A stretch of 64,000 bases of DNA, taken from the NCBI RefSeq assembly GCF_022846615.1, contig NZ_AP025637.1, positions 4,861,001 to 4,925,000 on the forward strand, read 5' to 3'. Source of the stretch: Roseomonas fluvialis (GTDB lineage Bacteria; Pseudomonadota; Alphaproteobacteria; Acetobacterales; Acetobacteraceae). Below the pieces are notes generated by a model, which saw nothing but the letters and a program-made list of their open reading frames with translations, did no database searches and was not told the origin of the DNA. Below are positions 1 to 64,000 of the stretch, piece by piece; the stretch's first letter is position 1, and each line of letters begins with the position of its first letter. The position numbers were made by a program, and so were the translations under genes.

Positions 1-2127
1 GTGATCAAGACGCTGGTCGAGGCCTTCATCCTGGTGGTCATCGTGGTGTTCCTGTTCCTGGGGAACATGCGCGCCACCATCATCCCGACCGTGGCGGTGC
101 CGGTCAGCCTGATCGGGTCCTTCGTGATCCTGCTGGCACTCGGCTATTCGGCGAACACGATCTCGCTGCTGGCCATGGTGCTGGCGATCGGCATCGTGGT
201 CGACGACGCCATCGTGGTGGTCGAGAACGTCGAGCGCGTGATGGAGGAGGAACCCCACCTCACGCCCGCGGAAGCCACCAAGAAGGCGATGTCGCAGATC
301 ACCGCGCCGATCATCGCGATCACGCTGGTGCTGCTGTCGGTCTTCGTGCCGATCGGCTTCATCCCGGGCCTGTCGGGCGAGCTGTTCCGCCAGTTCGCGG
401 TGACCATCAGCGCCGCCATGGTGATCAGCGCGATCAATGCGCTCACACTCTCGCCGGCCTTGTGCGCGGTGTTCCTGCGCCCGCACGTCCATGCCGGCGG
501 GCATCGGCCAGGCATCATGGGGCGCTGGCTGCGCGGCATCGACTGGGTGCGCGACCGCTACGCCGGCGTGGTGACGCGCCTGGTGCGCGTGTCGGTGCTC
601 TCGCTGGTCCTGACCGGCGGGTTCTTCCTCGGCATCTGGCAGATGTCCAAGATTACGCCGTCGGGCTTCCTGCCGCAGGAGGACCAGGGCGCCTTCTTCG
701 TGCAGGTGCAGTTGCCGCAGGGCGCGTCGGTCTCCCGCACCCGGGAGGCGGTGGTGCAGGTCGAGGAGATCCTGAAGGGCATTCCGTCGGTGCAGGGGAC
801 GCTCGCGATCGTCGGCTTCTCGCTGATCGATGGCGGGGCGCAGTCCAATTCCGCCTTCCTGGTGGCGCGGCTGAAGCCCTTTGCCGACCGCACGACGGCC
901 GCGATGTCGGTGCAGGCGGCGATCGGGCGCGTCTTCGGCGAAGGCCAGGCGGTGCGCACGGCGAATGTCTTTGCCTTCAACCTGCCGCCGATCATCGGCC
1001 TGGGGACCGGCGGCGGCTTCGAATACATCCTGCAGGACTACGAGGGACGCCCGCCGGCGGAACTGGGTGCCGCGATGCTCGGGCTGATCGTCGCGGCCAA
1101 CCAGGACCCGCGGCTGACGGCGGTGTTCTCCACCTTCAACGCGACCAACCCGACGCTGTTCCTCGACCTGGATCGTGAGAAGGCGCAGGCGCTGGGCCTG
1201 CGCATCTCGGACGTGTTCACCGCGCTGCAGGCCACGCTGGGCGGCTTCTACGTCAACGACTTCAACCTGTTCGGCCGCACCTGGCAGGTGAACCTGCAGG
1301 CCGAGGCCGCCGACCGGCGCGACATCGACAGCATCTGGCGCATCCATGTCCGCAACGCGCGCGGCGAGATGGTGCCGCTGCGCGCGATCGCCGACGTGCA
1401 GACGCGCATCGGGCCGCAGACCATCTTCCGCTACAACAACTACCGCGCCATCTCGATCAACGGTGCGCCGCGGCCGGGCATCTCCTCGGGCGATGCGCTG
1501 GCGGCGATGGAGACGCTCTCGGCCCGCGTGCTGCCGCCGGGCTACGGCTATGAATGGACGGGCACGGCCTACCAGGAGAAGCTCGCCTCGGGGCAGACGG
1601 TCTACATTCTCGCGCTCGCGGTGATGTTCGCCTACCTGTTCCTGGTCGCGCTGTATGAATCCTGGATCATCCCGGTGCCGGTGCTGCTGTCGGTGGCAGT
1701 GGGCGTGCTGGCCGCCTTCGGCGCGCTGTGGGTGGCGCAGATGCCGCTGGATATCTATGCGCAGATCGGCCTGGTGGTGCTGATCGCACTGGCCGCCAAG
1801 AACGGCATCCTGATCGTGGAATTCGCCAAGGAGAAACGCGAGGAAGGGCTGTCCATCCGCGATGCTGCCATCATGGGCGCGCGGCTGCGCTTCCGCGCGG
1901 TGATGATGACCTCGATCGCCTTCATCCTGGGGTTGGTGCCGCTGGTGTTTGCCTCGGGCGCGGCCATGATGTCCCGCCGCGCGGTGGGCACGGCGGTGTT
2001 CGGCGGCATGATCGGCGCTGCGGTGATCGGCGTGTTCGTGATCCCGATGCTCTATGTCGTGTTCCAGTCCCTGCGCGAACGGGCGAAGCGGATGGTGGGC
2101 GGCAAGGCACCGGCCGAGCACGCATAG
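1..2127 (+). CDS. RND multidrug efflux permease, HAE1/AcrB family (5' truncated by window edge)
   Basis: This is the C-terminal 708 residues of an inner-membrane proton-driven RND pump, which exports hydrophobic drugs with a membrane-fusion protein and an outer-membrane channel. The visible part starts near the family's second membrane segment (about residue 330 of a usual ~1,050). It carries the TM4 proton-relay motif [10 protein letters not shown] (residues ~64-73 here) with the two essential Asp. The second periplasmic loop follows, then the last TM bundle ending in a basic tail. The first codon of the window is an in-frame GTG, but the true start must lie upstream. Partner fusion-protein and channel genes are not in view and would be expected 5'. 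No gene downstream belongs to the pump: a 95-bp dispersed repeat follows at once. Family assignment is secure; substrate is unknown. Confidence 0.95.
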
Positions 2128-2130
2128 TTG

Positions 2131-2225
2131 AGGCGCGCCGCGTCTGGACCATCAGCAACCCCCGGCGCGCCAGTGCACGGCGCGAAGGCAAGCCGGCCGG
2201 ATGGCCGGCGCCCGCCGTCTGAGGG
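2131..2225. repeat. dispersed 95-bp GC-rich repeat, single copy
   Basis: Ninety-five bases starting 4 bp after the RND stop codon align without length change to two tandem copies at 55154-55248 and 55292-55386. The best conserved part is GGCGCGAAGGCAAG followed by a short hairpin and the sequence CCCGCCG near the end. The hairpin arms differ between copies in a compensatory way (GCCGGCC/GGCCGGC here), which suggests structure is kept. It may act as a REP-like element or as the 3' end of the RND transcript. Confidence 0.75.
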
Positions 2226-2306
2226 CAGCCTAGGACTCCCCCCCTTCCCATACGCGCCCCGCATCGCAGATGATGCAGGGCAGCACACCAAAGGGAGACC
2301 CAGGGC

Positions 2307-4640
2307 ATGGCGAAGTTCGGCCTCAGCCAATCCATCCGCCGCGTCGAGGACCCGCGCCTGCTCAAGGGCGGCGGCAGCTACACCGACGACATGACGGTGC
2401 CGGGCCAGGCGCAGGGCTACGTGCTGCGCAGCCCGCATGCCCACGCACGGATCACCGGCATCGACGCCGCGGCGGCGAAGGCCCTGCCCGGCGTGCTCGG
2501 CGTCTGGACGGGGGCGGACCTGGCGGCGGCCGGGCTCGGCTTCATGCCCTGCCTCGCGCCGGTGAAGTCGGCGGACGGCACGCCGTGCTCCGACACGCCC
2601 CGCCGTGCGCTCGCCGAAGGCGTCGTGCGCCATGTCGGCGATCCGGTGGCTTTCGTGGTGGCCGAGACCATCGAACAGGCGCGCGACGCCGCCGAGGCGA
2701 TCTCGGTGGACTACGACATCCTGCCCGCCGCAACCGACCTCGCGACCGCGACGAATCCCGGCCAGCCGCAGGTCTGGGCCAGTGCGCCGAACAACACGTG
2801 CTTCGACTGGCATGTGGGCGATGCAGCGAACGCCGATGCGCTCATCAAGGGCGCCGCGCATGTCACGCGCCTGCGCGTGGTGAACAACCGCGTCGTGGTC
2901 GCCAGCATGGAGGCGCGCGCCGCACTCGCCGACTACGACGCGGGGCGCGCCCATTGGACGCTGTCCACCAACACCCAGGGCTCCTGGCTGGTGCGCAACA
3001 TCCTCGCCAAGAACATCTTCAACGTCGCGCCCGAGAGCTTCCGCGTGGTGACGCCCGATGTCGGCGGCGGCTTCGGGATGAAGCTGTTCCTGTACCCCGA
3101 GCACGTCCTGACCTGCTTCGCCGCGCGCGAGCTGAAGCGTGCCGTGAAGTGGGCGTCGGAACGCACCGAGGCCTTCCAGTCCGACACGCATGGGCGCGAC
3201 AACATCACCATCGGCGAACTGGCGCTCGACAAGGACGGCAAGTTCCTCGCGCTGCGCACCAAGAACTGGGCGGGGATGGGGGCGTATCTCAACACCTTCG
3301 CGCCCTTCATCCCGACCGGGGCGGGCACCAAGGTGCTGGCCAGCGTCTATGACTTCCAGGCGATCCACGCGCAGGTGATCGGCGTGGTCACCAACACCGT
3401 GCCCGTCGATGCCTATCGCGGCGCCGGCCGGCCCGAGAGCAACTACCTGGTCGAACGCCTGATCGACACCGCGGCGCGCGAGATGGGCATCGACCGCATC
3501 GACATCCGTCGGCGCAACATGGTCCCGTCCTCGGCCATGCCCTACGTCTCCGCGATGGGGCAGCGCTACGATTCCGGCGAATTCGCCAGGCTGATGGACA
3601 GCGCGCTGGCGAATATCGACTGGGCCGGTTTCCCGGCACGCCGTGCGGAGGCCGCGAAGCGCGGGAAGAAGCGCGGCATCGGCCTCGCGTACTACCTGGA
3701 GGCCACCGGCGGCAGCCCGAGCGAGAATGCGGCGGTGCGCTTCGCCGATGACGGCTTCGTCGATGTCTATGTCGGCACGCAGTCCACCGGTCAGGGCCAC
3801 GAGACCGCCTATGCCATGATGACGAGCCACGAGCTCGGCATCCCGATCGAGAGGATCCGCATCCGCCAGGGCGATTCCGACAGCCTGCCCGATGGCGGCG
3901 GCACCGGCGGCGCGCGCAGCCTCTATTCCGAAGGCCAGGCGATCCTGGTGACGACGGCGAGCGTGGTCGAGAAGGGCAAGCGCGCCGCCTCCGAACACCT
4001 CGAAGCCTCGGTCGCCGATATCGAGTTCACGCCGAAGGACGGTCGCTTCGCGGTGGCCGGCACCGACCGCGGCGTGGGCATCATCGAACTGGCGGCCGCG
4101 CAGCGGAAGCGCGCCGCGGCGGGCCAGGAGGCCACGCTGCTCGACGCGCAGGAAACCGCCGAGATCAAGGCGCACACCTTCCCCAATGGCTGCCACGTGG
4201 CCGAGGTGGAAGTGGACCCCGAGACCGGCATCGTCGCCATCCCGCGCTACATCGTGGTGGATGACGTGGGCCATGCGCTGAACCCGCTGATCGTGCGCGG
4301 CCAGGTGCATGGCGGCGTGACGCAGGGGATCGGCCAGGCGCTGATGGAACGCACCGCCTTCGACGCCGAGTCCGGACAGCTTCTGAGCGCATCCTTCATG
4401 GACTACGCCCTGCCGCGTGCCGACGACCTGCCGCCGATCGATGTGGACCTGATCGAGGTGCCGTGTGAGACCAACCCGATGGGCGTGAAGGGCGCGGGCG
4501 AAGCCGGCGCGGTGGGTTCGCCGCCGGCGGTGATCAACGCGCTGGTCGACGCACTGGCCGATTCCGGCGTGGCCAGCATCGACATGCCCGCGACGCCCGA
4601 GGCGGTGTGGAAGGCGCTGGCGGCAGCACGCGCCGCCTGA
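2307..4640 (+). CDS. molybdenum hydroxylase large subunit, form II CoxL-like (xanthine dehydrogenase family)
   Basis: The 777-residue protein is the molybdopterin-cytosine-dinucleotide binding subunit of a xanthine dehydrogenase/aldehyde oxidase/CO dehydrogenase-type enzyme. Such enzymes hydroxylate aldehydes, N-heterocycles or related substrates. It shows the cofactor motif GGGFGMK (~residue 253), the active-site loop AYRGAGR (~369), which is the form II signature rather than the AYRCSFR of true CO dehydrogenase, and a C-terminal GAGEAG containing the catalytic Glu (~731). The ATG follows a GGGAG ribosome site. There is no signal peptide, as expected for a cytoplasmic enzyme. The usual FAD subunit (CoxM) and 2Fe-2S subunit (CoxS) are not adjacent, so electrons must leave through partners encoded elsewhere. 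A rho-independent terminator follows immediately. The substrate cannot be told from sequence. Confidence 0.92.
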   Translation: MAKFGLSQSIRRVEDPRLLKGGGSYTDDMTVPGQAQGYVLRSPHAHARITGIDAAAAKALPGVLGVWTGADLAAAGLGFMPCLAPVKSADGTPCSDTPRRALAEGVVRHVGDPVAFVVAETIEQARDAAEAISVDYDILPAATDLATATNPGQPQVWASAPNNTCFDWHVGDAANADALIKGAAHVTRLRVVNNRVVVASMEARAALADYDAGRAHWTLSTNTQGSWLVRNILAKNIFNVAPESFRVVTPDVGGGFGMKLFLYPEHVLTCFAARELKRAVKWASERTEAFQSDTHGRDNITIGELALDKDGKFLALRTKNWAGMGAYLNTFAPFIPTGAGTKVLASVYDFQAIHAQVIGVVTNTVPVDAYRGAGRPESNYLVERLIDTAAREMGIDRIDIRRRNMVPSSAMPYVSAMGQRYDSGEFARLMDSALANIDWAGFPARRAEAAKRGKKRGIGLAYYLEATGGSPSENAAVRFADDGFVDVYVGTQSTGQGHETAYAMMTSHELGIPIERIRIRQGDSDSLPDGGGTGGARSLYSEGQAILVTTASVVEKGKRAASEHLEASVADIEFTPKDGRFAVAGTDRGVGIIELAAAQRKRAAAGQEATLLDAQETAEIKAHTFPNGCHVAEVEVDPETGIVAIPRYIVVDDVGHALNPLIVRGQVHGGVTQGIGQALMERTAFDAESGQLLSASFMDYALPRADDLPPIDVDLIEVPCETNPMGVKGAGEAGAVGSPPAVINALVDALADSGVASIDMPATPEAVWKALAAARAA

Positions 4641-4653
4641 ACCTGCGCGCATC

Positions 4654-4691
4654 AAAAAAGGGGCGGCTCCCTCGCGGGGGCCGCCCCTTTT
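4654..4691. terminator. bidirectional rho-independent terminator
   Basis: A perfect 8-bp stem GGGGCGGC/GCCGCCCC (4660-4667 and 4680-4687) is flanked by six A on the left and TTTT on the right. It can therefore terminate transcripts from both directions. It separates the convergent CoxL-like gene and the secreted two-repeat protein. Confidence 0.9.
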
Positions 4692-4705
4692 CGTTGTCCG
4701 TGCGC

Positions 4706-5380
4706 CTACTGCAGCGGCACGGTGATGTTGGTGACGTCGCACAGGTTCACGTTGCGGCGTTCCTGCGGCTGCCCGCTGTCGTAGACGAAGCGGATATCGT
4801 ACATGCACGGGCCTTCCGGCAGGCGGATGGCATAGACCGCGCCCGGTGCGACGGTATCCGCGCCAAGGCGGTCAGGCCCCCAGTTCTGGTCGGTGGCAGG
4901 CGAGGCAAACACCTGCATCACCGTCTGCCGCCCCTGGTTCACCAGGTTGAAGGACGGGTTGCCGGTCGGGCCGGCGCCGCCCGGGGCCGGGCCCTGCGGA
5001 CGCTGCTGCGCCTGCGGCGGCTGCCCGCCCTGCTGCGCCTGGCGGCCATCGAAGGCGAGCTCCGACAGGTTGCACAGGTTGATGTTGCGGCGTTCCTCGG
5101 CCGGGCCGCCCTGCCGGTCGTACACCACGCGCACGTCGTAGATGCATTCGCCCTGCGGCAGGCGGATCACGAAGGACCGTCCCGCCGGCACCACGTTGGT
5201 GCCCAGCCGGTCCTGCCCCCAGTTGCTGTCCGAGGATGGCGAGGCATAGGCCTCGTAGATCACCCGGTTGCTGCGATTCACCAGGTTGAAGGACGGGTCG
5301 CCGGTCTGCGCCAGCGCGGCAGTGCCGCCGAAGGCCGTGAAGGCCAGGGCCGCAGCCATGGCAAGGCGTCGCATGAGCAT
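4706..5380 (-). CDS. secreted protein with two internal Cys-pair repeats, function unknown
   Basis: The 224-residue protein has a signal peptide ending near ALAQ (residue ~25). Two homologous domains follow (~28-113 and ~140-224), joined by a Gln/Pro/Gly-rich linker. Each domain begins with a PSFNLVN motif and contains NWG.DRLG, a C.YD.R.VYD motif and a terminal N.NLC motif, giving two cysteines per domain that could form a disulfide in the periplasm. The repeats share roughly half their residues, so the gene arose by internal duplication. I do not recognise an enzymatic motif. A second in-frame ATG lies two codons downstream of the one chosen, and an AGGAGG-like ribosome site stands just upstream of both. 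It is convergent with the CoxL-like gene, sharing its terminator. Confidence 0.85.
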   Translation of the reverse strand: MLMRRLAMAAALAFTAFGGTAALAQTGDPSFNLVNRSNRVIYEAYASPSSDSNWGQDRLGTNVVPAGRSFVIRLPQGECIYDVRVVYDRQGGPAEERRNINLCNLSELAFDGRQAQQGGQPPQAQQRPQGPAPGGAGPTGNPSFNLVNQGRQTVMQVFASPATDQNWGPDRLGADTVAPGAVYAIRLPEGPCMYDIRFVYDSGQPQERRNVNLCDVTNITVPLQ

Positions 5381-5579
5381 CTGCGCTCCTCCTCGAGTGC
5401 CGGGCGCTGCGCCCGTCCGTGTCCGTTACGGAGGCTAGCCGAGGGAATGCCGCCGCGCCAACCGTGCGGGTCACACCGTGGCGAAGCGTTTCATGCCGGC
5501 GGTGGCGACGCAGGTGTCGTGGCACGGGCGGACGACCGCCAGCATTCGTCGTATTCCTGGCGCGCAGCCGCCGGCCGGT

Positions 5580-6053
5580 TCAGTCCGGCCCGCCGCCGGG
5601 ATCGGCGCCAAGGGCCGTGGCGCGCGCGGCGATGTGCCGCAGCGCGGCCTCCAGGGCGGCAGCCTGTGCCGGCGCCAGGCCAGCAGCGAGTTCCGCCTCC
5701 AGCGCGCGGGCACGCGGGACGATCGCCTCGAACATCGCACGGCCCGCCGCGCTGAGCGCGAGCGGCTCGACCCGCCGGTCGCCGGTGTGCGGTGTGTGCC
5801 GCAGCAGACGCCGCGCCAGCAGCGCCGTCACTGCGCGGCTCACCTTGGCCTTGTCCATGCCGGTGCGGGCCCGGACATCGCTTGCACTCGCGGTGCCGTC
5901 CGCGCCGACCACGGCCATGACGCGCCATTCGGCGATGGTCAGGCCGAATTCCTCCGCATAGCGCCGCGCGAACAGGCGCGACACCAGGTTGGAGGCGACC
6001 GACAGCCGGTAGGGCAGGAAGGCATCGAGGTCGAAGCTTGACATTGGTTTCAT
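5580..6053 (-). CDS. MarR-family transcriptional regulator
   Basis: The 157-residue protein has the MarR winged-helix fold: an N-terminal dimer helix, a recognition helix region around residues 60-80 (DVRARTGMDKAKVSRAVTAL), and a wing with the DRR motif typical of the family. It binds palindromic DNA as a dimer and usually loses affinity on binding an aromatic ligand. It is divergent from the homogentisate dioxygenase gene, 44 bp apart, so control of aromatic catabolism is likely (inference). Neither possible start (6053 or 6044) has a clear ribosome site. A perfect 18-bp palindrome overlaps the start, which suggests autoregulation and perhaps a leaderless mRNA. Confidence 0.9.
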   Translation of the reverse strand: MKPMSSFDLDAFLPYRLSVASNLVSRLFARRYAEEFGLTIAEWRVMAVVGADGTASASDVRARTGMDKAKVSRAVTALLARRLLRHTPHTGDRRVEPLALSAAGRAMFEAIVPRARALEAELAAGLAPAQAAALEAALRHIAARATALGADPGGGPD

Positions 6054-6062
6054 CTGAAACCA
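6045..6062. promoter_or_regulatory. predicted MarR operator palindrome
   Basis: TGGTTTCA-TC-TGAAACCA is a perfect inverted repeat with 8-bp arms and a 2-bp centre, AT-richer than its surroundings. It overlaps the MarR start codon and lies about 36 bp upstream of the homogentisate dioxygenase ATG. Size and symmetry match known MarR-family operators; binding itself is inferred. Confidence 0.75.
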
Positions 6063-6097
6063 TTTTGCGCCCTACGTCCAGCCCGGGAGAAGACGCC

Positions 6098-7246
6098 ATG
6101 TCTCGCCAGTACATCCCCTTCCCCCGCAGCGAGGGCCTGACCTCGCGCCAGGCGCATGCCGACCTGCCCGCCGGCACCTTCGAACGCGAACTGGGCAAGG
6201 AAGGTTTCTTCGGCCCGGCCACGCACATGTACCACCGGCATCCGCCGACCGGCTGGACGTCCTGGGACGGACCGCTGCGCCCGCGGGCATTCGACCTGGC
6301 GAAGATCAACGCCGAACACGCATCGCCCTGGGACGCGCCGGACATCCTGTTCAACGCGAGCGTGCGCCTGCGCCTTTGGCGCGCGCCGACGCGCATGGAC
6401 CACCTGGCGCGCAACGGCGACGGCGACGAGCTGCTGTTCATCCATCAGGGTGCGGGCGACATCTTCTGCGACTATGGCCGCCTGCCCTTCCGCGCCGGCG
6501 ACTACGTGGTGCTGCCGCGATCGACCATGTGGCGCATCGAGTGCTCGGCCCCCACGGTCGCCCTGCTGATCGAGGCAACGGGCTCCACCTTCCAGCTTCC
6601 GGACCGCGGCATGGTCGGCAAGCACGCGGTCTTCGACCCCGCCATCCTCGAAACACCGAAGCTGGACGAGGCCTTCCGCGACCAGGGACAGGGCGACTGG
6701 GCGGTGCGCATCAAGCGGCGCAACGCGATCTCGACCGTGACCTACCCGTTCAATCCGCTGGATGCGGTGGGCTGGCACGGCGATCTCTCGCCTGTGCGCC
6801 TGAACGTTGAGGACATCCGCCCGCTGATGTCCCACCGCTATCACCTGCCACCGTCCGCCCACACCACCTTCGTGGCGAACCGCTTCGTGATCTGCACCTT
6901 CTGCCCGCGCCCCTTCGAGACCGATCCCGGCGCGCTGAAGGTCCCGTTCTTCCACAACAACGACGACTACGACGAGGTGCTGTTCTACCACGCGGGCGAC
7001 TTCTTCAGCCGCGACAACATCCATGCTGGCATGATGACGCTGCACCCCTGCGGCTTCACGCACGGCCCGCACCCCAAGGCGCTGGGCAATGCCTTCACGC
7101 CGAAGAAGGCGGCCACGGACGAATACGCCGTGATGCTCGACACGCGCGACGCGCTCGAAATCGGCGAGGCCGCATCCGCCGTCGAATGGGGCGACTACGC
7201 GTATTCCTGGAAGGCAGGCCCGGCGCCGGCAAAGGCCGCGGAGTAG
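6098..7246 (+). CDS. hmgA: homogentisate 1,2-dioxygenase
   Basis: The 382-residue cupin-fold enzyme opens the ring of homogentisate to maleylacetoacetate with O2 and Fe(II), the central step of tyrosine and phenylalanine breakdown in the cytosol. The C-terminal region (~284-322) holds the family's iron site: HNNDDYDEV supplies the acidic ligand and HPCGFTHGPHP the histidines. The start is the ATG after GGGAGAAG; an in-frame start further upstream would run through the MarR operator. It is somewhat shorter than the ~430-residue classical enzyme, as in the bacterial short branch. The later pathway enzymes (maleylacetoacetate isomerase, fumarylacetoacetase) are not in this window. The gene ends 7 bp from the convergent lipoprotein gene. 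Confidence 0.85.
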   Translation: MSRQYIPFPRSEGLTSRQAHADLPAGTFERELGKEGFFGPATHMYHRHPPTGWTSWDGPLRPRAFDLAKINAEHASPWDAPDILFNASVRLRLWRAPTRMDHLARNGDGDELLFIHQGAGDIFCDYGRLPFRAGDYVVLPRSTMWRIECSAPTVALLIEATGSTFQLPDRGMVGKHAVFDPAILETPKLDEAFRDQGQGDWAVRIKRRNAISTVTYPFNPLDAVGWHGDLSPVRLNVEDIRPLMSHRYHLPPSAHTTFVANRFVICTFCPRPFETDPGALKVPFFHNNDDYDEVLFYHAGDFFSRDNIHAGMMTLHPCGFTHGPHPKALGNAFTPKKAATDEYAVMLDTRDALEIGEAASAVEWGDYAYSWKAGPAPAKAAE

Positions 7247-7253
7247 CGCGCCC

Positions 7254-7853
7254 TCATGTGAAGCGCTGCAGCGCCTGCTCCAACGACGTGAGCGCGCTGC
7301 CCAGCGCCGCGCTCATGGCCTCCGCCGCCTGGTCGGGCGTCGGCGCAGCGGTGCCGGAGGCGAGGGGCGCGGTGCCGCTGCTCACCATTTGGCCGACAAG
7401 CCGGCTGCCATTGCGCTCATCGACCAGCACCAGGGTCAGTTCCGCGCGCGCGCGCCCTTCCCCCTGCACGGCGGCGAGCTGGGTGATCTCGCCTTCGAGC
7501 ACGTAGTCGGGCGTCACGCGCGACCCGGGGGCGAGCACGGCGGAAAACTGCCGCGAATCGATCAGCCAGCGGCGCAGCGCCTGTTCGGCCGATTCCGCCG
7601 GCGGCGCCGCCCATTCTGCGTAGAAGTCCAGGTTCTCCGTGCCGTCCGGGCGTAGCGTGCGCAGGTTGCGCGTCTCCATCCCCGCGCCGGCGCGGATCGT
7701 GCGCACCAACAGGGTGCGGCGCGCGCGCCCCTCGGCGCCCGGTGGCCGGCGCGGCTCCAGCGGGAAGCGCCGCGTCTCGACATAGGGGCGGTCCGGCAGC
7801 ACGGAGCACCCCGCCAGCAGAGGCACCAACAGCAGCAGGCGACGGTCGATCAT
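7254..7853 (-). CDS. ABC-type transport auxiliary lipoprotein (MCE system)
   Basis: The 199-residue protein begins with a lipoprotein signal (LLLLVPLLAGC, lipobox LAGC with Cys ~16), so it should be anchored in the outer or inner membrane facing the periplasm. The rest matches the PqiC/YmbA-like auxiliary lipoproteins: an early LEP segment, a central YLEGEI-type beta strand (VLEGEITQLAA) and a C-terminal helix. In related systems such lipoproteins help MCE proteins hand lipids to the outer membrane. It is the last gene of the mla-like operon, and its ATG comes one base after the stop of the MCE gene, indicating translational coupling. Confidence 0.88.
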   Translation of the reverse strand: MIDRRLLLLVPLLAGCSVLPDRPYVETRRFPLEPRRPPGAEGRARRTLLVRTIRAGAGMETRNLRTLRPDGTENLDFYAEWAAPPAESAEQALRRWLIDSRQFSAVLAPGSRVTPDYVLEGEITQLAAVQGEGRARAELTLVLVDERNGSRLVGQMVSSGTAPLASGTAAPTPDQAAEAMSAALGSALTSLEQALQRFT

Positions 7854-7854
7854 G

Positions 7855-8904
7855 TCAGCGGCGATCCCGTGGCGGTGGTGGCGGCGGCGCGCCGAACAGG
7901 GACTGCGACGGGCTGCGGCGCAGCTGCTCGGCGGTGTCGCGCAGGCTGGAGACGGTCGCGCGCAGGTCGCGCAGCAGCGGGCCAAGGTCGGCCTGCGCAT
8001 CGCCGGTGGTGCCACGCACCGTGCGCAGCGCGAGTTCGAGGGATTGGATGACGGCCGGAAGCCGCGCGACGGCCACGCGCAGGTCGTTCGCGGCCTGTCC
8101 GATGCTGGCCGCGGCGCCGGTGATCTCGGGGCTGGCCAGCAGCGCCTCGGCCGATTGCCCCGCGGCACCCACGCGCGCCGCCGCCTCGCGCAGTTCGCGC
8201 ACGGTGGCGGCAAGGTCCGCACCCTCGATCACGCTGCGCAGCGCGACCATGGTGGCGGCGGCCTCGCGGAGCGTCGTCGCCAGGTCGCCCTGGCCGCCGA
8301 CCTGGTCACGCAGTCCCTCGACCAGCTCGGTCGCCGCGCCGACCAGCGAGCGCAGGTCGAGGTCGGCGAGCTGCGTCATCACGCGTTCGGCCGCGCTGGT
8401 CACCTGGGTGATGGTGGACGGGACCGATGGAATCACCGGATAACGCGGCGTCCAGGGCACCTCGATCGGCGGGAAGCGCGCGGGGTCGGAGACGAAATCC
8501 ACCTCGAGATACGCCAGCCCCGTGACTCCCGAGGATGCCACGCGGACCCGCAGCCCCGCCCGCACGGCGGCGGCGACGTTGATCCGGCCGTAGCGGTCCG
8601 GGTCGACCGCGAACCGCACCAGCACCAGGCGCGCGGTGGTGTCCTCCGGATCCCGCGCGACGGCGCCGTAGACCACCGAAACCAGGCCGAGCTCCGTCAC
8701 GCGCCCGACCGGCACGCCGCGGAATCGCACCGGCGCGCCGACATCGAGACCGGCGATCGATTCCCGCACATAGGTCTCGAAGATGGTCTGCTCGCCGCGC
8801 AGGGAGCCGGAGGTCAGGAACAGGACGAAGCCGATCGCGACGGCGGCGCCGACGACCACGAGCACACCCACGCGGAAATACAACGACCGCCCCGCCTGTG
8901 CCAT
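7855..8904 (-). CDS. mlaD: MCE-domain lipid-binding protein, MlaD family
   Basis: The 349-residue protein has a short cytoplasmic N-terminus, one membrane anchor (~residues 10-32) and an MCE domain (~40-120) with the typical VRFRGVPVGRV stretch. A long helical, Ala-rich tail follows, ending in six consecutive prolines and a basic end. MCE proteins form hexameric rings that carry phospholipids across the periplasm. Length and tail are closer to the longer MlaD homologues of alphaproteobacteria than to the 180-residue E. coli MlaD. It follows the ATPase gene after one base, within one operon (permease, ATPase, MCE, lipoprotein). Confidence 0.92.
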   Translation of the reverse strand: MAQAGRSLYFRVGVLVVVGAAVAIGFVLFLTSGSLRGEQTIFETYVRESIAGLDVGAPVRFRGVPVGRVTELGLVSVVYGAVARDPEDTTARLVLVRFAVDPDRYGRINVAAAVRAGLRVRVASSGVTGLAYLEVDFVSDPARFPPIEVPWTPRYPVIPSVPSTITQVTSAAERVMTQLADLDLRSLVGAATELVEGLRDQVGGQGDLATTLREAAATMVALRSVIEGADLAATVRELREAAARVGAAGQSAEALLASPEITGAAASIGQAANDLRVAVARLPAVIQSLELALRTVRGTTGDAQADLGPLLRDLRATVSSLRDTAEQLRRSPSQSLFGAPPPPPPRDRR

Positions 8905-8905
8905 C

Positions 8906-9898
8906 TCAGGCGGCCTCGCGCCGGAAGAAGGCGCGCACGGTCGGGTGGTCGCTGTTGTCGCGCAGATCGCGCGGGTTGCCCTGCGCGATCATGCCCTGCG
9001 CGGTCTTGTCGAGCATGATGCAGCGGTCGCCGATCGCCAGGATGGATTGCAGTTCGTGCGTGACGACCACGAAGGTGGTGCCGGTGTCGCGCGCGATCTC
9101 CTTGATGAGGTCATCGAGCCCGGCCGAGGTGATCGGGTCGAGGCCCGCGGAGGGCTCGTCCAGGAACAGCAGCGGCGGGTCGAGTGCGAGGGCGCGCGCG
9201 ATGCCCGCGCGCTTGGCCATGCCGCCGGAAATCTCGGCCGGCAGCCGGCCGGCCGCATCGCCGAGCCCGACCAGGCCAAGCTTCGAACGCGCCAGCGCCT
9301 CCCGCGCCGGGCGCGGCAGGCGCGTGTGTTCCTCGATCGGCAGTTCCACGTTTTCGGCCAGGGTCATGCTCCCGAACAGCGCGCCGGACTGCCACATGAC
9401 ACCGATGCGCTGCAACAACGCGCGTCGCGCGGCATCGTTTGCCGCCGTCAGTTCCTCGCCCAGCAGCCAGGCATGTCCGGCGGCCAGCGGCACCAGCCCG
9501 ATCAGCGCCTTGAGCAGCGTGGACTTGCCGCAGCCCGACCCGCCCAGGATGACGAAGATTTCACCTCGCCGCACCTCGAAGGACACGTCCTTGAAGATGG
9601 TGCGCCCGCCGAAGGCAACGGCCAGGTCCTCGGCCCGGATGACAGGGTCCGACGGTACGCCGGTCTCGCGCGGCCGATTCAGCTCTCCGGGCCCTTCGGC
9701 CCTCCGACCATCGGACACGCCGGTCTCGCGCGGCCGATTCAGCTCTCCGGGCCCTTCGGCCCTCCGACCATCGGACACGCCGGTCTCGCGCGGCCGATTC
9801 AGCTCTCCGGGCCCTTCGGCCCTCCGACCATCGGACACGCCGGTCTCGCGCGGCCGATTCAGCTCTCCGGGCCCTTCGGCCCTCCGACCATCGGACAC
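8906..9898 (-). CDS. mlaF: MlaF-type ABC transporter ATP-binding protein; start lies within tandem repeats
   Basis: The ATPase core (last ~250 residues) has Walker A GGSGCGKST, signature SGGMAKR, Walker B LLFLDEPSAGLDP and a switch His, and belongs to the MlaF branch that energises phospholipid transport. The conserved domain is preceded by no ATG. Upstream come four perfect 60-bp repeats, each with an in-frame GTG. Start chosen is the first GTG (9898), 2 bp after the permease stop and behind a GGGGA site, giving 330 residues with four copies of a 20-residue peptide VSDGRRAEGPGELNRPRETG. A start at the last repeat (9718) would give a normal 270 residues. Which start is used is unknown; the repeat-encoded tail would be highly unusual for the family. 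Confidence 0.85.
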   Translation of the reverse strand: MSDGRRAEGPGELNRPRETGVSDGRRAEGPGELNRPRETGVSDGRRAEGPGELNRPRETGVSDGRRAEGPGELNRPRETGVPSDPVIRAEDLAVAFGGRTIFKDVSFEVRRGEIFVILGGSGCGKSTLLKALIGLVPLAAGHAWLLGEELTAANDAARRALLQRIGVMWQSGALFGSMTLAENVELPIEEHTRLPRPAREALARSKLGLVGLGDAAGRLPAEISGGMAKRAGIARALALDPPLLFLDEPSAGLDPITSAGLDDLIKEIARDTGTTFVVVTHELQSILAIGDRCIMLDKTAQGMIAQGNPRDLRDNSDHPTVRAFFRREAA

Positions 9899-9900
9899 GC
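9661..9900. repeat. four perfect tandem copies of a 60-bp unit
   Basis: Positions 9661-9720, 9721-9780, 9781-9840 and 9841-9900 are identical, base for base. They fill the whole space between the permease stop codon and the ATPase core. In the mRNA sense each unit holds two hairpins, TCCGA-TGG-TCGGA and GGGCC-GAAG-GGCCC. Because 60 is a multiple of three, gain or loss of units keeps the ATPase frame. Lack of any divergence points to recent amplification or ongoing homogenisation. Confidence 0.97.
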
Positions 9901-11028
9901 TCAGATCCCCAGCCGGAAGAACAGCACGGCGAACACGCCATCCATCGCCACGATCGCGACGATGCCGCCGACCACCGCGGCGGTCGCCGCATCGCCTACC
10001 GCGCGCGGACCCCGCCCGGCGGACAGCCCCGCGCGGCAGCCGATGCCCGCGATCACCAGGCCGAAGCAGGCCGCCTTGAACAAGCCGCCCACCAGGTCCT
10101 GCAAGGACAACCACTGCTGCAACTGCCCCTGCACGGCGGCCCAGGGATAGCCCAGCGTGTTCATGATCAGCGTCATGCCGGCCAACCCTGCCAGCGACAT
10201 CAGCAGTGCCAGCACCGGCATCACCAGCGTGGCCGCGACCAGGCGCGGCAGCACGAGCATCGCGGTCGGGTCGATGCCCATGATCTTCAACGCGTCCACT
10301 TCCTCGTTCACCGTCATGGTGCCGAGTTCGGCCGCGAAGGCCGATCCGGTGCGCCCGGCCATCACCACGCCGGCCAGCAGCGGCCCCAGTTCGCGCAGAA
10401 GTGAAATGCCCACCAGGTTCGGCACGAAGACCTCGGCCCCGAAGCGCCGCAGCGGGATCGAGGACTGGTAGGCCAGGATCACGCCGATCAGGAAGCCGAG
10501 CAGCAGCGTGAGCGGAAAGGCCCGCGTGCCGACCTCGTCCAGGTGGCGCAGCAGGTCCTGCCAGCGCAGCAGCCTTGGGCGCGCCAGCACGCGGCCGGTC
10601 GTGACCACCGCCTCGCCCAGGAAGGCAACGCCCTTCAGCGATTCCCGCGCGCGGTCCACCGTCGCGCGGCCGACCGCGGTGATCGGCCGCCACGCGGCGG
10701 GCACCTTCGGTGGCGGCGGCGCCGCGGCAAGTGCACGCCGGGTGCGGTCCAGCAGGGCGGCAACCTCGGGCGCGGCGCCCCGGGCTTCGGCATCGGGCGC
10801 GGCTTCGAGCAGCAGCACGGCACCGGCGGTGTCGATGGCTTCCAGGGCCGACAGGTCCAGCACCGCGACGGGCCCGCCCGCAGCAGCCGTCATGGCCGCG
10901 GGCCAAAGCCGCGCCGCGGCCGCGGCGTCGATCCGCCCGGTCGCGGTCAATACGCGCGCGCCGCCATCCTCCGCGAGGTCGAGCCGCGCCGCGGGCAGGT
11001 CTGCCAGGGTTCCGTCCATCGGTCGCAT
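9901..11028 (-). CDS. mlaE: MlaE-type ABC permease with N-terminal STAS domain
   Basis: The 375-residue protein has an N-terminal STAS/anti-sigma-antagonist-like domain (~1-105), corresponding to a fused MlaB. About five to six membrane segments of the MlaE permease fold follow. Characteristic MlaE stretches are visible: the ELGPLLAG motif, the GRTGSAFAAELGTM loop and VNEEVDAL. It forms the membrane core of a phospholipid ABC transporter with the downstream ATPase and MCE protein. No separate mlaB or periplasmic mlaC is present here, which agrees with the STAS fusion. It is the first gene of the four-gene operon; 37 bp separate it from the methyltransferase gene upstream, read in the same direction. 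Confidence 0.93.
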   Translation of the reverse strand: MRPMDGTLADLPAARLDLAEDGGARVLTATGRIDAAAAARLWPAAMTAAAGGPVAVLDLSALEAIDTAGAVLLLEAAPDAEARGAAPEVAALLDRTRRALAAAPPPPKVPAAWRPITAVGRATVDRARESLKGVAFLGEAVVTTGRVLARPRLLRWQDLLRHLDEVGTRAFPLTLLLGFLIGVILAYQSSIPLRRFGAEVFVPNLVGISLLRELGPLLAGVVMAGRTGSAFAAELGTMTVNEEVDALKIMGIDPTAMLVLPRLVAATLVMPVLALLMSLAGLAGMTLIMNTLGYPWAAVQGQLQQWLSLQDLVGGLFKAACFGLVIAGIGCRAGLSAGRGPRAVGDAATAAVVGGIVAIVAMDGVFAVLFFRLGI

Positions 11029-11065
11029 TGCACCCGTCCCGGTCGCCAGGGCAAGCCTTTCCTGG

Positions 11066-11800
11066 TCAGGCCAACAACGCGTGAATCAGCACCGCGGCGG
11101 CAACCGACACATTCAGGCTTTCGACCGGCCCAGCCGCCGGCAGGGTCACGCGCAGCCTGCAGGCAGCGACGGTGGGTGCCGCCAGCCCGGTTTCCTCGTT
11201 ACCGAGCACCAGCATCAGCGGCAGGCCGGGCGGCACCTCGGCGGGCGGTACGCCACCGCGCGGCACGGCGGCGATGCTCACGACACTCGGTGGCAGGCCG
11301 CGCAGCAGCAGCGGCAGGTCGGTGGCACGGAACAGGTCCAGCGCCTCCAGCCCGCCCTCGGCGGTGCGGAAGGCCGCATCCGACAGCCCCGCCTGCCGCG
11401 GGTCCCCCGACAGAACCAGCGCGCGGCAGCCGAAGAAGGCGGCAGATCGCGCGATGGCGCCGAGGTTGTGCGGATTGCCGATGCCGTCCAGCACCGGTGT
11501 CACGCGCGCGCCCACCACGGCGGCGGGCAGCGCGCGCGGGTCGATCGCCGGCACCGCGCGCGGCACCGCGAGCGCGACGATGCCGCCATGGTGCTGCGTG
11601 CCGGCGACGCGCGCGAGGTCGGCCGCCACCACCTCGCGATACGGGCGTCGCGACCGGGCCAGCAGGGCGCAATGCGGGCCGGCCTCGCGCCGACGCTCGG
11701 CCGTATGGAACAGGCGCATCACATCCTGCGGGCGTCGCGCAAAGAGCGCGGCGACGGCGGCGGGGCCGCAGTGACGGTCGAGATCGGCCGCGCGGGTCAC
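11066..11800 (-). CDS. TrmH/SpoU-family RNA 2'-O-methyltransferase
   Basis: The 244-residue protein is a SPOUT-class methyltransferase that methylates ribose 2'-OH in rRNA or tRNA using SAM. The three family motifs are visible: GNPHNLGAIAR (motif 1, ~residue 115), LVLGNEETGLA (motif 2, ~200) and SLNVSVAAAV (motif 3, ~228), which together build the deep trefoil knot. An N-terminal substrate-binding domain of ~90 residues resembles RlmB-type enzymes. The start is a GTG whose last two bases overlap the TGA of the dehydrogenase gene (GTGA), so it is coupled to a catabolic operon, an unexpected place for an RNA-modifying enzyme. The target nucleotide cannot be deduced. Confidence 0.88.
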   Translation of the reverse strand: MTRAADLDRHCGPAAVAALFARRPQDVMRLFHTAERRREAGPHCALLARSRRPYREVVAADLARVAGTQHHGGIVALAVPRAVPAIDPRALPAAVVGARVTPVLDGIGNPHNLGAIARSAAFFGCRALVLSGDPRQAGLSDAAFRTAEGGLEALDLFRATDLPLLLRGLPPSVVSIAAVPRGGVPPAEVPPGLPLMLVLGNEETGLAAPTVAACRLRVTLPAAGPVESLNVSVAAAVLIHALLA

Positions 11801-12798
11801 GCGCTGGCGAGGTCGAGCAGGCGGCGATGCAGCGCGTCCGGGATCTCGAGGCCCTGCACCCGTGCCTGGGCGGCGAGCGCGTCGCGCCGGCTGCCAGGCA
11901 GCCGCACGCCGTCTTCCGCTGCCATGGCGGCAACGAAGGCCTCGATGCGTTCGGCAAAGGCACCCGCGCCGCCGAGCGCACCCGGATCGACCACCAGCAG
12001 CGCCTGGCCGAGGCGCGGGCGGTTGCCCTCGTCGGTGAAGAAGCTGTCCGCCTCGAAGCCGAAGGCCGCGCCGGTCAGGGCGCAGCACAACAATTCCACC
12101 ACCATCGCCAGCAGCGCGCCCTTGGTGCCGCCCATCGCGAGCATCGCACCGGACAGCGCAGCGTTCGGGTCGGTGGTCGGACGGCCTTCGGCGTCGAGCG
12201 CCCAGCCTTCGGGAATGGCGCGCCCTTCCTTCGCCGCGACCATGATCTTGCCGCGCGCCACTTCCGACAGCGCCATGTCGATGACCAGCGGCGGCGCGGC
12301 GCCGCGCGGGAAGGCGGCGGCGACCGGGTTGGTGCCCATCAGCGGCCGTCGTCCGCCCGGCACCGGCATGGCGGCCGGCGAATTGGTGAAGGCGAGCGCG
12401 ACCAGGCCCTGCCGCGCGAGGCGCGCGACCGGCAGTCCCATCGCCCCCGAATGATGCGAATTGGTCACGCCCGCGATGGCGATGCCATGCGCACGCGCGC
12501 GCCAGGCGGCTTCGGATTCCGCCAGCGCCAGCGCCGGATACGCCAGGCCATGGCCGGCATCGACCAGCACCGCGCCGCCGCGTTCGTTGACGATGCGCGG
12601 GGTGGCGCTGCCATCGGCGCGGCCATTGCGCAGGAAGGCCGCGTATTGCGGCACGCGCGACAGGCCGTGGCCGGGCTGGCCGGTGGCCTCGGCGGCCGCG
12701 AGCGCCTGCGCGGTGGCGGCGGCCATGCCCGGATTGGCGCCGGCGATCGCGAGCGCGCTGCGCGCCAGGGTCTCGGCTTCGGTGAGGGAGAGATGCAT
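11797..12798 (-). CDS. Ldh2-family malate/L-lactate/ureidoglycolate-type dehydrogenase
   Basis: The 333-residue protein belongs to the Ldh2/MDH2 family of NAD(P)H-dependent 2-hydroxyacid dehydrogenases, which are unrelated to Rossmann-fold LDH. It shows the family's GHGLSRV stretch with a catalytic His (~residue 45), the NSHHSGAMG motif (~115) and the NP.A.AFP stretch (~165). The substrate may be malate, lactate, sulfolactate or a related 2-hydroxy acid. Its ATG overlaps the stop of the Bug receptor gene by one base (TGATG), and its own stop overlaps the methyltransferase start. A receptor plus dehydrogenase arrangement suggests uptake and oxidation of a hydroxy acid (inference). Sulfolactate is a possible substrate given the SuyAB-like pair next door. 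Confidence 0.88.
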   Translation of the reverse strand: MHLSLTEAETLARSALAIAGANPGMAAATAQALAAAEATGQPGHGLSRVPQYAAFLRNGRADGSATPRIVNERGGAVLVDAGHGLAYPALALAESEAAWRARAHGIAIAGVTNSHHSGAMGLPVARLARQGLVALAFTNSPAAMPVPGGRRPLMGTNPVAAAFPRGAAPPLVIDMALSEVARGKIMVAAKEGRAIPEGWALDAEGRPTTDPNAALSGAMLAMGGTKGALLAMVVELLCCALTGAAFGFEADSFFTDEGNRPRLGQALLVVDPGALGGAGAFAERIEAFVAAMAAEDGVRLPGSRRDALAAQARVQGLEIPDALHRRLLDLASA

Positions 12799-13766
12799 CA
12801 GTCCGCGCGCAGTCCTGCTTCCTGGATCAAACGCGCCCAGCGCGCGGTTTCTTCCGTGACGAAGGGCAGCGAGCGCGCGCGGTCCCAGGCCTCGACCGTG
12901 AAGCCGCCATCGCGCGCGCGGCGCGACACGTCGGCGTCGCGGATGGCGGCGAGCGTGTCGGCTTCGATCCTGGCCAGGATGGGCGCGGGCACCGCGGCGG
13001 GCACCATCATCGCGGTCCAGTTCGTCATCTCGAGCGTCGGCTGGCCAGCTTCCTTCACCGTCGGCACCTCCGGGATGAGCGGGTGGCGTTCGGCCGATGT
13101 GACCGCCAGCGGGCGAAGGCGCCCGCCCTGGATCTGCGCGATGCATTCGGGCAGGTTCGACACCATGACATCGAGGTTGCCGGCCGCGAGGTCGGTGACC
13201 GACGGCGCGCCGCCACGATAGGGCACATGGGTGATGTTGTCCCCCGCCCCCGCTGCGCGCCTCAGCAATTCCAGCCCGAGATGCGGCGGCGACCCATTGC
13301 CCGACGACCCGCCATTGAGCCGGCGCGTGCGAGCCTGCTGCACCAGGTCGGCCAGGCTGCGCGCAGGGTTGCGTTCGGCGTTCACGACCACGACCAGCGG
13401 CAACGACCCGAGCACACTGACGGTCGTGAGGTCGCGCCGGAAATCATACGGCGCATTCGGGAACAGCGTGGCGTTCACCGTATGCGTCATGGTCACGGCG
13501 AGCAGCGTGTGGCCATCCGGCGCGGCCTTGGCCACTGCATCGGCGCCGATCAGTGCATTGCCGCCGGCGCGATTCTCTATGACCACGGGGCGGGACCAGA
13601 TCTCGGAAAGCTTCTGGCCGACCAGCCGCGCCATGATGTCGGTGAGGCCGCCCGGCGGGAAGGGCACGACGTACCGCACCGGCCGGTCGGGGAACGGCGC
13701 CTGGGCGCGTGCGGCGGCGGGCAGCAGCGCGGCGGGCGCGGCCAGGATGTGGCGTCGGCGGATCAT
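12798..13766 (-). CDS. Bug/TctC-family tripartite tricarboxylate transporter receptor
   Basis: The 322-residue protein is a periplasmic solute receptor of the Bug family, with an N-terminal basic signal peptide ending near AARAQ (~residue 22). The family stretches VPFPPGGLTDIMAR, VIENRAGGNALIGAD and VPYRGGAPSVTDL line the ligand cleft. These receptors bind carboxylates or amides and may serve a TctAB transporter. No tctA or tctB occurs in the window, so this one works with a distant transporter or as a sensor. The start ATG has a GGGAGG ribosome site 7 bp upstream. It heads an operon with the Ldh2 dehydrogenase and the RNA methyltransferase. Confidence 0.93.
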   Translation of the reverse strand: MIRRRHILAAPAALLPAAARAQAPFPDRPVRYVVPFPPGGLTDIMARLVGQKLSEIWSRPVVIENRAGGNALIGADAVAKAAPDGHTLLAVTMTHTVNATLFPNAPYDFRRDLTTVSVLGSLPLVVVVNAERNPARSLADLVQQARTRRLNGGSSGNGSPPHLGLELLRRAAGAGDNITHVPYRGGAPSVTDLAAGNLDVMVSNLPECIAQIQGGRLRPLAVTSAERHPLIPEVPTVKEAGQPTLEMTNWTAMMVPAAVPAPILARIEADTLAAIRDADVSRRARDGGFTVEAWDRARSLPFVTEETARWARLIQEAGLRAD

Positions 13767-13867
13767 GGTTGTGGCCTCCCGTGGCGGTGTTTGCGGAAGG
13801 CTAACGCGGAAACTGCGGGGGACGAAACCGGCGGCGCCCCGGACTGCCGGGGCGCCGCGCGGGCATG

Positions 13868-15043
13868 TCACGCGCTTTCGTACAGGCGCGTGAGGGAGAA
13901 TTCCCGATGGCCGAGGATCTCGGCCGCCGTGTGCTGTCCGTCTGCGGTGCGGATGATGCAGTCGATCAGCGCCTCGCCCGCCTCGTCCATGTTCATCCGC
14001 TTCTGCAGCAGCCCGGTCACGTCGACGTCGATGTGCTCGGACATGGTGCGCTGCGTGCGCGGGTTCGCGGTCAGCTTGATGACCGGCACGATCGGGTTGC
14101 CGATCACGTTGCCCTGGCCGGTCGGGAAGGTGTGCACCGCGAAGCCGGAGGCCGCGCAGAGCGTGACCATCTCCGCCGCCGCGGACGACGAGTCCATGAA
14201 CCACAGCCCCGGATGCGTCGGCTCCTCCGCCTTGTCCAGCACGCCATCGACCGTGCACTTCTTGCCGATCTTCTGGATGTTGCCGAGCGCCTTTTCCTCG
14301 ATGGTGGTCAGCCCGCCCTCGATGTTGCCCTTGGTGGGCTGGCTTTCGGAGAGGTCGGAGGTCTTGTTGGCCTCGACCACCGCCTGGTAGCGGTCGAACA
14401 TGCGCATGAATTCGGCGCGGATCTCGGGCGTCTTGCAGCGCGCGGCCACCAGGTGCTCACCGCCGGTCAGTTCCGTGGTTTCGCCGAAGACCAGCGTATT
14501 GCCGTTCTCCCACAGCTTGTCGAAGGAATTGCCGACGGTCGGGCAGGACCCGAGGCCCGAGGTCGTGTCGGACTCACCGCACTTCGTCGACACCCACAGG
14601 TCGACCATCGGCGCGCGGGTCTTCTTGAGCGCGGTCGCGTACTTCACCATGCGATAGGCGGCGCGCGACGCATTCGCGATGGTCGCGATGTCGCCGTTCT
14701 GCTCGATGGCGAAGAACTCGACCGGCTTGCCCGTCTTGGCGATGCCCTCGGCCACCTTGCCGGCCCAGCCGAGCTCGATCCCGATCACCACCACCGCGGC
14801 GACGTTCGGGTTGCAGCCGGTGCCGATGATGGTGCGGAAATGCAGGTCGAGGTCGGCGCCGAACTGCAGCCGCCCATAGGCATGCGGGATCGCGAGCGTG
14901 CCCTGGATGTTGCGCGCGACACCTTCCGCCGCGGCGTTCGAGATGTCGTCCACCGGCAGGATGAGCACGTGGTTGCGCACGCCCATGCGGCCATTGTCGC
15001 GGCGCCAGCCTTCGAAGGTGGCGTTCTTCAGGTCGATGCCCAT
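13868..15043 (-). CDS. suyB: UxaA-family lyase large subunit, (2R)-sulfolactate sulfo-lyase beta-like
   Basis: The 391-residue protein matches the C-terminal (catalytic) domain of the UxaA altronate/galactarate dehydratase family. Conserved Cys-containing stretches such as TKCGESD and [10 protein letters not shown] are likely ligands for an iron centre. In this gene the SAF-type N-terminal domain is a separate small protein encoded 4 bp upstream, the split arrangement known from SuyAB, which releases sulfite from sulfolactate to give pyruvate. Other split UxaA enzymes that dehydrate sugar acids look similar, so the sulfolactate assignment is tentative. Next to it (102 bp) is the Bug receptor/dehydrogenase operon on the same strand. 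Confidence 0.6.
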
Positions 15044-15047
15044 GGCC

Positions 15048-15332
15048 TTACCACCGCTTCGTCTTGACGTTGTGTACGTGCAGATGCTCGCCCGCGCCGA
15101 TGTCGGCCACGGCCTTCCCGATATCCACGCCGTACTTGATGATGGTGTCGCCCTTCGCGATCGCGCGGATCGCGACCTTGTGGCCGATCGGGATGTCGGA
15201 CTTCGCCGGGAATTCGATCATCCGGTCCTGGTCCATGATCCAGCCATTCAGCGTCTGGCCGGACTTGATCCCCTCGACGACCACGACACCGACGGAATCG
15301 CCTTCGTCATGAACGCAGAAATGCACGGTCAT
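15048..15332 (-). CDS. suyA: UxaA N-terminal (SAF) domain subunit, sulfo-lyase alpha-like
   Basis: This 94-residue protein consists of a single SAF domain, as in the N-terminus of altronate dehydratase. It has a hydrophobic VGVVVVEGI strand, the IPIGHKVA motif (~residue 47) and the C-terminal [10 protein letters not shown] end that joins to the large subunit in fused homologues. It should bind and position substrate for the catalytic subunit. The ATG is preceded by a strong GGGGAGGAG site, and the large-subunit gene starts 4 bp after its stop, so the two are made in step. Length fits SuyA (about 90-95 residues), but the fold alone does not prove sulfolactate as substrate. Confidence 0.65.
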
Positions 15333-15412
15333 CGTGCGTGCTCCTCCCCGAAAACAGTGGGCGGACGCTAGAAGGGGGCGCGGGGCCGGTCAAATGCGGC
15401 GCTACGCCCCGG

Positions 15413-16636
15413 TCAGCCGACGGGACGTTCGTCGGCGATCACCTTCCCGTCGTTGGGCAGGCTGCCTGGCGACACCACTTCCACGGCACCGCGCAGCCGC
15501 GTCACGGCCTGCAGCGAGGCCGCCAGGGCATCGACCAATCCTTCCGCCCCCGCGGCTTCCACCCGCAGCGCCATCGCGTCCTGTTCGCCGATGCGCGTGA
15601 TGACCAACCGCAGCCGCCCGACCCCCGGGTGGCGCGCGGCGATCTCCGCCACCTGCTCCGGCCGCACGAACATCCCCTTCACCTTCGCCGTCTGGTCGGC
15701 ACGGCCGCGCCAGCCCACGATGCGCGTGTTGGTGCGCCCGCAAGGCGAGGCGCCCGGCAGCACGGCCGAAAGGTCGCCCAGCGCAAGCCGCAGTACCGGA
15801 TGGGCGGGGTCGAGCACGCTCACCACCACTTCACCGACCTCGCCATCCGGCACCGGGTCGCCGGTGCCGGGGCGCACGATCTCCAGCAGCACTTCCTCGG
15901 CCACGACCAGCCCCTCGCGTGCCGGCGTCTCGTAGGCGACGCAGCCGAGATCGGCCGTGCCGTACATCTGGTAGGCATCGATGCCGCGTGCGGCGATCTC
16001 GGCCTGCAGCGACGGCGGAAAGGCGGCACCCGACACCAGCGCGCGCCGGATGCACGACACGTCGCGCGCCCCGGCAGCGTCGAGCAGGATCTTGAGGAAA
16101 TCCGGCGTCCCAACATAGCCCGCCGGCCGGAACGCCGCGACAAGGTCGAGTTGCGCCTCGGTATTCCCCGGCCCCGACGGGATCACGGCGCAGCCCAGCG
16201 CCCGCAGACCGCCATCCATGATCCAGCCGCCGGGCGTCAGGTGGTACGAGAAGGTGTTCAGCGCCACGTCGCCTGCCCGGAACCCCGCGGCGAAGAAGGC
16301 GCGCGCCATGTGCCACGGATCGGCCCCGGCGCGTTCCCCCTCGAAGATCGGCCCTGGGGAGGTAAACAGCCGCGCAAAGGCCCCCGGCGGATCGGCGACG
16401 AAGCCGCCGAAGGGTGGGTCCGCCTTCTGCGCCGCCGGTAGGTCTGCCTTGCGCAGCACGGGGATCCGCGCCAGCGCCGCGCGGTCCGTCATCCCGGCCG
16501 GATCGATGCCGGACAGCCGGGCCGCCTGCGCCGGTGCCTGCAGGGCCGCCGCCACGACCAGCGGCAGCCGCCGCGCGACCTCGGTCGCGCGCGCCGCGGC
16601 ATCGCGGGTTTCCTGCGCATCCATGTGATCGGCCAT
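15413..16636 (-). CDS. phenylacetate-CoA ligase-like AMP-forming enzyme
   Basis: The 407-residue protein is an adenylate-forming enzyme of the PaaK-like branch. It has a shortened N-terminal half, a serine-poor P-loop region around TSPGPIFEGER (~92), the motif MYGTADLG (~225; YGTTE-like in PaaK) and a C-terminal subdomain starting near GRADQTAKVKG (~310) with the adenylation loop. These enzymes activate aryl or short carboxylic acids to CoA thioesters. It starts at an ATG with a GGGAGG site and is divergent from an aminotransferase gene, 83 bp apart. The acid it activates is unknown. It is about 25 residues shorter than classical PaaK. Confidence 0.85.
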   Translation of the reverse strand: MADHMDAQETRDAAARATEVARRLPLVVAAALQAPAQAARLSGIDPAGMTDRAALARIPVLRKADLPAAQKADPPFGGFVADPPGAFARLFTSPGPIFEGERAGADPWHMARAFFAAGFRAGDVALNTFSYHLTPGGWIMDGGLRALGCAVIPSGPGNTEAQLDLVAAFRPAGYVGTPDFLKILLDAAGARDVSCIRRALVSGAAFPPSLQAEIAARGIDAYQMYGTADLGCVAYETPAREGLVVAEEVLLEIVRPGTGDPVPDGEVGEVVVSVLDPAHPVLRLALGDLSAVLPGASPCGRTNTRIVGWRGRADQTAKVKGMFVRPEQVAEIAARHPGVGRLRLVITRIGEQDAMALRVEAAGAEGLVDALAASLQAVTRLRGAVEVVSPGSLPNDGKVIADERPVG

Positions 16637-16719
16637 CGAATCCCTCCCGCCCGCGGGGCTTCACCGGCCCCTGCCGCCATGGCACACCATCGCAGCACGC
16701 GCACGGAGAGGGAAACACC

Positions 16720-17574
16720 ATGGCCGGCGTCTTCTACTACGATGGCACTTGGTCCACCGAGGAGCCGAAGGTGATCGGCCCGATGGACCACGCCTTCTGG
16801 CTGGGCTCCGTCATCTTCGACGGCGCGCGGGCGATCAGGGGCTGGGCGCCGGACCTCGAGCGCCACGCCGCGCGCTGCGTGGCCTCGGCGAAGTCCATGC
16901 TGATGAAGCCGACCAAGACGCCCGACGAGATCGAGGCGCTGTGCCGCGAGGGCATCCGCCGCATGGGTCCCGATGCGGAACTCTACGTCCGCCCGATGTT
17001 CTTCATCCGCAAGGGGCTGGGCGCCGCGCGGCCCGACCCGGACAGCACGGATTTCATCCTGTCCATCTACGACAGCCCGATCCCGCAATGGGCCGGCTTC
17101 TCCGCCGTGATGGCGCCGTTCCGCCGCCCCGCGCCGGACATGGCGCCGACCGATGCGAAGGCGTCGTGCCTGTATCCGAACGGCGCACGGGCTTCGCACT
17201 ACGCGGCGGCGCAGGGCGCGGACAACGCCGTGATGTGCGACGCGCTCGGGCATGTCGCGGAATTCGCCAGCGCGAACCTGTGGTTCGCCAAGGACGGCCA
17301 GGTCATCACGCCTGCGGTGAACCACACCTTCCTCAACGGGATCACCCGCCAGCGCGTCATGCGCCTGTTCCAGGATGCCGGCGTGAGCGTTCAGGAACGT
17401 GCGGTGAAGCCGGCGGAGCTCGATGCGGCGGACGAGATCTTCTCCACCGGCAACTACGCCAAGGTGCAGCCCTGCACGCGCTACAATGGGCGCGACATGC
17501 AAATCGGGCGCTTCACCACCCAGGCGCGCGACCTGTACTGGCGCTGGATGGAAAGCGCGCCGAAGGTCGTCTGA
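16720..17574 (+). CDS. ilvE: branched-chain amino-acid aminotransferase (PLP fold type IV)
   Basis: The 284-residue enzyme belongs to the class IV aminotransferases, which transfer the amino group between branched-chain amino acids and 2-oxoglutarate, or act on related D-amino or aromatic acids. Visible elements are the N-terminal W.....KV..MDHAFWLGS segment, the probable PLP lysine in DAKASCLYPN (~residue 147), and the STGNYAKV phosphate loop (~245). No signal peptide is seen. The chosen ATG sits behind GGAGAGGGA; upstream in-frame codons have no ribosome site. It is divergent from the CoA ligase. The variant BCAT motifs leave room for a specialised substrate. Confidence 0.85.
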   Translation: MAGVFYYDGTWSTEEPKVIGPMDHAFWLGSVIFDGARAIRGWAPDLERHAARCVASAKSMLMKPTKTPDEIEALCREGIRRMGPDAELYVRPMFFIRKGLGAARPDPDSTDFILSIYDSPIPQWAGFSAVMAPFRRPAPDMAPTDAKASCLYPNGARASHYAAAQGADNAVMCDALGHVAEFASANLWFAKDGQVITPAVNHTFLNGITRQRVMRLFQDAGVSVQERAVKPAELDAADEIFSTGNYAKVQPCTRYNGRDMQIGRFTTQARDLYWRWMESAPKVV

Positions 17575-17807
17575 TCCATGCAGCGGCCTTGATCCCGGCG
17601 ATCGAGGCCGCGCGCATGGTTGCGTCTTTCGCGGGCAGCCCGCCACCGCCACTGCACTGCTGATGACCTTCGGCCGTGCGCCCATGCCCGCTGCGTGTGC
17701 GTCACCCGATGGACACCCCCGCATCCTGGGTGTTGGATTGCGCCGCTGACCTGCGCGCCGCCGTGTCGGGCATGGCGATCGCCCGCGGGTCGCGACGGAG
17801 CATCCGC

Positions 17808-19184
17808 ATGGCATCCCCGCGCAAGATCCGCCTCGGCGTCTCGATGATCGGCATGGGCTACCACCTGGCGGCCTGGCGGCATCCGCAGGCCTCGGCCGGC
17901 GGCAACATGGAATTGCAGCACGCCGTGCGCGTGACGCAGGCCGCCGAGCGCGGGCTGCTCGACATGGCCTTCCTGGCCGATGGCGTGGGCATCCGCTTCA
18001 ACGACGTGCCGAAGGGCGCGTTGTCCCACACCTGCAAGAACGTGCAGTTCGAACCGCTGACGCTGCTGAGCGCGCTGGCGATGGTGACGAACCACGTCGG
18101 CCTCGTGGCGACGGCATCGACGACCTACAATGAGCCCTATCACATCGCGCGGAAATTCGCCTCGCTGGATCACATCAGCGGCGGACGCGCGGGATGGAAC
18201 GTGGTGACCAGCGCGACCGACATGGAGGCCCAGAATTTTGGCCTGGTGGGCGCGCCACCGAAGACCGGGCGCTACGACCGCGCGGTGGAATTCGTCGAGG
18301 TGGTGAAGGGCCTGTGGGATTCGTGGGAGGACGACGCCTTCATCCGCGACCAGGCGAGCGGCCTGAACTACCACCCCGACAAGGTCCATCCGCTGCATCA
18401 CGAGGGGAAGCATTTCCGCGTGGCCGGGCCGCTCAACGTGCAGCGCACGCCGCAGGGCCGCCCGATCATCGTGCAGGCCGGTGCGTCGGAGGACGGGCGC
18501 GAGCTCGCCGCCGCGACGGCCGATGTGGTCTATGCCGCGGCACAGACACTGGAAGACGCCCGCGCCTATTACACCGACGTGAAGGGGCGCATGGCGAAAT
18601 ACGGTCGCGAGCCCGGGCAGCTCAAGATCATGCCCGGCATCATGGCGGTACCCGGCCGCACGCGGCAGGAGGCGCAGGACAGCTACCAGGTCCTGCAGGA
18701 CCTGGTGCAGCCGGTGGTCGGGCTCGGCGCGCTGGCGAACTACCTGGGCGACCTGTCGGACCACGACCTCGATGGCCCGGTGCCCGAACCGCCCGCCGGC
18801 GCGCGCGACCACAGCCGCGGACAGATTTTCCTCGAGATGGCGCGGCGGGGGAACCTGTCGATCCGGCAATTGTACCTGTCGATCGCCGGCGGCAACGGCC
18901 ACCGCACGGTGGTCGGCACGCCGGCCGACATCGTCGACGCCATGGAGGAATGGTTCCATGGCGAGGCCGCGGACGGCTTCAACCTGCTACCGCCCTGGCT
19001 GCCCGGCGGGCTGGACGACGTCGTGGACCAGGTGATCCCGGAGATGCAGCGGCGCGGACTCTACCGCACCGCATATGAGGGCAGGACCTTGCGCGAGAAC
19101 CTCGGACTCGACTGGCCGGAACACCCGGCTGCGGCGCGTCGGCGTGCAGCGGTGGCCCAGGCGCTCGGGAGCGCGGCGCAATGA
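17808..19184 (+). CDS. NtaA/SnaA/DszA-type flavin-dependent monooxygenase (first copy)
   Basis: The 458-residue protein is an LLM-class, FMNH2-dependent oxygenase of the nitrilotriacetate/dibenzothiophene-sulfone branch. It has the RLGVSMIGMGYHLAAWRHP start, the NEPYHIARKFASLDHIS stretch around 110, GRAGWNVVTS (~122) and RPIIVQAGASEDGRELA (~215), all diagnostic for this subfamily. Such enzymes cleave C-N or C-S bonds with reduced flavin supplied by a separate reductase, which is not seen here. The ATG has a GGAG site 8 bp upstream. Its stop overlaps the start of a peptide-type binding protein (ATGA), and a paralogue follows, so this is a three-gene operon for scavenging an organic N or S compound (inference). 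Confidence 0.9.
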   Translation: MASPRKIRLGVSMIGMGYHLAAWRHPQASAGGNMELQHAVRVTQAAERGLLDMAFLADGVGIRFNDVPKGALSHTCKNVQFEPLTLLSALAMVTNHVGLVATASTTYNEPYHIARKFASLDHISGGRAGWNVVTSATDMEAQNFGLVGAPPKTGRYDRAVEFVEVVKGLWDSWEDDAFIRDQASGLNYHPDKVHPLHHEGKHFRVAGPLNVQRTPQGRPIIVQAGASEDGRELAAATADVVYAAAQTLEDARAYYTDVKGRMAKYGREPGQLKIMPGIMAVPGRTRQEAQDSYQVLQDLVQPVVGLGALANYLGDLSDHDLDGPVPEPPAGARDHSRGQIFLEMARRGNLSIRQLYLSIAGGNGHRTVVGTPADIVDAMEEWFHGEAADGFNLLPPWLPGGLDDVVDQVIPEMQRRGLYRTAYEGRTLRENLGLDWPEHPAAARRRAAVAQALGSAAQ

Positions 19185-20752
19185 AGCGGCTGCTGCTCGC
19201 GCTATTGGTCGCCTGCGCCGCGCCAGCGCAGGCGCAGACCTTGCGCATCGGCATGAAGGCGGCGGTGGACGGGTCCGACCCGCACCAATCCTACAGCCCG
19301 AACCGCAACGTGCAGATGCATGTATACGAATCGCTGGTGAACCAGGACCAGTACCTGCAACCGCTGCCGGGCCTGGCGGAATCCTGGCGCGTCATCGACG
19401 ACACCACCTGGGAATTCCGCCTGCGGGACGGCGTCGCCTTCCACGACGGCACGCCGCTGACCGCGGCGGATATCGCCTTCTCGCTGCGCCGTGCAGCGGA
19501 TGCGCGCGGGCTGCGGACCTACAGCGCGCAGCTCCGCAGCTTCGCCTCGGTCGAGGAGGTGGACGCCCGCACCGTCCGCATCCGCACCCGCGGGCCGGCA
19601 CCGCTGCTGCATGTCAACCTTACCACCATCATGATCGTCTCCGCCGCCGCGGTTGGCGCGAATGCGACCGAGGAGGATTTCAACGGCGGGCGTGCCGCGG
19701 TCGGCACCGGCCCCTATCGCTGGGTGCGCTTCACGCCGGGCAGCGATGTGACGCTGGAACGCGCCCCGCGCCACTGGGGGCCGCCGGAACCCTGGCAGCG
19801 CGTGGTGTTCCGCTTCATTCCGAACGACAGCGCGCGCGTCTCCGCGCTGCTGGCCGGCGATGTGGACGTGGTGGATGCCGTGCCCCCCGCGCTTTACGGG
19901 CGCGTGCGCAGCGACCAGCGGTCGCGGCTGCATACGGCAACATCCGCCTTCAACCTGTACATGTACATCGACAGCGGGCGGGAGCGTTCACCCTTCGTGA
20001 CCGGCGCGGATGGCCAGCCGCTCGACCGCAACCCCCTGCAGGATCGCCGCGTGCGCCTGGCGCTGTCGCACGCCATCAACCGCGCCGCTCTGGCCGAACG
20101 CGCGATGGAAGGCGGCGCCGAGGCCGCCGGGCAGATCGCCCCGCAGGGCTTCATGGGCCACGTGCCGGGGCTGCCGATCCCGACCTTCGACCCGCCGCGT
20201 GCCCGCGCGCTGCTGGCCGAGGCCGGCTACCCGCAGGGGTTCGGCCTGACCATCCATTGTACGTCGGACCGGTTCGCCGGTGATGGCCGTACATGCCAGG
20301 CGCTGGGCCAGATGCTGACGGCCATCGGCATCCGCACCGAAGTGGAGGCGATCCCGTCCAGCATCTTTTTCCGCCGCGCCAACCGCGCGCCAGCGGCGGG
20401 CGGGCCGGAATTCTCGGTGTCGATGTCGATGTTCGCCTCGACCACCGGCGCGGCATCGGAGGGCATGAACAACATCCTGCGCACCTACAATCCGGACCTG
20501 AGCCACGGCCCGGCCAATCGCGGCCGCTATTCGGATGCGACGTTGGACGGGCTGCTCGGACAGATCGAACGCACGATGGATGACGCGCAGCGCGAGGCAT
20601 TGACCCAGCAGGCGGTGCGCCGTGTGATGGAGGAAGCGGCGATCGTGCCGATCTTCTTCGTGCGATCCGGATGGGGCACCGCGCGCAACCTCACGCTGAT
20701 ACCGCGGGGGGACCAGTACACCATGGCGACCGGCATCCGCGTCGCGCGTTGA
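19181..20752 (+). CDS. peptide/nickel-type ABC transporter substrate-binding protein (SBP family 5)
   Basis: The 523-residue protein has a signal peptide ending at about ALVACAAPAQAQ (~residue 19) and the family 5 fold. Visible stretches are the YESLVNQD segment (~50), GLAESWRVIDDTTWEFRLRD (~67) and DGTPLTAADIAFSL (~92). Members bind oligopeptides, glutathione, nickel or opines in the periplasm. It overlaps the upstream monooxygenase gene by 4 bp and is followed 11 bp later by a second monooxygenase. No cognate DppBCDF permease or ATPase is present, so transport must rely on components elsewhere. Embedding a receptor between two oxygenases suggests that its ligand is their substrate. Confidence 0.92.
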   Translation: MKRLLLALLVACAAPAQAQTLRIGMKAAVDGSDPHQSYSPNRNVQMHVYESLVNQDQYLQPLPGLAESWRVIDDTTWEFRLRDGVAFHDGTPLTAADIAFSLRRAADARGLRTYSAQLRSFASVEEVDARTVRIRTRGPAPLLHVNLTTIMIVSAAAVGANATEEDFNGGRAAVGTGPYRWVRFTPGSDVTLERAPRHWGPPEPWQRVVFRFIPNDSARVSALLAGDVDVVDAVPPALYGRVRSDQRSRLHTATSAFNLYMYIDSGRERSPFVTGADGQPLDRNPLQDRRVRLALSHAINRAALAERAMEGGAEAAGQIAPQGFMGHVPGLPIPTFDPPRARALLAEAGYPQGFGLTIHCTSDRFAGDGRTCQALGQMLTAIGIRTEVEAIPSSIFFRRANRAPAAGGPEFSVSMSMFASTTGAASEGMNNILRTYNPDLSHGPANRGRYSDATLDGLLGQIERTMDDAQREALTQQAVRRVMEEAAIVPIFFVRSGWGTARNLTLIPRGDQYTMATGIRVAR

Positions 20753-20763
20753 GAGGGCACACC

Positions 20764-22131
20764 ATGGCCAAGAAGCAGCTCAAGCTCGGCGCCTTCCTGA
20801 GCGTGCCGGGCAACCACCTGGCCGGCTGGCGCCACCCGGATGCGGCGGTGGAATCCGACATGGATTTCGGCTGGTACATGCGCCTGGCGCAGACGGCCGA
20901 GAAGCACCTGTACGACACCATCTTCTTCCAGGACACGGTGGCGGTCGGCGGGTCGGATGCGCTGAAGGCCGGCGACCTCACGCGCACACGGCTGTCGCGC
21001 ATCGTCAAGCTGGAACCCACGGCCTGCCTGGCGGCGCTGGCCATGGGCACGACGCATATCGGCCTGGTCGCGACCGCCACCACCACCTTCAATGAGCCCT
21101 ACAACATCGCGCGCCGCTTCGCGACGATCGACCACATCAGCAAGGGCCGCTGCGGCTGGAACCTGGTGACGTCCCAGATCGAGGACGAGGCCGGCAACTT
21201 CAACCTCGACACCCATGTGGACCACGCCGCGCGCTACGAACGCGCCATCGAGTTCTACGAGGTGGTGGCCGGCCTGTGGGATTCCTGGGAAGCGGACGCC
21301 TTCCTGCGCGACAAGGGCAGCGGCGTCTGGTTCGACCGCGACAAGATGCATTTCCTCGACCACCACGGCGCGCATTTCCATGTGCGCGGGCCCCTGAACG
21401 TCTCGCGCACGCCGCAGGGGCGACCGGTGGTGGCGCAGGCGGGCTCGTCCGAACCCGGGCGCGAACTCGCCGCGCGCACGGCGGATGTGGTGTTCACCGC
21501 GCAGACCGAACTGGATGCCGCGCGCGATTTCTTCGCCGATGTGAAGGGCCGCACAGCGAAGTACGGACGCTCGCCGGACGACATCAAGATCATGCCCGGC
21601 ATCACGCCCGTCATCGGCCGCACGATGGAGGAAGCGCAGGAGAAGTACGACCAGCTGCAGTCCCTGCTGCCCGACGATGTCGCGCTGGCCGCACTCGCGC
21701 GCTTCACCCGCGGCGTCGACATCTTCTCCTACCCGCTGCACGGGCCGATGCCCGACCTGCCGGAAGCCAATTCCGCCAAGTCGCGCCAGAAACTGATCAT
21801 GGACATGGCGCGCAAGGGCAACCTGTCGCTGATCCAGACCGCGCGGTCGGTCTCCGCCGCGCAGGGCCACCGCGTGCTGGTCGGCACGCCGGACTACATC
21901 GCCGACGAACTCCAGGAATGGCTGGAGAAGGACGCCGCCGACGGCTTCAATGTGATCTGTAACTACTACCCGAAGCCCTTCGAGGAATTCTCCGAGCTGG
22001 TGATCCCCGAGCTCCAGCGCCGCGGCATCTTCCGCACGGCCTATGAAGGCACGACGCTGCGCGAGAACCTCGGCCTGCGCGTGCCGGAGAACCGCCACAC
22101 CCGCGCGCGCCGCGCGCAGGCGGCGGACTGA
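20764..22131 (+). CDS. NtaA/SnaA/DszA-type flavin-dependent monooxygenase (second copy)
   Basis: The 455-residue protein is a paralogue of the enzyme encoded 1.6 kb upstream. It shares the same key stretches (NEPYNIARRFATIDHIS, GRCGWNLVTS, RPVVAQAGSSEPGRELA) and the C-terminal FRTAYEGTTLRENLGL block. Roughly half the residues match. The differences concentrate in the N-terminal substrate region (FQDTVAVGG versus LADGVGIRF), so the two enzymes may act on different compounds or successive steps. It needs reduced FMN from an unlinked reductase. The start ATG lies 11 bp after the binding-protein stop, in a GAGAGGGCACACC context. It is the last gene of the operon; the next gene is convergent. Confidence 0.9.
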   Translation: MAKKQLKLGAFLSVPGNHLAGWRHPDAAVESDMDFGWYMRLAQTAEKHLYDTIFFQDTVAVGGSDALKAGDLTRTRLSRIVKLEPTACLAALAMGTTHIGLVATATTTFNEPYNIARRFATIDHISKGRCGWNLVTSQIEDEAGNFNLDTHVDHAARYERAIEFYEVVAGLWDSWEADAFLRDKGSGVWFDRDKMHFLDHHGAHFHVRGPLNVSRTPQGRPVVAQAGSSEPGRELAARTADVVFTAQTELDAARDFFADVKGRTAKYGRSPDDIKIMPGITPVIGRTMEEAQEKYDQLQSLLPDDVALAALARFTRGVDIFSYPLHGPMPDLPEANSAKSRQKLIMDMARKGNLSLIQTARSVSAAQGHRVLVGTPDYIADELQEWLEKDAADGFNVICNYYPKPFEEFSELVIPELQRRGIFRTAYEGTTLRENLGLRVPENRHTRARRAQAAD

Positions 22132-22137
22132 ACGCGC

Positions 22138-23379
22138 TCAGGGCCGGTGCAGCCGCGCGCGTTCGCGCGTGACGGTGCGCCGCCCACGCTTGTAGGCCAT
22201 CAGCACCGGCGCCACGGTGCGAAGCGCCATCTCCGGCGTCTCGGCATCCAGCACCACCAGGTCGGCCGGGTTGCCGACCGCCACGCCGTAGTCGTCCTGG
22301 CGCAGCAGGCGCGCGGCGTTCGTCGTCGTCATGTCCCACACCGCTCGCACCTCGGAATCCGACCCGCGGTTGGTGACGATCGCCTGCATGTTCGCCTGGC
22401 GCAGCAGCTGCCCGTCGCCGAAGGGCGTGAAGGGGTTGAGGATGTTGTTCGACGCCACGGTGCACAGCACGCCCTGCTCGGCCAGGCGGTTGGCGTCCAC
22501 CACGTTGCGCGGCGCATTCGCCTCGACATGCCGCCCGCCCAGGTACAAATCCGTCGCTGTCAGGATGGTCGCTGCCACGCCGGCATCCGCCATGCGCTTC
22601 GCCACCTTGTCCAGCGCGGGCCACGGCATCGCCGCCAGCTTCGTGACATGCCCGACGGCGACGCGCCCGCCCCAACCGTACTTCTCCGTCAAATCGCAGA
22701 CCAGCAGCGTGTCCAGCTCCTCGGCCGAGGTGCCGCTGTCGAGGTGCATGTCGATATCCACGTCGAACTCGCGCGCCATCTCGAAGACGCGCCGGATCTG
22801 CGCGGCGCGGTCGCTGTCGTAGTTCGGCGCGGCACCCACCACCGTCGCGCCGTTCTTCAGCGCGGCCACCATCAGCTCGTCCGTGCCGGGATTGTTGGTC
22901 AGCCCCTCCTGCGGCATGACGCAGATCTCGAGGTCGATCGCCCAGCGGTATTTCTCGATGAGCGCGCGCACGCCCTCGACGCCGCGCAGCCCGACCTTCG
23001 GGTCCACCTCGGCATGGGTCCGCATGCGCGTGGCGCCGTGCAGAATGCAGTTCTCGATGGTGCGCGACGCGCGTTCGGTCACGTCCTCGACCGTGAAGGT
23101 GTGCTTCACGGCCGAGACGGCCTCCATCGCACCATGCGGGAAGCGCTGCCGGCCGCAATCGCAGCGCGCCAGGATGCAGGATTTGTCGAGGTGGATATGC
23201 GTCTCGACGAAGCCGGCGCTCACCACGCGCCCACCACCCTGCGCTTCCTCCGGCGCGGTCGTGTCCAGCCGCGGCGCGATCGCCGCGATCCGCCCGCCCG
23301 CAACGCCGATATCCATCGCCGGATCGCCCGGCTTCGCATCGGGCAGGCGCACGTCGCGCAGGATCAGGTCGAGTGGCAT
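22138..23379 (-). CDS. amidohydrolase, cytosine-deaminase-like
   Basis: The 413-residue protein is a metal-dependent hydrolase of the amidohydrolase superfamily, CodA/AtzC-like branch. It has the first metal motif ETHIHLDKS (~residues 60-68), the RTHAEVDP motif (~118), a conserved HLDSG (~213) and a late ASNNI.NPFTPFG segment bearing a metal ligand region. The enzymes deaminate or hydrolyse cyclic C-N bonds such as those in cytosine, creatinine or triazines. Its ATG has a GGAG site upstream. It is divergent from a Bug receptor gene across 162 bp that hold 26-bp tandem repeats. The pair may form an uptake-and-hydrolysis unit for an N-heterocycle or amide. Confidence 0.85.
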   Translation of the reverse strand: MPLDLILRDVRLPDAKPGDPAMDIGVAGGRIAAIAPRLDTTAPEEAQGGGRVVSAGFVETHIHLDKSCILARCDCGRQRFPHGAMEAVSAVKHTFTVEDVTERASRTIENCILHGATRMRTHAEVDPKVGLRGVEGVRALIEKYRWAIDLEICVMPQEGLTNNPGTDELMVAALKNGATVVGAAPNYDSDRAAQIRRVFEMAREFDVDIDMHLDSGTSAEELDTLLVCDLTEKYGWGGRVAVGHVTKLAAMPWPALDKVAKRMADAGVAATILTATDLYLGGRHVEANAPRNVVDANRLAEQGVLCTVASNNILNPFTPFGDGQLLRQANMQAIVTNRGSDSEVRAVWDMTTTNAARLLRQDDYGVAVGNPADLVVLDAETPEMALRTVAPVLMAYKRGRRTVTRERARLHRP

Positions 23380-23434
23380 GGCGGTCTCCGGCGGAATCGT
23401 CGCGATCGAACCACGCGGGCTGCGCAGCGTCCAT

Positions 23435-23494
23435 GGCGTGACTTCGCACTGCGCGCCCCTGGCGCGACTTTGCCCTGCGCGCCCCTGGCGCGAC
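23435..23494. repeat. 26-bp tandem repeat, about 2.3 copies, in a divergent promoter region
   Basis: Two 26-bp units (23435-23460 and 23461-23486) plus an 8-bp third start (GGCGCGAC) share CTGCGCGCCCCTGGCGCGAC at a fixed 26-bp spacing. They lie between the amidohydrolase and Bug receptor starts. A spacing of about two and a half helical turns could present stacked regulator sites, but no regulator gene is adjacent. Confidence 0.7.
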
Positions 23495-23541
23495 GCTTGC
23501 TTACTCCGCGCCATCCTGGTCCCATCCCGCCGGAGGCTCCC

Positions 23542-24519
23542 ATGACCCACGCCACGCGCCGTGCCCTGCTGCTCGCCGCCGCCGCGCTGCCCGCCGCACC
23601 GCGCCTCGCCACCGCGCAGGCCTGGCCGCAACGTCCCATCCGGTGGATCGTGAACTTCCCGCCCGGCGGTGCGGCCGACATCCTTTCGCGCACGCTCGGC
23701 GAATACTTCGGCAACCGACTGGGGCAGCCCATCGTCATCGAGAACCGCCCGGGTGCGGGCGGCATGCTCGGCGCCGATATCGTGGCCAAGGCGCGCGGCG
23801 ATGTGCACACGGTGATGATCTCCTCCGCCGCATCGCACGGCATCGGCCCGGTGCTCTATGCCAACGTGCCCTACGATCCGCTGGCGGATTTCACGCATAT
23901 CCATTCGGTCGGCACCTTCCCCTCGGTGCTGATCGTCGGGCCGAATGTCGCGGCGGCGAATGTCGCGGAACTCATCGCCCTGGCGCGCGCCCGCCCCGGC
24001 GAGATCACCTACGGCTCCGGCGGCAACGGCACGATGAACCATCTGATCGGGCAGTTGCTCGCGCGCGCCGCGGGCATCAACTTCATCCACGTGCCCTATC
24101 GCGGCTCCGCCCCGGCGATGACCGACGTGATGGGCGGGCAGATCCCCGCGCTGATGGAAAGCGTGCCGACCGCCATGGGCAATATCCGCGGCGGCCGTAT
24201 GCGTCCGCTCGCGACAAGCGAGGCCGAGCGCTCACCCGCCCTACCCGAGGTGCCGACCTTCGCGGAACTCGGCTTCCCTGGTGTCACCTCCACCAACTGG
24301 TTCGGCTTCTCGGCCCCCGCCGGCATCCCGCCCGAGATCGCCGCGCGCTGGGAAAACGAAATCGCCGCCGCGCTGGCGAGCCCCCAGGTGCGCGAACGCT
24401 TTGCAGGGATCGGCGTGCGCCCCGGCACGCTGGGTGCGGCCGCCTATACCGCACTGATCCGCGAGGAACTCACGCGCTGGCGCGAGGTGATTCGCGCCGG
24501 AAACATCCGCGCCGACTGA
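23542..24519 (+). CDS. Bug/TctC-family solute receptor
   Basis: The 325-residue periplasmic receptor has a twin-arginine-like signal start (THATRRALLLAAAALPAAP) with cleavage near ATAQ (~residue 25). The Bug family signatures follow: NFPPGGAADILSR (~38), VIENRPGAGGMLGAD (~64) and VPYRGSAPAMTDVMGGQ (~190). A GGAGG ribosome site lies 5 bp before the ATG. It is divergent from the amidohydrolase and convergent, with a 1-bp gap, with a CoA transferase gene. No TctA/TctB membrane subunits are nearby. The ligand is unknown. Confidence 0.93.
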   Translation: MTHATRRALLLAAAALPAAPRLATAQAWPQRPIRWIVNFPPGGAADILSRTLGEYFGNRLGQPIVIENRPGAGGMLGADIVAKARGDVHTVMISSAASHGIGPVLYANVPYDPLADFTHIHSVGTFPSVLIVGPNVAAANVAELIALARARPGEITYGSGGNGTMNHLIGQLLARAAGINFIHVPYRGSAPAMTDVMGGQIPALMESVPTAMGNIRGGRMRPLATSEAERSPALPEVPTFAELGFPGVTSTNWFGFSAPAGIPPEIAARWENEIAAALASPQVRERFAGIGVRPGTLGAAAYTALIREELTRWREVIRAGNIRAD

Positions 24520-24520
24520 G

Positions 24521-25720
24521 TCACGGCCGCAGCGGCGCCCCCTCCCCGCGCGCCACGGCGCCGAACACCAGGTCGTTGTGCGCGCCGGCGGCGGGGCCGG
24601 TCCAGCGCACCATCTCGCGCGGCGCCACGCCATCGAAGCGGAAGGGCGCGGCGGGGTGCAGCACATCGCCCAGCAGCGGGTCCGCCACCTCCATCACCCA
24701 GCCGCGGTCTCGGAAATGCGGGTCGGTCGCGCAATCGGCCATGTCGAACAGGCGCGAGCACGGCACCTCGGCGGCTTCCAGCACCGCCTCGGCGGTCGCG
24801 GCGTCGCGCCCGCGCGTCCAGTCCGCAATCGCCGCGTCCAGTTCCGCGACATTCGCACAGCGGCCGGTGTTGTTGGCGAAGCGCGGGTCCTCGGCCATCT
24901 CCGGCTTGCCGATCGCGCCCATCAGCCGCTTGAAGATCAGGTCGGAATTGCCCGCGATGCACAGCCACTTCCCATCCGCGCAGGGATAGGTGTTGGTCGG
25001 CGCCGCGGTCTTGATCGCGGCGCCCTGCGGCTGCCGCACCCAGCCGAACAATCCGTATTCCGGCAGCATGCCCTCCATCAGCGAGAACACGCTGGACACC
25101 AGGTCCACATCCACCACGCGGCCGCGCGCGGCGGGGTCACCCTTGACCTGCCAGCAGGCCGCCACCACCGCCATGGCGCAGTACATGCCCGCCAGGTCGT
25201 CGCTGATCGAAACCCCGCAACGCGGCGGCGGGTAGTCGGTCTGTCCCGGGTTGGCCGTGAGGTGCCGCAGCCCGCCCATCGCCTCCCCGATCGCGCCGAA
25301 GGCCGGCTTGTCGCGATACGGCCCGCCCTGCCCATAGCCCGAGATGCGCCCGATGATCAGCCGCGGATTGGCCGCGTGCAGCACATCGGGACCGAGCCCG
25401 ATGCGCTCGAGGTAGCCGGCACGGAAATTCTCCACCAGCGCATCGGCACGTTGCAAAAGCGCGACCAGCTTCTCGCGGTCGGCCGGCTTCTTCAGGTCCA
25501 GCGTGACGCTCAGCTTGTTGCGCCCATGCACGCTGAACCACACGGCATGCCCTTCGACGCTGCTGCCCCAGCCGCGCACCGGGTCGCCATCCGGCGGCTC
25601 CACCTTCACCACCTCCGCGCCGAGGTCGGCCAGCAGGCGGGTCGCGAAGGGCGCGGCGATGTAGTGGCCGAGCTCGACGATCTTCAGCCCCGCAAGGGGC
25701 AGGTTCGGGGCTTGGGTCAT
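24521..25720 (-). CDS. CaiB/BaiF-family (class III) CoA transferase
   Basis: The 399-residue protein belongs to the family III CoA transferases, interlocked dimers that move CoA between carboxylic acids such as formate/oxalate, carnitine or succinate/2-hydroxy acids. It shows the N-terminal LAGLKIVELGHYIAAPFATR block, the catalytic Asp region in GVSISDDLAG (~170), and NTYPCADGKWLCIA (~240). The conserved GRNKLSVTLDL stretch is at ~70. Start is the ATG at 25720; a TTG two codons earlier is less likely. The ORF is full length and has no membrane features. Its CoA donor and acceptor cannot be predicted. Confidence 0.92.
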   Translation of the reverse strand: MTQAPNLPLAGLKIVELGHYIAAPFATRLLADLGAEVVKVEPPDGDPVRGWGSSVEGHAVWFSVHGRNKLSVTLDLKKPADREKLVALLQRADALVENFRAGYLERIGLGPDVLHAANPRLIIGRISGYGQGGPYRDKPAFGAIGEAMGGLRHLTANPGQTDYPPPRCGVSISDDLAGMYCAMAVVAACWQVKGDPAARGRVVDVDLVSSVFSLMEGMLPEYGLFGWVRQPQGAAIKTAAPTNTYPCADGKWLCIAGNSDLIFKRLMGAIGKPEMAEDPRFANNTGRCANVAELDAAIADWTRGRDAATAEAVLEAAEVPCSRLFDMADCATDPHFRDRGWVMEVADPLLGDVLHPAAPFRFDGVAPREMVRWTGPAAGAHNDLVFGAVARGEGAPLRP

Positions 25721-25888
25721 GGCCAACCCATACGCCGGATCGCATCGGCGGAAAATCGCGCGGCGGGAAACGCTTCGGCAAGCACCCCGGATGCATGGTC
25801 CTGATCAAGGCGCCGCGGCGCCTGTCTCCCTCGTGGCACGGGTCCTCCCTCCCGATGCTCGCGCCCGGCGCGCCGGGCGGAAAACTCC

Positions 25889-25922
25889 GGGGCGGGGCCC
25901 GTGGTCCCGCCCCGCCCTTTTT
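25889..25922 (+). terminator. orphan rho-independent terminator
   Basis: A perfect 8-bp stem GGGGCGGG/CCCGCCCC (25889-25896 and 25906-25913) followed by GCCC and five T is a strong terminator for plus-strand transcripts. No plus-strand gene precedes it: the neighbour is a minus-strand CoA transferase starting at 25720. It may end an unannotated small RNA from 25721-25888, which also holds a 16-bp palindrome GCCCGGCGCGCCGGGC, or insulate the globin gene. Confidence 0.65.
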
Positions 25923-26005
25923 GCGCAGCCGCTGCACAAACGTGATGAAGTCGCCCGGCACGCACCGCTAGGCTGTCGCGGTGTGATCCCGCCGCAGGAG
26001 CCGCC

Positions 26006-26410
26006 ATGTCGCCCGACCAGACCCGTGTCGTCCAGGCCACCTGGCAGCAGGTGGTGCCCATCGCCGATACCGCCGCGACGCTGTTCTACGATCGGTTATT
26101 CGAGATCGACCCCAGCACCCGACCGCTGTTCAAGGCCGAGACGCTGCCCGAGCAGAAGCGCAAGCTGGTCACCATGCTCAACACCGTGGTCACCAGCCTG
26201 CACGAACCCGAGAAGATCGTGCCCGCGGCACAGGCGCTGGCCCGCCGCCATGTCGGCTACGGCGTCGCGGCCGCGCAATACGACAGCGTCGGCGCCGCGC
26301 TGCTCTGGACCCTCGGCCAGGGCCTGGGGGATGCCTGGACGCCCGAGGCCGAAGGCGCCTGGACCGCGGCTTATACGCTGCTCTCCGGCGTCATGCGTGA
26401 CGCGGCCTGA
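26006..26410 (+). CDS. single-domain globin
   Basis: The 134-residue protein is a bacterial haemoglobin of the Vitreoscilla/flavohaemoglobin-domain type without a reductase domain. It has the helical pattern of globins, the CD-corner FYDRLFEIDPSTRPLFK segment (~28-43) with the conserved Phe, and the proximal haem His in RRHVGYGV (~residue 81). Such globins bind O2 or NO and support respiration or NO removal. The ATG is preceded by CAGGAG. The gene lies after a free-standing terminator and is followed 20 bp later by a CheD-like gene, so both may be transcribed together. Confidence 0.9.
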   Translation: MSPDQTRVVQATWQQVVPIADTAATLFYDRLFEIDPSTRPLFKAETLPEQKRKLVTMLNTVVTSLHEPEKIVPAAQALARRHVGYGVAAAQYDSVGAALLWTLGQGLGDAWTPEAEGAWTAAYTLLSGVMRDAA

Positions 26411-26430
26411 CGAAGGCGGAAGGCACCGTC

Positions 26431-26925
26431 ATGGCAAAGAAGTTTAACAAGGGCTCTGCGCCCTACCTGTTCGATGCCGACACCTCATGGTGCACCGGGG
26501 ACACCAGCGGCGAACTCCAGTCCAAGGGCTTCGGCAGCTGCGTCGGCCTGGTGCTTTGGTGCAGCTCGACCAAGGTCGGCATGGTGGCGCACTTCTCCGG
26601 GTCGCTGGGCGAGCCGACCTATCACCAGAAGGCCCGCGACGACGCCAAGGAGATCCTGCTCGCCATGGTCGCAACGCCCAAGGCGGAATGGGATGCCTGG
26701 GTCTTCGGCGGAACGAGCCTCGCGACCGCATCCACATCGAAAAGCACGCTGGATGCGCTCGACCTCAAGACCAGCACGAAGGGGCAGACGGAGACGCTGA
26801 TCGACCTGGTGCGCGACGAGCTCGGCAAGGATGCGAATTTCGACATCGCCGAACACGTCGCCGGCTACGAAGGTCACTCCGCGGTCAAGCTCGACCTCGC
26901 ATCCGGTGCCGTCACGTTCAGCTGA
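26431..26925 (+). CDS. CheD-like protein, function unknown
   Basis: The 164-residue cytoplasmic protein contains a segment GSCVGLVLWCSSTKVGMVAH (~35-54) that resembles the catalytic core of CheD, a chemoreceptor glutamine deamidase, where a Cys after GS and a following His are essential. The rest shows only loose similarity: a possible FGGTS loop (~91) may match the catalytic Thr region. No other chemotaxis gene occurs in the window, so if the fold is CheD-like the substrate is probably not a chemoreceptor. It follows the globin gene by 20 bp. The match is by eye and tentative; otherwise it is an uncharacterised protein. Confidence 0.6.
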   Translation: MAKKFNKGSAPYLFDADTSWCTGDTSGELQSKGFGSCVGLVLWCSSTKVGMVAHFSGSLGEPTYHQKARDDAKEILLAMVATPKAEWDAWVFGGTSLATASTSKSTLDALDLKTSTKGQTETLIDLVRDELGKDANFDIAEHVAGYEGHSAVKLDLASGAVTFS

Positions 26926-26997
26926 CAGCGGCGGGCGGTTCCCCCCGCCAGCCATTTGCGGCAGGGTCCCGGGAGAATGGCCGAAGGACCCACCCGC

Positions 26998-27186
26998 ATG
27001 ACCGACGACGACGCCCTCGCCAGGGCCGCAGGGCTCGGCGACCCCTGGCGCGGCCGCGCGGCCGAGATCGCCGAGGCTGTTGCCCATGCGCGCCGCCTGG
27101 CCGGCGCCTTTCCCCGCCCCGCCGACGAGACCGCAGAACCGATGCCCGCTTTCGCCGTGCCTCAGCCCAAGGCCGCGCGCGCATGA
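26998..27186 (+). CDS. atzG: AtzG-like small amidase partner
   Basis: This 62-residue acidic, Ala-rich helical protein ends in a basic KAARA tail, and its stop overlaps the amidase start (ATGA). In s-triazine degraders AtzG is a 60-70-residue chaperone-like subunit that forms a stable complex with the amidase AtzE. Size, position and overlap fit that role, and similar small DUF4089-type proteins precede such amidases widely. The start at 26998 was chosen over an ATG at 26977, whose ribosome site would be too close. Assignment rests mainly on context. Confidence 0.65.
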   Translation: MTDDDALARAAGLGDPWRGRAAEIAEAVAHARRLAGAFPRPADETAEPMPAFAVPQPKAARA

Positions 27187-28577
27187 CCGCGCCCGAGGAC
27201 ATGACGCTGGCCGAGGCCTCGGCCGCCATCAAGCGCCGCCGGATTTCGCCGGTCGAATACCTCGATGCGCTGCGCGCGCGCTTCGATGCGTTGGAACCTC
27301 GGCTCAACACCGCCATCCGCCCGCTCTGGGACGAAGCCCGCGTCGAGGCGCAGAAGGCCACCCGGCGCATCGCGCGCTCCGGCCCGCGCTCGGCGATCGA
27401 CGGCCTGCCGGTCGGGCTCAAGGATATCATCGACCTCAAGGGCCACCCGACCACCTGCCATTCGCGCCACCTGCTCGACAACATGAAGCAGGCGGACGCG
27501 GCGGTGGTCGCGCGGCTGCGCGCCGCCGGCGCGGTATTCCCGGCCAAGCTCGCCACGCATGAATTCGCCATCGGCGGGCCGGCCTTCGACCTGCCTTTCC
27601 CGCCGGCCCGCAACCCCTGGAACACGGCGCATCATCCGGGCGGGTCGTCATCCGGTTCGGGCTCGTCGGTCGGCGCCGGCATCCTGCCGGCGGCGCTGGG
27701 CACCGATACCGGCGGGTCGGTGCGCCACCCGGCCAGCCATTGCGGCATCGTCGGCATGAAGGCGACCTACGGGCTTGTGTCGCGTCGCGGCGTGTTTCCG
27801 TTGGCCTTCACGCTGGACCATGTCGGGCCCATGACGCGCGACGTGACGTCCAACGCCATGCTGCTGAACGCCATGGCCGGGCATGACCCAGCCGATCCGG
27901 GCAGTGCCGCCGTGCGCGCGCAGAACTACGCGCGGTCGCTCCGGAAAGGGCTGCGCGGCCTGACCATCGGATATGTCCGCCACTTCCACGAGACCGACCA
28001 GCCCGCGACGGCCGAGGTCGCCGCCGCCCTGGACGCCGCCGCGAAGCTGATGGCGAAATTGGGCGCGAAGGTGAAGACCGTGACGCTGCCGCGCCTCGGG
28101 GATTTCGCTGGCGTGAACCGCGCCATCCTGATGGCGGAATCCGCTGCCATCCATGGACGCTGGCTGCGCGAGGCGCCGGAGGGCTATTCCAACCTCACGC
28201 GCAAGCGCCTCGCCCCCGGCCTGTTCGTGCGTGCCGAGGACTACGTGAACGCGCAGCGCCGCCGACGCGAACTGGTCGCCGCGGTCGAGGCCACGCTGGC
28301 CGACTGCGACGTCCTGCTGACCGCGAGCAGCATGGACCCCGCCTGCCGCATCGACGACCCCGAGGCGGTCGAGATCACCTATCCCCGCCAGGCGCGCACG
28401 CCCTTCAACGTGACCGGCCATCCGGCGCTGACGCTGATGTGCGGGATCTCGCAGGCGGAGGGCCTGCCGCTGTCGCTGCAGCTGGTCGGGCGCTACTTCG
28501 ACGAGGCCACGATCTACCGCGCCGCCGCAGGGTTCGAGGCAGCCGCCCCCTGGAAGGACCGGCGGCCGGCGCTCTAG
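27183..28577 (+). CDS. atzE: amidase-signature hydrolase, AtzE-like
   Basis: The 464-residue enzyme belongs to the amidase signature family with the Ser-cisSer-Lys triad: Lys80 in VGLKD, cis-Ser at ~155 in GGSSSGSGSSVGAG, and the nucleophile Ser179 in DTGGSVR. It hydrolyses an amide or carbamoyl bond. Pairing with an AtzG-like protein points to the AtzE group, which hydrolyses 1-carboxybiuret, but many AtzE-like amidases act on other amides. The barbiturase/biuret hydrolase partners (AtzD, AtzH) are absent. It is coupled by a 4-bp overlap to the upstream gene; a glycosyltransferase gene follows after 22 bp. Confidence 0.85.
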   Translation: MTAPEDMTLAEASAAIKRRRISPVEYLDALRARFDALEPRLNTAIRPLWDEARVEAQKATRRIARSGPRSAIDGLPVGLKDIIDLKGHPTTCHSRHLLDNMKQADAAVVARLRAAGAVFPAKLATHEFAIGGPAFDLPFPPARNPWNTAHHPGGSSSGSGSSVGAGILPAALGTDTGGSVRHPASHCGIVGMKATYGLVSRRGVFPLAFTLDHVGPMTRDVTSNAMLLNAMAGHDPADPGSAAVRAQNYARSLRKGLRGLTIGYVRHFHETDQPATAEVAAALDAAAKLMAKLGAKVKTVTLPRLGDFAGVNRAILMAESAAIHGRWLREAPEGYSNLTRKRLAPGLFVRAEDYVNAQRRRRELVAAVEATLADCDVLLTASSMDPACRIDDPEAVEITYPRQARTPFNVTGHPALTLMCGISQAEGLPLSLQLVGRYFDEATIYRAAAGFEAAAPWKDRRPAL

Positions 28578-28599
28578 GCGCCGCTCGCCGTCATCCGCC

Positions 28600-30165
28600 A
28601 TGAGTCCCGAGGGCAGCCTCATCGTGCCGCCGGCCGCGCGCCGGATGCTGCCGCCCTCGCGCCTGCGCCGCATCCTGCGCGGTGCGGCGGTGCCTGCCGT
28701 GCTGTTCGTGGCGGCGCTGCTGCTGCGCGCCTTCTCCTTCGCCCCGGCGGTGATCGACACCGACGAGGGGCTGTACATGCTGCAGGCCCGCGAATGGCTG
28801 GCCGGCAACTGGCCGCTGGTCGGCGTGTGGGACATGCATCCGGTCGGCGCACCGGCGCTCTTCGCCGCCATCATGTTCGTGCTGGGCGACGACATCTGGG
28901 TGCCGCGCCTGCTCGGGCTGCTGGGCACCTGGGCCACGGCCTGGGGGCTCTATGCCATCGTGCGCTTCGCCACCGCGCCGCCGGCGCTGGGGCTGGCGGC
29001 GGGGCTGCTGTACCTGGCGCATGCGACGCTGCTGGGCGGCCTCGCGACCAATACCGAGGTGCTGTTCACGCCGCTCACCACCTGGTCGATGGCGCTCGGC
29101 CTGCGCGGCGCGCGGCGCGCCATCGAGAACAACGAGGCGCCGCCCTTCGCCAAGGTGGTGGCGATGGGGCTGATGGTCGGCTTCGCGCTGGCGATCAAGC
29201 CGGTGACCTTCTTCGAGGGCTCGCTCGCCTGGCTGCTGCTTGTCGGGCCGGCCTTCTTGCGCGGTCTGCTGCCCTGGCCGCGCGTGGTGCTCTACGCCGT
29301 GGCCTATGCGCTGCTGTGCGCGACGCCGACGCTGGCCTTCGCCGCGGCCTATGCCCTGCGGGGCAACTTCGATGCCTTCCTGGTGGGGTCCTTCCTGGCA
29401 CCGATGCGCTACGCAGGCGCACGGGTCGGGCTGCTCGATGCCGGGCGGTTCACGCTGATCGCGGCGATGATCCTGCTCTGGGCCTTCGTGCTGCTGGTGC
29501 CAGCGCTGTGGCGGCCGCGCGTGCGGCGCGGGCCGGTCGCGCTGCTGCGACGCTTCTGCGTGGTGTGGTTCGCCGCCGCCACCTGCGCGGTGGTGATGCC
29601 GGGGATGTACTTCCAGCACTACTTCCTGATCTGGCTGCCGCCGCTGTCCCTGCTGGCCGCGCTGGGCGCGCGCCGGCTCGCCCGCGCCGCGCGCCCGGGC
29701 CTGGTGGTGGCGTCCTTCGCGCTGATCGTGGGCGGCGTCGCGGTGGATGCCTGGCGGTCGTCCACCGTGCCGCGGCTGTATGGCGCCATCGGCCTGACCG
29801 GCCCCGACCCGGTGCGCGAGGTGGCCGACGCGCTGCGGCGCGAGATCGAACCCGGCGACGCGGTCTGGGTGGTGAACTACCATCCCGCGCTCTATGTCCT
29901 GGCCGAGGCCGGGCTTGCGACGCGCTACGCCTTTCCGGCGCAGCTGGTGGGCCCCTACTGGAGCGTCACCGGCATCGACCCGAACGAGGAAGTGGCGCGC
30001 ATCCTGTCGACCACCCCGCGCGCCATCGTGATCGACCGCGGCTGGTGGCCCAACGTGCGCCCGCGCATCGCCGCCATGATCGAGGAAGCCCTGGCCGAGA
30101 ACTACGACCTGGCCGCCGTGGTCTGGGAGGAACGCGGCCCGGTCGAGGTGTGGCGGCTGCGCTGA
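28600..30165 (+). CDS. GT-C membrane glycosyltransferase (PMT/ArnT-like)
   Basis: The 521-residue protein has a basic N-terminus, about ten to eleven membrane segments and a soluble C-terminal domain of ~130 residues. The first periplasmic loop carries the DTDEGLYMLQAREWL sequence (~52-66), whose acidic pair is the catalytic motif of polyprenyl-phosphate-dependent GT-C enzymes (GT39/GT83 type). These transfer a sugar to lipid A, protein or another periplasmic acceptor. Neighbours give no clue to the acceptor. Start is the ATG 22 bp after the amidase stop. It ends 45 bp before a convergent gene. Confidence 0.82.
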   Translation: MSPEGSLIVPPAARRMLPPSRLRRILRGAAVPAVLFVAALLLRAFSFAPAVIDTDEGLYMLQAREWLAGNWPLVGVWDMHPVGAPALFAAIMFVLGDDIWVPRLLGLLGTWATAWGLYAIVRFATAPPALGLAAGLLYLAHATLLGGLATNTEVLFTPLTTWSMALGLRGARRAIENNEAPPFAKVVAMGLMVGFALAIKPVTFFEGSLAWLLLVGPAFLRGLLPWPRVVLYAVAYALLCATPTLAFAAAYALRGNFDAFLVGSFLAPMRYAGARVGLLDAGRFTLIAAMILLWAFVLLVPALWRPRVRRGPVALLRRFCVVWFAAATCAVVMPGMYFQHYFLIWLPPLSLLAALGARRLARAARPGLVVASFALIVGGVAVDAWRSSTVPRLYGAIGLTGPDPVREVADALRREIEPGDAVWVVNYHPALYVLAEAGLATRYAFPAQLVGPYWSVTGIDPNEEVARILSTTPRAIVIDRGWWPNVRPRIAAMIEEALAENYDLAAVVWEERGPVEVWRLR

Positions 30166-30210
30166 TCCGCGCGCCCGCGGTCGGGCACCGGCCCTTCCAG
30201 GGAACGCCCC

Positions 30211-30807
30211 TCAGCGCACCGCGGTATTGGGCGGATGATCCGCCGAGGCCTCGCCTAGCGAGAGCATCAGCCGGTTCGCCCAATTGAAGAAGGCCGCGGC
30301 CTGGATGACGTCGCTGATCGCCAGGTCGTCCATGCCCGTCGCGCGCAGGCGCTGCACATGCTCCGGCCCGAATCGCATCGGGATGGCGGTGAGCGCGACC
30401 GAGGCCTCGACGATCGCGTTCCAGCGCTCGCCGAGGTCGGCGCCAACACCTTCGGCCAGCATCCGATCGACATCGGCCTCGCGCTTCGCATAGGTCGCGG
30501 CGAAGCGCGCATGCACCGAGGCGCAGTAGATGCAGCCGTTGAAGCGCGACACCGCCACGGCGGCGAGCTCCCGGTCGGCGCGCGGCGCACCCGCCTCGGG
30601 ATTGTAGAAGATGTCCTTGTCGGTGCGCGTGCGGTGCTCGAGCGCATCCGGGTCGCGCGCGAGCAGGCGAAAATACGCCGACTTCGACCGTGCCGCATCG
30701 ACCAGGGCCGCGATGTGGCGTGGCGTGAGCTGGGCTTCGTCCAGCGGCGCCACGAAGGGCACCCAGCCGATCTGCGCGCGGGTGAAGGCGTTGGGCGTGG
30801 CGGACAT
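30211..30807 (-). CDS. alkylhydroperoxidase-domain protein, Avi_7169-like
   Basis: The 198-residue protein is an AhpD/CMD-fold protein with the redox motif CIYCASVHA (CxxCxxxH, ~residue 93), which in AhpD relays electrons to peroxides. The length and the N-terminal extension ending in PFVAPL match the peroxidase-related family named after Avi_7169. In many proteobacteria that family is encoded with a second CMD protein (Avi_7170 type) and a luciferase-like oxygenase (KPN_01858 type). All three are present here in order on the minus strand. It is the third gene, starting 11 bp after the CMD gene's stop. The substrate of this set is not known. Confidence 0.85.
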   Translation of the reverse strand: MSATPNAFTRAQIGWVPFVAPLDEAQLTPRHIAALVDAARSKSAYFRLLARDPDALEHRTRTDKDIFYNPEAGAPRADRELAAVAVSRFNGCIYCASVHARFAATYAKREADVDRMLAEGVGADLGERWNAIVEASVALTAIPMRFGPEHVQRLRATGMDDLAISDVIQAAAFFNWANRLMLSLGEASADHPPNTAVR

Positions 30808-30818
30808 AGGGCGGATCC

Positions 30819-31424
30819 TCAGGGTGTCGCGGCCAGCACGGCCAGGCCGGCGACGACGCGGATCTGGAAGGCCAGGAAGGAGACCAGCTGCGACAGCGTC
30901 ACGATACCGTCCTCGGACCAGCCGGCGGCGCGCAGTGGCGCGAAGCGCTCGGCCGCCGCATCGCGCGGGTGGAACACCAGGTAATGCGCATGGGTGAAGC
31001 CAGACACGAGCTTCGGGCCGATCGCGGCGGCCACGTCCGGCGACAGCGCAAAGGCCGGCGCCGGCGTGTCTTCCACGCTCAGCGGGCCGGGCGGATAGGC
31101 GCCGCGCGGACCCTCGGCGGCGGTCTGCACGATGGCGGCCGACACTGCGCGGGCCAGCGCGTCATCGACGTGGGCGCGCAGCGCGGCGGCGTAATGAAGC
31201 GCGGTCGGCGCCGCGCCGTGCAGCCCCGCGACATAGGCCGCGATGGCGAGGCGTTCGGCAATCGAGACATCCCCCGGCGATGCAGGGGCGAGCAGCGCGT
31301 CGTGGCTCAGCTGCGCATGGATGCGCGCCACGCGGCGCCCGTCGCGCAGCGCATCCATGCGCGACCCGGGCGCGATGCCGGCCAGGCTGTCGATCACGTC
31401 CATCGATGCTGAATCCCCTGTCAT
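30819..31424 (-). CDS. CMD-domain protein, Avi_7170-like
   Basis: The 201-residue, Ala-rich helical protein fits the CMD-domain family named after Avi_7170: a D.ID.LAGI start, an L......L.IA.YVAGLHG block (~65) and a C-terminal RFAPLRAAGWSEDGIVTLSQLVSFLAFQ helix pair. Unlike its neighbour it lacks a CxxC pair, so a redox role of its own is unlikely. It sits between the luciferase-like gene (14 bp upstream) and the peroxidase-related gene, a set conserved across proteobacteria. ATG at 31424 was chosen; ATG at 31403 is the alternative. Confidence 0.75.
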   Translation of the reverse strand: MTGDSASMDVIDSLAGIAPGSRMDALRDGRRVARIHAQLSHDALLAPASPGDVSIAERLAIAAYVAGLHGAAPTALHYAAALRAHVDDALARAVSAAIVQTAAEGPRGAYPPGPLSVEDTPAPAFALSPDVAAAIGPKLVSGFTHAHYLVFHPRDAAAERFAPLRAAGWSEDGIVTLSQLVSFLAFQIRVVAGLAVLAATP

Positions 31425-31438
31425 GGCGGTACCCCGCG

Positions 31439-32455
31439 TCAGGCGGCGCGCGCGGGCTCGGCGGCGGCGCGGCGCCAGCCGAATTCGGGCGCAACCTGCT
31501 GCGCCACCAGTTCGATCGACCGCAGTACGTAGGCATGTGGCGGTTCGACCGAATGCACCTGCACCGCCAGGTCCGTCGCACGGTCCAGGATGCGGTCGGT
31601 CCGCAGCGAGGCGACCACCTCCTCCGGCGTACCGAGGTGCACGTCCTGGCGGCGGATGATCTCCGCCGTGCTGCGCGGCGCGTCGGGCGCGCGGCCCAAC
31701 GAGACCAGCCGGCGATGGAAGCGCTGCAGGCCCGCCTCCGCGAAGCGCATCGCATGCTCGTGCCGGTCGGCGGCGAAGACCGACCGCGAGGCAAGGATGC
31801 GCGGCGCGACACCGTCGGGCAGTGCGCCGAGATAGGCGTCCACCATCGGGTCCTGGATGTCGGCGAGCTTCGCATCCGGCGCCTCGGCCGGGCGCGGCTG
31901 GGTGCGCGACAGCAGCAGCCCCATCCCCAGCCGCCCCGCGATCCGCGCACCCTCCACCGAGAAGGTCGCGTACCACAGCCGCGCGGCGAGTTCGGGACAG
32001 GCCGGATGGACCCGGTCGCCGCCCTCGAGCGGCTGCCCGCGCAGCGCACCCACCAGCGCCTGCAGCTTGTCCGCGAAGACCGCGCGGCGGTCGGCATCGG
32101 TCAGGCCGAAGGCGGCGAAGGCCTGCGGATTGCCGCCCGAGCCCACGCCCAGTTCGAGCCGCCCGCCAGACAGGATATCGAGAACTGCGGCATCCTCCGC
32201 GACGCGGATCGGCAGTTCCATGGGCAGGGTGACGATGCCGGTGCCCAGGCGGATGCGGCTGGTCAGCGCGGCGGCCTGCGCCAGCAGCACGAAGGGTGCG
32301 GGCATGCCGCCCTCATCTGCGTGGAAATGGTGCTGCGCCACCCAGGTGCTGTCGAAGCCCTGGGTCTCGGCATGGCGGATCTGTGCCAGCGCGCAGCGGT
32401 AGCGCTCCGCCACACCGCCCTCGTCCAGCACCCGCGTGAAGAAACCGAGCCGCAT
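31439..32455 (-). CDS. luciferase-like FMN-dependent monooxygenase, KPN_01858 family
   Basis: The 338-residue protein is an LLM-class oxygenase with the TIM-barrel start RLGFFTRVLDEG, a WVAQHHFH motif (~residue 40) that lines the flavin site, and GRLELGVGSGGNPQAFAAFG (~98). It matches the branch found together with Avi_7170- and Avi_7169-type CMD proteins, both encoded just downstream. It is distinct from the NtaA-type enzymes at 17.8-22.1 kb, being shorter and without their long insertions. It should act in the cytosol with reduced flavin. The start ATG at 32455 follows weak GGCGGTGT. The native substrate is unknown. Confidence 0.88.
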   Translation of the reverse strand: MRLGFFTRVLDEGGVAERYRCALAQIRHAETQGFDSTWVAQHHFHADEGGMPAPFVLLAQAAALTSRIRLGTGIVTLPMELPIRVAEDAAVLDILSGGRLELGVGSGGNPQAFAAFGLTDADRRAVFADKLQALVGALRGQPLEGGDRVHPACPELAARLWYATFSVEGARIAGRLGMGLLLSRTQPRPAEAPDAKLADIQDPMVDAYLGALPDGVAPRILASRSVFAADRHEHAMRFAEAGLQRFHRRLVSLGRAPDAPRSTAEIIRRQDVHLGTPEEVVASLRTDRILDRATDLAVQVHSVEPPHAYVLRSIELVAQQVAPEFGWRRAAAEPARAA

Positions 32456-32614
32456 GACACCGCCTGTCCCGTGGCGCCGCGCCATGCGGCGGCCGCGGCG
32501 CAGAATGCACCGACCCGGCCGCCCCGGCCAGACGCGGTGCGGGGCACAGGCCGGCGCCGATACCGGCGGGTCGGAAAGCGCGCTAGGCTGGCGCATCGCA
32601 GGGCGGGGACGGAC

Positions 32615-32953
32615 ATGGCGCTGAAACGCATGGTGCTCGAGATCGGGATGGGCACCGACATACGCGGCACGGACTATACCAAGGCCGCGGTGCGCGCACT
32701 GCGCGACGCGCTGTGGCACAATTCCCTGACCATCGGTGCCGCGGTGAACCAGCCGGTCGATGCCATGCAGGTCGAGGTACTGATCGGCGTGCCGAAGCCC
32801 GACCAGGTGGACCACGCCCAGGTGCTCGCGATCCTGCCGCACGGCAGCGGTAGCGTGACCGTGGTGGAAGGCGGGCTCGAGATCCCGAACGACGAGGGCA
32901 CCGCGACCACCGTCATCGCGAATTGCTGCGCCATCGTGCGCCTCGATCTCTGA
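32615..32953 (+). CDS. Lin0512-family protein (first tandem copy)
   Basis: This 112-residue cytoplasmic protein belongs to the small Lin0512 family of unknown function. It begins MALKRMVLEIGMGTDIRG, contains DYTKAAVRALRDALWHNSL (~residues 22-40) and ends with a hydrophobic beta strand. The pattern of a conserved N-terminal strand with a G..GTD loop and alternating strands suggests a small alpha/beta fold. A paralogue follows after 14 bp, so the two probably form a heteromer or arose by recent tandem duplication. The ATG has a GGGCGGGGAC site. An A/T-poor promoter with CGCTAGGCTG lies 25 bp upstream. Confidence 0.8.
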   Translation: MALKRMVLEIGMGTDIRGTDYTKAAVRALRDALWHNSLTIGAAVNQPVDAMQVEVLIGVPKPDQVDHAQVLAILPHGSGSVTVVEGGLEIPNDEGTATTVIANCCAIVRLDL

Positions 32954-32967
32954 CGGGAGCGCGGGAC

Positions 32968-33309
32968 ATGGCGCTGAAGCGCATCATCCTCGAGATGGGC
33001 ACGGGCAACGACCTGCATGGCGGCGACTACACCAAGGCCGCGCTGCGCGCGGTGCAGGACGCGCTGCACCATTCCTCGCTGGCGTTCATCCCCACGCTCG
33101 GCCTCGATATCCGCGCCATGCAGGTGGAGGTCACGATCGGCGTGCAGCGCCCCGACCTGGTGGACATCGAAGCGGTGCGCCGGTCGCTGCCCTATGGCGT
33201 GATCACGGCGCGGGCGGTGAAGGGCGGGCTCGACGTGCCGGCGGAAGGCGCGCACGACCTCGCGGTGATCGCCGCCGCAGCGATCGCGGTGCGCTTCGAC
33301 CTGCCCTGA
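32968..33309 (+). CDS. Lin0512-family protein (second tandem copy)
   Basis: This 113-residue paralogue of the preceding protein shares the MALKR start, the DYTKAAL.A..DALHHSSL block and the IGV..PD.VD strand, with about half of positions identical. Its C-terminal third differs (AEGAHDLAVIAAAAIAVRFDLP). The 14-bp gap and a GGGAG site indicate one transcript. Keeping two diverged copies side by side argues for distinct subunits rather than dosage. No function is known for the family. A hairpin-rich stretch follows. Confidence 0.8.
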   Translation: MALKRIILEMGTGNDLHGGDYTKAALRAVQDALHHSSLAFIPTLGLDIRAMQVEVTIGVQRPDLVDIEAVRRSLPYGVITARAVKGGLDVPAEGAHDLAVIAAAAIAVRFDLP

Positions 33310-33313
33310 CGTG

Positions 33314-33430
33314 TCGTGCCAACGGCACGAGGCTCCGACTCGTGCCGAGCGCCCGAATGGGCGTCACGCCAGAGGCGTGCATGCGCACGACGCCGGCGGT
33401 CCGGCGAAAGCCAAGGAAACCGGAGGTTTC
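33314..33430. other. cluster of inverted repeats after the Lin0512 pair
   Basis: GGCACGA (33324-33330) can pair with TCGTGCC on its left (33314-33320) or on its right (33340-33346), giving two mutually exclusive hairpins. Further on, GGCGT-C-ACGCC and a 7-bp stem GGAAACC-GGA-GGTTTCC occur. None is followed by a T tract. It probably forms the 3' ends of the convergent Lin0512 and L,D-transpeptidase transcripts. Confidence 0.6.
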
Positions 33431-33494
33431 CGCGCCCGGCATCTGCGGGTCGGAAAAAGCTGATGCCAGCGATCGATGACATCGGCCGTTGGTA

Positions 33495-34928
33495 TCAGGC
33501 GGCCGCCGGCGCCTTGCGCAGCCGCTCCCACACCGTGCCGTCGCGGCTGTAGAAGTCCTCGCGGAACTGCATCGTGCCCTCGGGGTCCACGAAGGCGGTG
33601 TGGTAGGTGATGAACACCGGCACCGGCGCCGGCAGCCGCGCGCGGGTGGTTCGGCCGGTGGCGATCCTGCGGTCGATCTCCTCCGGCGGCTGGCGCAGCA
33701 ACAGGGATGCAAGTTCGCGCGGGTTCTGCACGCGGATGCAGCCACGGCTCATGCGGCGGTTGCTGCGGCTGAACAGGAAGCGGTCCGGCGTGTCGTGCAG
33801 GTACACGTCGAAGCGGTTGGGCATGTCGAACAGCAGGAAGCCGAGGCCGGCCTCGGGCCCGGCCGATTGCTCGATCTCCCCGTTCGCGCGCATCACCATG
33901 TTGTTGCGCGCGAGGTAGTCGGGTTCGCGTTCCAGGCGCGGCAGGATCTCGGCGGCGACGATGTCGCGCGGGATCACCCAGGGCGGGTTGAAGAAGCTCG
34001 CCTCGATGCTGGTGTGGAATTCCGGGGTCTGGTTGCGCTCGGCATTGTCGCCGACCACGACCGCGGTGGTGAACACCGCCTGGTCGTCGCGGAACATCAC
34101 CAGACGCTGGTCCGGCACGTTGACCCAGACACGGTCGGGCGGCAGGCGCCGCGGCAGCCAGCGCTCGCGCTCGAGGTTCGCGGCGATGCTGCGCTGGCGC
34201 TGGCGCTGCTGCGCGGCCGCCGCCAGGGCTGCGCGCCCGCGCAGGCTGCGCGGCCCACCGCCGCGCGGATTGGGCAGCCCGCCGCCGCGCAGGCCCAGGC
34301 GCAGCGCCAGGTAGTTCAGGGTCGAAGGCGCCAGGCCATCGATCACGGAGACCGGGTCGGGGCTGTCGATCGCCTCGTCGAGCACGGCGGCGACATCCAC
34401 CTCGCCGGGCGCCAGCGCCTCGAAGCTGGTGCGCCGGTCCACCGGAACCGCGCCATGCGCCAGCGCCCCGGCATAGGCGAGGAAGGCGTCGGTGAGCAGC
34501 ACCTCGCGCTCCAGCGGCGGCAATTCGTCCTGGCGGCGCAGCAGGCTGGCGCGGAACGATTCGGGGTCGAGCCCATGGTCGCCTGCGCGCAGCACCGTCG
34601 CGACCAGGTCCTCGGCCTGGGGGCTGCGCGAAGCCCAGACCGGCATGTAGCGGCGGCGCGCGTAGAAGCGGCGCAGCGCCTCGGCATCCACCGGGTCGCC
34701 GCCCAGCCCCAGGTCGGGCGTGCCCTCGAGCAGGCGGCCGAGTTGCGTGTTGTCCTTGCGCCCGACCACCGCCGGCATGGGCGGCGGGGTGGTCGCGCAG
34801 GCGCCCAGCCCCCCCGCGGCCAGGATTCCCGCAGCACCACGCAGGATCAACCGGCGCGTGGCCGTTCCCGGGCCTTGCCCTCTCGTCGCGTCCGGGCCGG
34901 GTGTACCCGTGACATCCGCGCTCGACAC
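33495..34928 (-). CDS. L,D-transpeptidase, YcbB-like
   Basis: The 477-residue protein has a twin-Arg-like signal (RRLILRGAAGILAAGGLGAC) with a possible lipobox Cys, a helical scaffold domain (~80-250) and a YkuD catalytic domain (~270-440). The active-site block SNRRMSRGCIRV (~388) contains the nucleophilic Cys, and HDTP supplies the upstream His. It cross-links peptidoglycan 3-3 in the periplasm, independently of classical penicillin-binding proteins. The start is the GTG at 34928 behind AGGAG; an ATG 69 bp further upstream lacks a ribosome site and would read through an inverted repeat. It is divergent from a small lipoprotein gene. Confidence 0.9.
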   Translation of the reverse strand: MSSADVTGTPGPDATRGQGPGTATRRLILRGAAGILAAGGLGACATTPPPMPAVVGRKDNTQLGRLLEGTPDLGLGGDPVDAEALRRFYARRRYMPVWASRSPQAEDLVATVLRAGDHGLDPESFRASLLRRQDELPPLEREVLLTDAFLAYAGALAHGAVPVDRRTSFEALAPGEVDVAAVLDEAIDSPDPVSVIDGLAPSTLNYLALRLGLRGGGLPNPRGGGPRSLRGRAALAAAAQQRQRQRSIAANLERERWLPRRLPPDRVWVNVPDQRLVMFRDDQAVFTTAVVVGDNAERNQTPEFHTSIEASFFNPPWVIPRDIVAAEILPRLEREPDYLARNNMVMRANGEIEQSAGPEAGLGFLLFDMPNRFDVYLHDTPDRFLFSRSNRRMSRGCIRVQNPRELASLLLRQPPEEIDRRIATGRTTRARLPAPVPVFITYHTAFVDPEGTMQFREDFYSRDGTVWERLRKAPAAA

Positions 34929-34981
34929 CAACCGTGCTCCTCGTTTTTCGTACAATCCGCGAAATGGGATATTTGACTTCG

Positions 34982-35009
34982 CGCCGAGAATTGCCATTCA
35001 ATCTCGGCG
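34982..35009. promoter_or_regulatory. inverted repeat in the L,D-transpeptidase/lipoprotein divergent region
   Basis: CGCCGAGA and TCTCGGCG form an 8-bp inverted repeat separated by 12 AT-rich bases. It lies between the transpeptidase GTG and the lipoprotein ATG, where both promoters must be. It could be an operator serving both envelope genes; no regulator is encoded nearby. Confidence 0.5.
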
Positions 35010-35042
35010 TGTCCACGCGCCATTTCGACGAAGGAGATACAG

Positions 35043-35186
35043 ATGACTGCCGTATTCCGTAAGGTGGCCCTGCTGGCCCTGCTGGCCCCGGTGCTGTTCG
35101 TGGCCGCCTGCGCCTCGCCGCCCCCGCCGCCGCCGCCGGTGCAGGCCGCCCCGCCGCCGGCCCCGGTTCCGCCGGCCCGCGGCTGA
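35043..35186 (+). CDS. small proline-rich lipoprotein
   Basis: A 47-residue open frame starts 6 bp after a strong AAGGAGA site. It reads basic MTAVFRK, a hydrophobic stretch and the lipobox VAAC (Cys ~23), then ASPPPPPPPVQAAPPPAPV and ends PPARG. After lipidation only about 25 residues, half of them proline, would remain. Such tiny lipoproteins may span or brace the periplasm. It is divergent from the L,D-transpeptidase, suggesting a cell-envelope role, and is closed by a strong hairpin. It is too short for many gene finders. Confidence 0.8.
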   Translation: MTAVFRKVALLALLAPVLFVAACASPPPPPPPVQAAPPPAPVPPARG

Positions 35187-35194
35187 AGACGGCA

Positions 35195-35222
35195 GGGCGC
35201 GGCGGGTTTCCCTGCCGCGCCC
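35195..35222 (+). terminator. hairpin after the small lipoprotein gene
   Basis: A 9-bp perfect stem GGGCGCGGC/GCCGCGCCC encloses an inner GGG/CCC pair and a TTT loop, starting 9 bp after the stop codon. No T run follows, so it is either a weak intrinsic terminator or an mRNA-stabilising 3' hairpin. Confidence 0.65.
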
Positions 35223-35558
35223 ATCCGCCGGCGACGGCGCAAGCGAACCGCCGGCCCGTGCGCGTCGCCCCTGCGGGCAGGACCTTATCGGCAGCGCGTA
35301 GCTGTTGTCCTGCGCGACCTTGCCCCGCACCGGACCAGGTTGGGGCCACCCAAGCCACATTTGAAACTGCACCCGATCGACCTCGCGGCAAACGCCACCT
35401 GTGGCGCGTGGCCCGGTCGAGTTCGCCTGGCACCCCGCATAAGCGGCCTGGCGTGCTGACCATGCCGGTCGGGCAGTCCGCGCGTCGCCCTCGGTTGCGT
35501 CCGGCGGTAAAGCGGACCACATAGGTCGGGAATGCAACGCCAGCCGCGGGACCCCGCC
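35223..35558. other. 336-bp stretch with no recognised gene
   Basis: Between the lipoprotein hairpin and the Nfu start I see no convincing open frame with a ribosome site on either strand, no palindrome and no repeat found elsewhere in the window. Its base composition is slightly less GC-biased than the flanking genes. It presumably holds the Nfu promoter; a small RNA cannot be excluded. Confidence 0.5.
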
Positions 35559-36125
35559 ATGTTCATCGAGACCGAAGCCACCCCGAACCCCGCCACGCTG
35601 AAGTTCCTGCCCGGGCGCGACGTACTGGGCGAGCGCGGCACCGCGGACTTCACCGCAGCGGCCGAGGCCACCGGGCGCTCCGCCTTGGCCGAGCGCGTGT
35701 TCCAGGTCGGCGACGTGGCGCGCGTTTTCCTCGGCTCCGACTTCGTGACCGTGACCAAGGCGGACGACGCCGATTGGGCCATGCTGCGCCCGCGCGTGCT
35801 CGGCGCCATCATGGAGCACTACCTGTCCGGCATGCCCGTGCTGGAAGGCACGGCCGAGGGCGAGCACGGCGAGGATTTCGACGCCGCAGACCAGGAAGTA
35901 GTGGCGCAGATCAAGGAACTGCTGGACACCCGCGTGCGCCCCGCGGTGGCCGGCGATGGCGGCGACATCACCTTCCACGGCTTCCGCGACGGGATCGTGA
36001 AGCTGCGCATGCAGGGGGCGTGTTCCGGCTGCCCGTCCTCGCGCGCCACGCTGAAGCACGGGGTCGAGAACATGCTGCGCCACTACGTGCCGGAAGTGGT
36101 GGCGGTGGAGCAGGTCGAGGCCTGA
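35559..36125 (+). CDS. nfuA: NifU-family Fe-S scaffold/carrier protein (Nfu)
   Basis: The 188-residue protein has an N-terminal Nfu_N domain (MFIETEATPNPATLKFLPG, residues 1-88) and a C-terminal NifU domain with the cluster-binding CSGCPSS motif (CxxC, ~residue 150). The two-domain form delivers 4Fe-4S clusters to apoproteins such as aconitase or lipoyl synthase. Length is standard for alphaproteobacterial Nfu. The ATG follows the sequence GCGGGACCCC, not a clear ribosome site. The Suf/Isc genes are elsewhere; a dispersed repeat lies downstream before the nitroreductase. Confidence 0.95.
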   Translation: MFIETEATPNPATLKFLPGRDVLGERGTADFTAAAEATGRSALAERVFQVGDVARVFLGSDFVTVTKADDADWAMLRPRVLGAIMEHYLSGMPVLEGTAEGEHGEDFDAADQEVVAQIKELLDTRVRPAVAGDGGDITFHGFRDGIVKLRMQGACSGCPSSRATLKHGVENMLRHYVPEVVAVEQVEA

Positions 36126-36168
36126 GAGACCTTGTGGGAATGCGCCGTTCGGCGCGTTCTTGCGCTCC

Positions 36169-36250
36169 GACACCAGTCGGCTCCCCGACCCGGGCACCCA
36201 TCCAGGTTACTGTCGTTGGGGGGAAGGGGTCGGGAACGGGCGGGTGGCGG
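36169..36250. repeat. dispersed palindromic element, copy A
   Basis: The first ~47 bases align with copies at 38080 and, on the opposite strand, 42846-42924, sharing the pattern ACCAG.C.GCTCCCC.ACCCGG followed by CACCCA..CAGG and TGTCGT or similar. Here CCCGACCC pairs with GGGTCGGG 37 bases on. It lies between the Nfu and nitroreductase genes. Confidence 0.7.
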
Positions 36251-36402
36251 CATTGTCAAACGGCATTTGACCGCGCGTGCCGGCGGCATGCCGTTCGCAT
36301 CATTCGCGGCGATGATCGCCACCATTGCGCGGCGGGCATGGCCCACCGCCGCGGCGGCGACATATCTGTCGCAACCACCCCACCCTGACCCAGGATACCG
36401 CC

Positions 36403-37011
36403 ATGGACGCGACCACCGCCCCCGAGACGATCGACGACCGCGCGCTCGACCAGCTGTTCCGCACCGCGCGCACGCAGAACAAGTGGACCGACCGCCCGGT
36501 GCCCGACGCCAAGCTGCGTGAGGTCTACGACCTGCTGAAGATGGCGCCGACCAGCGCCAATGCGTCGCCCGCGCGCTTCGTCTTCATCCGCACGCCCGAG
36601 GGCAAGGCGAAGCTGAAGCCTGCCCTGTCGGCCGGCAACATGGAAAAGACCATGACCGCCCCGGTCACGGTGATCGTCGCGCATGACCTGAACTTCTACG
36701 ACCACCTGCCGAAGCTGTTCCCGCATGCGCCGGACGCCAAGAACTGGTTCACCGGCAGCTATTCCTTCGCCGAGCAGACCGCCTTCCGCAACGGCTCGCT
36801 GCAGGGCGCCTACCTCATCATGGCGGCGCGCGCCGTCGGGCTCGATGCCGGCCCGATGAGCGGCTTCGACGCCGCCAAGGTGGACGAGGCGTTCTTCGCC
36901 GGCACGCAGTGGCGCACCAACTTCCTGGTGAACCTGGGCTATGGCGATCCGTCCGGCCTGTTCCCGCGCAGCCCGCGCCTGGACTTCGAGGAAGCCGCCC
37001 GCTTCGAATAA
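36403..37011 (+). CDS. rutE: nitroreductase-family protein, malonic semialdehyde reductase RutE-like
   Basis: The 202-residue flavoprotein matches the RutE/HadB branch of nitroreductases. It has [19 protein letters not shown] near the N-terminus, the FMN-phosphate-binding stretch [16 protein letters not shown] (~45) and the [22 protein letters not shown] helix (~127). RutE reduces malonic semialdehyde to 3-hydroxypropionate at the end of pyrimidine ring catabolism. No rutA-D or rutF genes are present, so the physiological substrate here could be another short aldehyde or an electrophilic carbonyl. The ATG has no strong ribosome site; CAGGATACCGCC precedes it. Confidence 0.85.
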
Positions 37012-37160
37012 CTCCCGAGGCCCGCGCGGCGCGTGCCGGTGGCCCTGGATGTCGGCCGCCGGCATGACGCGCCCCGAAGCGTTTCACGACCTGATGCGCG
37101 CCGCGCTTGACTTGCGCGGCGCGCAACCGATTCATGGGGGCGTAGGCACAGGCAGGACAG

Positions 37161-38036
37161 GTGCGCCCCATGCAGCGGCTTTCCTTCCCCACACTGGCGG
37201 TCCTGGCGCTCGCATGGGCGCCGGGCAGTCTCCAGGCGCAGAAGTCGACCGACAGCCGGCCGGCGGTGATGCCCTTCGGTGCGCTCGGCGGCGATGGTCA
37301 GGCGGCGATCGGCGCCGGCCTGCGTCTGTTCCCTGCACCCGATGCGGCCGCCCAGCCCCGGCCGATACCGCAACCCGTGCCGCAGCCGGCCGCGGCAGCC
37401 ACCGTCGCGCCCGTCGTCAAGCCGGGCCTTGGCGAGGCACCCCAGCCCGTGGCCGGCGGCCTCGGCAAGCCGGCGCCGCTGCCCCCCGCGGGCCAGCCGG
37501 CACGCCCCGCGCGCAGCGCGACCAGTTTCGCCACCGACCCCACCGTGACCGCACGCGTGCGCGACCAGGTGCTCGCCGCCGCCCTGCCGTCCAGTCCGAA
37601 CCCCGCCGGCCTGCGGCAGGCGGTGCAGTCCGGCGCGCCCTGGGTCGAGTTCGACCGGCTGCTGGTGCAGCACGGCTACGACCCGCGCGACCTGTCCGAC
37701 GTGGTCGCCGCCTTCTACCTGATCGCGTGGGAGGTCTCGACCGGTGGCGACGCGACGGCGCAGCCGGCCGGCATCGCCGCGGTGCGCGGCCAGGCGCGGC
37801 AGATGCTGGCGGGCATGCCCAATGTCGCGCGCATGACCGACGCCGAGCGCCAAGCGACCGCCGAGACCCTGGCCTTCCACGCCATGGCGGTGGTGGCACG
37901 CCACCAGGACCTGCGCGCGGCTGGCCCGGCCGCGCTTGCCGCCTATCGCAACGAGGTCGCGCAATCGGTGGCGCAGCAGCAGGGGATCGACCTGCGGCGC
38001 TTCTCCCTGACCCCGGCGGGCTTCCAGCCGCGCTGA
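37161..38036 (+). CDS. exported protein, DUF6683-like
   Basis: The 291-residue protein has a signal peptide ending near SLQAQ (~residue 26), a low-complexity Pro/Ala/Gln linker (~60-125) and a helical C-terminal domain (~130-285). That domain contains LLVQHGYDPRDLSDVVAAFY (~162-181) followed by LIAWEVSTGG, a pattern seen in DUF6683 proteins. No catalytic motif is apparent. It may be attached to or span the cell wall through the flexible linker. The start is an ATG with CAGGACAGG upstream; an alternative is the ATG three codons later. Confidence 0.75.
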   Translation: MRPMQRLSFPTLAVLALAWAPGSLQAQKSTDSRPAVMPFGALGGDGQAAIGAGLRLFPAPDAAAQPRPIPQPVPQPAAAATVAPVVKPGLGEAPQPVAGGLGKPAPLPPAGQPARPARSATSFATDPTVTARVRDQVLAAALPSSPNPAGLRQAVQSGAPWVEFDRLLVQHGYDPRDLSDVVAAFYLIAWEVSTGGDATAQPAGIAAVRGQARQMLAGMPNVARMTDAERQATAETLAFHAMAVVARHQDLRAAGPAALAAYRNEVAQSVAQQQGIDLRRFSLTPAGFQPR

Positions 38037-38079
38037 GGCGGCGCGGCCCACGAAGCACGTTGCGCGACCTGCCGGAATC

Positions 38080-38170
38080 GGCACCAGCCCGCTTCCCACC
38101 CGGCGACCCAGCCAGGACTCTATCGTCGCGCGAAGTGTGCGCCGGTGACGCGATGGCGGCTGGGTGGCAG
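38080..38170. repeat. dispersed palindromic element, copy B
   Basis: GGCACCAGCCCGCTTCCCAC begins a stretch that matches copy A (36169) and the reverse strand of copy C (42846-42924) over about 45 bases. ACCCAGCC (38106-38113) pairs with GGCTGGGT (38158-38165), a long-loop hairpin. The element fills the gap between convergent genes and may serve as their transcript ends. Confidence 0.7.
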
Positions 38171-38200
38171 TCGTCCGCTGTGGTCCGATAGGAAAACGCG

Positions 38201-39139
38201 CTAGCCGGACGCGTGCCGGCGGTATGCCAGCACCGCAGCGGCCAGGTCCTCGCCGGCCCAGCCGACCGACTTGAACACCGTGATCTCGTCAGCGTCCCGC
38301 CGGCCGGGATGGGTGCCGCGGCACAGTTCGGCCAGGTCGGCGACGAGATGGGTCGGGCTGATCGCGCCTTCGGCGATGGCCTGCACGATGTCGCCGGCCT
38401 CGGCCAGGGCCCCGGCGCGGGTGTCCACCACCACCGTCGCGCGGGCCAGTAGTGCACCGTCGCTCTCGCGCATGTCGGGGCGATACGCACCGACCAGGTC
38501 GACATGCGTGCCGGGCGCGACCGCCGCCCCGCGCACCAGCGGCGTGGCGGACAGCGTCGCGGCGGAGACGATGTCGGCCGCGCCCGGGTCGGGCCGGTCG
38601 GTGGCGCGGGCGGGCAGGCCGCGTGCGGCCAGCTCCTTGGCCAGGTGCGCGGCGTGGCGGGCGGTCGGCGACCAGATGGCGATGTCGGTGATCGGGAAGC
38701 GCGCGGCGTAGCCCTCGGCCAGGGCGCGCGCCACCTTGCCGCTGCCCAGCAGCAGCAGCCGCGCGCTGTCCGGCCGCGCCAGGTGGCGCGCCGCGAGCAG
38801 GCTGGCGGCCGCGGTGCGCCGATCGGTCAGTTCGCCGCCATCCATCAGCGCCATCGGCGCGCCGGTGATCGCGTCGCTCAGCAGGTAGGCGGCATGCACC
38901 GCCGGTTCCCCCCGCGCCGCATTGCCCGGCGCGACATGCACAATCTTGACGCCGGTATGCCCGCCGGCGCGCCAGGCCGGCATCAGCAGCAGCGTCGTCT
39001 CCGACCCGTCGGCGCCTGGCATGGCGTGGCGGTGGCGCAGCGGGGCCTCGCAGCCCTCGCGGAACATCGCAGCCAGCGCGTCGATCAGCGCCTCCCACGG
39101 CAGGGCGGCACGAAGGGCGGCTTGGTCGAGATGCAGCAT
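38201..39139 (-). CDS. ornithine cyclodeaminase/mu-crystallin family protein
   Basis: The 312-residue protein has the family's N-terminal dimer domain and a Rossmann NAD(P) domain with the GSGKVARALAEGYAARFP dinucleotide motif (~residue 132). The DGGELTDRRTAAASLLAARHLA stretch (~100) is highly conserved. Members deaminate ornithine to proline or reduce cyclic imines such as 1-pyrroline-2-carboxylate. The next operon downstream on the opposite strand imports amino acids, which fits a role in amino-acid catabolism. It is divergent from aapJ, with a GC-rich hairpin in between. The exact substrate is open. Confidence 0.9.
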   Translation of the reverse strand: MLHLDQAALRAALPWEALIDALAAMFREGCEAPLRHRHAMPGADGSETTLLLMPAWRAGGHTGVKIVHVAPGNAARGEPAVHAAYLLSDAITGAPMALMDGGELTDRRTAAASLLAARHLARPDSARLLLLGSGKVARALAEGYAARFPITDIAIWSPTARHAAHLAKELAARGLPARATDRPDPGAADIVSAATLSATPLVRGAAVAPGTHVDLVGAYRPDMRESDGALLARATVVVDTRAGALAEAGDIVQAIAEGAISPTHLVADLAELCRGTHPGRRDADEITVFKSVGWAGEDLAAAVLAYRRHASG

Positions 39140-39203
39140 CTGGTTCCCCGGGGCGGCGGCCGGGCAGGTTTGCCTTTCCGGCCCGTGGTTTGCTAGGCCC
39201 CTC

Positions 39204-39230
39204 CCCCCGGGACGGATCGCGGCCCGGGGG
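39204..39230. promoter_or_regulatory. GC-rich hairpin in the aapJ upstream region
   Basis: CCCCCGGG/CCCGGGGG is an 8-bp perfect inverted repeat with an 11-base loop, about 105 bp upstream of the aapJ start. It could form the leader of the aap mRNA or a regulator site. Confidence 0.45.
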
Positions 39231-39335
39231 TCTGGCGGAATGCGTTGATTGCGGCCTTGCCGTGGCGCAGCATGCCCACCAGGCGATCACAGACGCCCGG
39301 CCGCCGGGGCCAGGGTGCCCAAGGGAGACCTGCAA

Positions 39336-40388
39336 GTGACTGCAACGACACGGTTCAATTTCCTGCGCCTGGCGGGCGCGGCGGCACTGACCGCCGCGCT
39401 GTCCGGCCCGGCGCTGGCGCAGCAGCCTGCCGCGCCGTCCGGCGCCACGATCGACGCCATCCGTGCCCGCGGCACGCTGATCTGCGGCGTGAACACGGGC
39501 CTCGCGGGCTTCGCGCAGCCGGACAGCCAGGGCGTGTGGCGCGGCTTCGACGCCGACTACTGCCGCGCCGTCGCGATCGCGCTGTTCAACGACGCCAACC
39601 GCGTGCGCTTCGTGCCCACCACCGCGCAGAACCGCTTCACGGCGCTGCAGTCGGGCGAGGTGGACATGCTGTCGCGCAACACGACCTGGACGCTGTCGCG
39701 CGACACCTCGCTCGGCTTCGACTTCACCGGCATCAACTTCTATGACGGCCAGGGCTTCATGGTGAAGCGGTCGCTGGGCGTGAATGCGGCGCGCGACCTG
39801 AATGGTGCGACCATCTGCGTGCAGCCCGGCACCACGACGGAACAGAACCTGACCGACTGGGCGCGCGCCAACCGCGTGCAGTTCCAGCCCGTGGTGATCG
39901 AGCGGCTCGAGGAAGTGGTCGCGGCCTATGTCGCGGGCCGCTGCGATGCGTACACGACGGACGTGTCGGGCCTGGCCGCCACCCGTTCGGCGCAGCCGCG
40001 CCCGGCCGACCACGTCATCCTGCCCGACGTGATCAGCAAGGAGCCGCTGGGCCCGCTGGTGCGCCACGGCGACCAGCGCTTCGCGGACCTGGTGCGCTGG
40101 GTGCATTTCGGGCTGATCGGCGCCGAGGAATTCGGCATCACCGCCGCCAACGTCGAGGAAGCCACCCGCACCGATGCCCGCCCGGAAGTCCAGCGCATGC
40201 TGGGCCGCAACGGCGATCTCGGGCAGATGCTCGGCGTCGACAATGCCTGGATGGCGCGGATCATCCGCGGCCTTGGCAACTACGGCGAGATCTACGCGCG
40301 CAACCTGGAGCCGATCGGCATCCCGCGTGGCCGCAATGCGCTGTGGACCACCGCCGGCGGCCTGCAATACGCGCCGCCGTTCCGCTGA
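39336..40388 (+). CDS. aapJ: general L-amino-acid ABC transporter, periplasmic binding protein
   Basis: The 350-residue receptor has a signal peptide ending near GPALAQQ (~residue 29) and the polar amino-acid SBP fold (family 3). Visible stretches are ARGTLICGVNTGLAGFAQPD (~43), GFDADYCRAVAIALF (~68), and the Aap-specific EPLGPLVRHGD segment (~238). In rhizobia AapJ binds many L-amino acids with high affinity. The start is a GTG behind AAGGGAGA; upstream ATG codons lie in a non-conserved stretch. It leads the operon aapJ-aapQ-aapM-aapP. Confidence 0.94.
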   Translation: MTATTRFNFLRLAGAAALTAALSGPALAQQPAAPSGATIDAIRARGTLICGVNTGLAGFAQPDSQGVWRGFDADYCRAVAIALFNDANRVRFVPTTAQNRFTALQSGEVDMLSRNTTWTLSRDTSLGFDFTGINFYDGQGFMVKRSLGVNAARDLNGATICVQPGTTTEQNLTDWARANRVQFQPVVIERLEEVVAAYVAGRCDAYTTDVSGLAATRSAQPRPADHVILPDVISKEPLGPLVRHGDQRFADLVRWVHFGLIGAEEFGITAANVEEATRTDARPEVQRMLGRNGDLGQMLGVDNAWMARIIRGLGNYGEIYARNLEPIGIPRGRNALWTTAGGLQYAPPFR

Positions 40389-40486
40389 GATGACGACCCG
40401 CGGGGCGGGGGGCGCAGGCCCTCCGCCCCGCGGCGCCTTCCCCGCCGCACGCGGCGGGCAACGACGACAGGTGAGGCAAGCAAGAG

Positions 40487-41689
40487 ATGTCCGACGCGAC
40501 CGTCGATCCGCGATTCCGGCGCAAGCCGCCGAAACGGCCCCTGCGGCTGTCCTGGTCCGACGAGCGCGTGCGCGGCATCGTGTATCAGGTGCTGGTGGTG
40601 GCGCTGATCGGATCGGTGATCTACTGGCTGTGGTCCAACACCGTCCATAACCTCGAGGTGCGGCGGATCGCGACCGGCTTCGGCTTCCTCAACCGCGAGG
40701 CCGGGCTGCCGATCGCCGAGCACCTGATCCCCTATGACCCGACCGACACCTACCTGCGCGCGCTGACGGTCGGCGTGCTGAACACGCTGAAAGTGGCGGT
40801 GGTGGGCATCGTGCTCGCGACCATCCTCGGCACCATCATCGGCGTGGCGCGTCTGTCGAAGAACTTCCTGGTGTCGAAGATCGCGGCCTTCTACGTCGAG
40901 GTGATCCGCGACCTGCCGCTGCTGCTGCAGCTGCTGTTCTGGTACACCGTCATGCAGGGCCTTCCCGGGCCGCGCCAGGCGCTGAACCCGGTCGAGGGCG
41001 TGTTCCTGTCGAACCGCGGACTGAAGCTGCCCTGGATCGTCTGGGAACCGGCCCATACCGCGGCACTGCTGGCCTGCGTGGTGGGCATCGTGCTGACGTG
41101 GCTCTATGCGCGCCAGGCGCGGGCGAAGCAGTACGCCGACGGCCAGCCGCGCAAGGTATGGCCAGCCGCCGTCGCACTGGTGATCGGCCTGCCGGTGCTG
41201 ACCTGGCAGGTGATGGGCGCGCCCTGGCAGGGCGACTGGCCGGCGCTGCGCGGCTTCAACTTCCAGGGCGGCGTCAATGTCAGCCCGGAATTCGCCGCAC
41301 TGCTGATCGGCCTCGTCACCTATACCGCCGGCTTCATCGCCGAGGTGGTGCGCGCGGGCATCCTGTCGGTCAGCCACGGGCAGTGGGAGGCGGCGCAGGC
41401 GCTGGGCTTGCGGCACGGTTCGGTGCTGCGGCTGATCGTGATGCCGCAGGCGCTGCGCGTCATCATCCCGCCGCTGACCTCGAACTACCTGAACCTGACG
41501 AAGAACTCGTCCCTGGCGGTGGCGATCGGCTACCAGGACATCGTGTCCATCGCCAACACCACGCTGAACCAGACCGGCCAGGCGATCGAGGGCATTGCCA
41601 TCATCATGCTGGTCTACCTGACCATCAGCCTGTCGATCAGCCTGTTCATGAACTGGTACAACGCGCGTATCGCGCTGGTGGAGCGCTGA
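40487..41689 (+). CDS. aapQ: general L-amino-acid ABC transporter permease
   Basis: The 400-residue inner-membrane permease is longer than the usual 220-residue HisM-type permeases because of the large periplasmic insert typical of AapQ. It has an N-terminal TM at ~35-55, and the EAA loop near EAAQALGLRHGSVLRLIVMPQALRVIIPP (~304-332) that docks the ATPase. The QALN.VEG.F.SNRG insert segment (~165) is also Aap-like. It forms a heterodimer with AapM. It follows aapJ after 98 bp and precedes aapM by 4 bp. Confidence 0.95.
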   Translation: MSDATVDPRFRRKPPKRPLRLSWSDERVRGIVYQVLVVALIGSVIYWLWSNTVHNLEVRRIATGFGFLNREAGLPIAEHLIPYDPTDTYLRALTVGVLNTLKVAVVGIVLATILGTIIGVARLSKNFLVSKIAAFYVEVIRDLPLLLQLLFWYTVMQGLPGPRQALNPVEGVFLSNRGLKLPWIVWEPAHTAALLACVVGIVLTWLYARQARAKQYADGQPRKVWPAAVALVIGLPVLTWQVMGAPWQGDWPALRGFNFQGGVNVSPEFAALLIGLVTYTAGFIAEVVRAGILSVSHGQWEAAQALGLRHGSVLRLIVMPQALRVIIPPLTSNYLNLTKNSSLAVAIGYQDIVSIANTTLNQTGQAIEGIAIIMLVYLTISLSISLFMNWYNARIALVER

Positions 41690-41693
41690 AGCC

Positions 41694-42836
41694 ATGAGCG
41701 ACATCACCGCCAATACCCCCGCCATCCCGGAGCAGCGCGCACGCAGCGCGCCGCTCACGGCGGTCGGGCCGATCGCCTGGATGCGCGCCAACCTGTTCTC
41801 GGGCTGGCTGTCCACCGCGGTCACGCTGGTCTGCGGCTACCTCATCATCCGCGCGGTGATGGGCTTCGTGGACTGGGCCTTCATCAACGCGATCTGGTCG
41901 GTGCCGATCGGCCCGAACGGCATCGCGCAGACCCAGGCCTGTCGGGACCTGCACGGCACCGGCGCCTGCTGGGCGGTGGTGACCGAAAAGCACCGCTTCA
42001 TGCTGTTCGGCACCTACCCCTACGAACAGCACTGGCGCCCCGCGCTGGTCTGCATCCTGTTCGTGGCGCTGTACATCGTCTCGGCGATGCGTCGCTTCTG
42101 GAACTGGACGCTGATCCCGATCTGGATCGGCACGCTTACGGCCATCGGCGTGCTGATGTGGGGCGGCGTGCTGGGCCTGCCCTACGTGCCGCAGGAACGC
42201 TGGGGCGGGCTGCCGATCACGCTCATCCTCGCGACCTTCGGGCTCGCCTTCGCCTTCCCGCTGTCGATCCTGGTGGCGCTCGGGCGGCGGTCGAACCTGC
42301 CGGCCATCAAGGTGCTGTGCGTCGTATACGTCGAACTGATCCGCGGCGTGCCGCTGATCAGCCTGCTGTTCATGGCGTCCGTCATGTTCCCGCTGTTCCT
42401 TCCGGAAGGGATGAACATCGACAAGCTGCTGCGCGCGCAGATCGCCATCATCCTGTTCGCCGGCGCCTACCTGGCGGAAGTGGTGCGCGCGGGCCTGCAA
42501 TCCCTGCCCAAGGGCCAGTACGAGGCGGCCGACGCGATGGGCCTGTCCTATTGGCAGAAGACCACGTTCATCATCCTGCCGCAGGCGCTGCGCACGGTGA
42601 TCCCGCCGCTGGTGAACACCTTCATCGGCTTCTTCAAGGACACCTCGCTGGTGCTGATCATCGGCATCTTCGACCTGCTGACCGCGGGCAAGACCGCGAT
42701 CGTCGAACCCGCATGGCAGGGCTTCGGCGTCGAGGTCTATGTCTTCGTCGGCCTGATCTACCTGGTGTTCTGCTTCGCGATGTCGAAGTACAGCGCGGGG
42801 CTCGAGGCCGACCTCAACAAGCACCGACGCAGGTGA
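41694..42836 (+). CDS. aapM: general L-amino-acid ABC transporter permease
   Basis: The 380-residue partner of AapQ carries the usual membrane segments plus an N-terminal extension. The cytoplasmic EAA motif is in YEAADAMGLSYWQKTTFIILPQALRTVIPP (~280). An ELIRGVPLISLLFMASVMFPLF segment (~217) is typical of the polar amino-acid permeases. Its ATG is 4 bp after the aapQ stop. After its own stop comes a 31-bp inverted repeat before aapP, so ATPase expression may be uncoupled from that of the permeases. Confidence 0.95.
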   Translation: MSDITANTPAIPEQRARSAPLTAVGPIAWMRANLFSGWLSTAVTLVCGYLIIRAVMGFVDWAFINAIWSVPIGPNGIAQTQACRDLHGTGACWAVVTEKHRFMLFGTYPYEQHWRPALVCILFVALYIVSAMRRFWNWTLIPIWIGTLTAIGVLMWGGVLGLPYVPQERWGGLPITLILATFGLAFAFPLSILVALGRRSNLPAIKVLCVVYVELIRGVPLISLLFMASVMFPLFLPEGMNIDKLLRAQIAIILFAGAYLAEVVRAGLQSLPKGQYEAADAMGLSYWQKTTFIILPQALRTVIPPLVNTFIGFFKDTSLVLIIGIFDLLTAGKTAIVEPAWQGFGVEVYVFVGLIYLVFCFAMSKYSAGLEADLNKHRRR

Positions 42837-42845
42837 TGTCTGATC

Positions 42846-42924
42846 GGCGCCGGCCCGCTCCCCCACCTGGCCACCCAACGACTTTATCCTGAATGGGTGG
42901 CCGGGTGGGGAGCGGGCCGGTGCC
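42846..42924. repeat. 31-bp near-perfect inverted repeat between aapM and aapP (dispersed element copy C)
   Basis: Arms 42846-42877 and 42894-42924 are complementary except for one extra C and two positions that become G-U pairs in RNA, with a 16-base loop. The structure begins 9 bp after the aapM stop. The reverse-complement strand aligns with copies A and B of the dispersed element for about 45 bases. The stem is far stronger than a normal terminator but lacks a T tract. Confidence 0.9.
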
Positions 42925-42968
42925 GCCAACGCAAACGCCGCATCAACGACCTGGGACACGAAAAACAC

Positions 42969-43763
42969 ATGAGCGCAGCCATCGAGACGGAAGGCCAGAT
43001 CGCCTCCGCTGCCCGCACCGACGCCCCTCCGGCGATCGTGCTCGATAAGGTCAACAAGTGGTTCGGCGCGCTGCACGTTCTGCGCGACGTGAACCTGCAG
43101 GTGGCACTGGGCGAGCGCGTCGTGGTCTGCGGCCCGTCGGGTTCGGGCAAGTCCACCATGATCCGCTGCATCAACCGGCTGGAGACGCACCAGGAAGGGC
43201 GCATCGTGGTCGACGGCATCGAGCTGTCGGATGACCTGCGCGCGCTGGACGCGATCCGCCGCGAGGTCGGCATGGTGTTCCAGTCCTTCAACCTGTTCCC
43301 GCACCTCACCATCCTCGAGAACTGCACCCTCGCGCCGATCTGGGTCCGCAAGATGCCCAAGAAGCAGGCCGAGGAACTGGCGATGGAATACCTGACCCGG
43401 GTGCGCATCCCCGAGCAGGCGGCGAAGTACCCGGGCCAGCTTTCGGGCGGCCAGCAGCAGCGCGTGGCGATCGCCCGCGCGCTGTGCATGAAGCCCAAGA
43501 TCATGCTGTTCGACGAACCGACCAGCGCGCTCGACCCCGAGATGATCAAGGAGGTGCTCGACACCATGGTCATGCTGGCCGACACCGGGATGACAATGAT
43601 CGTGGTGACGCACGAAATGGGCTTCGCCCGCCAGGTCGCCGACCGCGTGGTGTTCATGGACCGCGGCGAGGTTGTCGAGATCGGCACCCCCGACCAGGTC
43701 TTCAACGACCCCAAGACCGACCGGCTCAAGATGTTCCTCAGCCAGATCCTGCGGGGGCACTGA
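42969..43763 (+). CDS. aapP: general L-amino-acid ABC transporter ATP-binding protein
   Basis: The 264-residue ATPase has Walker [10 protein letters not shown] (~residue 58), the signature LSGGQQQR (~158), Walker [14 protein letters not shown] (~178) and the switch His in VVTHEMGF. It belongs to the GlnQ/HisP group that powers polar amino-acid import, here with AapQ and AapM. A 20-residue N-terminal extension precedes the domain, as in other AapP proteins. It is separated from aapM by 132 bp containing the long inverted repeat; an ATG after ACGAAAAACAC has no strong ribosome site. Confidence 0.96.
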
Positions 43764-43886
43764 GGGCCCGGGCACCAGCCCCGCGGCCGTCGTGGCGGCC
43801 ATGCGCGCGGGACATCGGGGCGGGATTGCGGCAGGTCCGACTCCGGGCCTATGCCTTCCCGCCATGACGCACCGCAGCGAGGCCCC

Positions 43887-45767
43887 GTGAGCACGCCCCA
43901 CGGCAAGTCCCAGGCCCTGACGCCCGCCTTGCTGCTGGGCGTGCTGGGCGTTGTCTATGGCGACATCGGCACCTCGCCGCTCTATGCGCTGCGGGCCGCG
44001 CTCGGCCACTTCACCGATGGCGGGCTCGAGCGCTGGGAAGTGCTCGGTATCCTCAGCCTCATCATCTGGGCGCTGATCCTCACCGTCACGGTCAAGTACG
44101 TCGTGTTCATCCTGCGGGCCGACAACCGCGGTGAAGGCGGCATCCTGGCCCTCATGGCGCTGGCGCGGGACGGCCTGGCGTCGGAACGCTGGCGCTGGGT
44201 GGTGGCCGTGATCGGCATCATCGGCGCCTGCCTGTTCTTCGGCGACGGCATCATCACGCCCGCCATCTCGGTGCTGTCGGCCGTCGAGGGCCTGAAGGTC
44301 GTCTCGCCGCATTTCGAGGAGGCGGTGGTCCCGATCTCTCTCGCGATCCTGCTCGCGCTGTTCCTGGTACAATACCGGGGCACGGGGCTGATGGGCGCGG
44401 TGTTCGGGCCGATCTGCGCGGCTTGGTTCGCCGTGCTCGCCGTGCTCGGCGCGGTCGAGATCGTGCACAACCCGTCGGTGCTGCTGGCACTCTCGCCGCA
44501 TTACGCGGTGCAGTTCTGCCTCAACTACCAGCTCGCCGCTTTCGTCGCCTTCGGCGCGGTCGTGCTGGCGGTGACGGGGGCCGAGGCGCTGTATGCCGAC
44601 ATGGGCCATTTCGGCAAGCGGCCGATCCGCTGGGCCTGGCTGTGGCTCGTGCTACCGGCGCTGGCGCTCAACTACCTTGGCCAGGGCGCGCTGGTGCTGC
44701 GCGACCCGGCGGCGATCGAGAACCCGTTCTTCCTGATCGCGCCGGAATGGTTCCGCCTGCCGCTGGTGTTGCTCGCGACCGCGGCGACGATCATCGCCAG
44801 CCAGGCGATGATCTCGGGTGCGTATACCATCGCGCGGCAATGCGTGCAGCTTGGCTTCATCCCGCGCCTTCAGGTCAGCCACACCAGCGAGACCGAGGAA
44901 GGCCAGATCTACATGCCGCAGATCAATATCCTGCTGCTGGTCGGGGTCGTGATCCTGGTGCTCGAGTTCCGCAATTCCGACAGCCTGGCCGCGGCCTATG
45001 GCATCGCGGTGACGGGCACCTTCGTGTGCACCTCCATCCTCGCGATCATCGTGTTCCGCCGGCATTTCGGCTGGGGCTGGGCGCTTTCGGCCGCGGTCTT
45101 CGCACCGCTGCTGCTGCTCGACCTGGTGTTCTTCGCGGCCAACGTGCTCAAGATCCCGCAGGGCGGCTACGTGCCGCTGGTGCTGGGTGGCTTCCTGTTC
45201 GCCCTGATGACGACCTGGCACCGCGGGCGGGAATTGCTGTTCGCGCGCTTCCGCCAGGACGGGCTGCCGCTCAAGTCCTTCATCGCCCGGCTGCCGCAGT
45301 CGCGCACGGTGCGCGTGCCCGGCACGGCGGTGTTCATGACCAGCCAGGCCGATTTCCTGCCCGGCGCGCTGCTGCACAACCTCAAGCACAACAAGGTGCT
45401 GCACGAACGCGTTCTGTTCGTGACCGTCACCAACGAATCCATCCCCGTGGTCGACCCCGACCGCCGCCGCGTGGTCGAGCAGCTCGCGCCCGACATCCAT
45501 CGCATCGGGCTGCATTACGGCTTCCAGGAAAGCCCCAACATCCCCAAGGAGCTCGAGGCGCTGCGCGAGGTCGGCATCCCGTTCGAACCCATGCAGACCT
45601 CCTATTTCCTGGGGCGCGAGACGGTGGTCGCCGCCGCCGTGCCAAAGATGTCGCGCTGGCGGCAGTGGCTGTTCACGGTAATGTCGCGCAACGCCGTGCC
45701 CGCTACGGAGTTCTTCCGCATACCCTCCGACCGCGTGGTCGAGCTGGGTGTGAGGGTCGCGATCTGA
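43887..45767 (+). CDS. kup: low-affinity potassium:proton symporter Kup
   Basis: The 626-residue protein has twelve predicted membrane segments and the KUP/HAK family hallmark [16 protein letters not shown] at the start (~residue 21), followed by [11 protein letters not shown] (~82) and [12 protein letters not shown] (~115). A cytosolic C-terminal domain of ~170 residues follows. It imports K+ with protons and allows growth at low pH, when Trk/Ktr may work poorly. Start is a GTG at 43887; a longer frame from an upstream ATG at 43851 would add an unconserved segment. The next gene's ATG overlaps its stop by one base. Confidence 0.94.
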
Positions 45768-46138
45768 TGACGCTGCTGCGCATGACGCTGGCATTGGCGA
45801 CGGGCCCGGGCTTCCCTGAAGGCAGCCCGGAGCATCGCTACGAGATCGACCTCGCGCTCGATGCCGCGGGCCGGCCGGATGCGGAGGCCTGGGCGGCCGA
45901 TCCCGAGCCCTGGCGGGCCCGGCGCATCGCCCCGGGCGCCGAGGCGCTGCCGGGCGACGTCCAGTACGAACCGGACCACGGATGGTCGATCCGCTTCTTC
46001 GGCGCCGCGGCGGACGGGCCTGACGCGCCCGAGACGCAGTTCGATACCGGCAGCGAACCCGTGCGCCCCGGCGAATACGTCACGGTCGTGGAACCCAACG
46101 GCGCCGCCTTCAGCTATCGCGTCGTGGCCGTCGGCTGA
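45767..46138 (+). CDS. small conserved-looking protein after kup, unknown function
   Basis: The 123-residue, acidic and Pro-rich protein begins [20 protein letters not shown] and has a central WSIRFFGAAADGPDAPETQF stretch and a YVTVVEPNGAAFSYRVVAV end. There is no signal peptide, membrane segment or recognised motif. A beta-rich fold seems likely from the alternating strands. Its ATG overlaps the kup stop (TGATG), so translation is coupled and a link to potassium uptake is plausible. It is followed by a 7-bp hairpin and the convergent tRNA gene. Confidence 0.7.
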   Translation: MTLLRMTLALATGPGFPEGSPEHRYEIDLALDAAGRPDAEAWAADPEPWRARRIAPGAEALPGDVQYEPDHGWSIRFFGAAADGPDAPETQFDTGSEPVRPGEYVTVVEPNGAAFSYRVVAVG

Positions 46139-46146
46139 AACACGAA

Positions 46147-46174
46147 GGGCGCCGGCCTGTTCGGCGCGGCGCCC
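46147..46174. terminator. hairpin between the kup operon and tRNA-Ala
   Basis: GGGCGCC (46147-46153) and GGCGCCC (46168-46174) form a 7-bp stem 8 bp after the stop codon and 11 bp before the 3' end of the tRNA on the other strand. It can end both convergent transcripts, although no T run is present. Confidence 0.6.
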
Positions 46175-46184
46175 TGCGGTGGGG

Positions 46185-46260
<76 letters not shown>

Positions 46261-46383
46261 CCGGGAAGAGGCGCGGGGTATAACCCTGACATCGCACCCC
46301 TGCAAGGGGGGCCGGAACCCCTTCCGATGCGGCGCGCAGACCGCTAGGGAGAAGCCCTTCAGAACGCTTTCCGGGGGTCCCGC

Positions 46384-47121
46384 ATGGGCAAGGTCTATCC
46401 TGACGCGACAGCCGCACTCGCCGGCGTGCTGCGCGACGGCATGGTGATCCATTCCGGCGGCTTCGGCCTATGCGGCATCCCGGCCCTGCTGATCGAGGCG
46501 ATCCGCGAATCGGGAGTGAAGGACCTCACGGTGGTGTCGAACAATGCCGGCATCGACGATGCCGGGCTCGGCCTGCTGCTCAAGACGCGCCAGATCCGGA
46601 AGATGGTGTCGTCCTACGTGGGCGAGAACGCGGAATTCGCGCGGCAGTTCCTGGCCGGCGAGCTCGAGATCGAATTCAATCCGCAGGGCACGCTGGCCGA
46701 GCGCATCCGCGCCGGCGGCGCCGGCATCCCGGCCTTCTTCACCAAGACCGGCGTCGGCACCGATGTCGCGAAGGGCAAGGAGACGCGCGAGTTCGACGGC
46801 GAGACCTACGTGATGGAACGCGGCATCTTCGCCGACCTCGCGATCGTGCACGCCTACATGGCGGATACCGAGGGGAACCTCGTGTATCGAAAGACCGCGC
46901 GGAACTTCAACCCGATGATGGCGACCGCGGCGAAGGTCACGGTCGCGCAGGTCGAGCACCTGGTGCAGGCCGGGCAAATCGACCCCGACCACATCCACAC
47001 GCCCGGCATCTTCATCAAGCGCATGGTCGTCTGCCCGCAGGGCTACGAGAAGCGCATCGAACAGCGCACCGTCCGCAAGCGCCCCGCCGCGGCCGCGGCC
47101 GGCGCCGAATCCCAGGCCTGA
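46384..47121 (+). CDS. scoA: 3-oxoacid CoA-transferase subunit A
   Basis: The 245-residue alpha subunit of a family I CoA transferase has the GGFGLCGIP motif near residue 22 and [17 protein letters not shown] (~52). With the B subunit it exchanges CoA between succinyl-CoA and acetoacetate (or another 3-oxoacid), opening ketone bodies and PHB-derived acetoacetate for oxidation. The C-terminal AA-rich tail is unusual but short. The gene ends 13 bp before the B-subunit ATG. The phaB gene 5 kb away supports a role in acetoacetate/PHB metabolism. Confidence 0.93.
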
Positions 47122-47134
47122 GGAGAACGCCACC

Positions 47135-47788
47135 ATGCCCTGGACCCGCGACGAGATGGCGGCCCGCGCCGCCCGCGAACTGCAGGACGGCTTCTACGTG
47201 AACCTCGGCATCGGCATCCCGACGCTGGTGGCCAACCACGTCCCCGCCGGCATCAACGTGCAGCTGCAGAGCGAGAACGGCATGCTCGGCCTCGGCCCCT
47301 TCCCGCATGAGGGCGAGGAGGATGCCGACCTGATCAACGCCGGCAAGCAGACCATCACGCAGCTGCCGACCAGCAGCTACTTCGACAGCGCGCAGTCCTT
47401 CGGGATGATCCGCGGCGGGCATATCGACCTGTCGATCCTGGGCGCGCTGCAGGTGGCGGCGAATGGCGACCTCGCGAATTGGATGATCCCCGGCAAGATG
47501 GTGAAGGGGATGGGCGGGGCGATGGACCTGGTGGCCGGCGTGAAGCGCGTGATCGTGCTGATGGAACACACCGCCGGCGGCAAGCCGAAGCTGCTGCCCG
47601 AATGCACCCTGCCGCTGACCGGTGCGCGCGTGGTCGACATGGTGATCAGCGACCTCGGCGTGTTCGAGGTGGCGCGAAAGGGCCCGACGCGCCTGGTGCT
47701 GACCGAACTGGCCCCCGGTGTGTCGCTGGAGGAAATGCGCGAGAAGACCGGCGCGGCCTTCGAGGTGGCGGCCAAGGCGGCGGCGTAA
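47135..47788 (+). CDS. scoB: 3-oxoacid CoA-transferase subunit B
   Basis: The 217-residue beta subunit contains the [10 protein letters not shown] motif (~residue 47), whose Glu forms the covalent glutamyl-CoA intermediate. The [14 protein letters not shown] (~91) and [15 protein letters not shown] (~112) blocks are also present. The latter matches the standard family signature. A GAGGAGAACG site precedes its ATG 13 bp after the A-subunit stop. Together the genes encode a complete cytosolic enzyme. Downstream is a 98-bp gap containing the first of two GATCGGGTGAAGAT repeats. Confidence 0.95.
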
Positions 47789-47816
47789 CGCAACGCCCGA
47801 TCAGGTCGACCGACAT

Positions 47817-47830
47817 GATCGGGTGAAGAT
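47817..47830. repeat. 14-bp direct repeat, left copy
   Basis: GATCGGGTGAAGAT occurs here and again at 48655-48668, on either side of the methyltransferase gene, with looser similarity beyond the perfect core. It is too far from either gene start to be a ribosome site and has no palindromic core. Confidence 0.55.
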
Positions 47831-47886
47831 GGGCACGAACACAGCTCCTGCCGTGGGCGAAGGCGAACGGGAACGACCCCGGCGCC

Positions 47887-48612
47887 CTACGCCACCCGCC
47901 CCCGCAGAAAGACACTCAGGCCGAACAGCCGGTTGAAGGGAAAGACCGGCAGTTCGGCCGCGCAGGCGGCATCCAGCACGCGGTTCGCCAGCACACCGTG
48001 TCGACGCATCTCACAGCGCGGCGGCGGGTCCTGGCCAGTGGCGCCGCGCCGCAGCGCACCGGGCAGCCGCAGCACCGCCGCTAGCGGAAACACCGCGGCG
48101 AAACCGTAGCAGGCGCGGTCGACGACCAGCCCCGCCGCGCGCGCCGTCGCCTCCAGGCGCGCCACGGTGTAGCGGCGCCGATGGCCGAGATACACGTCGT
48201 GCCCGCTCCAGAGCCACTCGAAGGCGGGCACCGTGAGCAGCACCGTCGCCCCGCGCGGTGCCATCCGCACGTAGCCGCCGAGTAGACCCACGTCGTCGTC
48301 GACATGCTCGAGCACATCCATCAGCAGCAGCAGATCGGCGTCGGTGGACGTCACCGCGCGGCGGAACAGCAGGGGCTTGCCGTCCACGGCCTCATCGCGG
48401 TCGGCCGGGTAGTTCGGATCGACGCAGGTGGCGCGCCCGGCCCCGCCGCGCGTCAGCAATTCCCGCGCGAAGAAGCCTGACCCTGCGCCGATATCGAGCA
48501 CCGATCGCGGCGCCGTCCCGTGCAGCAGCCGCAGCATCGCGCGGGACTTGCTGCGGTAGTACCAGTGCTCCCCGATCGCATCGCCGAGAATGTCCTGTTC
48601 GAGCAGATCCAA
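47887..48612 (-). CDS. class I SAM-dependent methyltransferase
   Basis: The 241-residue protein has the Rossmann methyltransferase motif I SVLDIGAGSGFFARELL (~residue 37), an acidic post-I segment (CVDPNYP), motif II LLLLMDVLEHVDDD (~95) and a VLLTVPAFEWLWSGHD stretch (~123) typical of methyltransferases linked to polyprenol glycosyltransferases. It probably methylates a small molecule or glycolipid intermediate. It is downstream of a decayed membrane-protein gene on the same strand, 10 bp apart, suggesting an old operon for a cell-surface glycan. The two genes are flanked by GATCGGGTGAAGAT repeats on both sides of the methyltransferase. Confidence 0.85.
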   Translation of the reverse strand: MDLLEQDILGDAIGEHWYYRSKSRAMLRLLHGTAPRSVLDIGAGSGFFARELLTRGGAGRATCVDPNYPADRDEAVDGKPLLFRRAVTSTDADLLLLMDVLEHVDDDVGLLGGYVRMAPRGATVLLTVPAFEWLWSGHDVYLGHRRRYTVARLEATARAAGLVVDRACYGFAAVFPLAAVLRLPGALRRGATGQDPPPRCEMRRHGVLANRVLDAACAAELPVFPFNRLFGLSVFLRGRVA

Positions 48613-48622
48613 CGTCGTTCCC

Positions 48623-50397
48623 CTAGGCTAGGCCCCTATCAGATTGAATCATCCGATCGGGTGAAGATTCTCGCGAAAACAAAATCCTAGAGACGTTGCC
48701 GCGAGCCAAGGCGCGCGGGAGCGGCTCTGCGGTCTGCCGGTCCCGCCCCGGACGCTGCCCTCCGACGGGGGGTGGTACCGGCTGAATGCGCCAAAGCTGC
48801 GCGAAGCCTTCATTTGCCACCAGCTCGAGCCCGGCAATCGGCGGCACCGGTCCTTCCTGGTCCGGCTGGTCGACGTTGAGCACCAGCACATAGCCGAAAT
48901 CCTCCCGCCAATGCGCGAGGTAGCGCCACAAGTACAGCTTCGGGTCGGCTGCCAGGCGCGCGCGCAGGACTTCGCCCGGCAGCGCGAGGGCGTGGATCGA
49001 CGGCGGCGGTCCGTGCGGCACCGCCAGCGCGTCCCATGGCGGGCGCGGCCGCACCGGCTGCTTGCCGCGCCCGGTGAACAGCGTCGGCAGGAAGGCGTCG
49101 CGCCATGGCACCGCCAGCGTCGCCAGATGCCAGTAGAGCGGGGTTCCGCCGACGAAGACGCGATGCGGCGCGACCGCCGCCGCGCGCACGAGATCAGGCG
49201 CTTGCTCGACCGGCAGGACCGCGGCGCCCGGCGACACCCGCGCCAGCACCGCCTGGACCGCAACCAGGTCCGCGCGCGCCAGCCACCACACCGCCCCCAC
49301 CCCGGCCGTGCGCAGCCCCCCGACCACCAGGAGAGCACCCGCCAGCGCGGCCGCGGCCCCGGGGCGCACCGGGAACGGTGAGGCCGGGCGGCAGCCCGCG
49401 ACGATCGTCAGGCCGACCAGCGCGACCAGCCGCCAATTCGACGCCGCGTTGCCGACCACATAGACGGGCATCGTCGCCGCGACCACGGCGAGGACGCCCG
49501 CCACAAGCAGCACGCCGGCATGGCCTCGCATGCCGCGGCCCATCCACACGGAAGCGGCCGCCACGCCCCACAGCGGAAGCAACTAGACCCACTCGACGGT
49601 TCGGTCATAGGTGGACAGGCCGCCCATCAGCACCGTGAAGCCATGGTGCAGGTGCCCGGCAAGCCCGCCGCGGTCAGGCGCGCCGCCCGTGGCCGCCGGC
49701 AGTTCGGAGACCGGCGGCGTCGGCGTCAGCGCGAGATTGAGCAGCACCGGCAGCAGGCATGCCACCCCCGTGGCAAGCACCCAGGGAATACGTCGCGGCA
49801 GGCCGCCCCATCCCCCCACGCCACGCCCGAACACGAGCCCGCCCAGCAGCAGCGCGAAGAACGCCGCCGCAAAAGGATGCACGAACAGGAGCCCAGGGGT
49901 TGCCATCGCGCGGGCGGCCAGGCGCGGCAGGGGCGCCCACCGCCGCACCACGCCATGGTCCCAGGCCGCGGCCAGTAGCGCTGCCCAGCGCCGATCTGGA
50001 AGCTGATGAAGCCGAGCAGCAGGCTGCCGTTCCAGTCGAGCATCGGGAACGCCGCCATCCACCAATGCCTGCCACCGAACAGCGCGCGGTTGAGCAGCGC
50101 CGCGCCCAGCGGCGGCAGCACCAGCGCCAGGGCGCAGAGCACGCTTTCGGCGGCCCCCGCGCCGATCACCGCCCCGATCGCCACGCCGAAGGCGTCGACG
50201 GGCGTATTGACCATCGCATGCGTCCAGTCGACCGCGAAGAACGGGTGTTCCCTTCCCGCCACCACCGCATCCACCAGCAGGTGCAGGCGCGCGACATGGT
50301 TGGGCAGGTCCAGCAGCGGCGGGATCGGCACCAGCGCCGCGGGCACGACCAGAATCAGGAGCCCCAGCAGCAGGCACAGGCGTGCAGCGCGTTCCAT
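48623..50397 (-). pseudogene. decayed multi-pass membrane protein (putative glycosyltransferase-like), frameshift plus internal stop
   Basis: The ORF from 50397 starts like a GT-C-like or polytopic membrane protein: a basic start, one long TM, then PPLLDLPNHVARLHLLVDAV (~residues 26-45) and more TMs. The reading frame is lost between 49981 and 50000, just after the FQIGAG stretch. From there a second frame continues with coherent TMs to an in-frame TAG at 49583. A third open part (48623-49582, possible TTG start) runs in the same frame to a natural end. One intact gene of ~590 codons has therefore suffered a one-base frameshift and a nonsense mutation. Two separate lesions make a sequencing error unlikely. 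Its N-terminal motif resembles a family of sugar-related membrane proteins with a methyltransferase neighbour. Confidence 0.75.
48655..48668. repeat. 14-bp direct repeat, right copy
   Basis: GATCGGGTGAAGAT is identical to 47817-47830. It lies in the 3' end of the pseudogene, so one copy is in former coding sequence. The following bases differ (TCTCGCG versus GGGCACG). Confidence 0.55.
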
Positions 50398-50443
50398 GGC
50401 GACGCGGTTTCGCTCCCCGGAAGCCCCCCCCCGGCAGGCGGCT

Positions 50444-51079
50444 TCACGCGCCGGGCAGCGGCCGATAGGGCAGGCCCGCGAAGCGCGTGCCGTGCAGCGT
50501 GATGTCGCGCCAAACGCCGCCGGTCGCGTAGGGATCCTCGGCGATCCAGGCCTGCGCCTCGGCGTCGGTGGCGTGCCGCGTCACGGCAATCGATCCGCGC
50601 ATCACGCCCGCCGCGTCCAGGATCGCGCCGCCCATCGCCACTACGCCCTGTTCGGCAAGCGGTGCGACGCGCGCCATGTGCTGCGCGCGCACCGCCTGGC
50701 GGCGCGCCGGCGCCTGCGCGTCGGTGCCGTCCATCGCCACGATCACGGTATGGGTGCGCGTGGCGGAGACCGGGTCGCCCGGCTGAGGCAAGGGGCGGTA
50801 GGGCAACGGCGCGATGCGGAAGGGGTGCACGGTCCAGCGATCCCACACGCCGTCGACGGCGAAGGGTTCCTCCGCCAGGTACGCATCGAGCCCCGCCTGG
50901 TCGGGCACCTCGAGCACCATCAATGATCCCGCCGGGCGCCAATCCGGCGTGAAGATCGGCATGCCGAGCGCCAGGCGCCCGTCCCCGGCCCAGCGCGTGA
51001 GCACCGCCATGTGCCGGTCGCGCGATGCTGCGCGGCGCGCCGGGTCCGGCCCGTCCCAGGCGATGATGGCGTAGCCCAT
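50444..51079 (-). CDS. protein with two YCII domains (first of two tandem genes)
   Basis: The 211-residue protein contains two YCII-type domains in series (~1-105 and ~115-211), each a small alpha/beta fold related to the YciI family. Each domain has a helix with an RR..ARR..H pattern and ends in a PLPYRPLP motif. YciI-like proteins are possible hydrolases or dehydrochlorinases with an Asp-His pair; here each domain has a DGPD or DGTD near its start and a conserved His in the first helix. It is the third gene of a possible operon behind phaB and a second double-YCII gene, 65 bp downstream of that gene. No direct functional link to PHB is known. Confidence 0.75.
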   Translation of the reverse strand: MGYAIIAWDGPDPARRAASRDRHMAVLTRWAGDGRLALGMPIFTPDWRPAGSLMVLEVPDQAGLDAYLAEEPFAVDGVWDRWTVHPFRIAPLPYRPLPQPGDPVSATRTHTVIVAMDGTDAQAPARRQAVRAQHMARVAPLAEQGVVAMGGAILDAAGVMRGSIAVTRHATDAEAQAWIAEDPYATGGVWRDITLHGTRFAGLPYRPLPGA

Positions 51080-51144
51080 GGCGGCCCCTTCGGTTTGGCG
51101 ACGCGATCCTGGCACGCGGCAGCGCGCACGTCAGCCTGGGCGCG

Positions 51145-51705
51145 CTATGGCAGCGGCCGGTACGGCAAAGGGCGGAACTGCGTGGCGTGCAGGGCCAGGG
51201 AGCAGAGGCGCAGCAGCGGGTCGCTCTCGGCCCAGGCCAGGGCCGCGGCGTCGCTCGCATGCGCGGTCACCAGGATCGCACCGGGCCGGTCGCAGGTTCG
51301 TGCGGCGAAGGTCAGCACGCCGGACGCCGCGGCGCCGTCCAGGCGGTGCAGGTCGGCCTCGCCCTCGGCCCACAGGATGGTGTGGCCGCGCCCAGGCGGC
51401 AGCTGGGCGCCGGGCGCCGGCCAGGCGCGCCAGGGCAACGACGGGATCTCGATGGCGCAGCAGGCGATGTCGTGCCAGACGCCGCCGGCGGCGAAGGGTT
51501 CGCGCAGGAGGTAGTCCTCGAGCGCGACTACATCGACCACCATCAGCGAGCCTTCCGAGCGCCCCTGCGGCGAATGCAGCGGCAGGCCCAGCAGAAGCAC
51601 GCCGTCGCGCGCGAAGGCCTCGATGGCGGCGATATGCGCCTCGCGCCGGGCGGCGCGGCGAGACGGATCTGGCCCGTCGCGCCCGATCACCGCGACCGCG
51701 CGCAC
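51145..51705 (-). CDS. protein with two YCII domains (second of two tandem genes)
   Basis: The 186-residue protein also has two YCII-like halves (~1-100 and ~105-186), the first with GRDGPDPSRRAARREAHIAA (~8-27) and the second degenerate in the active Asp region (AEGEADLHRL). Each half ends in PLPYRPLP or PSLPWRAWP. A GTG start follows the phaB stop by 4 bp in a TGAGGCCGTG context, so it is coupled to phaB. Similarity to its neighbour shows tandem duplication of an already fused gene, or fusion of two ancestral halves. Confidence 0.72.
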   Translation of the reverse strand: MRAVAVIGRDGPDPSRRAARREAHIAAIEAFARDGVLLLGLPLHSPQGRSEGSLMVVDVVALEDYLLREPFAAGGVWHDIACCAIEIPSLPWRAWPAPGAQLPPGRGHTILWAEGEADLHRLDGAAASGVLTFAARTCDRPGAILVTAHASDAAALAWAESDPLLRLCSLALHATQFRPLPYRPLP

Positions 51706-51709
51706 GGCC

Positions 51710-52432
51710 TCAGTACATGTGCTGCCCGCCATTGATCGACAGGGTCGACCCGGTGATGAAGTCCGCATCGTCGGCGGTCAGGAACAGCACGCCGCGCGCG
51801 ATGTCGTAGGCGCGGCCCAGGCGGCCCATCGGGATGCGCGCGACGATCTTCTCGAGCACGTCGGGCGGCACGGCGCGCACCATCTCGGTGTCCACGTAGC
51901 CGGGCGCGATCGCGTTCACGGTGATCTGGCTGCGGGCACCTTCCTGCGCCAGCGCCTTGGTGAAGCCATGGATGCCCGACTTGGCGGCGGCGTAGTTCAC
52001 CTGTCCATACTGCCCCGCCTGCCCGTTCACTGACCCGATGTTGACGATGCGCCCGAACTTCTTCGCCGTCATGCCATCCCAGGCCAGCTTGCACATGTTG
52101 TAGCAGGAGCCGAGGTTGGTATCGATCACCGCATCCCACATGTCGCGCGACAGCCGCTTCATGGTGGCGTCGCGGGTGATGCCGGCGTTGTTCACCAGGA
52201 TCTCGACCGGACCGACTTCCTGCTCGATCTGCTTCATGGCGTTGGTGCAGGCCTCGTAGTCCGCCACGTCGAACTTGTAGCAGGGGATGCCGGTGCGCTT
52301 GGTGAAAGCCTCGGCGGCGGCATCGTTGCCGGCGTAGGAGGCGACGACCTTGCGCCCTGCGGCCTGCAGGGCCTCGCTGATGGCGGCACCGATGCCGCGC
52401 TGGCCTCCGGTGACGAGTGCGACACGTGCCAT
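51710..52432 (-). CDS. phaB: acetoacetyl-CoA reductase (NADPH)
   Basis: The 240-residue SDR enzyme reduces acetoacetyl-CoA to (R)-3-hydroxybutyryl-CoA for polyhydroxybutyrate synthesis. It has the Gly-rich VTGGQRGIGAAI motif (residues 7-18), NNAG (~86), the catalytic Ser in GSVNGQAGQYG (~138) and YAAAK (~151). The GYVDTEMVRA segment (~184) is typical of PhaB. A GGGAGGAG site precedes the ATG. No phaA or phaC gene is in the window. Downstream are two double-YCII genes probably on the same transcript. Confidence 0.92.
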   Translation of the reverse strand: MARVALVTGGQRGIGAAISEALQAAGRKVVASYAGNDAAAEAFTKRTGIPCYKFDVADYEACTNAMKQIEQEVGPVEILVNNAGITRDATMKRLSRDMWDAVIDTNLGSCYNMCKLAWDGMTAKKFGRIVNIGSVNGQAGQYGQVNYAAAKSGIHGFTKALAQEGARSQITVNAIAPGYVDTEMVRAVPPDVLEKIVARIPMGRLGRAYDIARGVLFLTADDADFITGSTLSINGGQHMY

Positions 52433-52584
52433 TCTGGTCTCCTCCCTGGATGGATGCGCGGGTGCCGTATCGCGGCTTCGTCGGTACCGTGCAATCCTTG
52501 GCATCCATCAAATCCTGTCGCGGCGTGCCGCGCCAGGGGGAATGCGTGCGCTGCGGCAGAACGCGCGGGCGCGCCGGGAGCCGT

Positions 52585-52632
52585 ATCGCGCCCGAGGCGC
52601 GCTTATCCGGGCGTCGCGCCCGAGGCGCGCAC
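52585..52632. repeat. duplicated GC palindrome at the 3' end of the Bug receptor gene
   Basis: TCGCGCCCGAGGCGCGC occurs twice about 28 bp apart, one copy just outside and the other just inside the receptor coding end. Each copy folds as GCGCC-TCG-GGCGC. Such double hairpins may protect or end the receptor mRNA. Confidence 0.55.
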
Positions 52633-53562
52633 CACCGGCGCCCAGGCCGCGATCTCCGCACGCACGAAGGCCTGCGCGTCATCGAGGAACAGCGTGCCCG
52701 GCAGTGTGGCCGTCTCTGCATAGCGCCGCGCGATCTGCGGTGCCGCCATCGCCTCGCGGATCGCGCCCGCCAGGCGTTCCTGCAACACGCGCGGCGTGCC
52801 CGCGGGGGCCGCGATGCCGGCCCAGCCATCGGCAATGATGTCGGGGAAGCCGCTTTCGACAAAGGTCGGTATCTGCGGGAAATCCGCGATGCGCTCCCGC
52901 GTCGTGAAGGCGAGCGCGCGCAGCGACCCCGCGCGGATATACGCCGACGCCGCCGTCAGGCTATCCATCACCGCCGGCACCGTGCCCGCGATCGCATCGG
53001 TCGCTGCCTGCGACCCGCCGCGATACGGAATGTGCTGCAATTCGAACCCCGCCGCCTGCGCCAGGCGCAGCCCGATCAGGTGCGGCACCGACCCGATGCC
53101 GCTGGTGGCATAGGCCACGCCGCGCGGCGATTTTGCTGCGGCGATGAAGTCAGCCACCGAGTTCATCGACGTGGTCGGGTTCACCAGCAGCAGATACGGC
53201 GTGCCGAGGATGGTCGCGATATGCGCGAAGTCGCGGTCGGCATCCCACTGGATTCGGTCGCGGTACAGCGTATTGCCCACCGCCATGCCGGAGATGGTGG
53301 ACACCAGCAGCGTGGTCCCGTCGGGCGCCGCTCGCGCGACCAGCCCGGTGCCGAGCGTAGCCCCCGCGCCGGGCCGGTTCTCGACGATCACGGTGGTGGA
53401 CAGGCGGCGACCCATCTCATCGGCGATCAGGCGCGCGATGATGTCGGTGGTGCCCCCGGTGGCGAAGGGCACGATGATGCGCACCGGCCCGGGATAGGGC
53501 TGCGCCAGCGCCGGCGTGGCGAGCAGCGCCGGGGCGGCGAGGATCAGGTGGCGGCGGCGCAT
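52603..53562 (-). CDS. Bug/TctC-family solute receptor
   Basis: The 319-residue periplasmic receptor has a signal peptide with RRRHLILAAPALLATPALAQ (~1-20) and the Bug motifs VPFATGGTTDIIAR (~33), VIVENRPGAGATLGTG (~58) and IPYRGGSQAATDAIAG (~168). The TLPGTLFLDDAQAFVRAEI helix is near the C-terminus. Its stop codon lies inside a duplicated hairpin. It is followed on the minus strand by phaB, 170 bp away, but that gap makes co-transcription uncertain. No membrane components are present. Confidence 0.92.
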   Translation of the reverse strand: MRRRHLILAAPALLATPALAQPYPGPVRIIVPFATGGTTDIIARLIADEMGRRLSTTVIVENRPGAGATLGTGLVARAAPDGTTLLVSTISGMAVGNTLYRDRIQWDADRDFAHIATILGTPYLLLVNPTTSMNSVADFIAAAKSPRGVAYATSGIGSVPHLIGLRLAQAAGFELQHIPYRGGSQAATDAIAGTVPAVMDSLTAASAYIRAGSLRALAFTTRERIADFPQIPTFVESGFPDIIADGWAGIAAPAGTPRVLQERLAGAIREAMAAPQIARRYAETATLPGTLFLDDAQAFVRAEIAAWAPVVRASGATPG

Positions 53563-53948
53563 GGTGGGGCTCCAGGTGTCGGAGGCGACAACCTAGGGCA
53601 GAACGGCCGGTGCGGGAATTCGGTCCCGCGCGTGCGGGCAGGCAGGGCCGCAACCGGGAATCCCGGACCACGCCATCGACAACAATGCTGCGCGGCGCGG
53701 GCGCTGCCGCGCCGCGCCACGCGGCCGAGCGCGTCGCGCACGAACGGAGATTGCTCATTTCGCCGCAGCCGCGCCCGAGGCTGGCGCCGCACCGCTACGC
53801 TGGCTAGCCTGCCGCCATGGCATCGCTTCCGCGCAACGCAGCTCGAATTACCGGCACGGCCCGCTAGGGACGCGCTCCGGGGCGGGCGCGCCCTCGGCCG
53901 ATCGGTCTCGCGCCGCCCCTCCTGCCACGACACGAAGTGATCACCGCC
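53563..53948. other. 386-bp gap without a recognised gene
   Basis: Neither strand shows an open frame with a good ribosome site and coding character. The stretch contains the receptor's upstream region and, near 53800, a CTACGCTGGCTAGCC sequence. GCGCGGGCGCTGCCGCGCCGCGCC around 53694-53717 is self-complementary in part. I see no element found elsewhere in the window. Confidence 0.5.
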
Positions 53949-54218
53949 ATGACCGACCCCGACATGACCGTTGCCGCGCGCTTCCACGTGCTCGCGGAGG
54001 CCTCGCCCGGCCTTGTGCCGCGCCTGCTGCAGCCGCTCGCGAAGCGCGACCTGGTGCCCGACCTGCTGCTGGCGCGCCGCGACGGGGGTGCGATGCGCGT
54101 CGAGCTCGCGCTCGAAGCCATGCCGGCGGGCATGGTGCACCTGGTCGCGGGCAACCTTGCGCAGGTGGTCGGCGTGATCGAACTGCGCGGCGGCATCGAG
54201 GCGCTGCGCGCGGCCTGA
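53949..54218 (+). CDS. small protein with possible ACT-like fold
   Basis: This 89-residue protein reads VAARFHVLAEASPGLVPRLLQPLAKRDLVPDLL, a pattern of beta-strand, a short loop ending in PGLV and a helix, that is reminiscent of ACT domains in acetolactate synthase small subunits (which show D-PG-L.R). No other biosynthetic genes are near. It could be a regulatory subunit acting with an unlinked enzyme. It is convergent with uppP with only 3 bp between stops. No ribosome site better than GTGATCACCGCC precedes the ATG, and the assignment is weak. Confidence 0.5.
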   Translation: MTDPDMTVAARFHVLAEASPGLVPRLLQPLAKRDLVPDLLLARRDGGAMRVELALEAMPAGMVHLVAGNLAQVVGVIELRGGIEALRAA

Positions 54219-54221
54219 GCG

Positions 54222-55025
54222 TCAGCGCAGCGCCAGTACCGCCATCATCACCAGGCCAAGCCCGATCCGGTACCAGCCGAAGGGCGTGAAGCCGATCCGA
54301 CCGATGACCGACAGCACCGCGCGCACAGTGAAATAGGCGACCACGAAGGCCGTGAGGAAACCGACGCCGATCTGCCCGAAGGCCGACACGTCGATATCCG
54401 CGCGCGCCTTCCACAGCGAATACACCGTCGCCGCGAGCATGGTCGGGATGGCGAGAACGAAGGAGAATTCCGCCGCCGTCTTGCGGTCAACGCCAATCAC
54501 CAGGGCGGTGATGATGGTGGCACCCGATCGCGACGTGCCCGGGATCATCGCCAGCGCCTGGCCGCAGCCGATCAGCACGGCGGCGAGCGGGCCGATCTCC
54601 GGCACCGAGCGGATGGTGGGTTCGGGGCGCGCGCGCTCGATCGCGATGATGGCGACGCCACCCACGATCAGCGCGACGCAGACCACCCAGGGATTGAACA
54701 GCGCGCCGGTGATGGTGGAATGCAGCGTGGCGCCGATGATCGCCGCCGGCAGGAAGGCCAGCACCAGGTTCGTCACGTAGAAGCGTTCGAGCCCCGGCCG
54801 CCACATGCCGCGCAGCAGGTCGAGGATGAGCTGCCGGTAGATCACCACCACGGCGAGGATGGCACCGAGCTGGATCGAGATCTCGAAGGTCTTGCCCGGC
54901 GGCCCGCGGAATCCAATCAGTTCGCCGAGCAGGATCAGGTGGCCGGTCGAGGAGATCGGCAGGAATTCGGTGAGGCCCTCGACGATGCCCATGAGCAGGG
55001 CGGAGAAAAGCGAGCCGAAATCCAT
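54222..55025 (-). CDS. uppP: undecaprenyl-diphosphate phosphatase
   Basis: The 267-residue integral membrane enzyme removes a phosphate from undecaprenyl diphosphate, recycling the lipid carrier for peptidoglycan and other glycans; overproduction gives bacitracin resistance. It has the two family motifs: GIVEGLTEFLPISSTGHLIL (~residues 13-32) with the essential Glu pair and Ser/His, and PGTSRSGATI (~161-170) with the catalytic Arg. About eight membrane segments are visible. It is transcribed away from the 95-bp repeats upstream and is alone. Confidence 0.96.
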   Translation of the reverse strand: MDFGSLFSALLMGIVEGLTEFLPISSTGHLILLGELIGFRGPPGKTFEISIQLGAILAVVVIYRQLILDLLRGMWRPGLERFYVTNLVLAFLPAAIIGATLHSTITGALFNPWVVCVALIVGGVAIIAIERARPEPTIRSVPEIGPLAAVLIGCGQALAMIPGTSRSGATIITALVIGVDRKTAAEFSFVLAIPTMLAATVYSLWKARADIDVSAFGQIGVGFLTAFVVAYFTVRAVLSVIGRIGFTPFGWYRIGLGLVMMAVLALR

Positions 55026-55123
55026 GCTGCGAATCCGTGCGCGAGGTGCGGCGACCTTATGCGCTCAAGCCCGTGGCGTGAATCGGGCGCGGGTGAAACT
55101 TCGGCCATGCGACAGGTCGGACC

Positions 55124-55386
55124 GCGGCCAAGCCGCGATCCGCGAGCGCGAATGCGCGACCGCGCCCAGACCATTAACCGCGCCGGGCGATCCACCCCAT
55201 GGCGCGAAGGCAAGGCGGCCGGATGGCCGCCGCCCGCCGCCTGAGGGTCAACAAAACGGATCGCGGCACGCCGCGATCCGCGAGCGCGAATGCGCGACCG
55301 CGCCCAGACCATCAACCGCGCCGGGCGCTCCAGCCCCCGGCGCGAAGGCAAGGCGGGCGGATGCCCGCCGCCCGCCGTCGGAGGGA
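55124..55386. repeat. two tandem copies (138-bp period) of a dispersed GC-rich repeat
   Basis: Copies at about 55124-55247 and 55262-55386 share CCGCGATCCGCGAGCGCGAA, then the 95-bp element also found at 2131-2225. The terminal hairpin differs in matched arms (GGCGGCCGGATGGCCGCC in one, GCGGGCGGATGCCCGC in the other), so base pairing has been kept while sequence changed. They lie between uppP and the TRAP receptor gene. Confidence 0.85.
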
Positions 55387-55388
55387 CG

Positions 55389-55424
55389 AAAAAAAGCCAG
55401 CTGCCGCGCCTACCGCGCGGCAGC
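55389..55424 (-). terminator. rho-independent terminator of the TRAP receptor gene
   Basis: A 10-bp perfect stem GCTGCCGCGC/GCGCGGCAGC (55400-55409 and 55415-55424) with a 5-base loop overlaps the last codons of the gene. In the minus-strand sense, a short GG linker precedes seven T. It is a strong intrinsic terminator on the minus strand. Confidence 0.9.
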
Positions 55425-56498
55425 CGCGGGAAAGGCGAAGTTGTCGAAGGAATTCTCCGCCACGCGGAACCACTGGTACTGCTCGTTCCGGAACGGGATA
55501 TAGGCCTCCAGGATCTTCTTGAAGCGCGGGTTGCGCTCCGCCGTCTCGGCATAGACGGCATTCGCCGCGTTCCACGCCGCCTGCAGGATATCGCGGTTGA
55601 AGAAGCGCAGCTGCGCACCCGCCGCCACCAGCCGGCGCAGCGCCTGCGGGTTCAGGAAGTCGTAGCGCGCCAGCATCTCGGAATCGGCCTCCATGCAGGC
55701 GACCTCGAGCGCGGCCTTGTAGGTGTCGGGCAGCGCGTCGTAGGCGCGCTGGTTCACCATCAGGTGCAGCCGCGCGCCCGGCTCCCAGAAGCCCGGCGCG
55801 TAATAGAAGCGCGCCACGCGCACGAAGCCGAGCTTCTCGTCGTCATGCGGGCCAACGAACTCGACCGCATCGAGTGTCCCGCGCTCGAGCGAGGGATAGA
55901 TGTCCGCCGCCGCGACCTGCGTCGGTGCCGCGCCCAGGCGCTGGAACACCTGGCCCGCGAAGCCGGCGATGCGGAACTTCAGACCGTTCAGCGCGGCCAG
56001 GTTCGGCACTTCCTGGCGGAACCAGCCACCCATCTGCGCGCCCGTATCGCCCGCGGTGAAGCTGACCACATTGTATTCGCGGAACAGCTCGGCGCCGAGT
56101 TCCTTGCCGCCGCCATGCCGCCACCAGGCGTTGAACTGCCGGTTGTTCAGGCCGAACGGGACCGCCGTGAAGAAGGCGAAGCCCGGCTCCTTGCCCACGT
56201 AGTAGTACGGCGCGGTATGCGCGCATTCGACCGCACCCGACTGCACGGCATCGAGTGCCGCGAGCGGCGGCGCGATCTCGCCGCCCGGGAAGGCGGTGAT
56301 GCGGAAGCGCCCGTCGGTCAGCTGCCCGACGCGCCGCGCGATGCCCTCGGCCGTGCCGAACAGCACATCGAGGTTGCGCGGGAAGGATGAGGTCAGGCGC
56401 CAGCGCACCTCCGGCGTCTGGGTCTGCGCCAGCGCGGGCGTAGCAAGGGCGGCGGGGGCGGCGGCGGCCGCGGCCCCCATCAGGGCGCGACGGTTCAT
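55410..56498 (-). CDS. TRAP transporter substrate-binding protein (DctP family)
   Basis: The 362-residue receptor has a Tat-like or Sec signal (NRRALMGAAAAAAPAALATPALAQ, ~residues 2-25) and the DctP/TakP fold. Stretches WRLTSSFPRNLDVLFGTAEG (~32), TAFPGGEIAPPLAALDAV (~66) and PNLAALNGLKFRIAGFAGQV (~160) agree with the TakP-like (2-oxoacid) or mannitol/chloroaromatic branch. It delivers substrate to a DctQM membrane complex, neither half of which is in the window. The ATG has a GGGAGGGAA site. The gene ends inside a terminator; an MFS gene lies upstream with its own start. Confidence 0.92.
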   Translation of the reverse strand: MNRRALMGAAAAAAPAALATPALAQTQTPEVRWRLTSSFPRNLDVLFGTAEGIARRVGQLTDGRFRITAFPGGEIAPPLAALDAVQSGAVECAHTAPYYYVGKEPGFAFFTAVPFGLNNRQFNAWWRHGGGKELGAELFREYNVVSFTAGDTGAQMGGWFRQEVPNLAALNGLKFRIAGFAGQVFQRLGAAPTQVAAADIYPSLERGTLDAVEFVGPHDDEKLGFVRVARFYYAPGFWEPGARLHLMVNQRAYDALPDTYKAALEVACMEADSEMLARYDFLNPQALRRLVAAGAQLRFFNRDILQAAWNAANAVYAETAERNPRFKKILEAYIPFRNEQYQWFRVAENSFDNFAFPAAAAR

Positions 56499-56564
56499 AC
56501 GGATTCCCTCCCTGGGACGATAATCTGAGCGCCACATAGGGGATCGCGGGCGCGGCGAAAAGGA

Positions 56565-57791
56565 TCACGCCAGGGCAGGCCGCGGGTCGGGCGCCGGTGG
56601 CCGGCCCCGCAGCGCATAGGCCACCTGGATTGCACCCGCCGTCAGCCCCATCCCCACACCGAGCTGCCAAGCCAGCACGTAGTCCCCGTGCAGGTCGAAC
56701 AGCACACCACCGCCGAAGGCGCCGAGGAACGACCCCAGCTGGTGCGACATGAAGGCGATGCCCTGGATCATCGCCTGGAAGCGCAGGCCGAAATACTCGG
56801 CGACCAGCCCCGCCACCAGTGGTGCGACGCCCAGCCACAGGAAGCCCATGATGGCCGCGAAGACCAGGGTCGAGGCCTCGCTCGGCGGCCAGGCGAAGTA
56901 CAGCCCCAGCACCAGCGACCGCACCAGGTAGATGCCGCCCAGCAGCGCCCCCTTGTTCCACCGCCCGCCGGCCCAGCCGAAGAACAGCGACCCGAGCACG
57001 TTGAACCCACCGATCATGCCCAGCGCCTTGGCCGAGAGCATCGGGTCCTGCCCGCAGAGCGCCAGGTACGATGGCAGATGCGTGGTCAGGAACACCAGCT
57101 GCAGCCCGCAGACGAAATATGCGCCGGCCATCACCAGGAAGGGCACATGCGTCATGGCCTGCTTCAGCGCGACCGACATGCGCGGCGATTCGCCGCGCGC
57201 CAGGGCGGGGATCGGCACGGCATCGACGCGCCCGGCTACCCAGGCCGCCGGCAGCATGGCCAGCGCCAGCACCAGGAAGCCCGCCACGCCGGCGCGCCAG
57301 CCCCAGCCCTCGGCCAGCACCTGCCCGACCGGCGCGGCGATCAGCGCGCCCACCGACCCCGCCGCCGAGACCATGCCGAGCGCGGTGGACCGCAACGCCG
57401 CCGGTACCGGCCGCGACGCCACGGCCAACGCCATGCCGCTCGCGGTGCAGGCCAGCGCCAGGCCGATCAACAGGCCCGCGCCGATCATCATCGACAGCGC
57501 GCCCTGCGCCAGCGCCATCACCACGAGCCCCGCGAGATACGCCACCACGCCCGCCATCAGCACCGGCCGGAACCCCCAGCGCGAGGTCGCCGCCCCGGCG
57601 AAGGGCGTGAGGAACCCCCACCCCAGGTTCTGCACCGCGATGGCGAGCGTGAACTCCGCCACCGCCATGCCGAGGTCCTGGGTCGCCGGCGCCATGAACA
57701 GTCCCAGGCTCTGCCGGATGCCCATGGCCAGCGACAGCATGACGGAAACACCGATCAGGATCGGCAGCGCGGGGCGCAGCAACGGGTTCAT
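56565..57791 (-). CDS. MFS transporter
   Basis: The 408-residue protein has twelve hydrophobic segments and a major-facilitator fold with a WG.LTPFAGAATSRWGFRPVL segment (~53-73) carrying the A-type loop, and a second half beginning after a central loop at ~190. It resembles the NarK/oxalate-formate antiporter-like group of drug/acid exporters. Substrate is unknown. The ATG at 57791 has no strong ribosome site. It is followed 66 bp later by the TRAP receptor gene and could share a transcript. Confidence 0.9.
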   Translation of the reverse strand: MNPLLRPALPILIGVSVMLSLAMGIRQSLGLFMAPATQDLGMAVAEFTLAIAVQNLGWGFLTPFAGAATSRWGFRPVLMAGVVAYLAGLVVMALAQGALSMMIGAGLLIGLALACTASGMALAVASRPVPAALRSTALGMVSAAGSVGALIAAPVGQVLAEGWGWRAGVAGFLVLALAMLPAAWVAGRVDAVPIPALARGESPRMSVALKQAMTHVPFLVMAGAYFVCGLQLVFLTTHLPSYLALCGQDPMLSAKALGMIGGFNVLGSLFFGWAGGRWNKGALLGGIYLVRSLVLGLYFAWPPSEASTLVFAAIMGFLWLGVAPLVAGLVAEYFGLRFQAMIQGIAFMSHQLGSFLGAFGGGVLFDLHGDYVLAWQLGVGMGLTAGAIQVAYALRGRPPAPDPRPALA

Positions 57792-57870
57792 GCCTGCAGC
57801 CTGACGCGGTGCAGCACGCGTCGTCGAGCGGAATGACCATGCGCCGGGCGCGCGGGCGCCATGCGCGGGG

Positions 57871-58287
57871 TCAGGCGAAGCGCAGCAACACGCCGCCAGC
57901 GGCCACCATCTGCACCACGTTCACGATGACCGAAAGGCGGTGGGCCCTGTCGAACCCGGCCTTCGCAGTGGCATCACCGGCCTGCGCCGCATCCGACAGC
58001 GCGTTGATGCGCGGCATCAGCCCCTGCCGCAGCCAGGCGGTGCTGCCCGCGATGATCGCGAGGACCAGCGCATCGACCACCCGCAGCGGCATCAGCGCCA
58101 CCGCCCCCGCCGCGGCGGTGCCCAGAACCCACAGGTAGTAGACCGGGAACATCCCGCGCACGAAGCGGCCTGCCATCTCCGGCGGCAGCCGCGTAAAGGT
58201 CACCGGCGCCACCACGGCGGCAAAGAAGGCCATGCCGCCGAACAGCAGCGCGGTACACAGGACGGCGATGGCGGAGAGCAGCGTCAT
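57871..58287 (-). CDS. DUF4149-like membrane protein
   Basis: The 138-residue protein has four membrane segments and the DUF4149-type features: an N-terminal GGMAFFAAVVAPVTFTRLPPEMAGRFVRGMFPVYY stretch where the loop and the small residues are conserved. No charged catalytic residues are obvious. Proteins of this kind are found in many alphaproteobacteria with unknown function. It ends 79 bp before the MFS start and lies 42 bp from the CMD gene; all three read in the same direction. Confidence 0.8.
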   Translation of the reverse strand: MTLLSAIAVLCTALLFGGMAFFAAVVAPVTFTRLPPEMAGRFVRGMFPVYYLWVLGTAAAGAVALMPLRVVDALVLAIIAGSTAWLRQGLMPRINALSDAAQAGDATAKAGFDRAHRLSVIVNVVQMVAAGGVLLRFA

Positions 58288-58329
58288 GCCGCGCAGGTGG
58301 CCCCGCGCGGCGCGGCCGCAACCCGCCGG

Positions 58330-58878
58330 TCAGCCCGGCAGCGGGAAACGGTCCAGGTATGGCTGGTAGTCCGGCTCGACCCGGATATCGAGAGAAGCCA
58401 GAACGCGCACCACCGCGCAGTAGAAGCTGATGACCAGCACCAGGTCGACCAGGCGCTCATTGTCGAACTGCGCGCGCAGGCGTTCGAACGTGGGCTCGCT
58501 CACGCCAGGGCCGTGATAGGCCTCGCGCGCCGCCAGCAGCACCAGCTGCGCCACCGGCTCGAGCGTCGACGGCCGCCCTTCGGTCTCGGCGATCAGCGCG
58601 TGGATGTCGGCCTCGGTCACGCCGAAGTCGAAGCCGATCTTCACATGGTGCGACCATTCATAGGGCGATCGCGCCAGCCAGCCGACCTGCAGGATGGCCA
58701 GTTCGCGCAGCCGCGGGTCGAGCTTCGACCCGTAGCGGATGAACTGCCCCAGCCCCGAGAAGGCACGCGCGCCGTTCGGGCTGTTGGTCAGCGCCCGGTG
58801 CAGCGCGATGTTGCGCTTCAAGAGGTCGCGGTCGGCCTCGGCCAGGTCGTCCACGGTCATGTCCGGCACGCGCGCCAT
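58330..58878 (-). CDS. carboxymuconolactone-decarboxylase family protein
   Basis: The 182-residue protein belongs to the CMD family. The core contains LRELAILQVGWLARSPYEWSHHVKIG (~66), where EW.HH replaces the Cys pair of AhpD, a version typical of the non-redox CMD-like proteins. Helix segments around 120 and 150 complete the fold. It is likely a lactone decarboxylase or small hydrolase acting on an aromatic-derived lactone. Start is the ATG with GAAGGGAGAG, not an ATG 30 bp upstream. The next gene on this strand is a Crp/Fnr regulator. Confidence 0.88.
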   Translation of the reverse strand: MARVPDMTVDDLAEADRDLLKRNIALHRALTNSPNGARAFSGLGQFIRYGSKLDPRLRELAILQVGWLARSPYEWSHHVKIGFDFGVTEADIHALIAETEGRPSTLEPVAQLVLLAAREAYHGPGVSEPTFERLRAQFDNERLVDLVLVISFYCAVVRVLASLDIRVEPDYQPYLDRFPLPG

Positions 58879-58998
58879 GACGGTCTCTCCCTTCGGTTGT
58901 GCGCGCATCGCAGCATGGCACGCCCCGCGCGCGAAGGGGGTGTGCGGGCGGTATCAGCGAAGAGTCCCGCGTGCAGCCCTGCCCGATCGGGACCGGGA

Positions 58999-59715
58999 CT
59001 AGGCCGGGCGTACGCGGTGCTCGCCGCGCGGCATCGCCAGGCGCAATAGCGCCGCACGGTCGGGCACGTCGACCCGCCGACCGTTCAGCCGCAGCAGCCC
59101 CGCCGCCTCCAGCCCATGCAGCGCGCGCGAGAGACTCTCCGGCGTCATGCCAAGCCGCGCCGCGATCGCCGCCCGCGGTTCGGGCAGTTCCACCGGCCCG
59201 TGCGGCCGCGGCAGCCGGCGCGCCAGGAAGCGCGCGGTTCGCTGCGTCGCGTCACGCGTCTTGAGGTCCGCCACCTGGTCCGCCAGCAGGCGCCACTGCC
59301 GGGACATCTGCTCGATCGCCGCCTGCATCAGCCCGGCATCGGCCACGGCCTCGGCACGGAGCGCGGCACCCGGGATGCTTACGATGCGCGACGGCGCCAG
59401 CGTCGCAGCCGAGACCGGGCAGGGCAGCCGCAGCATTGCCGCGCCGAGCGGAAACGCATCGCCCGGCCCCAGAATTTCGACCAGCGTCGCCGCGCCGCCC
59501 TCCTCGATCGTGCTCAGCCCGACCGAACCCTGCACGAGCAGGTGCACGTACTCCGCCGGTACATCCTGCGCGAAGATCGCGGCGCCGCGCGGCAAGACCA
59601 TCGGCCGCGCCTGCGCCAGCAGCCGGGCGCGCGTCTCGGGCGCGGCAACCGCCAGCAATGGGCCGCCATCCCTCACGAGAGGCCCAACGCGCGCCGACAT
59701 GGAAATGCCATCCAC
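58999..59715 (-). CDS. Crp/Fnr-family transcriptional regulator
   Basis: The 238-residue protein has a cyclic-nucleotide-binding-like sensor domain (~20-135), a dimer helix and an HTH_Crp domain (~165-225) with the recognition helix MTPESLSRALHGLEAAG (~185-201), similar to Fnr/FixK/Dnr proteins. The N-terminal Cys cluster of oxygen-sensing FNR is absent, so it may sense NO or another signal like Dnr/NnrR. A perfect FNR-type box stands 38 bp upstream. The start is a GTG (59715); an ATG five codons later (59700) is an equal choice. Confidence 0.9.
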   Translation of the reverse strand: MDGISMSARVGPLVRDGGPLLAVAAPETRARLLAQARPMVLPRGAAIFAQDVPAEYVHLLVQGSVGLSTIEEGGAATLVEILGPGDAFPLGAAMLRLPCPVSAATLAPSRIVSIPGAALRAEAVADAGLMQAAIEQMSRQWRLLADQVADLKTRDATQRTARFLARRLPRPHGPVELPEPRAAIAARLGMTPESLSRALHGLEAAGLLRLNGRRVDVPDRAALLRLAMPRGEHRVRPA

Positions 59716-59752
59716 ATGCCGCGCAGCATCGCAGCGCGCGCGGCCGCGACGA

Positions 59753-59766
59753 TTGATTCAGATCAA
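59753..59766. promoter_or_regulatory. FNR/Anr/Dnr-type binding site
   Basis: TTGATTCAGATCAA has perfect TTGAT and ATCAA arms separated by four bases, matching the FNR/Anr/FixK consensus. It is 38 bp upstream of the Crp/Fnr start, a position that allows activation or autoregulation. It is the only such site I noticed here. Confidence 0.85.
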
Positions 59767-59783
59767 CGTGGCAGCGGCCCGGC

Positions 59784-60470
59784 TCACGCCGCCTGCGCCT
59801 CGACGATCCGCCCATCCTCCATCGCCACCACGCGGTCGGCGATATCCAGGATGCGCGGATCATGGGTGACCAACAGGATCGGCGTACCGCGCGACTTCGC
59901 CATGTCACGCAGCAGATGCGCGACCTCCCCGCCCGAGACCTTGTCGAGCGCCGCGGTCGGCTCATCCGCCAGCACCAGCCCCGGTCCAGCCACCAGCGCC
60001 CGCGCGATCGCCACACGCTGCCGCTGCCCGCCCGAAAGTTTGCCCGGCGGCTTGTCCTCGTGCCCCGCCAGCCCGACCGCGCGTAGCATCTCGCCCGCAC
60101 GCGCCAAACGCTCGCGCTCCGGCAAGGCCGCGTCGATCTCGAGCGCCATCGCCACATTCTGCCGCGCCGTCAGGAAGCCCAGCAGGTTGTGGTTCTGGAA
60201 AATGAAGCCGATCGACCGCCGCAACCGCACGCGATCGGCCTCACCCGCTCCCATCAACTCGCGGCCCAACACACGGCAGGACCCCTCCTGCATCGCACGC
60301 AAGGCGCCGATCAGGGTGAGCAACGTCGTCTTGCCCGACCCCGACGGACCGGTGAGCAACACCACCTCGCCCGCATGCACGGTCAGGTCGATGTCCCGCA
60401 ACACCGGCCGGCGCAGTTCACCCTCCCCATACGCATAGGTCAGGCGGGATATGCTGATGGGGTTGATCAT
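59784..60470 (-). CDS. ABC transporter ATP-binding protein, DevA/LolD-like
   Basis: The 228-residue ATPase has Walker [10 protein letters not shown] (~residue 43), the signature LSGGQRQR (~146), Walker [13 protein letters not shown] (~165) and a switch His (VTHDPR). Its size and motifs match the LolD/MacB/DevA class of mechanotransmission ABC systems. With the DevC-like permease and the HlyD-like protein upstream it forms a DevABC-type exporter that drives lipids or drugs to the outer membrane. It is separated from the permease by a 253-bp gap with a large palindrome. The following gene is a Crp/Fnr regulator. Confidence 0.9.
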
Positions 60471-60484
60471 GGGTTATGCGCGAC

Positions 60485-60701
60485 GGAGGGGGCTTTGCCC
60501 CCTCCGGACCTCCCCCACCAGGGGGCTACGGCCCCCTGGACCGCGGGTTTTGAATCGGGGGACTTGGGGAGGGGCGTCGGCGGCGACACCGACGCGGCAG
60601 ATGCGCCATGCCCCTCGCCAAGTCCCCCGATCAAGTCGAGGGTTCCAAGGGCCTTAAGCCCTTGGTGGGTGGGGGTCCGGGGGAGGGCAAAGCCCTCCCC
60701 C
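60485..60701. repeat. 217-bp nested palindrome between the permease and ATPase genes
   Basis: The stretch is a mirror-like imperfect palindrome built from five hairpins. Hairpins 1 and 5 are GGAGGGGGC-TTT-GCCCCCTCC (60485-60505) and GGGGGAGGGC-AAA-GCCCTCCCCC (60679-60701). Hairpins 2 and 4 are CCAGGGGGC-TACG-GCCCCCTGG (60518-60539) and CCAAGGGC-CTTAA-GCCCTTGG (60645-60665). The centre pairs 60554-60575 with 60610-60631 over 22 bp with one extra base or mismatch. It may be a terminator-like mRNA structure or an inserted miniature element. Confidence 0.88.
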
Positions 60702-60723
60702 GCCACGCGCCCATGCCTTCCCA

Positions 60724-62010
60724 TCAGAACATATCCGCCGGACTTGCGTCGCGGAGTTTGCGCATGGCCAGCAGGCCGGCCGCGGCGCACATCGTGAAGA
60801 TCAGGCCGAACACGAGGATGGCGCGTTCGGCTGTCATCGCCAGGGGCAGGAAGGTGGCGCCGGCGACCACGTCGTAGAGCCACACGCACAGGGCGGCGCC
60901 GGGGATGAAGCCGATCACGGCGAGGATCAGCGCGGCAGCCATGACCACGCGCGCGAGGTAGAAGTTGGAATAGCCGATCGCCTTCAGCGTCGCGTATTCG
61001 CGCAGGTGGTTGGCGATGTCGCTGAACAGGATCTGGTAGACGATCACCATGCCCACGATCAGGCCCATCACCGATCCGAAGGCGAAGATGAAGCCGATGG
61101 GGGTGGCGGTTTCCCAGTAGTTGCGTTCGTGCGCGACCAGCTGTGCGTGCGTGAGCACCACGACGTCGGGCGGCAGGATCTCGCGCAGGCGTTGCTGTGC
61201 GGCGGCCACGTCGGTGCCGGGCTGCAGGCGGATTGCGACCAGGTCGGTGTTCGATGCCTGGCGTTCGCGCACCATCCGGCGGAAGTTCACTTCGCTCATC
61301 ACGAGGTTTCCGTCGGCGCCGAAGGATGGGCCGATGGAAACCACGCCCACCACCTGGACCATGCGGTTTCCGACCTGCACCTCGAAGGGTCCGCGTTCGG
61401 CGAAGATGCGCGCCGCGGGGCCGAATTCGGGGCGTGAGCGATCATCGAAGCCAACCGCGTCCACCTGCCGCAGCGCGGGGCCGATGGCGTCCAGGCCTTC
61501 GAATTCCATCGCGCCGGCCTCGGTGTCGAAGCCGATCATCTGGATGGCGCGGCGCGATCCGTCCTCGGGGTTCCGCCAGGTGGATTGCGCGAGGTACACG
61601 GGCACCGCCTGCGCCACTTCCGGCAAGGCCAGCGCCTGGTGCGCGCGCACCCGCGGCAGCGGTTCGGGCCGGAAGGATGCGGTGGTCAGCGGGTTCATCA
61701 GGAACAGTTCGGCGCGCATGTTCGCCAGCAGCGCGGTGGCGCTGTCGAACAGTGCGGACCGGAAGCCGAGCTGCATGAACACCAGCACCGCCGCGAACAT
61801 CACGCCCGCCATGGCCGAGAACAGGCGCGCCCGTTCGGCCCGCAGCTGCCGCCACGCGAGCCGCGTGGGCAGCAGCAGGCCGGGCAGCAGGCCGGGGCTG
61901 CCGCGCGGCGGGGCCGGGTGCTCGGCGTCGGACACCGGGGTCGCGTTCGGCGCCTCGCCCGATTTCTCGGGCGCCCAGGGCAGGAGGGTGGTGCCGCCGA
62001 TGGCGTTCAT
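60724..62010 (-). CDS. DevC-like ABC permease (FtsX/MacB fold)
   Basis: The 428-residue protein has an N-terminal TM after ~45 residues, a large periplasmic domain (~95-310) and three further TMs with the FtsX motif near the end. It begins RLAWRQLRAERARLFSAMAGVMFAAVLVFMQLGF (~50-83), diagnostic for DevC-type permeases, and ends with a C-terminal TM and cytosolic tail (RKLRDASPADMF). With the HlyD-type fusion protein encoded just upstream (4-bp overlap) and the ATPase beyond the palindrome, it exports lipids or toxic compounds. It is regulated by the TetR protein at the start of the cluster. Confidence 0.92.
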   Translation of the reverse strand: MNAIGGTTLLPWAPEKSGEAPNATPVSDAEHPAPPRGSPGLLPGLLLPTRLAWRQLRAERARLFSAMAGVMFAAVLVFMQLGFRSALFDSATALLANMRAELFLMNPLTTASFRPEPLPRVRAHQALALPEVAQAVPVYLAQSTWRNPEDGSRRAIQMIGFDTEAGAMEFEGLDAIGPALRQVDAVGFDDRSRPEFGPAARIFAERGPFEVQVGNRMVQVVGVVSIGPSFGADGNLVMSEVNFRRMVRERQASNTDLVAIRLQPGTDVAAAQQRLREILPPDVVVLTHAQLVAHERNYWETATPIGFIFAFGSVMGLIVGMVIVYQILFSDIANHLREYATLKAIGYSNFYLARVVMAAALILAVIGFIPGAALCVWLYDVVAGATFLPLAMTAERAILVFGLIFTMCAAAGLLAMRKLRDASPADMF

Positions 62011-63047
62011 GGCCGGATCGCCACCTGGACCTGCATGTTGGACCGCCGCCGCAGCGCCGCCGCGCCGGCCTCGTCGAGCGTGAGGCGCACCTCGACCGTG
62101 CGGCTGTCCACGGCCGCGACGGGATCGGTGTTGCCCTGCGTGGTGCGCCGCACCGTCCAGCCGATGCCGCGCAGGGTCGCGTTGAAGCGCTGCGCCTCGC
62201 CCGGGACCACGACTTCGGCGGGCGCGCCGATGCGCAGCCGGGCAAGGTCGGTCTCGTAGACGTCGGCCACGATATCCATGCGGCTGAGGTCGCCGATCTC
62301 GAGCAGCCCGTCGCTGCCCACCTGGTCGCCCGGCCGCGCGATGATGCGCAGGATGGTGCCGGCGAAGGGGGCCCGTACGCGCGAGAGTTCCGCATCCGCC
62401 TGCGCCTTGGCCAAGGCCGCCTGCGCGGCGGCCATGCGGGCCTCGGCCAATGCGATGTCCTCGGGCCGCGAGGACAGCAGGCTGTCGAGATCCGCCTCGG
62501 CCTGCGCGCGTTCGGCCGCGAGGCGCACCGCGGTGGCGCGTGCACGGTCGGCGGCCGCGACCGCGCCGGCGCCGGTCGGCAGCAGGCGTTCGGCGCGTTC
62601 GGCCTCGCGCTCGGCGAGGTCGAGCTGCGCGGCCAGCGCCGCGATGCGCGCACGCTGCGCCGCGACCTCGGAGGGCCGGCCGGCGGCGCGGATCCGATCG
62701 AGGCTGGCGCGATATTCCGCCACCGCCGCCAGGGCTTGCGCCACCGCCGCGTCCTTCTGCGTGGCATCGGCGAATTCGGCGAGCAACTGGCCCTCGGTCA
62801 CCTCGTCGCCCTCGGCCACCAGCAGCCGGTCGAGCCGCGTCACCGCCATGCCGCCCGGCTGGTTGAGCCGCCGGATGCGCGAGGCGGGTTCGACGCGCCC
62901 GAGAGCGCCGACGCCGATCGGCGCAGAGGGTGCGGCGGCGACAGGCGTCGCAGCACTCGGCCCCGGCGACTGGCTCAGCCAGACCCAGGCGCCACCCGCC
63001 GCAACCACGGCCAGCACGCCCGACAGGATGCGTGCGCGGCGCGTCAC
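62007..63047 (-). CDS. DevB-like HlyD-family membrane fusion protein
   Basis: The 346-residue periplasmic adaptor has an N-terminal anchor (~residues 8-27), a lipoyl/barrel-sandwich hybrid split around a long alpha-hairpin (~90-200, rich in Ala, Glu and Arg), and a beta-barrel domain (~235-346). Such adaptors connect the inner-membrane permease to a TolC-type channel. Its start overlaps the TetR stop by 4 bp, and its stop overlaps the permease start by 4 bp, so TetR, adaptor and permease are one unit. No TolC homologue is in the window. Confidence 0.9.
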   Translation of the reverse strand: MTRRARILSGVLAVVAAGGAWVWLSQSPGPSAATPVAAAPSAPIGVGALGRVEPASRIRRLNQPGGMAVTRLDRLLVAEGDEVTEGQLLAEFADATQKDAAVAQALAAVAEYRASLDRIRAAGRPSEVAAQRARIAALAAQLDLAEREAERAERLLPTGAGAVAAADRARATAVRLAAERAQAEADLDSLLSSRPEDIALAEARMAAAQAALAKAQADAELSRVRAPFAGTILRIIARPGDQVGSDGLLEIGDLSRMDIVADVYETDLARLRIGAPAEVVVPGEAQRFNATLRGIGWTVRRTTQGNTDPVAAVDSRTVEVRLTLDEAGAAALRRRSNMQVQVAIRP

Positions 63048-63616
63048 GGCTTCACCTCGAGAAGGGTTTCAAGGGTGGCGCGCAGCGCCGAGAGTTCGTC
63101 CTCGGTCGGCCGGTACAGCCCGAACATCTGCGCCATGAACATGCCGTCGCAGGCCGCAAGCACGGTCATCGCCTTGCCCGGCGGCACGCCATCGGCCATC
63201 AGCGCCGCCTTCATGCCTCCGTAGACCGCGCGCATCGGGTCGAGCAGCGCCGGGTCGTGGTGGAAGGCGGCGAGGAAAACGGCCGCAGCGCGGTCGTGGT
63301 GTTCGTCCCCCGGGGAGCAGTCCGCCTCGCCGAAGGCCCAGGACAGGAAGGCGCGGGCGACGCGCCCGGGGCCGTCCGGCTGGCGGGCGCAGTTCTTGTC
63401 GAACTCTGCGCGGATAAAGGCGGCGAGGCGCTCCAGCAGCCCGGTCAGCAACGCCTCCTTGGAGGCGAAGTGATAGAGCAGCCCGCCCTTGGAGACGCCG
63501 GCTTCGCGCGCCGCCGCCTCGAGCGTGAGGCCGGCCACGCCGCGGGCGAGGACGATCCGCTCGACCGCATCCAGGATTCGGGTGCGAGCGTCGGTGGCGG
63601 GCAGGGTCACGTTCAT
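63044..63616 (-). CDS. TetR/AcrR-family repressor of the DevABC-type exporter
   Basis: The 190-residue protein has the TetR helix-turn-helix near the N-terminus (TRILDAVERIVLARGVAGLTLEAAAREAGVSKGGLLYHF, ~10-48) and a helical ligand domain with the HDRAAAVFLAAFHHDP stretch (~104). Start is the ATG at 63616; an earlier one, four codons upstream, also fits. Immediately upstream lie two palindromic sites in tandem, and the following genes encode the exporter, so an autoregulated ligand-inducible operon is likely. Confidence 0.92.
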   Translation of the reverse strand: MNVTLPATDARTRILDAVERIVLARGVAGLTLEAAAREAGVSKGGLLYHFASKEALLTGLLERLAAFIRAEFDKNCARQPDGPGRVARAFLSWAFGEADCSPGDEHHDRAAAVFLAAFHHDPALLDPMRAVYGGMKAALMADGVPPGKAMTVLAACDGMFMAQMFGLYRPTEDELSALRATLETLLEVKP

Positions 63617-63631
63617 GGCGCATCGCAACTA

Positions 63632-63667
63632 TACCGTCTGGACGGTTTTGTCAACCGTCCAGACGGT
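63632..63667. promoter_or_regulatory. double TetR operator
   Basis: Two palindromes, ACCGTC-TG-GACGGT (63632-63645) and ACCGTC-CA-GACGGT (63654-63667), are spaced 22 bp centre to centre. They form a larger 39-bp inverted repeat (63631-63669) with 17-bp arms and a 5-bp centre. The arrangement sits 15 to 53 bp upstream of the TetR start and could bind two dimers on opposite faces or cooperatively. Confidence 0.88.
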
Positions 63668-63806
63668 ATACCTTATCGTGCGGCGCTTCGGCGGGCGGGC
63701 CTGCATGATCGGGGGGTGCCGGCGCGGGCAGGCCTGCTATCCTCGCTGCAACGATCCCGCCCAAGCGGGGCCATTCGGCATGGCGGGACTTGGGAAGGAA
63801 ACATCG

Positions 63807-64000
63807 ATGTTCCAGCATACCCTGCGCCGCAGCCTGCTAATGGCCGCGCCTGCCGTGCTCGCCGCCGGCGCCGCGCGCGCCCAGGCCTGGCCATCCCGCC
63901 CGGTTCGCATCGTGGTGGGCTTCGCCGCCGGGGGCGCCAACGACATCATGGCCAGGCTCCTGGCGTCCAAGTTGGCGGAACGCCTGCCCGGCAGCAGCTT
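63807..64000 (+). CDS. Bug/TctC-family solute receptor (3' truncated by window edge)
   Basis: An open frame of 64 codons and two bases starts at an ATG after GGGAAGGAAAC and runs out of the window. It begins FQHTLRRSLLMAAPAVLAAG, cleaved near ARAQ (~residue 26), followed by WPSRPVRIVVGFAAGGANDI, a Bug receptor start. It is the fourth such receptor here. It is divergent from the TetR gene, and the double TetR operator lies about 140 bp upstream, too far for simple repression. Confidence 0.9.
   Translation, partial: MFQHTLRRSLLMAAPAVLAAGAARAQAWPSRPVRIVVGFAAGGANDIMARLLASKLAERLPGSS

Follow-up and report, generated by a model that had tools for sequence, protein, structure and literature searches.

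The genes for the permease and the ATPase of an Mla-type ABC transporter in Roseomonas fluvialis are separated by four identical 60-bp repeats, which raises the question of where such repeats come from and whether they are read as part of the ATPase. The locus lies in a window of 64,000 nucleotides, the whole stretch of DNA that was analysed, and the operon brings together an MlaE permease, an ABC ATPase, MlaD and an auxiliary lipoprotein (Table 1).

An initial annotation had described four perfect copies (9661-9900) that fill the space from the permease stop codon to the ATPase core, and it was accurate on both points. TRF reports a period of 60 with 4.1 copies and 100% matches at 9657-9900 (score 488), a covariance model of the unit gives four matches of 78.2 bits each in the array, and the first base of the array is the base right after the permease stop TGA. 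Perfect head-to-tail copies of 60 bp are not due to chance. The conserved ATPase domain had also been said to have no ATG, and between the end of the array and this domain there is no in-frame ATG, GTG or TTG. The expected peptide VSDGRRAEGPGELNRPRETG is present in the ATPase frame, which is one of four frames that stay open across the array, in agreement with the earlier count of at least four.

Table 1. Features of the repeat array and of the surrounding operon in the window
Feature	Position	Strand	Remarks
Repeat copy 1	9841..9900	-	60 nt, hairpin 9848-9900 plus 7-nt tail; abuts permease stop; GTG 9898-9896 within it is the probable ATPase start (inferred)
Repeat copy 2	9781..9840	-	hairpin 9788-9840
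Repeat copy 3	9721..9780	-	hairpin 9728-9780
Repeat copy 4	9661..9720	-	hairpin 9668-9720
GANTC sites, copies 1-4	9856-9860, 9796-9800, 9736-9740, 9676-9680		window sequence
ABC ATPase (MlaF-like) with proposed N-terminal tail	8906..9898	-	PF00005; 330 codons plus stop from copy 1 GTG; conserved core 8906-9658
MlaE-type permease with STAS domain, upstream gene	9901..11028	-	PF02405, PF13466; stop TGA 9903-9901
MlaD-type substrate-binding protein, same operon	7855..8904	-	PF02470
ABC_trans_aux lipoprotein, same operon	7254..7871 (start provisional)	-	PF03886

A dispersed palindromic family behind stop codons

The unit is not private to the Mla locus but belongs to a dispersed palindromic repeat family. 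In the same genome, blast with the array finds four further, diverged places and the covariance model finds 18 unit matches. Blast matches were obtained in 14 of 59 genomes, all in the same genus. With the covariance model, 34 of the 35 genomes from this genus hold at least one unit (E<=1e-4) and units occur in 20 of 102 sampled genera of Acetobacteraceae (E<=1e-7), with none in 141 other genomes sampled across the class. A pattern scan gave, among the matches listed, Falsiroseomonas, Neoroseomonas, Plastoroseomonas, Siccirubricoccus, Belnapia, Paracraurococcus, Dankookia, Roseococcus, Paeniroseomonas and others, and in some genomes all 48 of the 48 scored candidates matched the model. An even 800-kb sample of one of these high-copy genomes, G262, holds 19 units at E<1e-4, which extrapolates to about 130 per genome. 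Plasmid records searched with the repeat peptide gave no match, Rfam, searched up to E=1, had nothing matching the array, and no described repeat of this kind in Roseomonas or Acetobacteraceae was found in the open-access literature.

Each unit is composed of a 53-nt hairpin and a 7-nt tail. An alignment of 28 units supports a single coding-strand hairpin of 19 bp in each of them, with 94.7% of cells paired, and its layout is an outer stem, CCGAT/ATCGG, GACC/GGTC and an apical stem. Both sides have changed at 10 of the 19 pairs (53 cells), a level that was reached in none of 500 shuffles and that slid controls fell far below. The outer stem varies, and exchange between G-C and C-G is frequent in the apical stem. 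Eight hairpins had been proposed for the array, whereas the covariation backs a single long hairpin of 19 bp in each unit and so a total of four. Pairing is about equal across the orientation classes (0.90-0.95); hence, the hairpin is a property of the element and not of one context.

Related hairpins with longer, variable apical stems and similar CCGAT and GAATCGG arms occur at other loci of the same genome (L066, L067, L068, L069 at G000:C1:3612743-3612897, and L070) and are probably subfamilies of the repeat. The window itself holds another repeat in an apparent intergenic region at 55129-55394, where two direct copies of 128 nt (90% identical, 138 nt from start to start) carry inverted repeats resembling GATCGCGGC and GCCGCGATC. 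Adjoining this 138-bp repeat, GGCGTGAATCGGGC at 55074-55092 resembles the 3' arm of the family; no 5' arm was seen there and no model match.

The placement of the family was assessed against genes from seeded codon-usage calls made for this analysis, not from curated annotation. The 178 distinct arrays comprise 125 single units and 53 arrays with two to six units; 144 lie in sense orientation behind a gene and 27 in antisense. The first unit of the sense arrays is at most 3 nt from the stop codon in 110 of the 144 and exactly behind it in 74, and spacings at background junctions are widely spread. Eight antisense arrays adjoin the stop of the antisense gene. The exact position behind stops may reflect a preference for TGA as target, selection, or both. 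Whether the element brings its own stop codon was also considered, and this is ruled out at mla, where the permease C-terminus is essentially unchanged and equally long with and without the element in the 22 resolved genomes. Reverse-oriented units were seen where an ABC ATPase gene begins, in L020 (G016:C601) and L003 (G000:C1:3493632). The reverse frame of L020, a further open frame of this element, reads MTGPNQTSGPSGPPVIG... in frame.

Probable reading through the unit at stop-start overlaps

An upstream stop of the form ATGA or GTGA overlaps a start codon, and the element then follows that start. At 37 of 53 such junctions the frame of this start stays open across the element and continues into the downstream gene, compared with 8 of 36 junctions with other stops (Fisher p=1.2e-5). 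The excess is seen within the genus (p=0.003) and also among genomes outside it (p=0.005). The extra residues spell (M/V)SASDDRSAEGREGLNRPRQ with variants, and the proteins bearing them, as named from sequence reading, are presumably ABC ATPases, a cupin, CoA transferases, acyl-CoA synthetases and others. Two sets of orthologues carry exactly 60 nt more per unit with the native start retained. For example, the eutC start lies at -18 before the conserved anchor without a unit (most genomes), at -78 with one (G028) and at -138 with two (G016). Likewise, a hydantoinase-type protein starts at -9 without a unit (several genomes) and at -69 with one (G006, G010). At stop-start overlaps, to judge from these sequences, the unit is probably read as an extra block of 20 amino acids that starts the next protein. 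A small palindromic element would in this way extend many unrelated proteins at their extreme N-termini, and the start-site annotation of element-bearing genes is likely to be inconsistent.

The period of the array is a multiple of three in 27 of 27 in-frame arrays and in 7 of 14 elsewhere, a test that is partly circular because openness enters the in-frame classification. The synonymous fraction is 0.29 in frame and 0.31 elsewhere. A codon-position test gave p=0.006, a value weakened by the relatedness of the sequences, and the difference is only suggestive of protein-level selection on the peptide; the peptide is not clearly under such selection. Another possible start lies within 15 codons after the array in 22 of the 37 in-frame cases. 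In the even sample of G262 none of seven stop-adjacent elements is in frame, and hence fusion to the N-terminus is one outcome but not a general rule. Two further eutC starts, L267 in G032 and L271 in G011, are 36 and 75 nt longer and include residues such as DDAALNRP; these extensions look like decayed units kept in frame.

The Mla junction and the start of the ATPase

Among 22 resolved genomes of the genus, 19 lack the element at the Mla junction. The carriers are G003 (two units plus a decayed stretch), the window (four) and G018 (five), which gives relatives with 0, at least 2, 4 or 5 copies. Across the 22 genomes the gap from stop to core is always 2 mod 3, and it measures 254, 320 and 191 nt in the three carriers. 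On a weak tree the three carriers need up to three changes at mla and may still have a single origin; the arrays of the window and G018 may descend from one shared insertion, so that the keeping of frame counts as two or three independent cases.

In the element-free genomes G020 and G021 the ATPase start is at TGAGCGTG, and an identical GTG stands at that place in the window and in G018, now within copy 1. Copies 2-5 of G018 are without this GTG, and its confinement to copy 1 suggests that the copy 1 start has been kept by selection despite one later in-frame GTG. The window has the GTG in all four copies, as is expected if the copies derive from copy 1. The ribosome-binding context is best at the copy 1 GTG (-5.5 vs -3.0 kcal/mol), and an alignment of the ATPases from the three carriers runs across the tail free of stops. 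The position of the start in relatives, the Shine-Dalgarno strength and the lack of another usual start before the core together place the ATPase start at 9898-9896 (330 residues); the protein most likely begins at the copy 1 GTG and would carry about 80 extra residues. The initial annotation is thus partly supported in its overall interpretation: the N-terminal tail gains from the comparison (frame kept in 22 of 22 genomes, and exact 60-nt in-frame inserts in two other genes), and its range of 0 to 4 copies in the ATPase narrows to a probable four, given the position of the copy 1 GTG, its Shine-Dalgarno context and G018.

The array is likely to be a dispersed element that settled behind a stop codon and grew in tandem, with the ATPase translated from the copy 1 GTG through all copies. 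A copy of the 60-nt palindromic element, which is characteristic of Roseomonas-group Acetobacteraceae, would have arrived behind the permease stop, beside the native ATPase start, and would then have multiplied to four copies. The identity of the four window copies points to recent expansion or homogenisation. As each unit spans 20 codons and has no stop in the ATPase frame, translation from the copy 1 GTG would run through every copy. The resulting tail of about 80 residues is probably unstructured and would be tolerated by the protein. The structure model of the tailed ATPase, with a mean pLDDT of 39 that likely stems from a shallow alignment, is of too low quality to bear on the tail. RNA hairpins at the point of termination and reinitiation may also modulate coupling, and the family offers a natural series of 0, 1, 2, 4 and 5 copies for the effect of a hairpin and extra codons at such a site.

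Other explanations and known repeats

A purely intercistronic array, acting as an RNA or DNA element whose hairpins tune the ATPase level while translation of the ATPase begins past it, or at its last GTG, from a weak or non-standard site, is improbable. Away from stop-start overlaps the family is mostly intercistronic and the following gene often starts 10-25 nt past the hairpin, a strong hairpin is kept in every orientation class, and the G262 sample has no in-frame case. However, such an array is difficult to reconcile with the missing start codon between the window array and the conserved core, with the frame held at all three element-bearing Mla junctions, and with the exact 60-nt inserts in eutC and the hydantoinase gene.

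A role at the DNA level is also conceivable, in which CcrM would methylate the GANTC palindrome, as in the CIR repeats of Caulobacter, and the coding effect would be a by-product. GANTC is present in 229 of 258 family units (89%) against 0.06 expected per unit, and the unpaired GA of GAATC is nearly invariant, but a DNA-only role has no need of placement at stop codons and in sense (144 sense vs 27 antisense arrays) and is judged very unlikely. CIR repeats, reportedly treated by Chen and Shapiro in 2003, are inverted repeats with a GANTC site, a feature shared with the present family; in CIR the site lies in one arm and the repeats are longer, over 100 bp. They are associated with CcrM (GANTC) sites in Alphaproteobacteria and are strictly intergenic (PMC10969869), and they have no reading frame (table in PMC2229807), whereas the present family has in-frame coding cases.

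That the element is a RAYT-mobilised REP (IS200/IS605-type) is scarcely credible, for although it is palindromic, dispersed, 3' of TGA and without obvious target duplication at some sites, the GTAG tag is absent and Y1_Tnp (PF01797) is missing from its own genome, from 34 of 35 genomes of the genus and from 9 of 9 element-rich genomes of the family, that is, from all but one of 44 genomes in a search whose control was positive in five known genomes. The family thereby poses the question of how elements reach positions behind stops without a known transposase. One answer, possible but doubtful, is that an unknown dedicated mechanism places clade-specific elements behind stops, and that tandem blocks of 20 residues rewrite downstream N-termini at overlaps, possibly setting the translational coupling of operons.

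REPs of the GTAG and CGTC super-families are small dispersed hairpins of 20-40 bp, mostly downstream of coding regions and usually head-to-head dimers, with stems of 5-13 bp in the GTAG type and 8-9 bp in the CGTC type; the latter has no known transposase and is reported missing in Acetobacteraceae (PMC3733652). The present family, in contrast, has a 19-bp hairpin, head-to-tail arrays and no tag motif. By the published definition of the tags (PMC3733652), there is no GTAG, and CGTC-like bases lie inside the 19-bp hairpin; nor was a RAYT flanked by repeats, as for GTAG REPs, found.

Rickettsia palindromic elements (RPEs) are dispersed palindromes of Alphaproteobacteria with an open frame that lie in frame in unrelated proteins (PMC2229807; PMC10969869). 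The present family is alike in that an open-frame palindrome lies in frame with unrelated proteins. Compared by description, RPEs measure about 105-150 bp and occur within Rickettsia genes, whereas the unit of the family is 60 bp, sits behind stops, would add to the extreme N-terminus, is often tandem and belongs to another clade. The family is thus like RPEs at the protein level and differs from them in length, clade, stop-start location and tandem growth.
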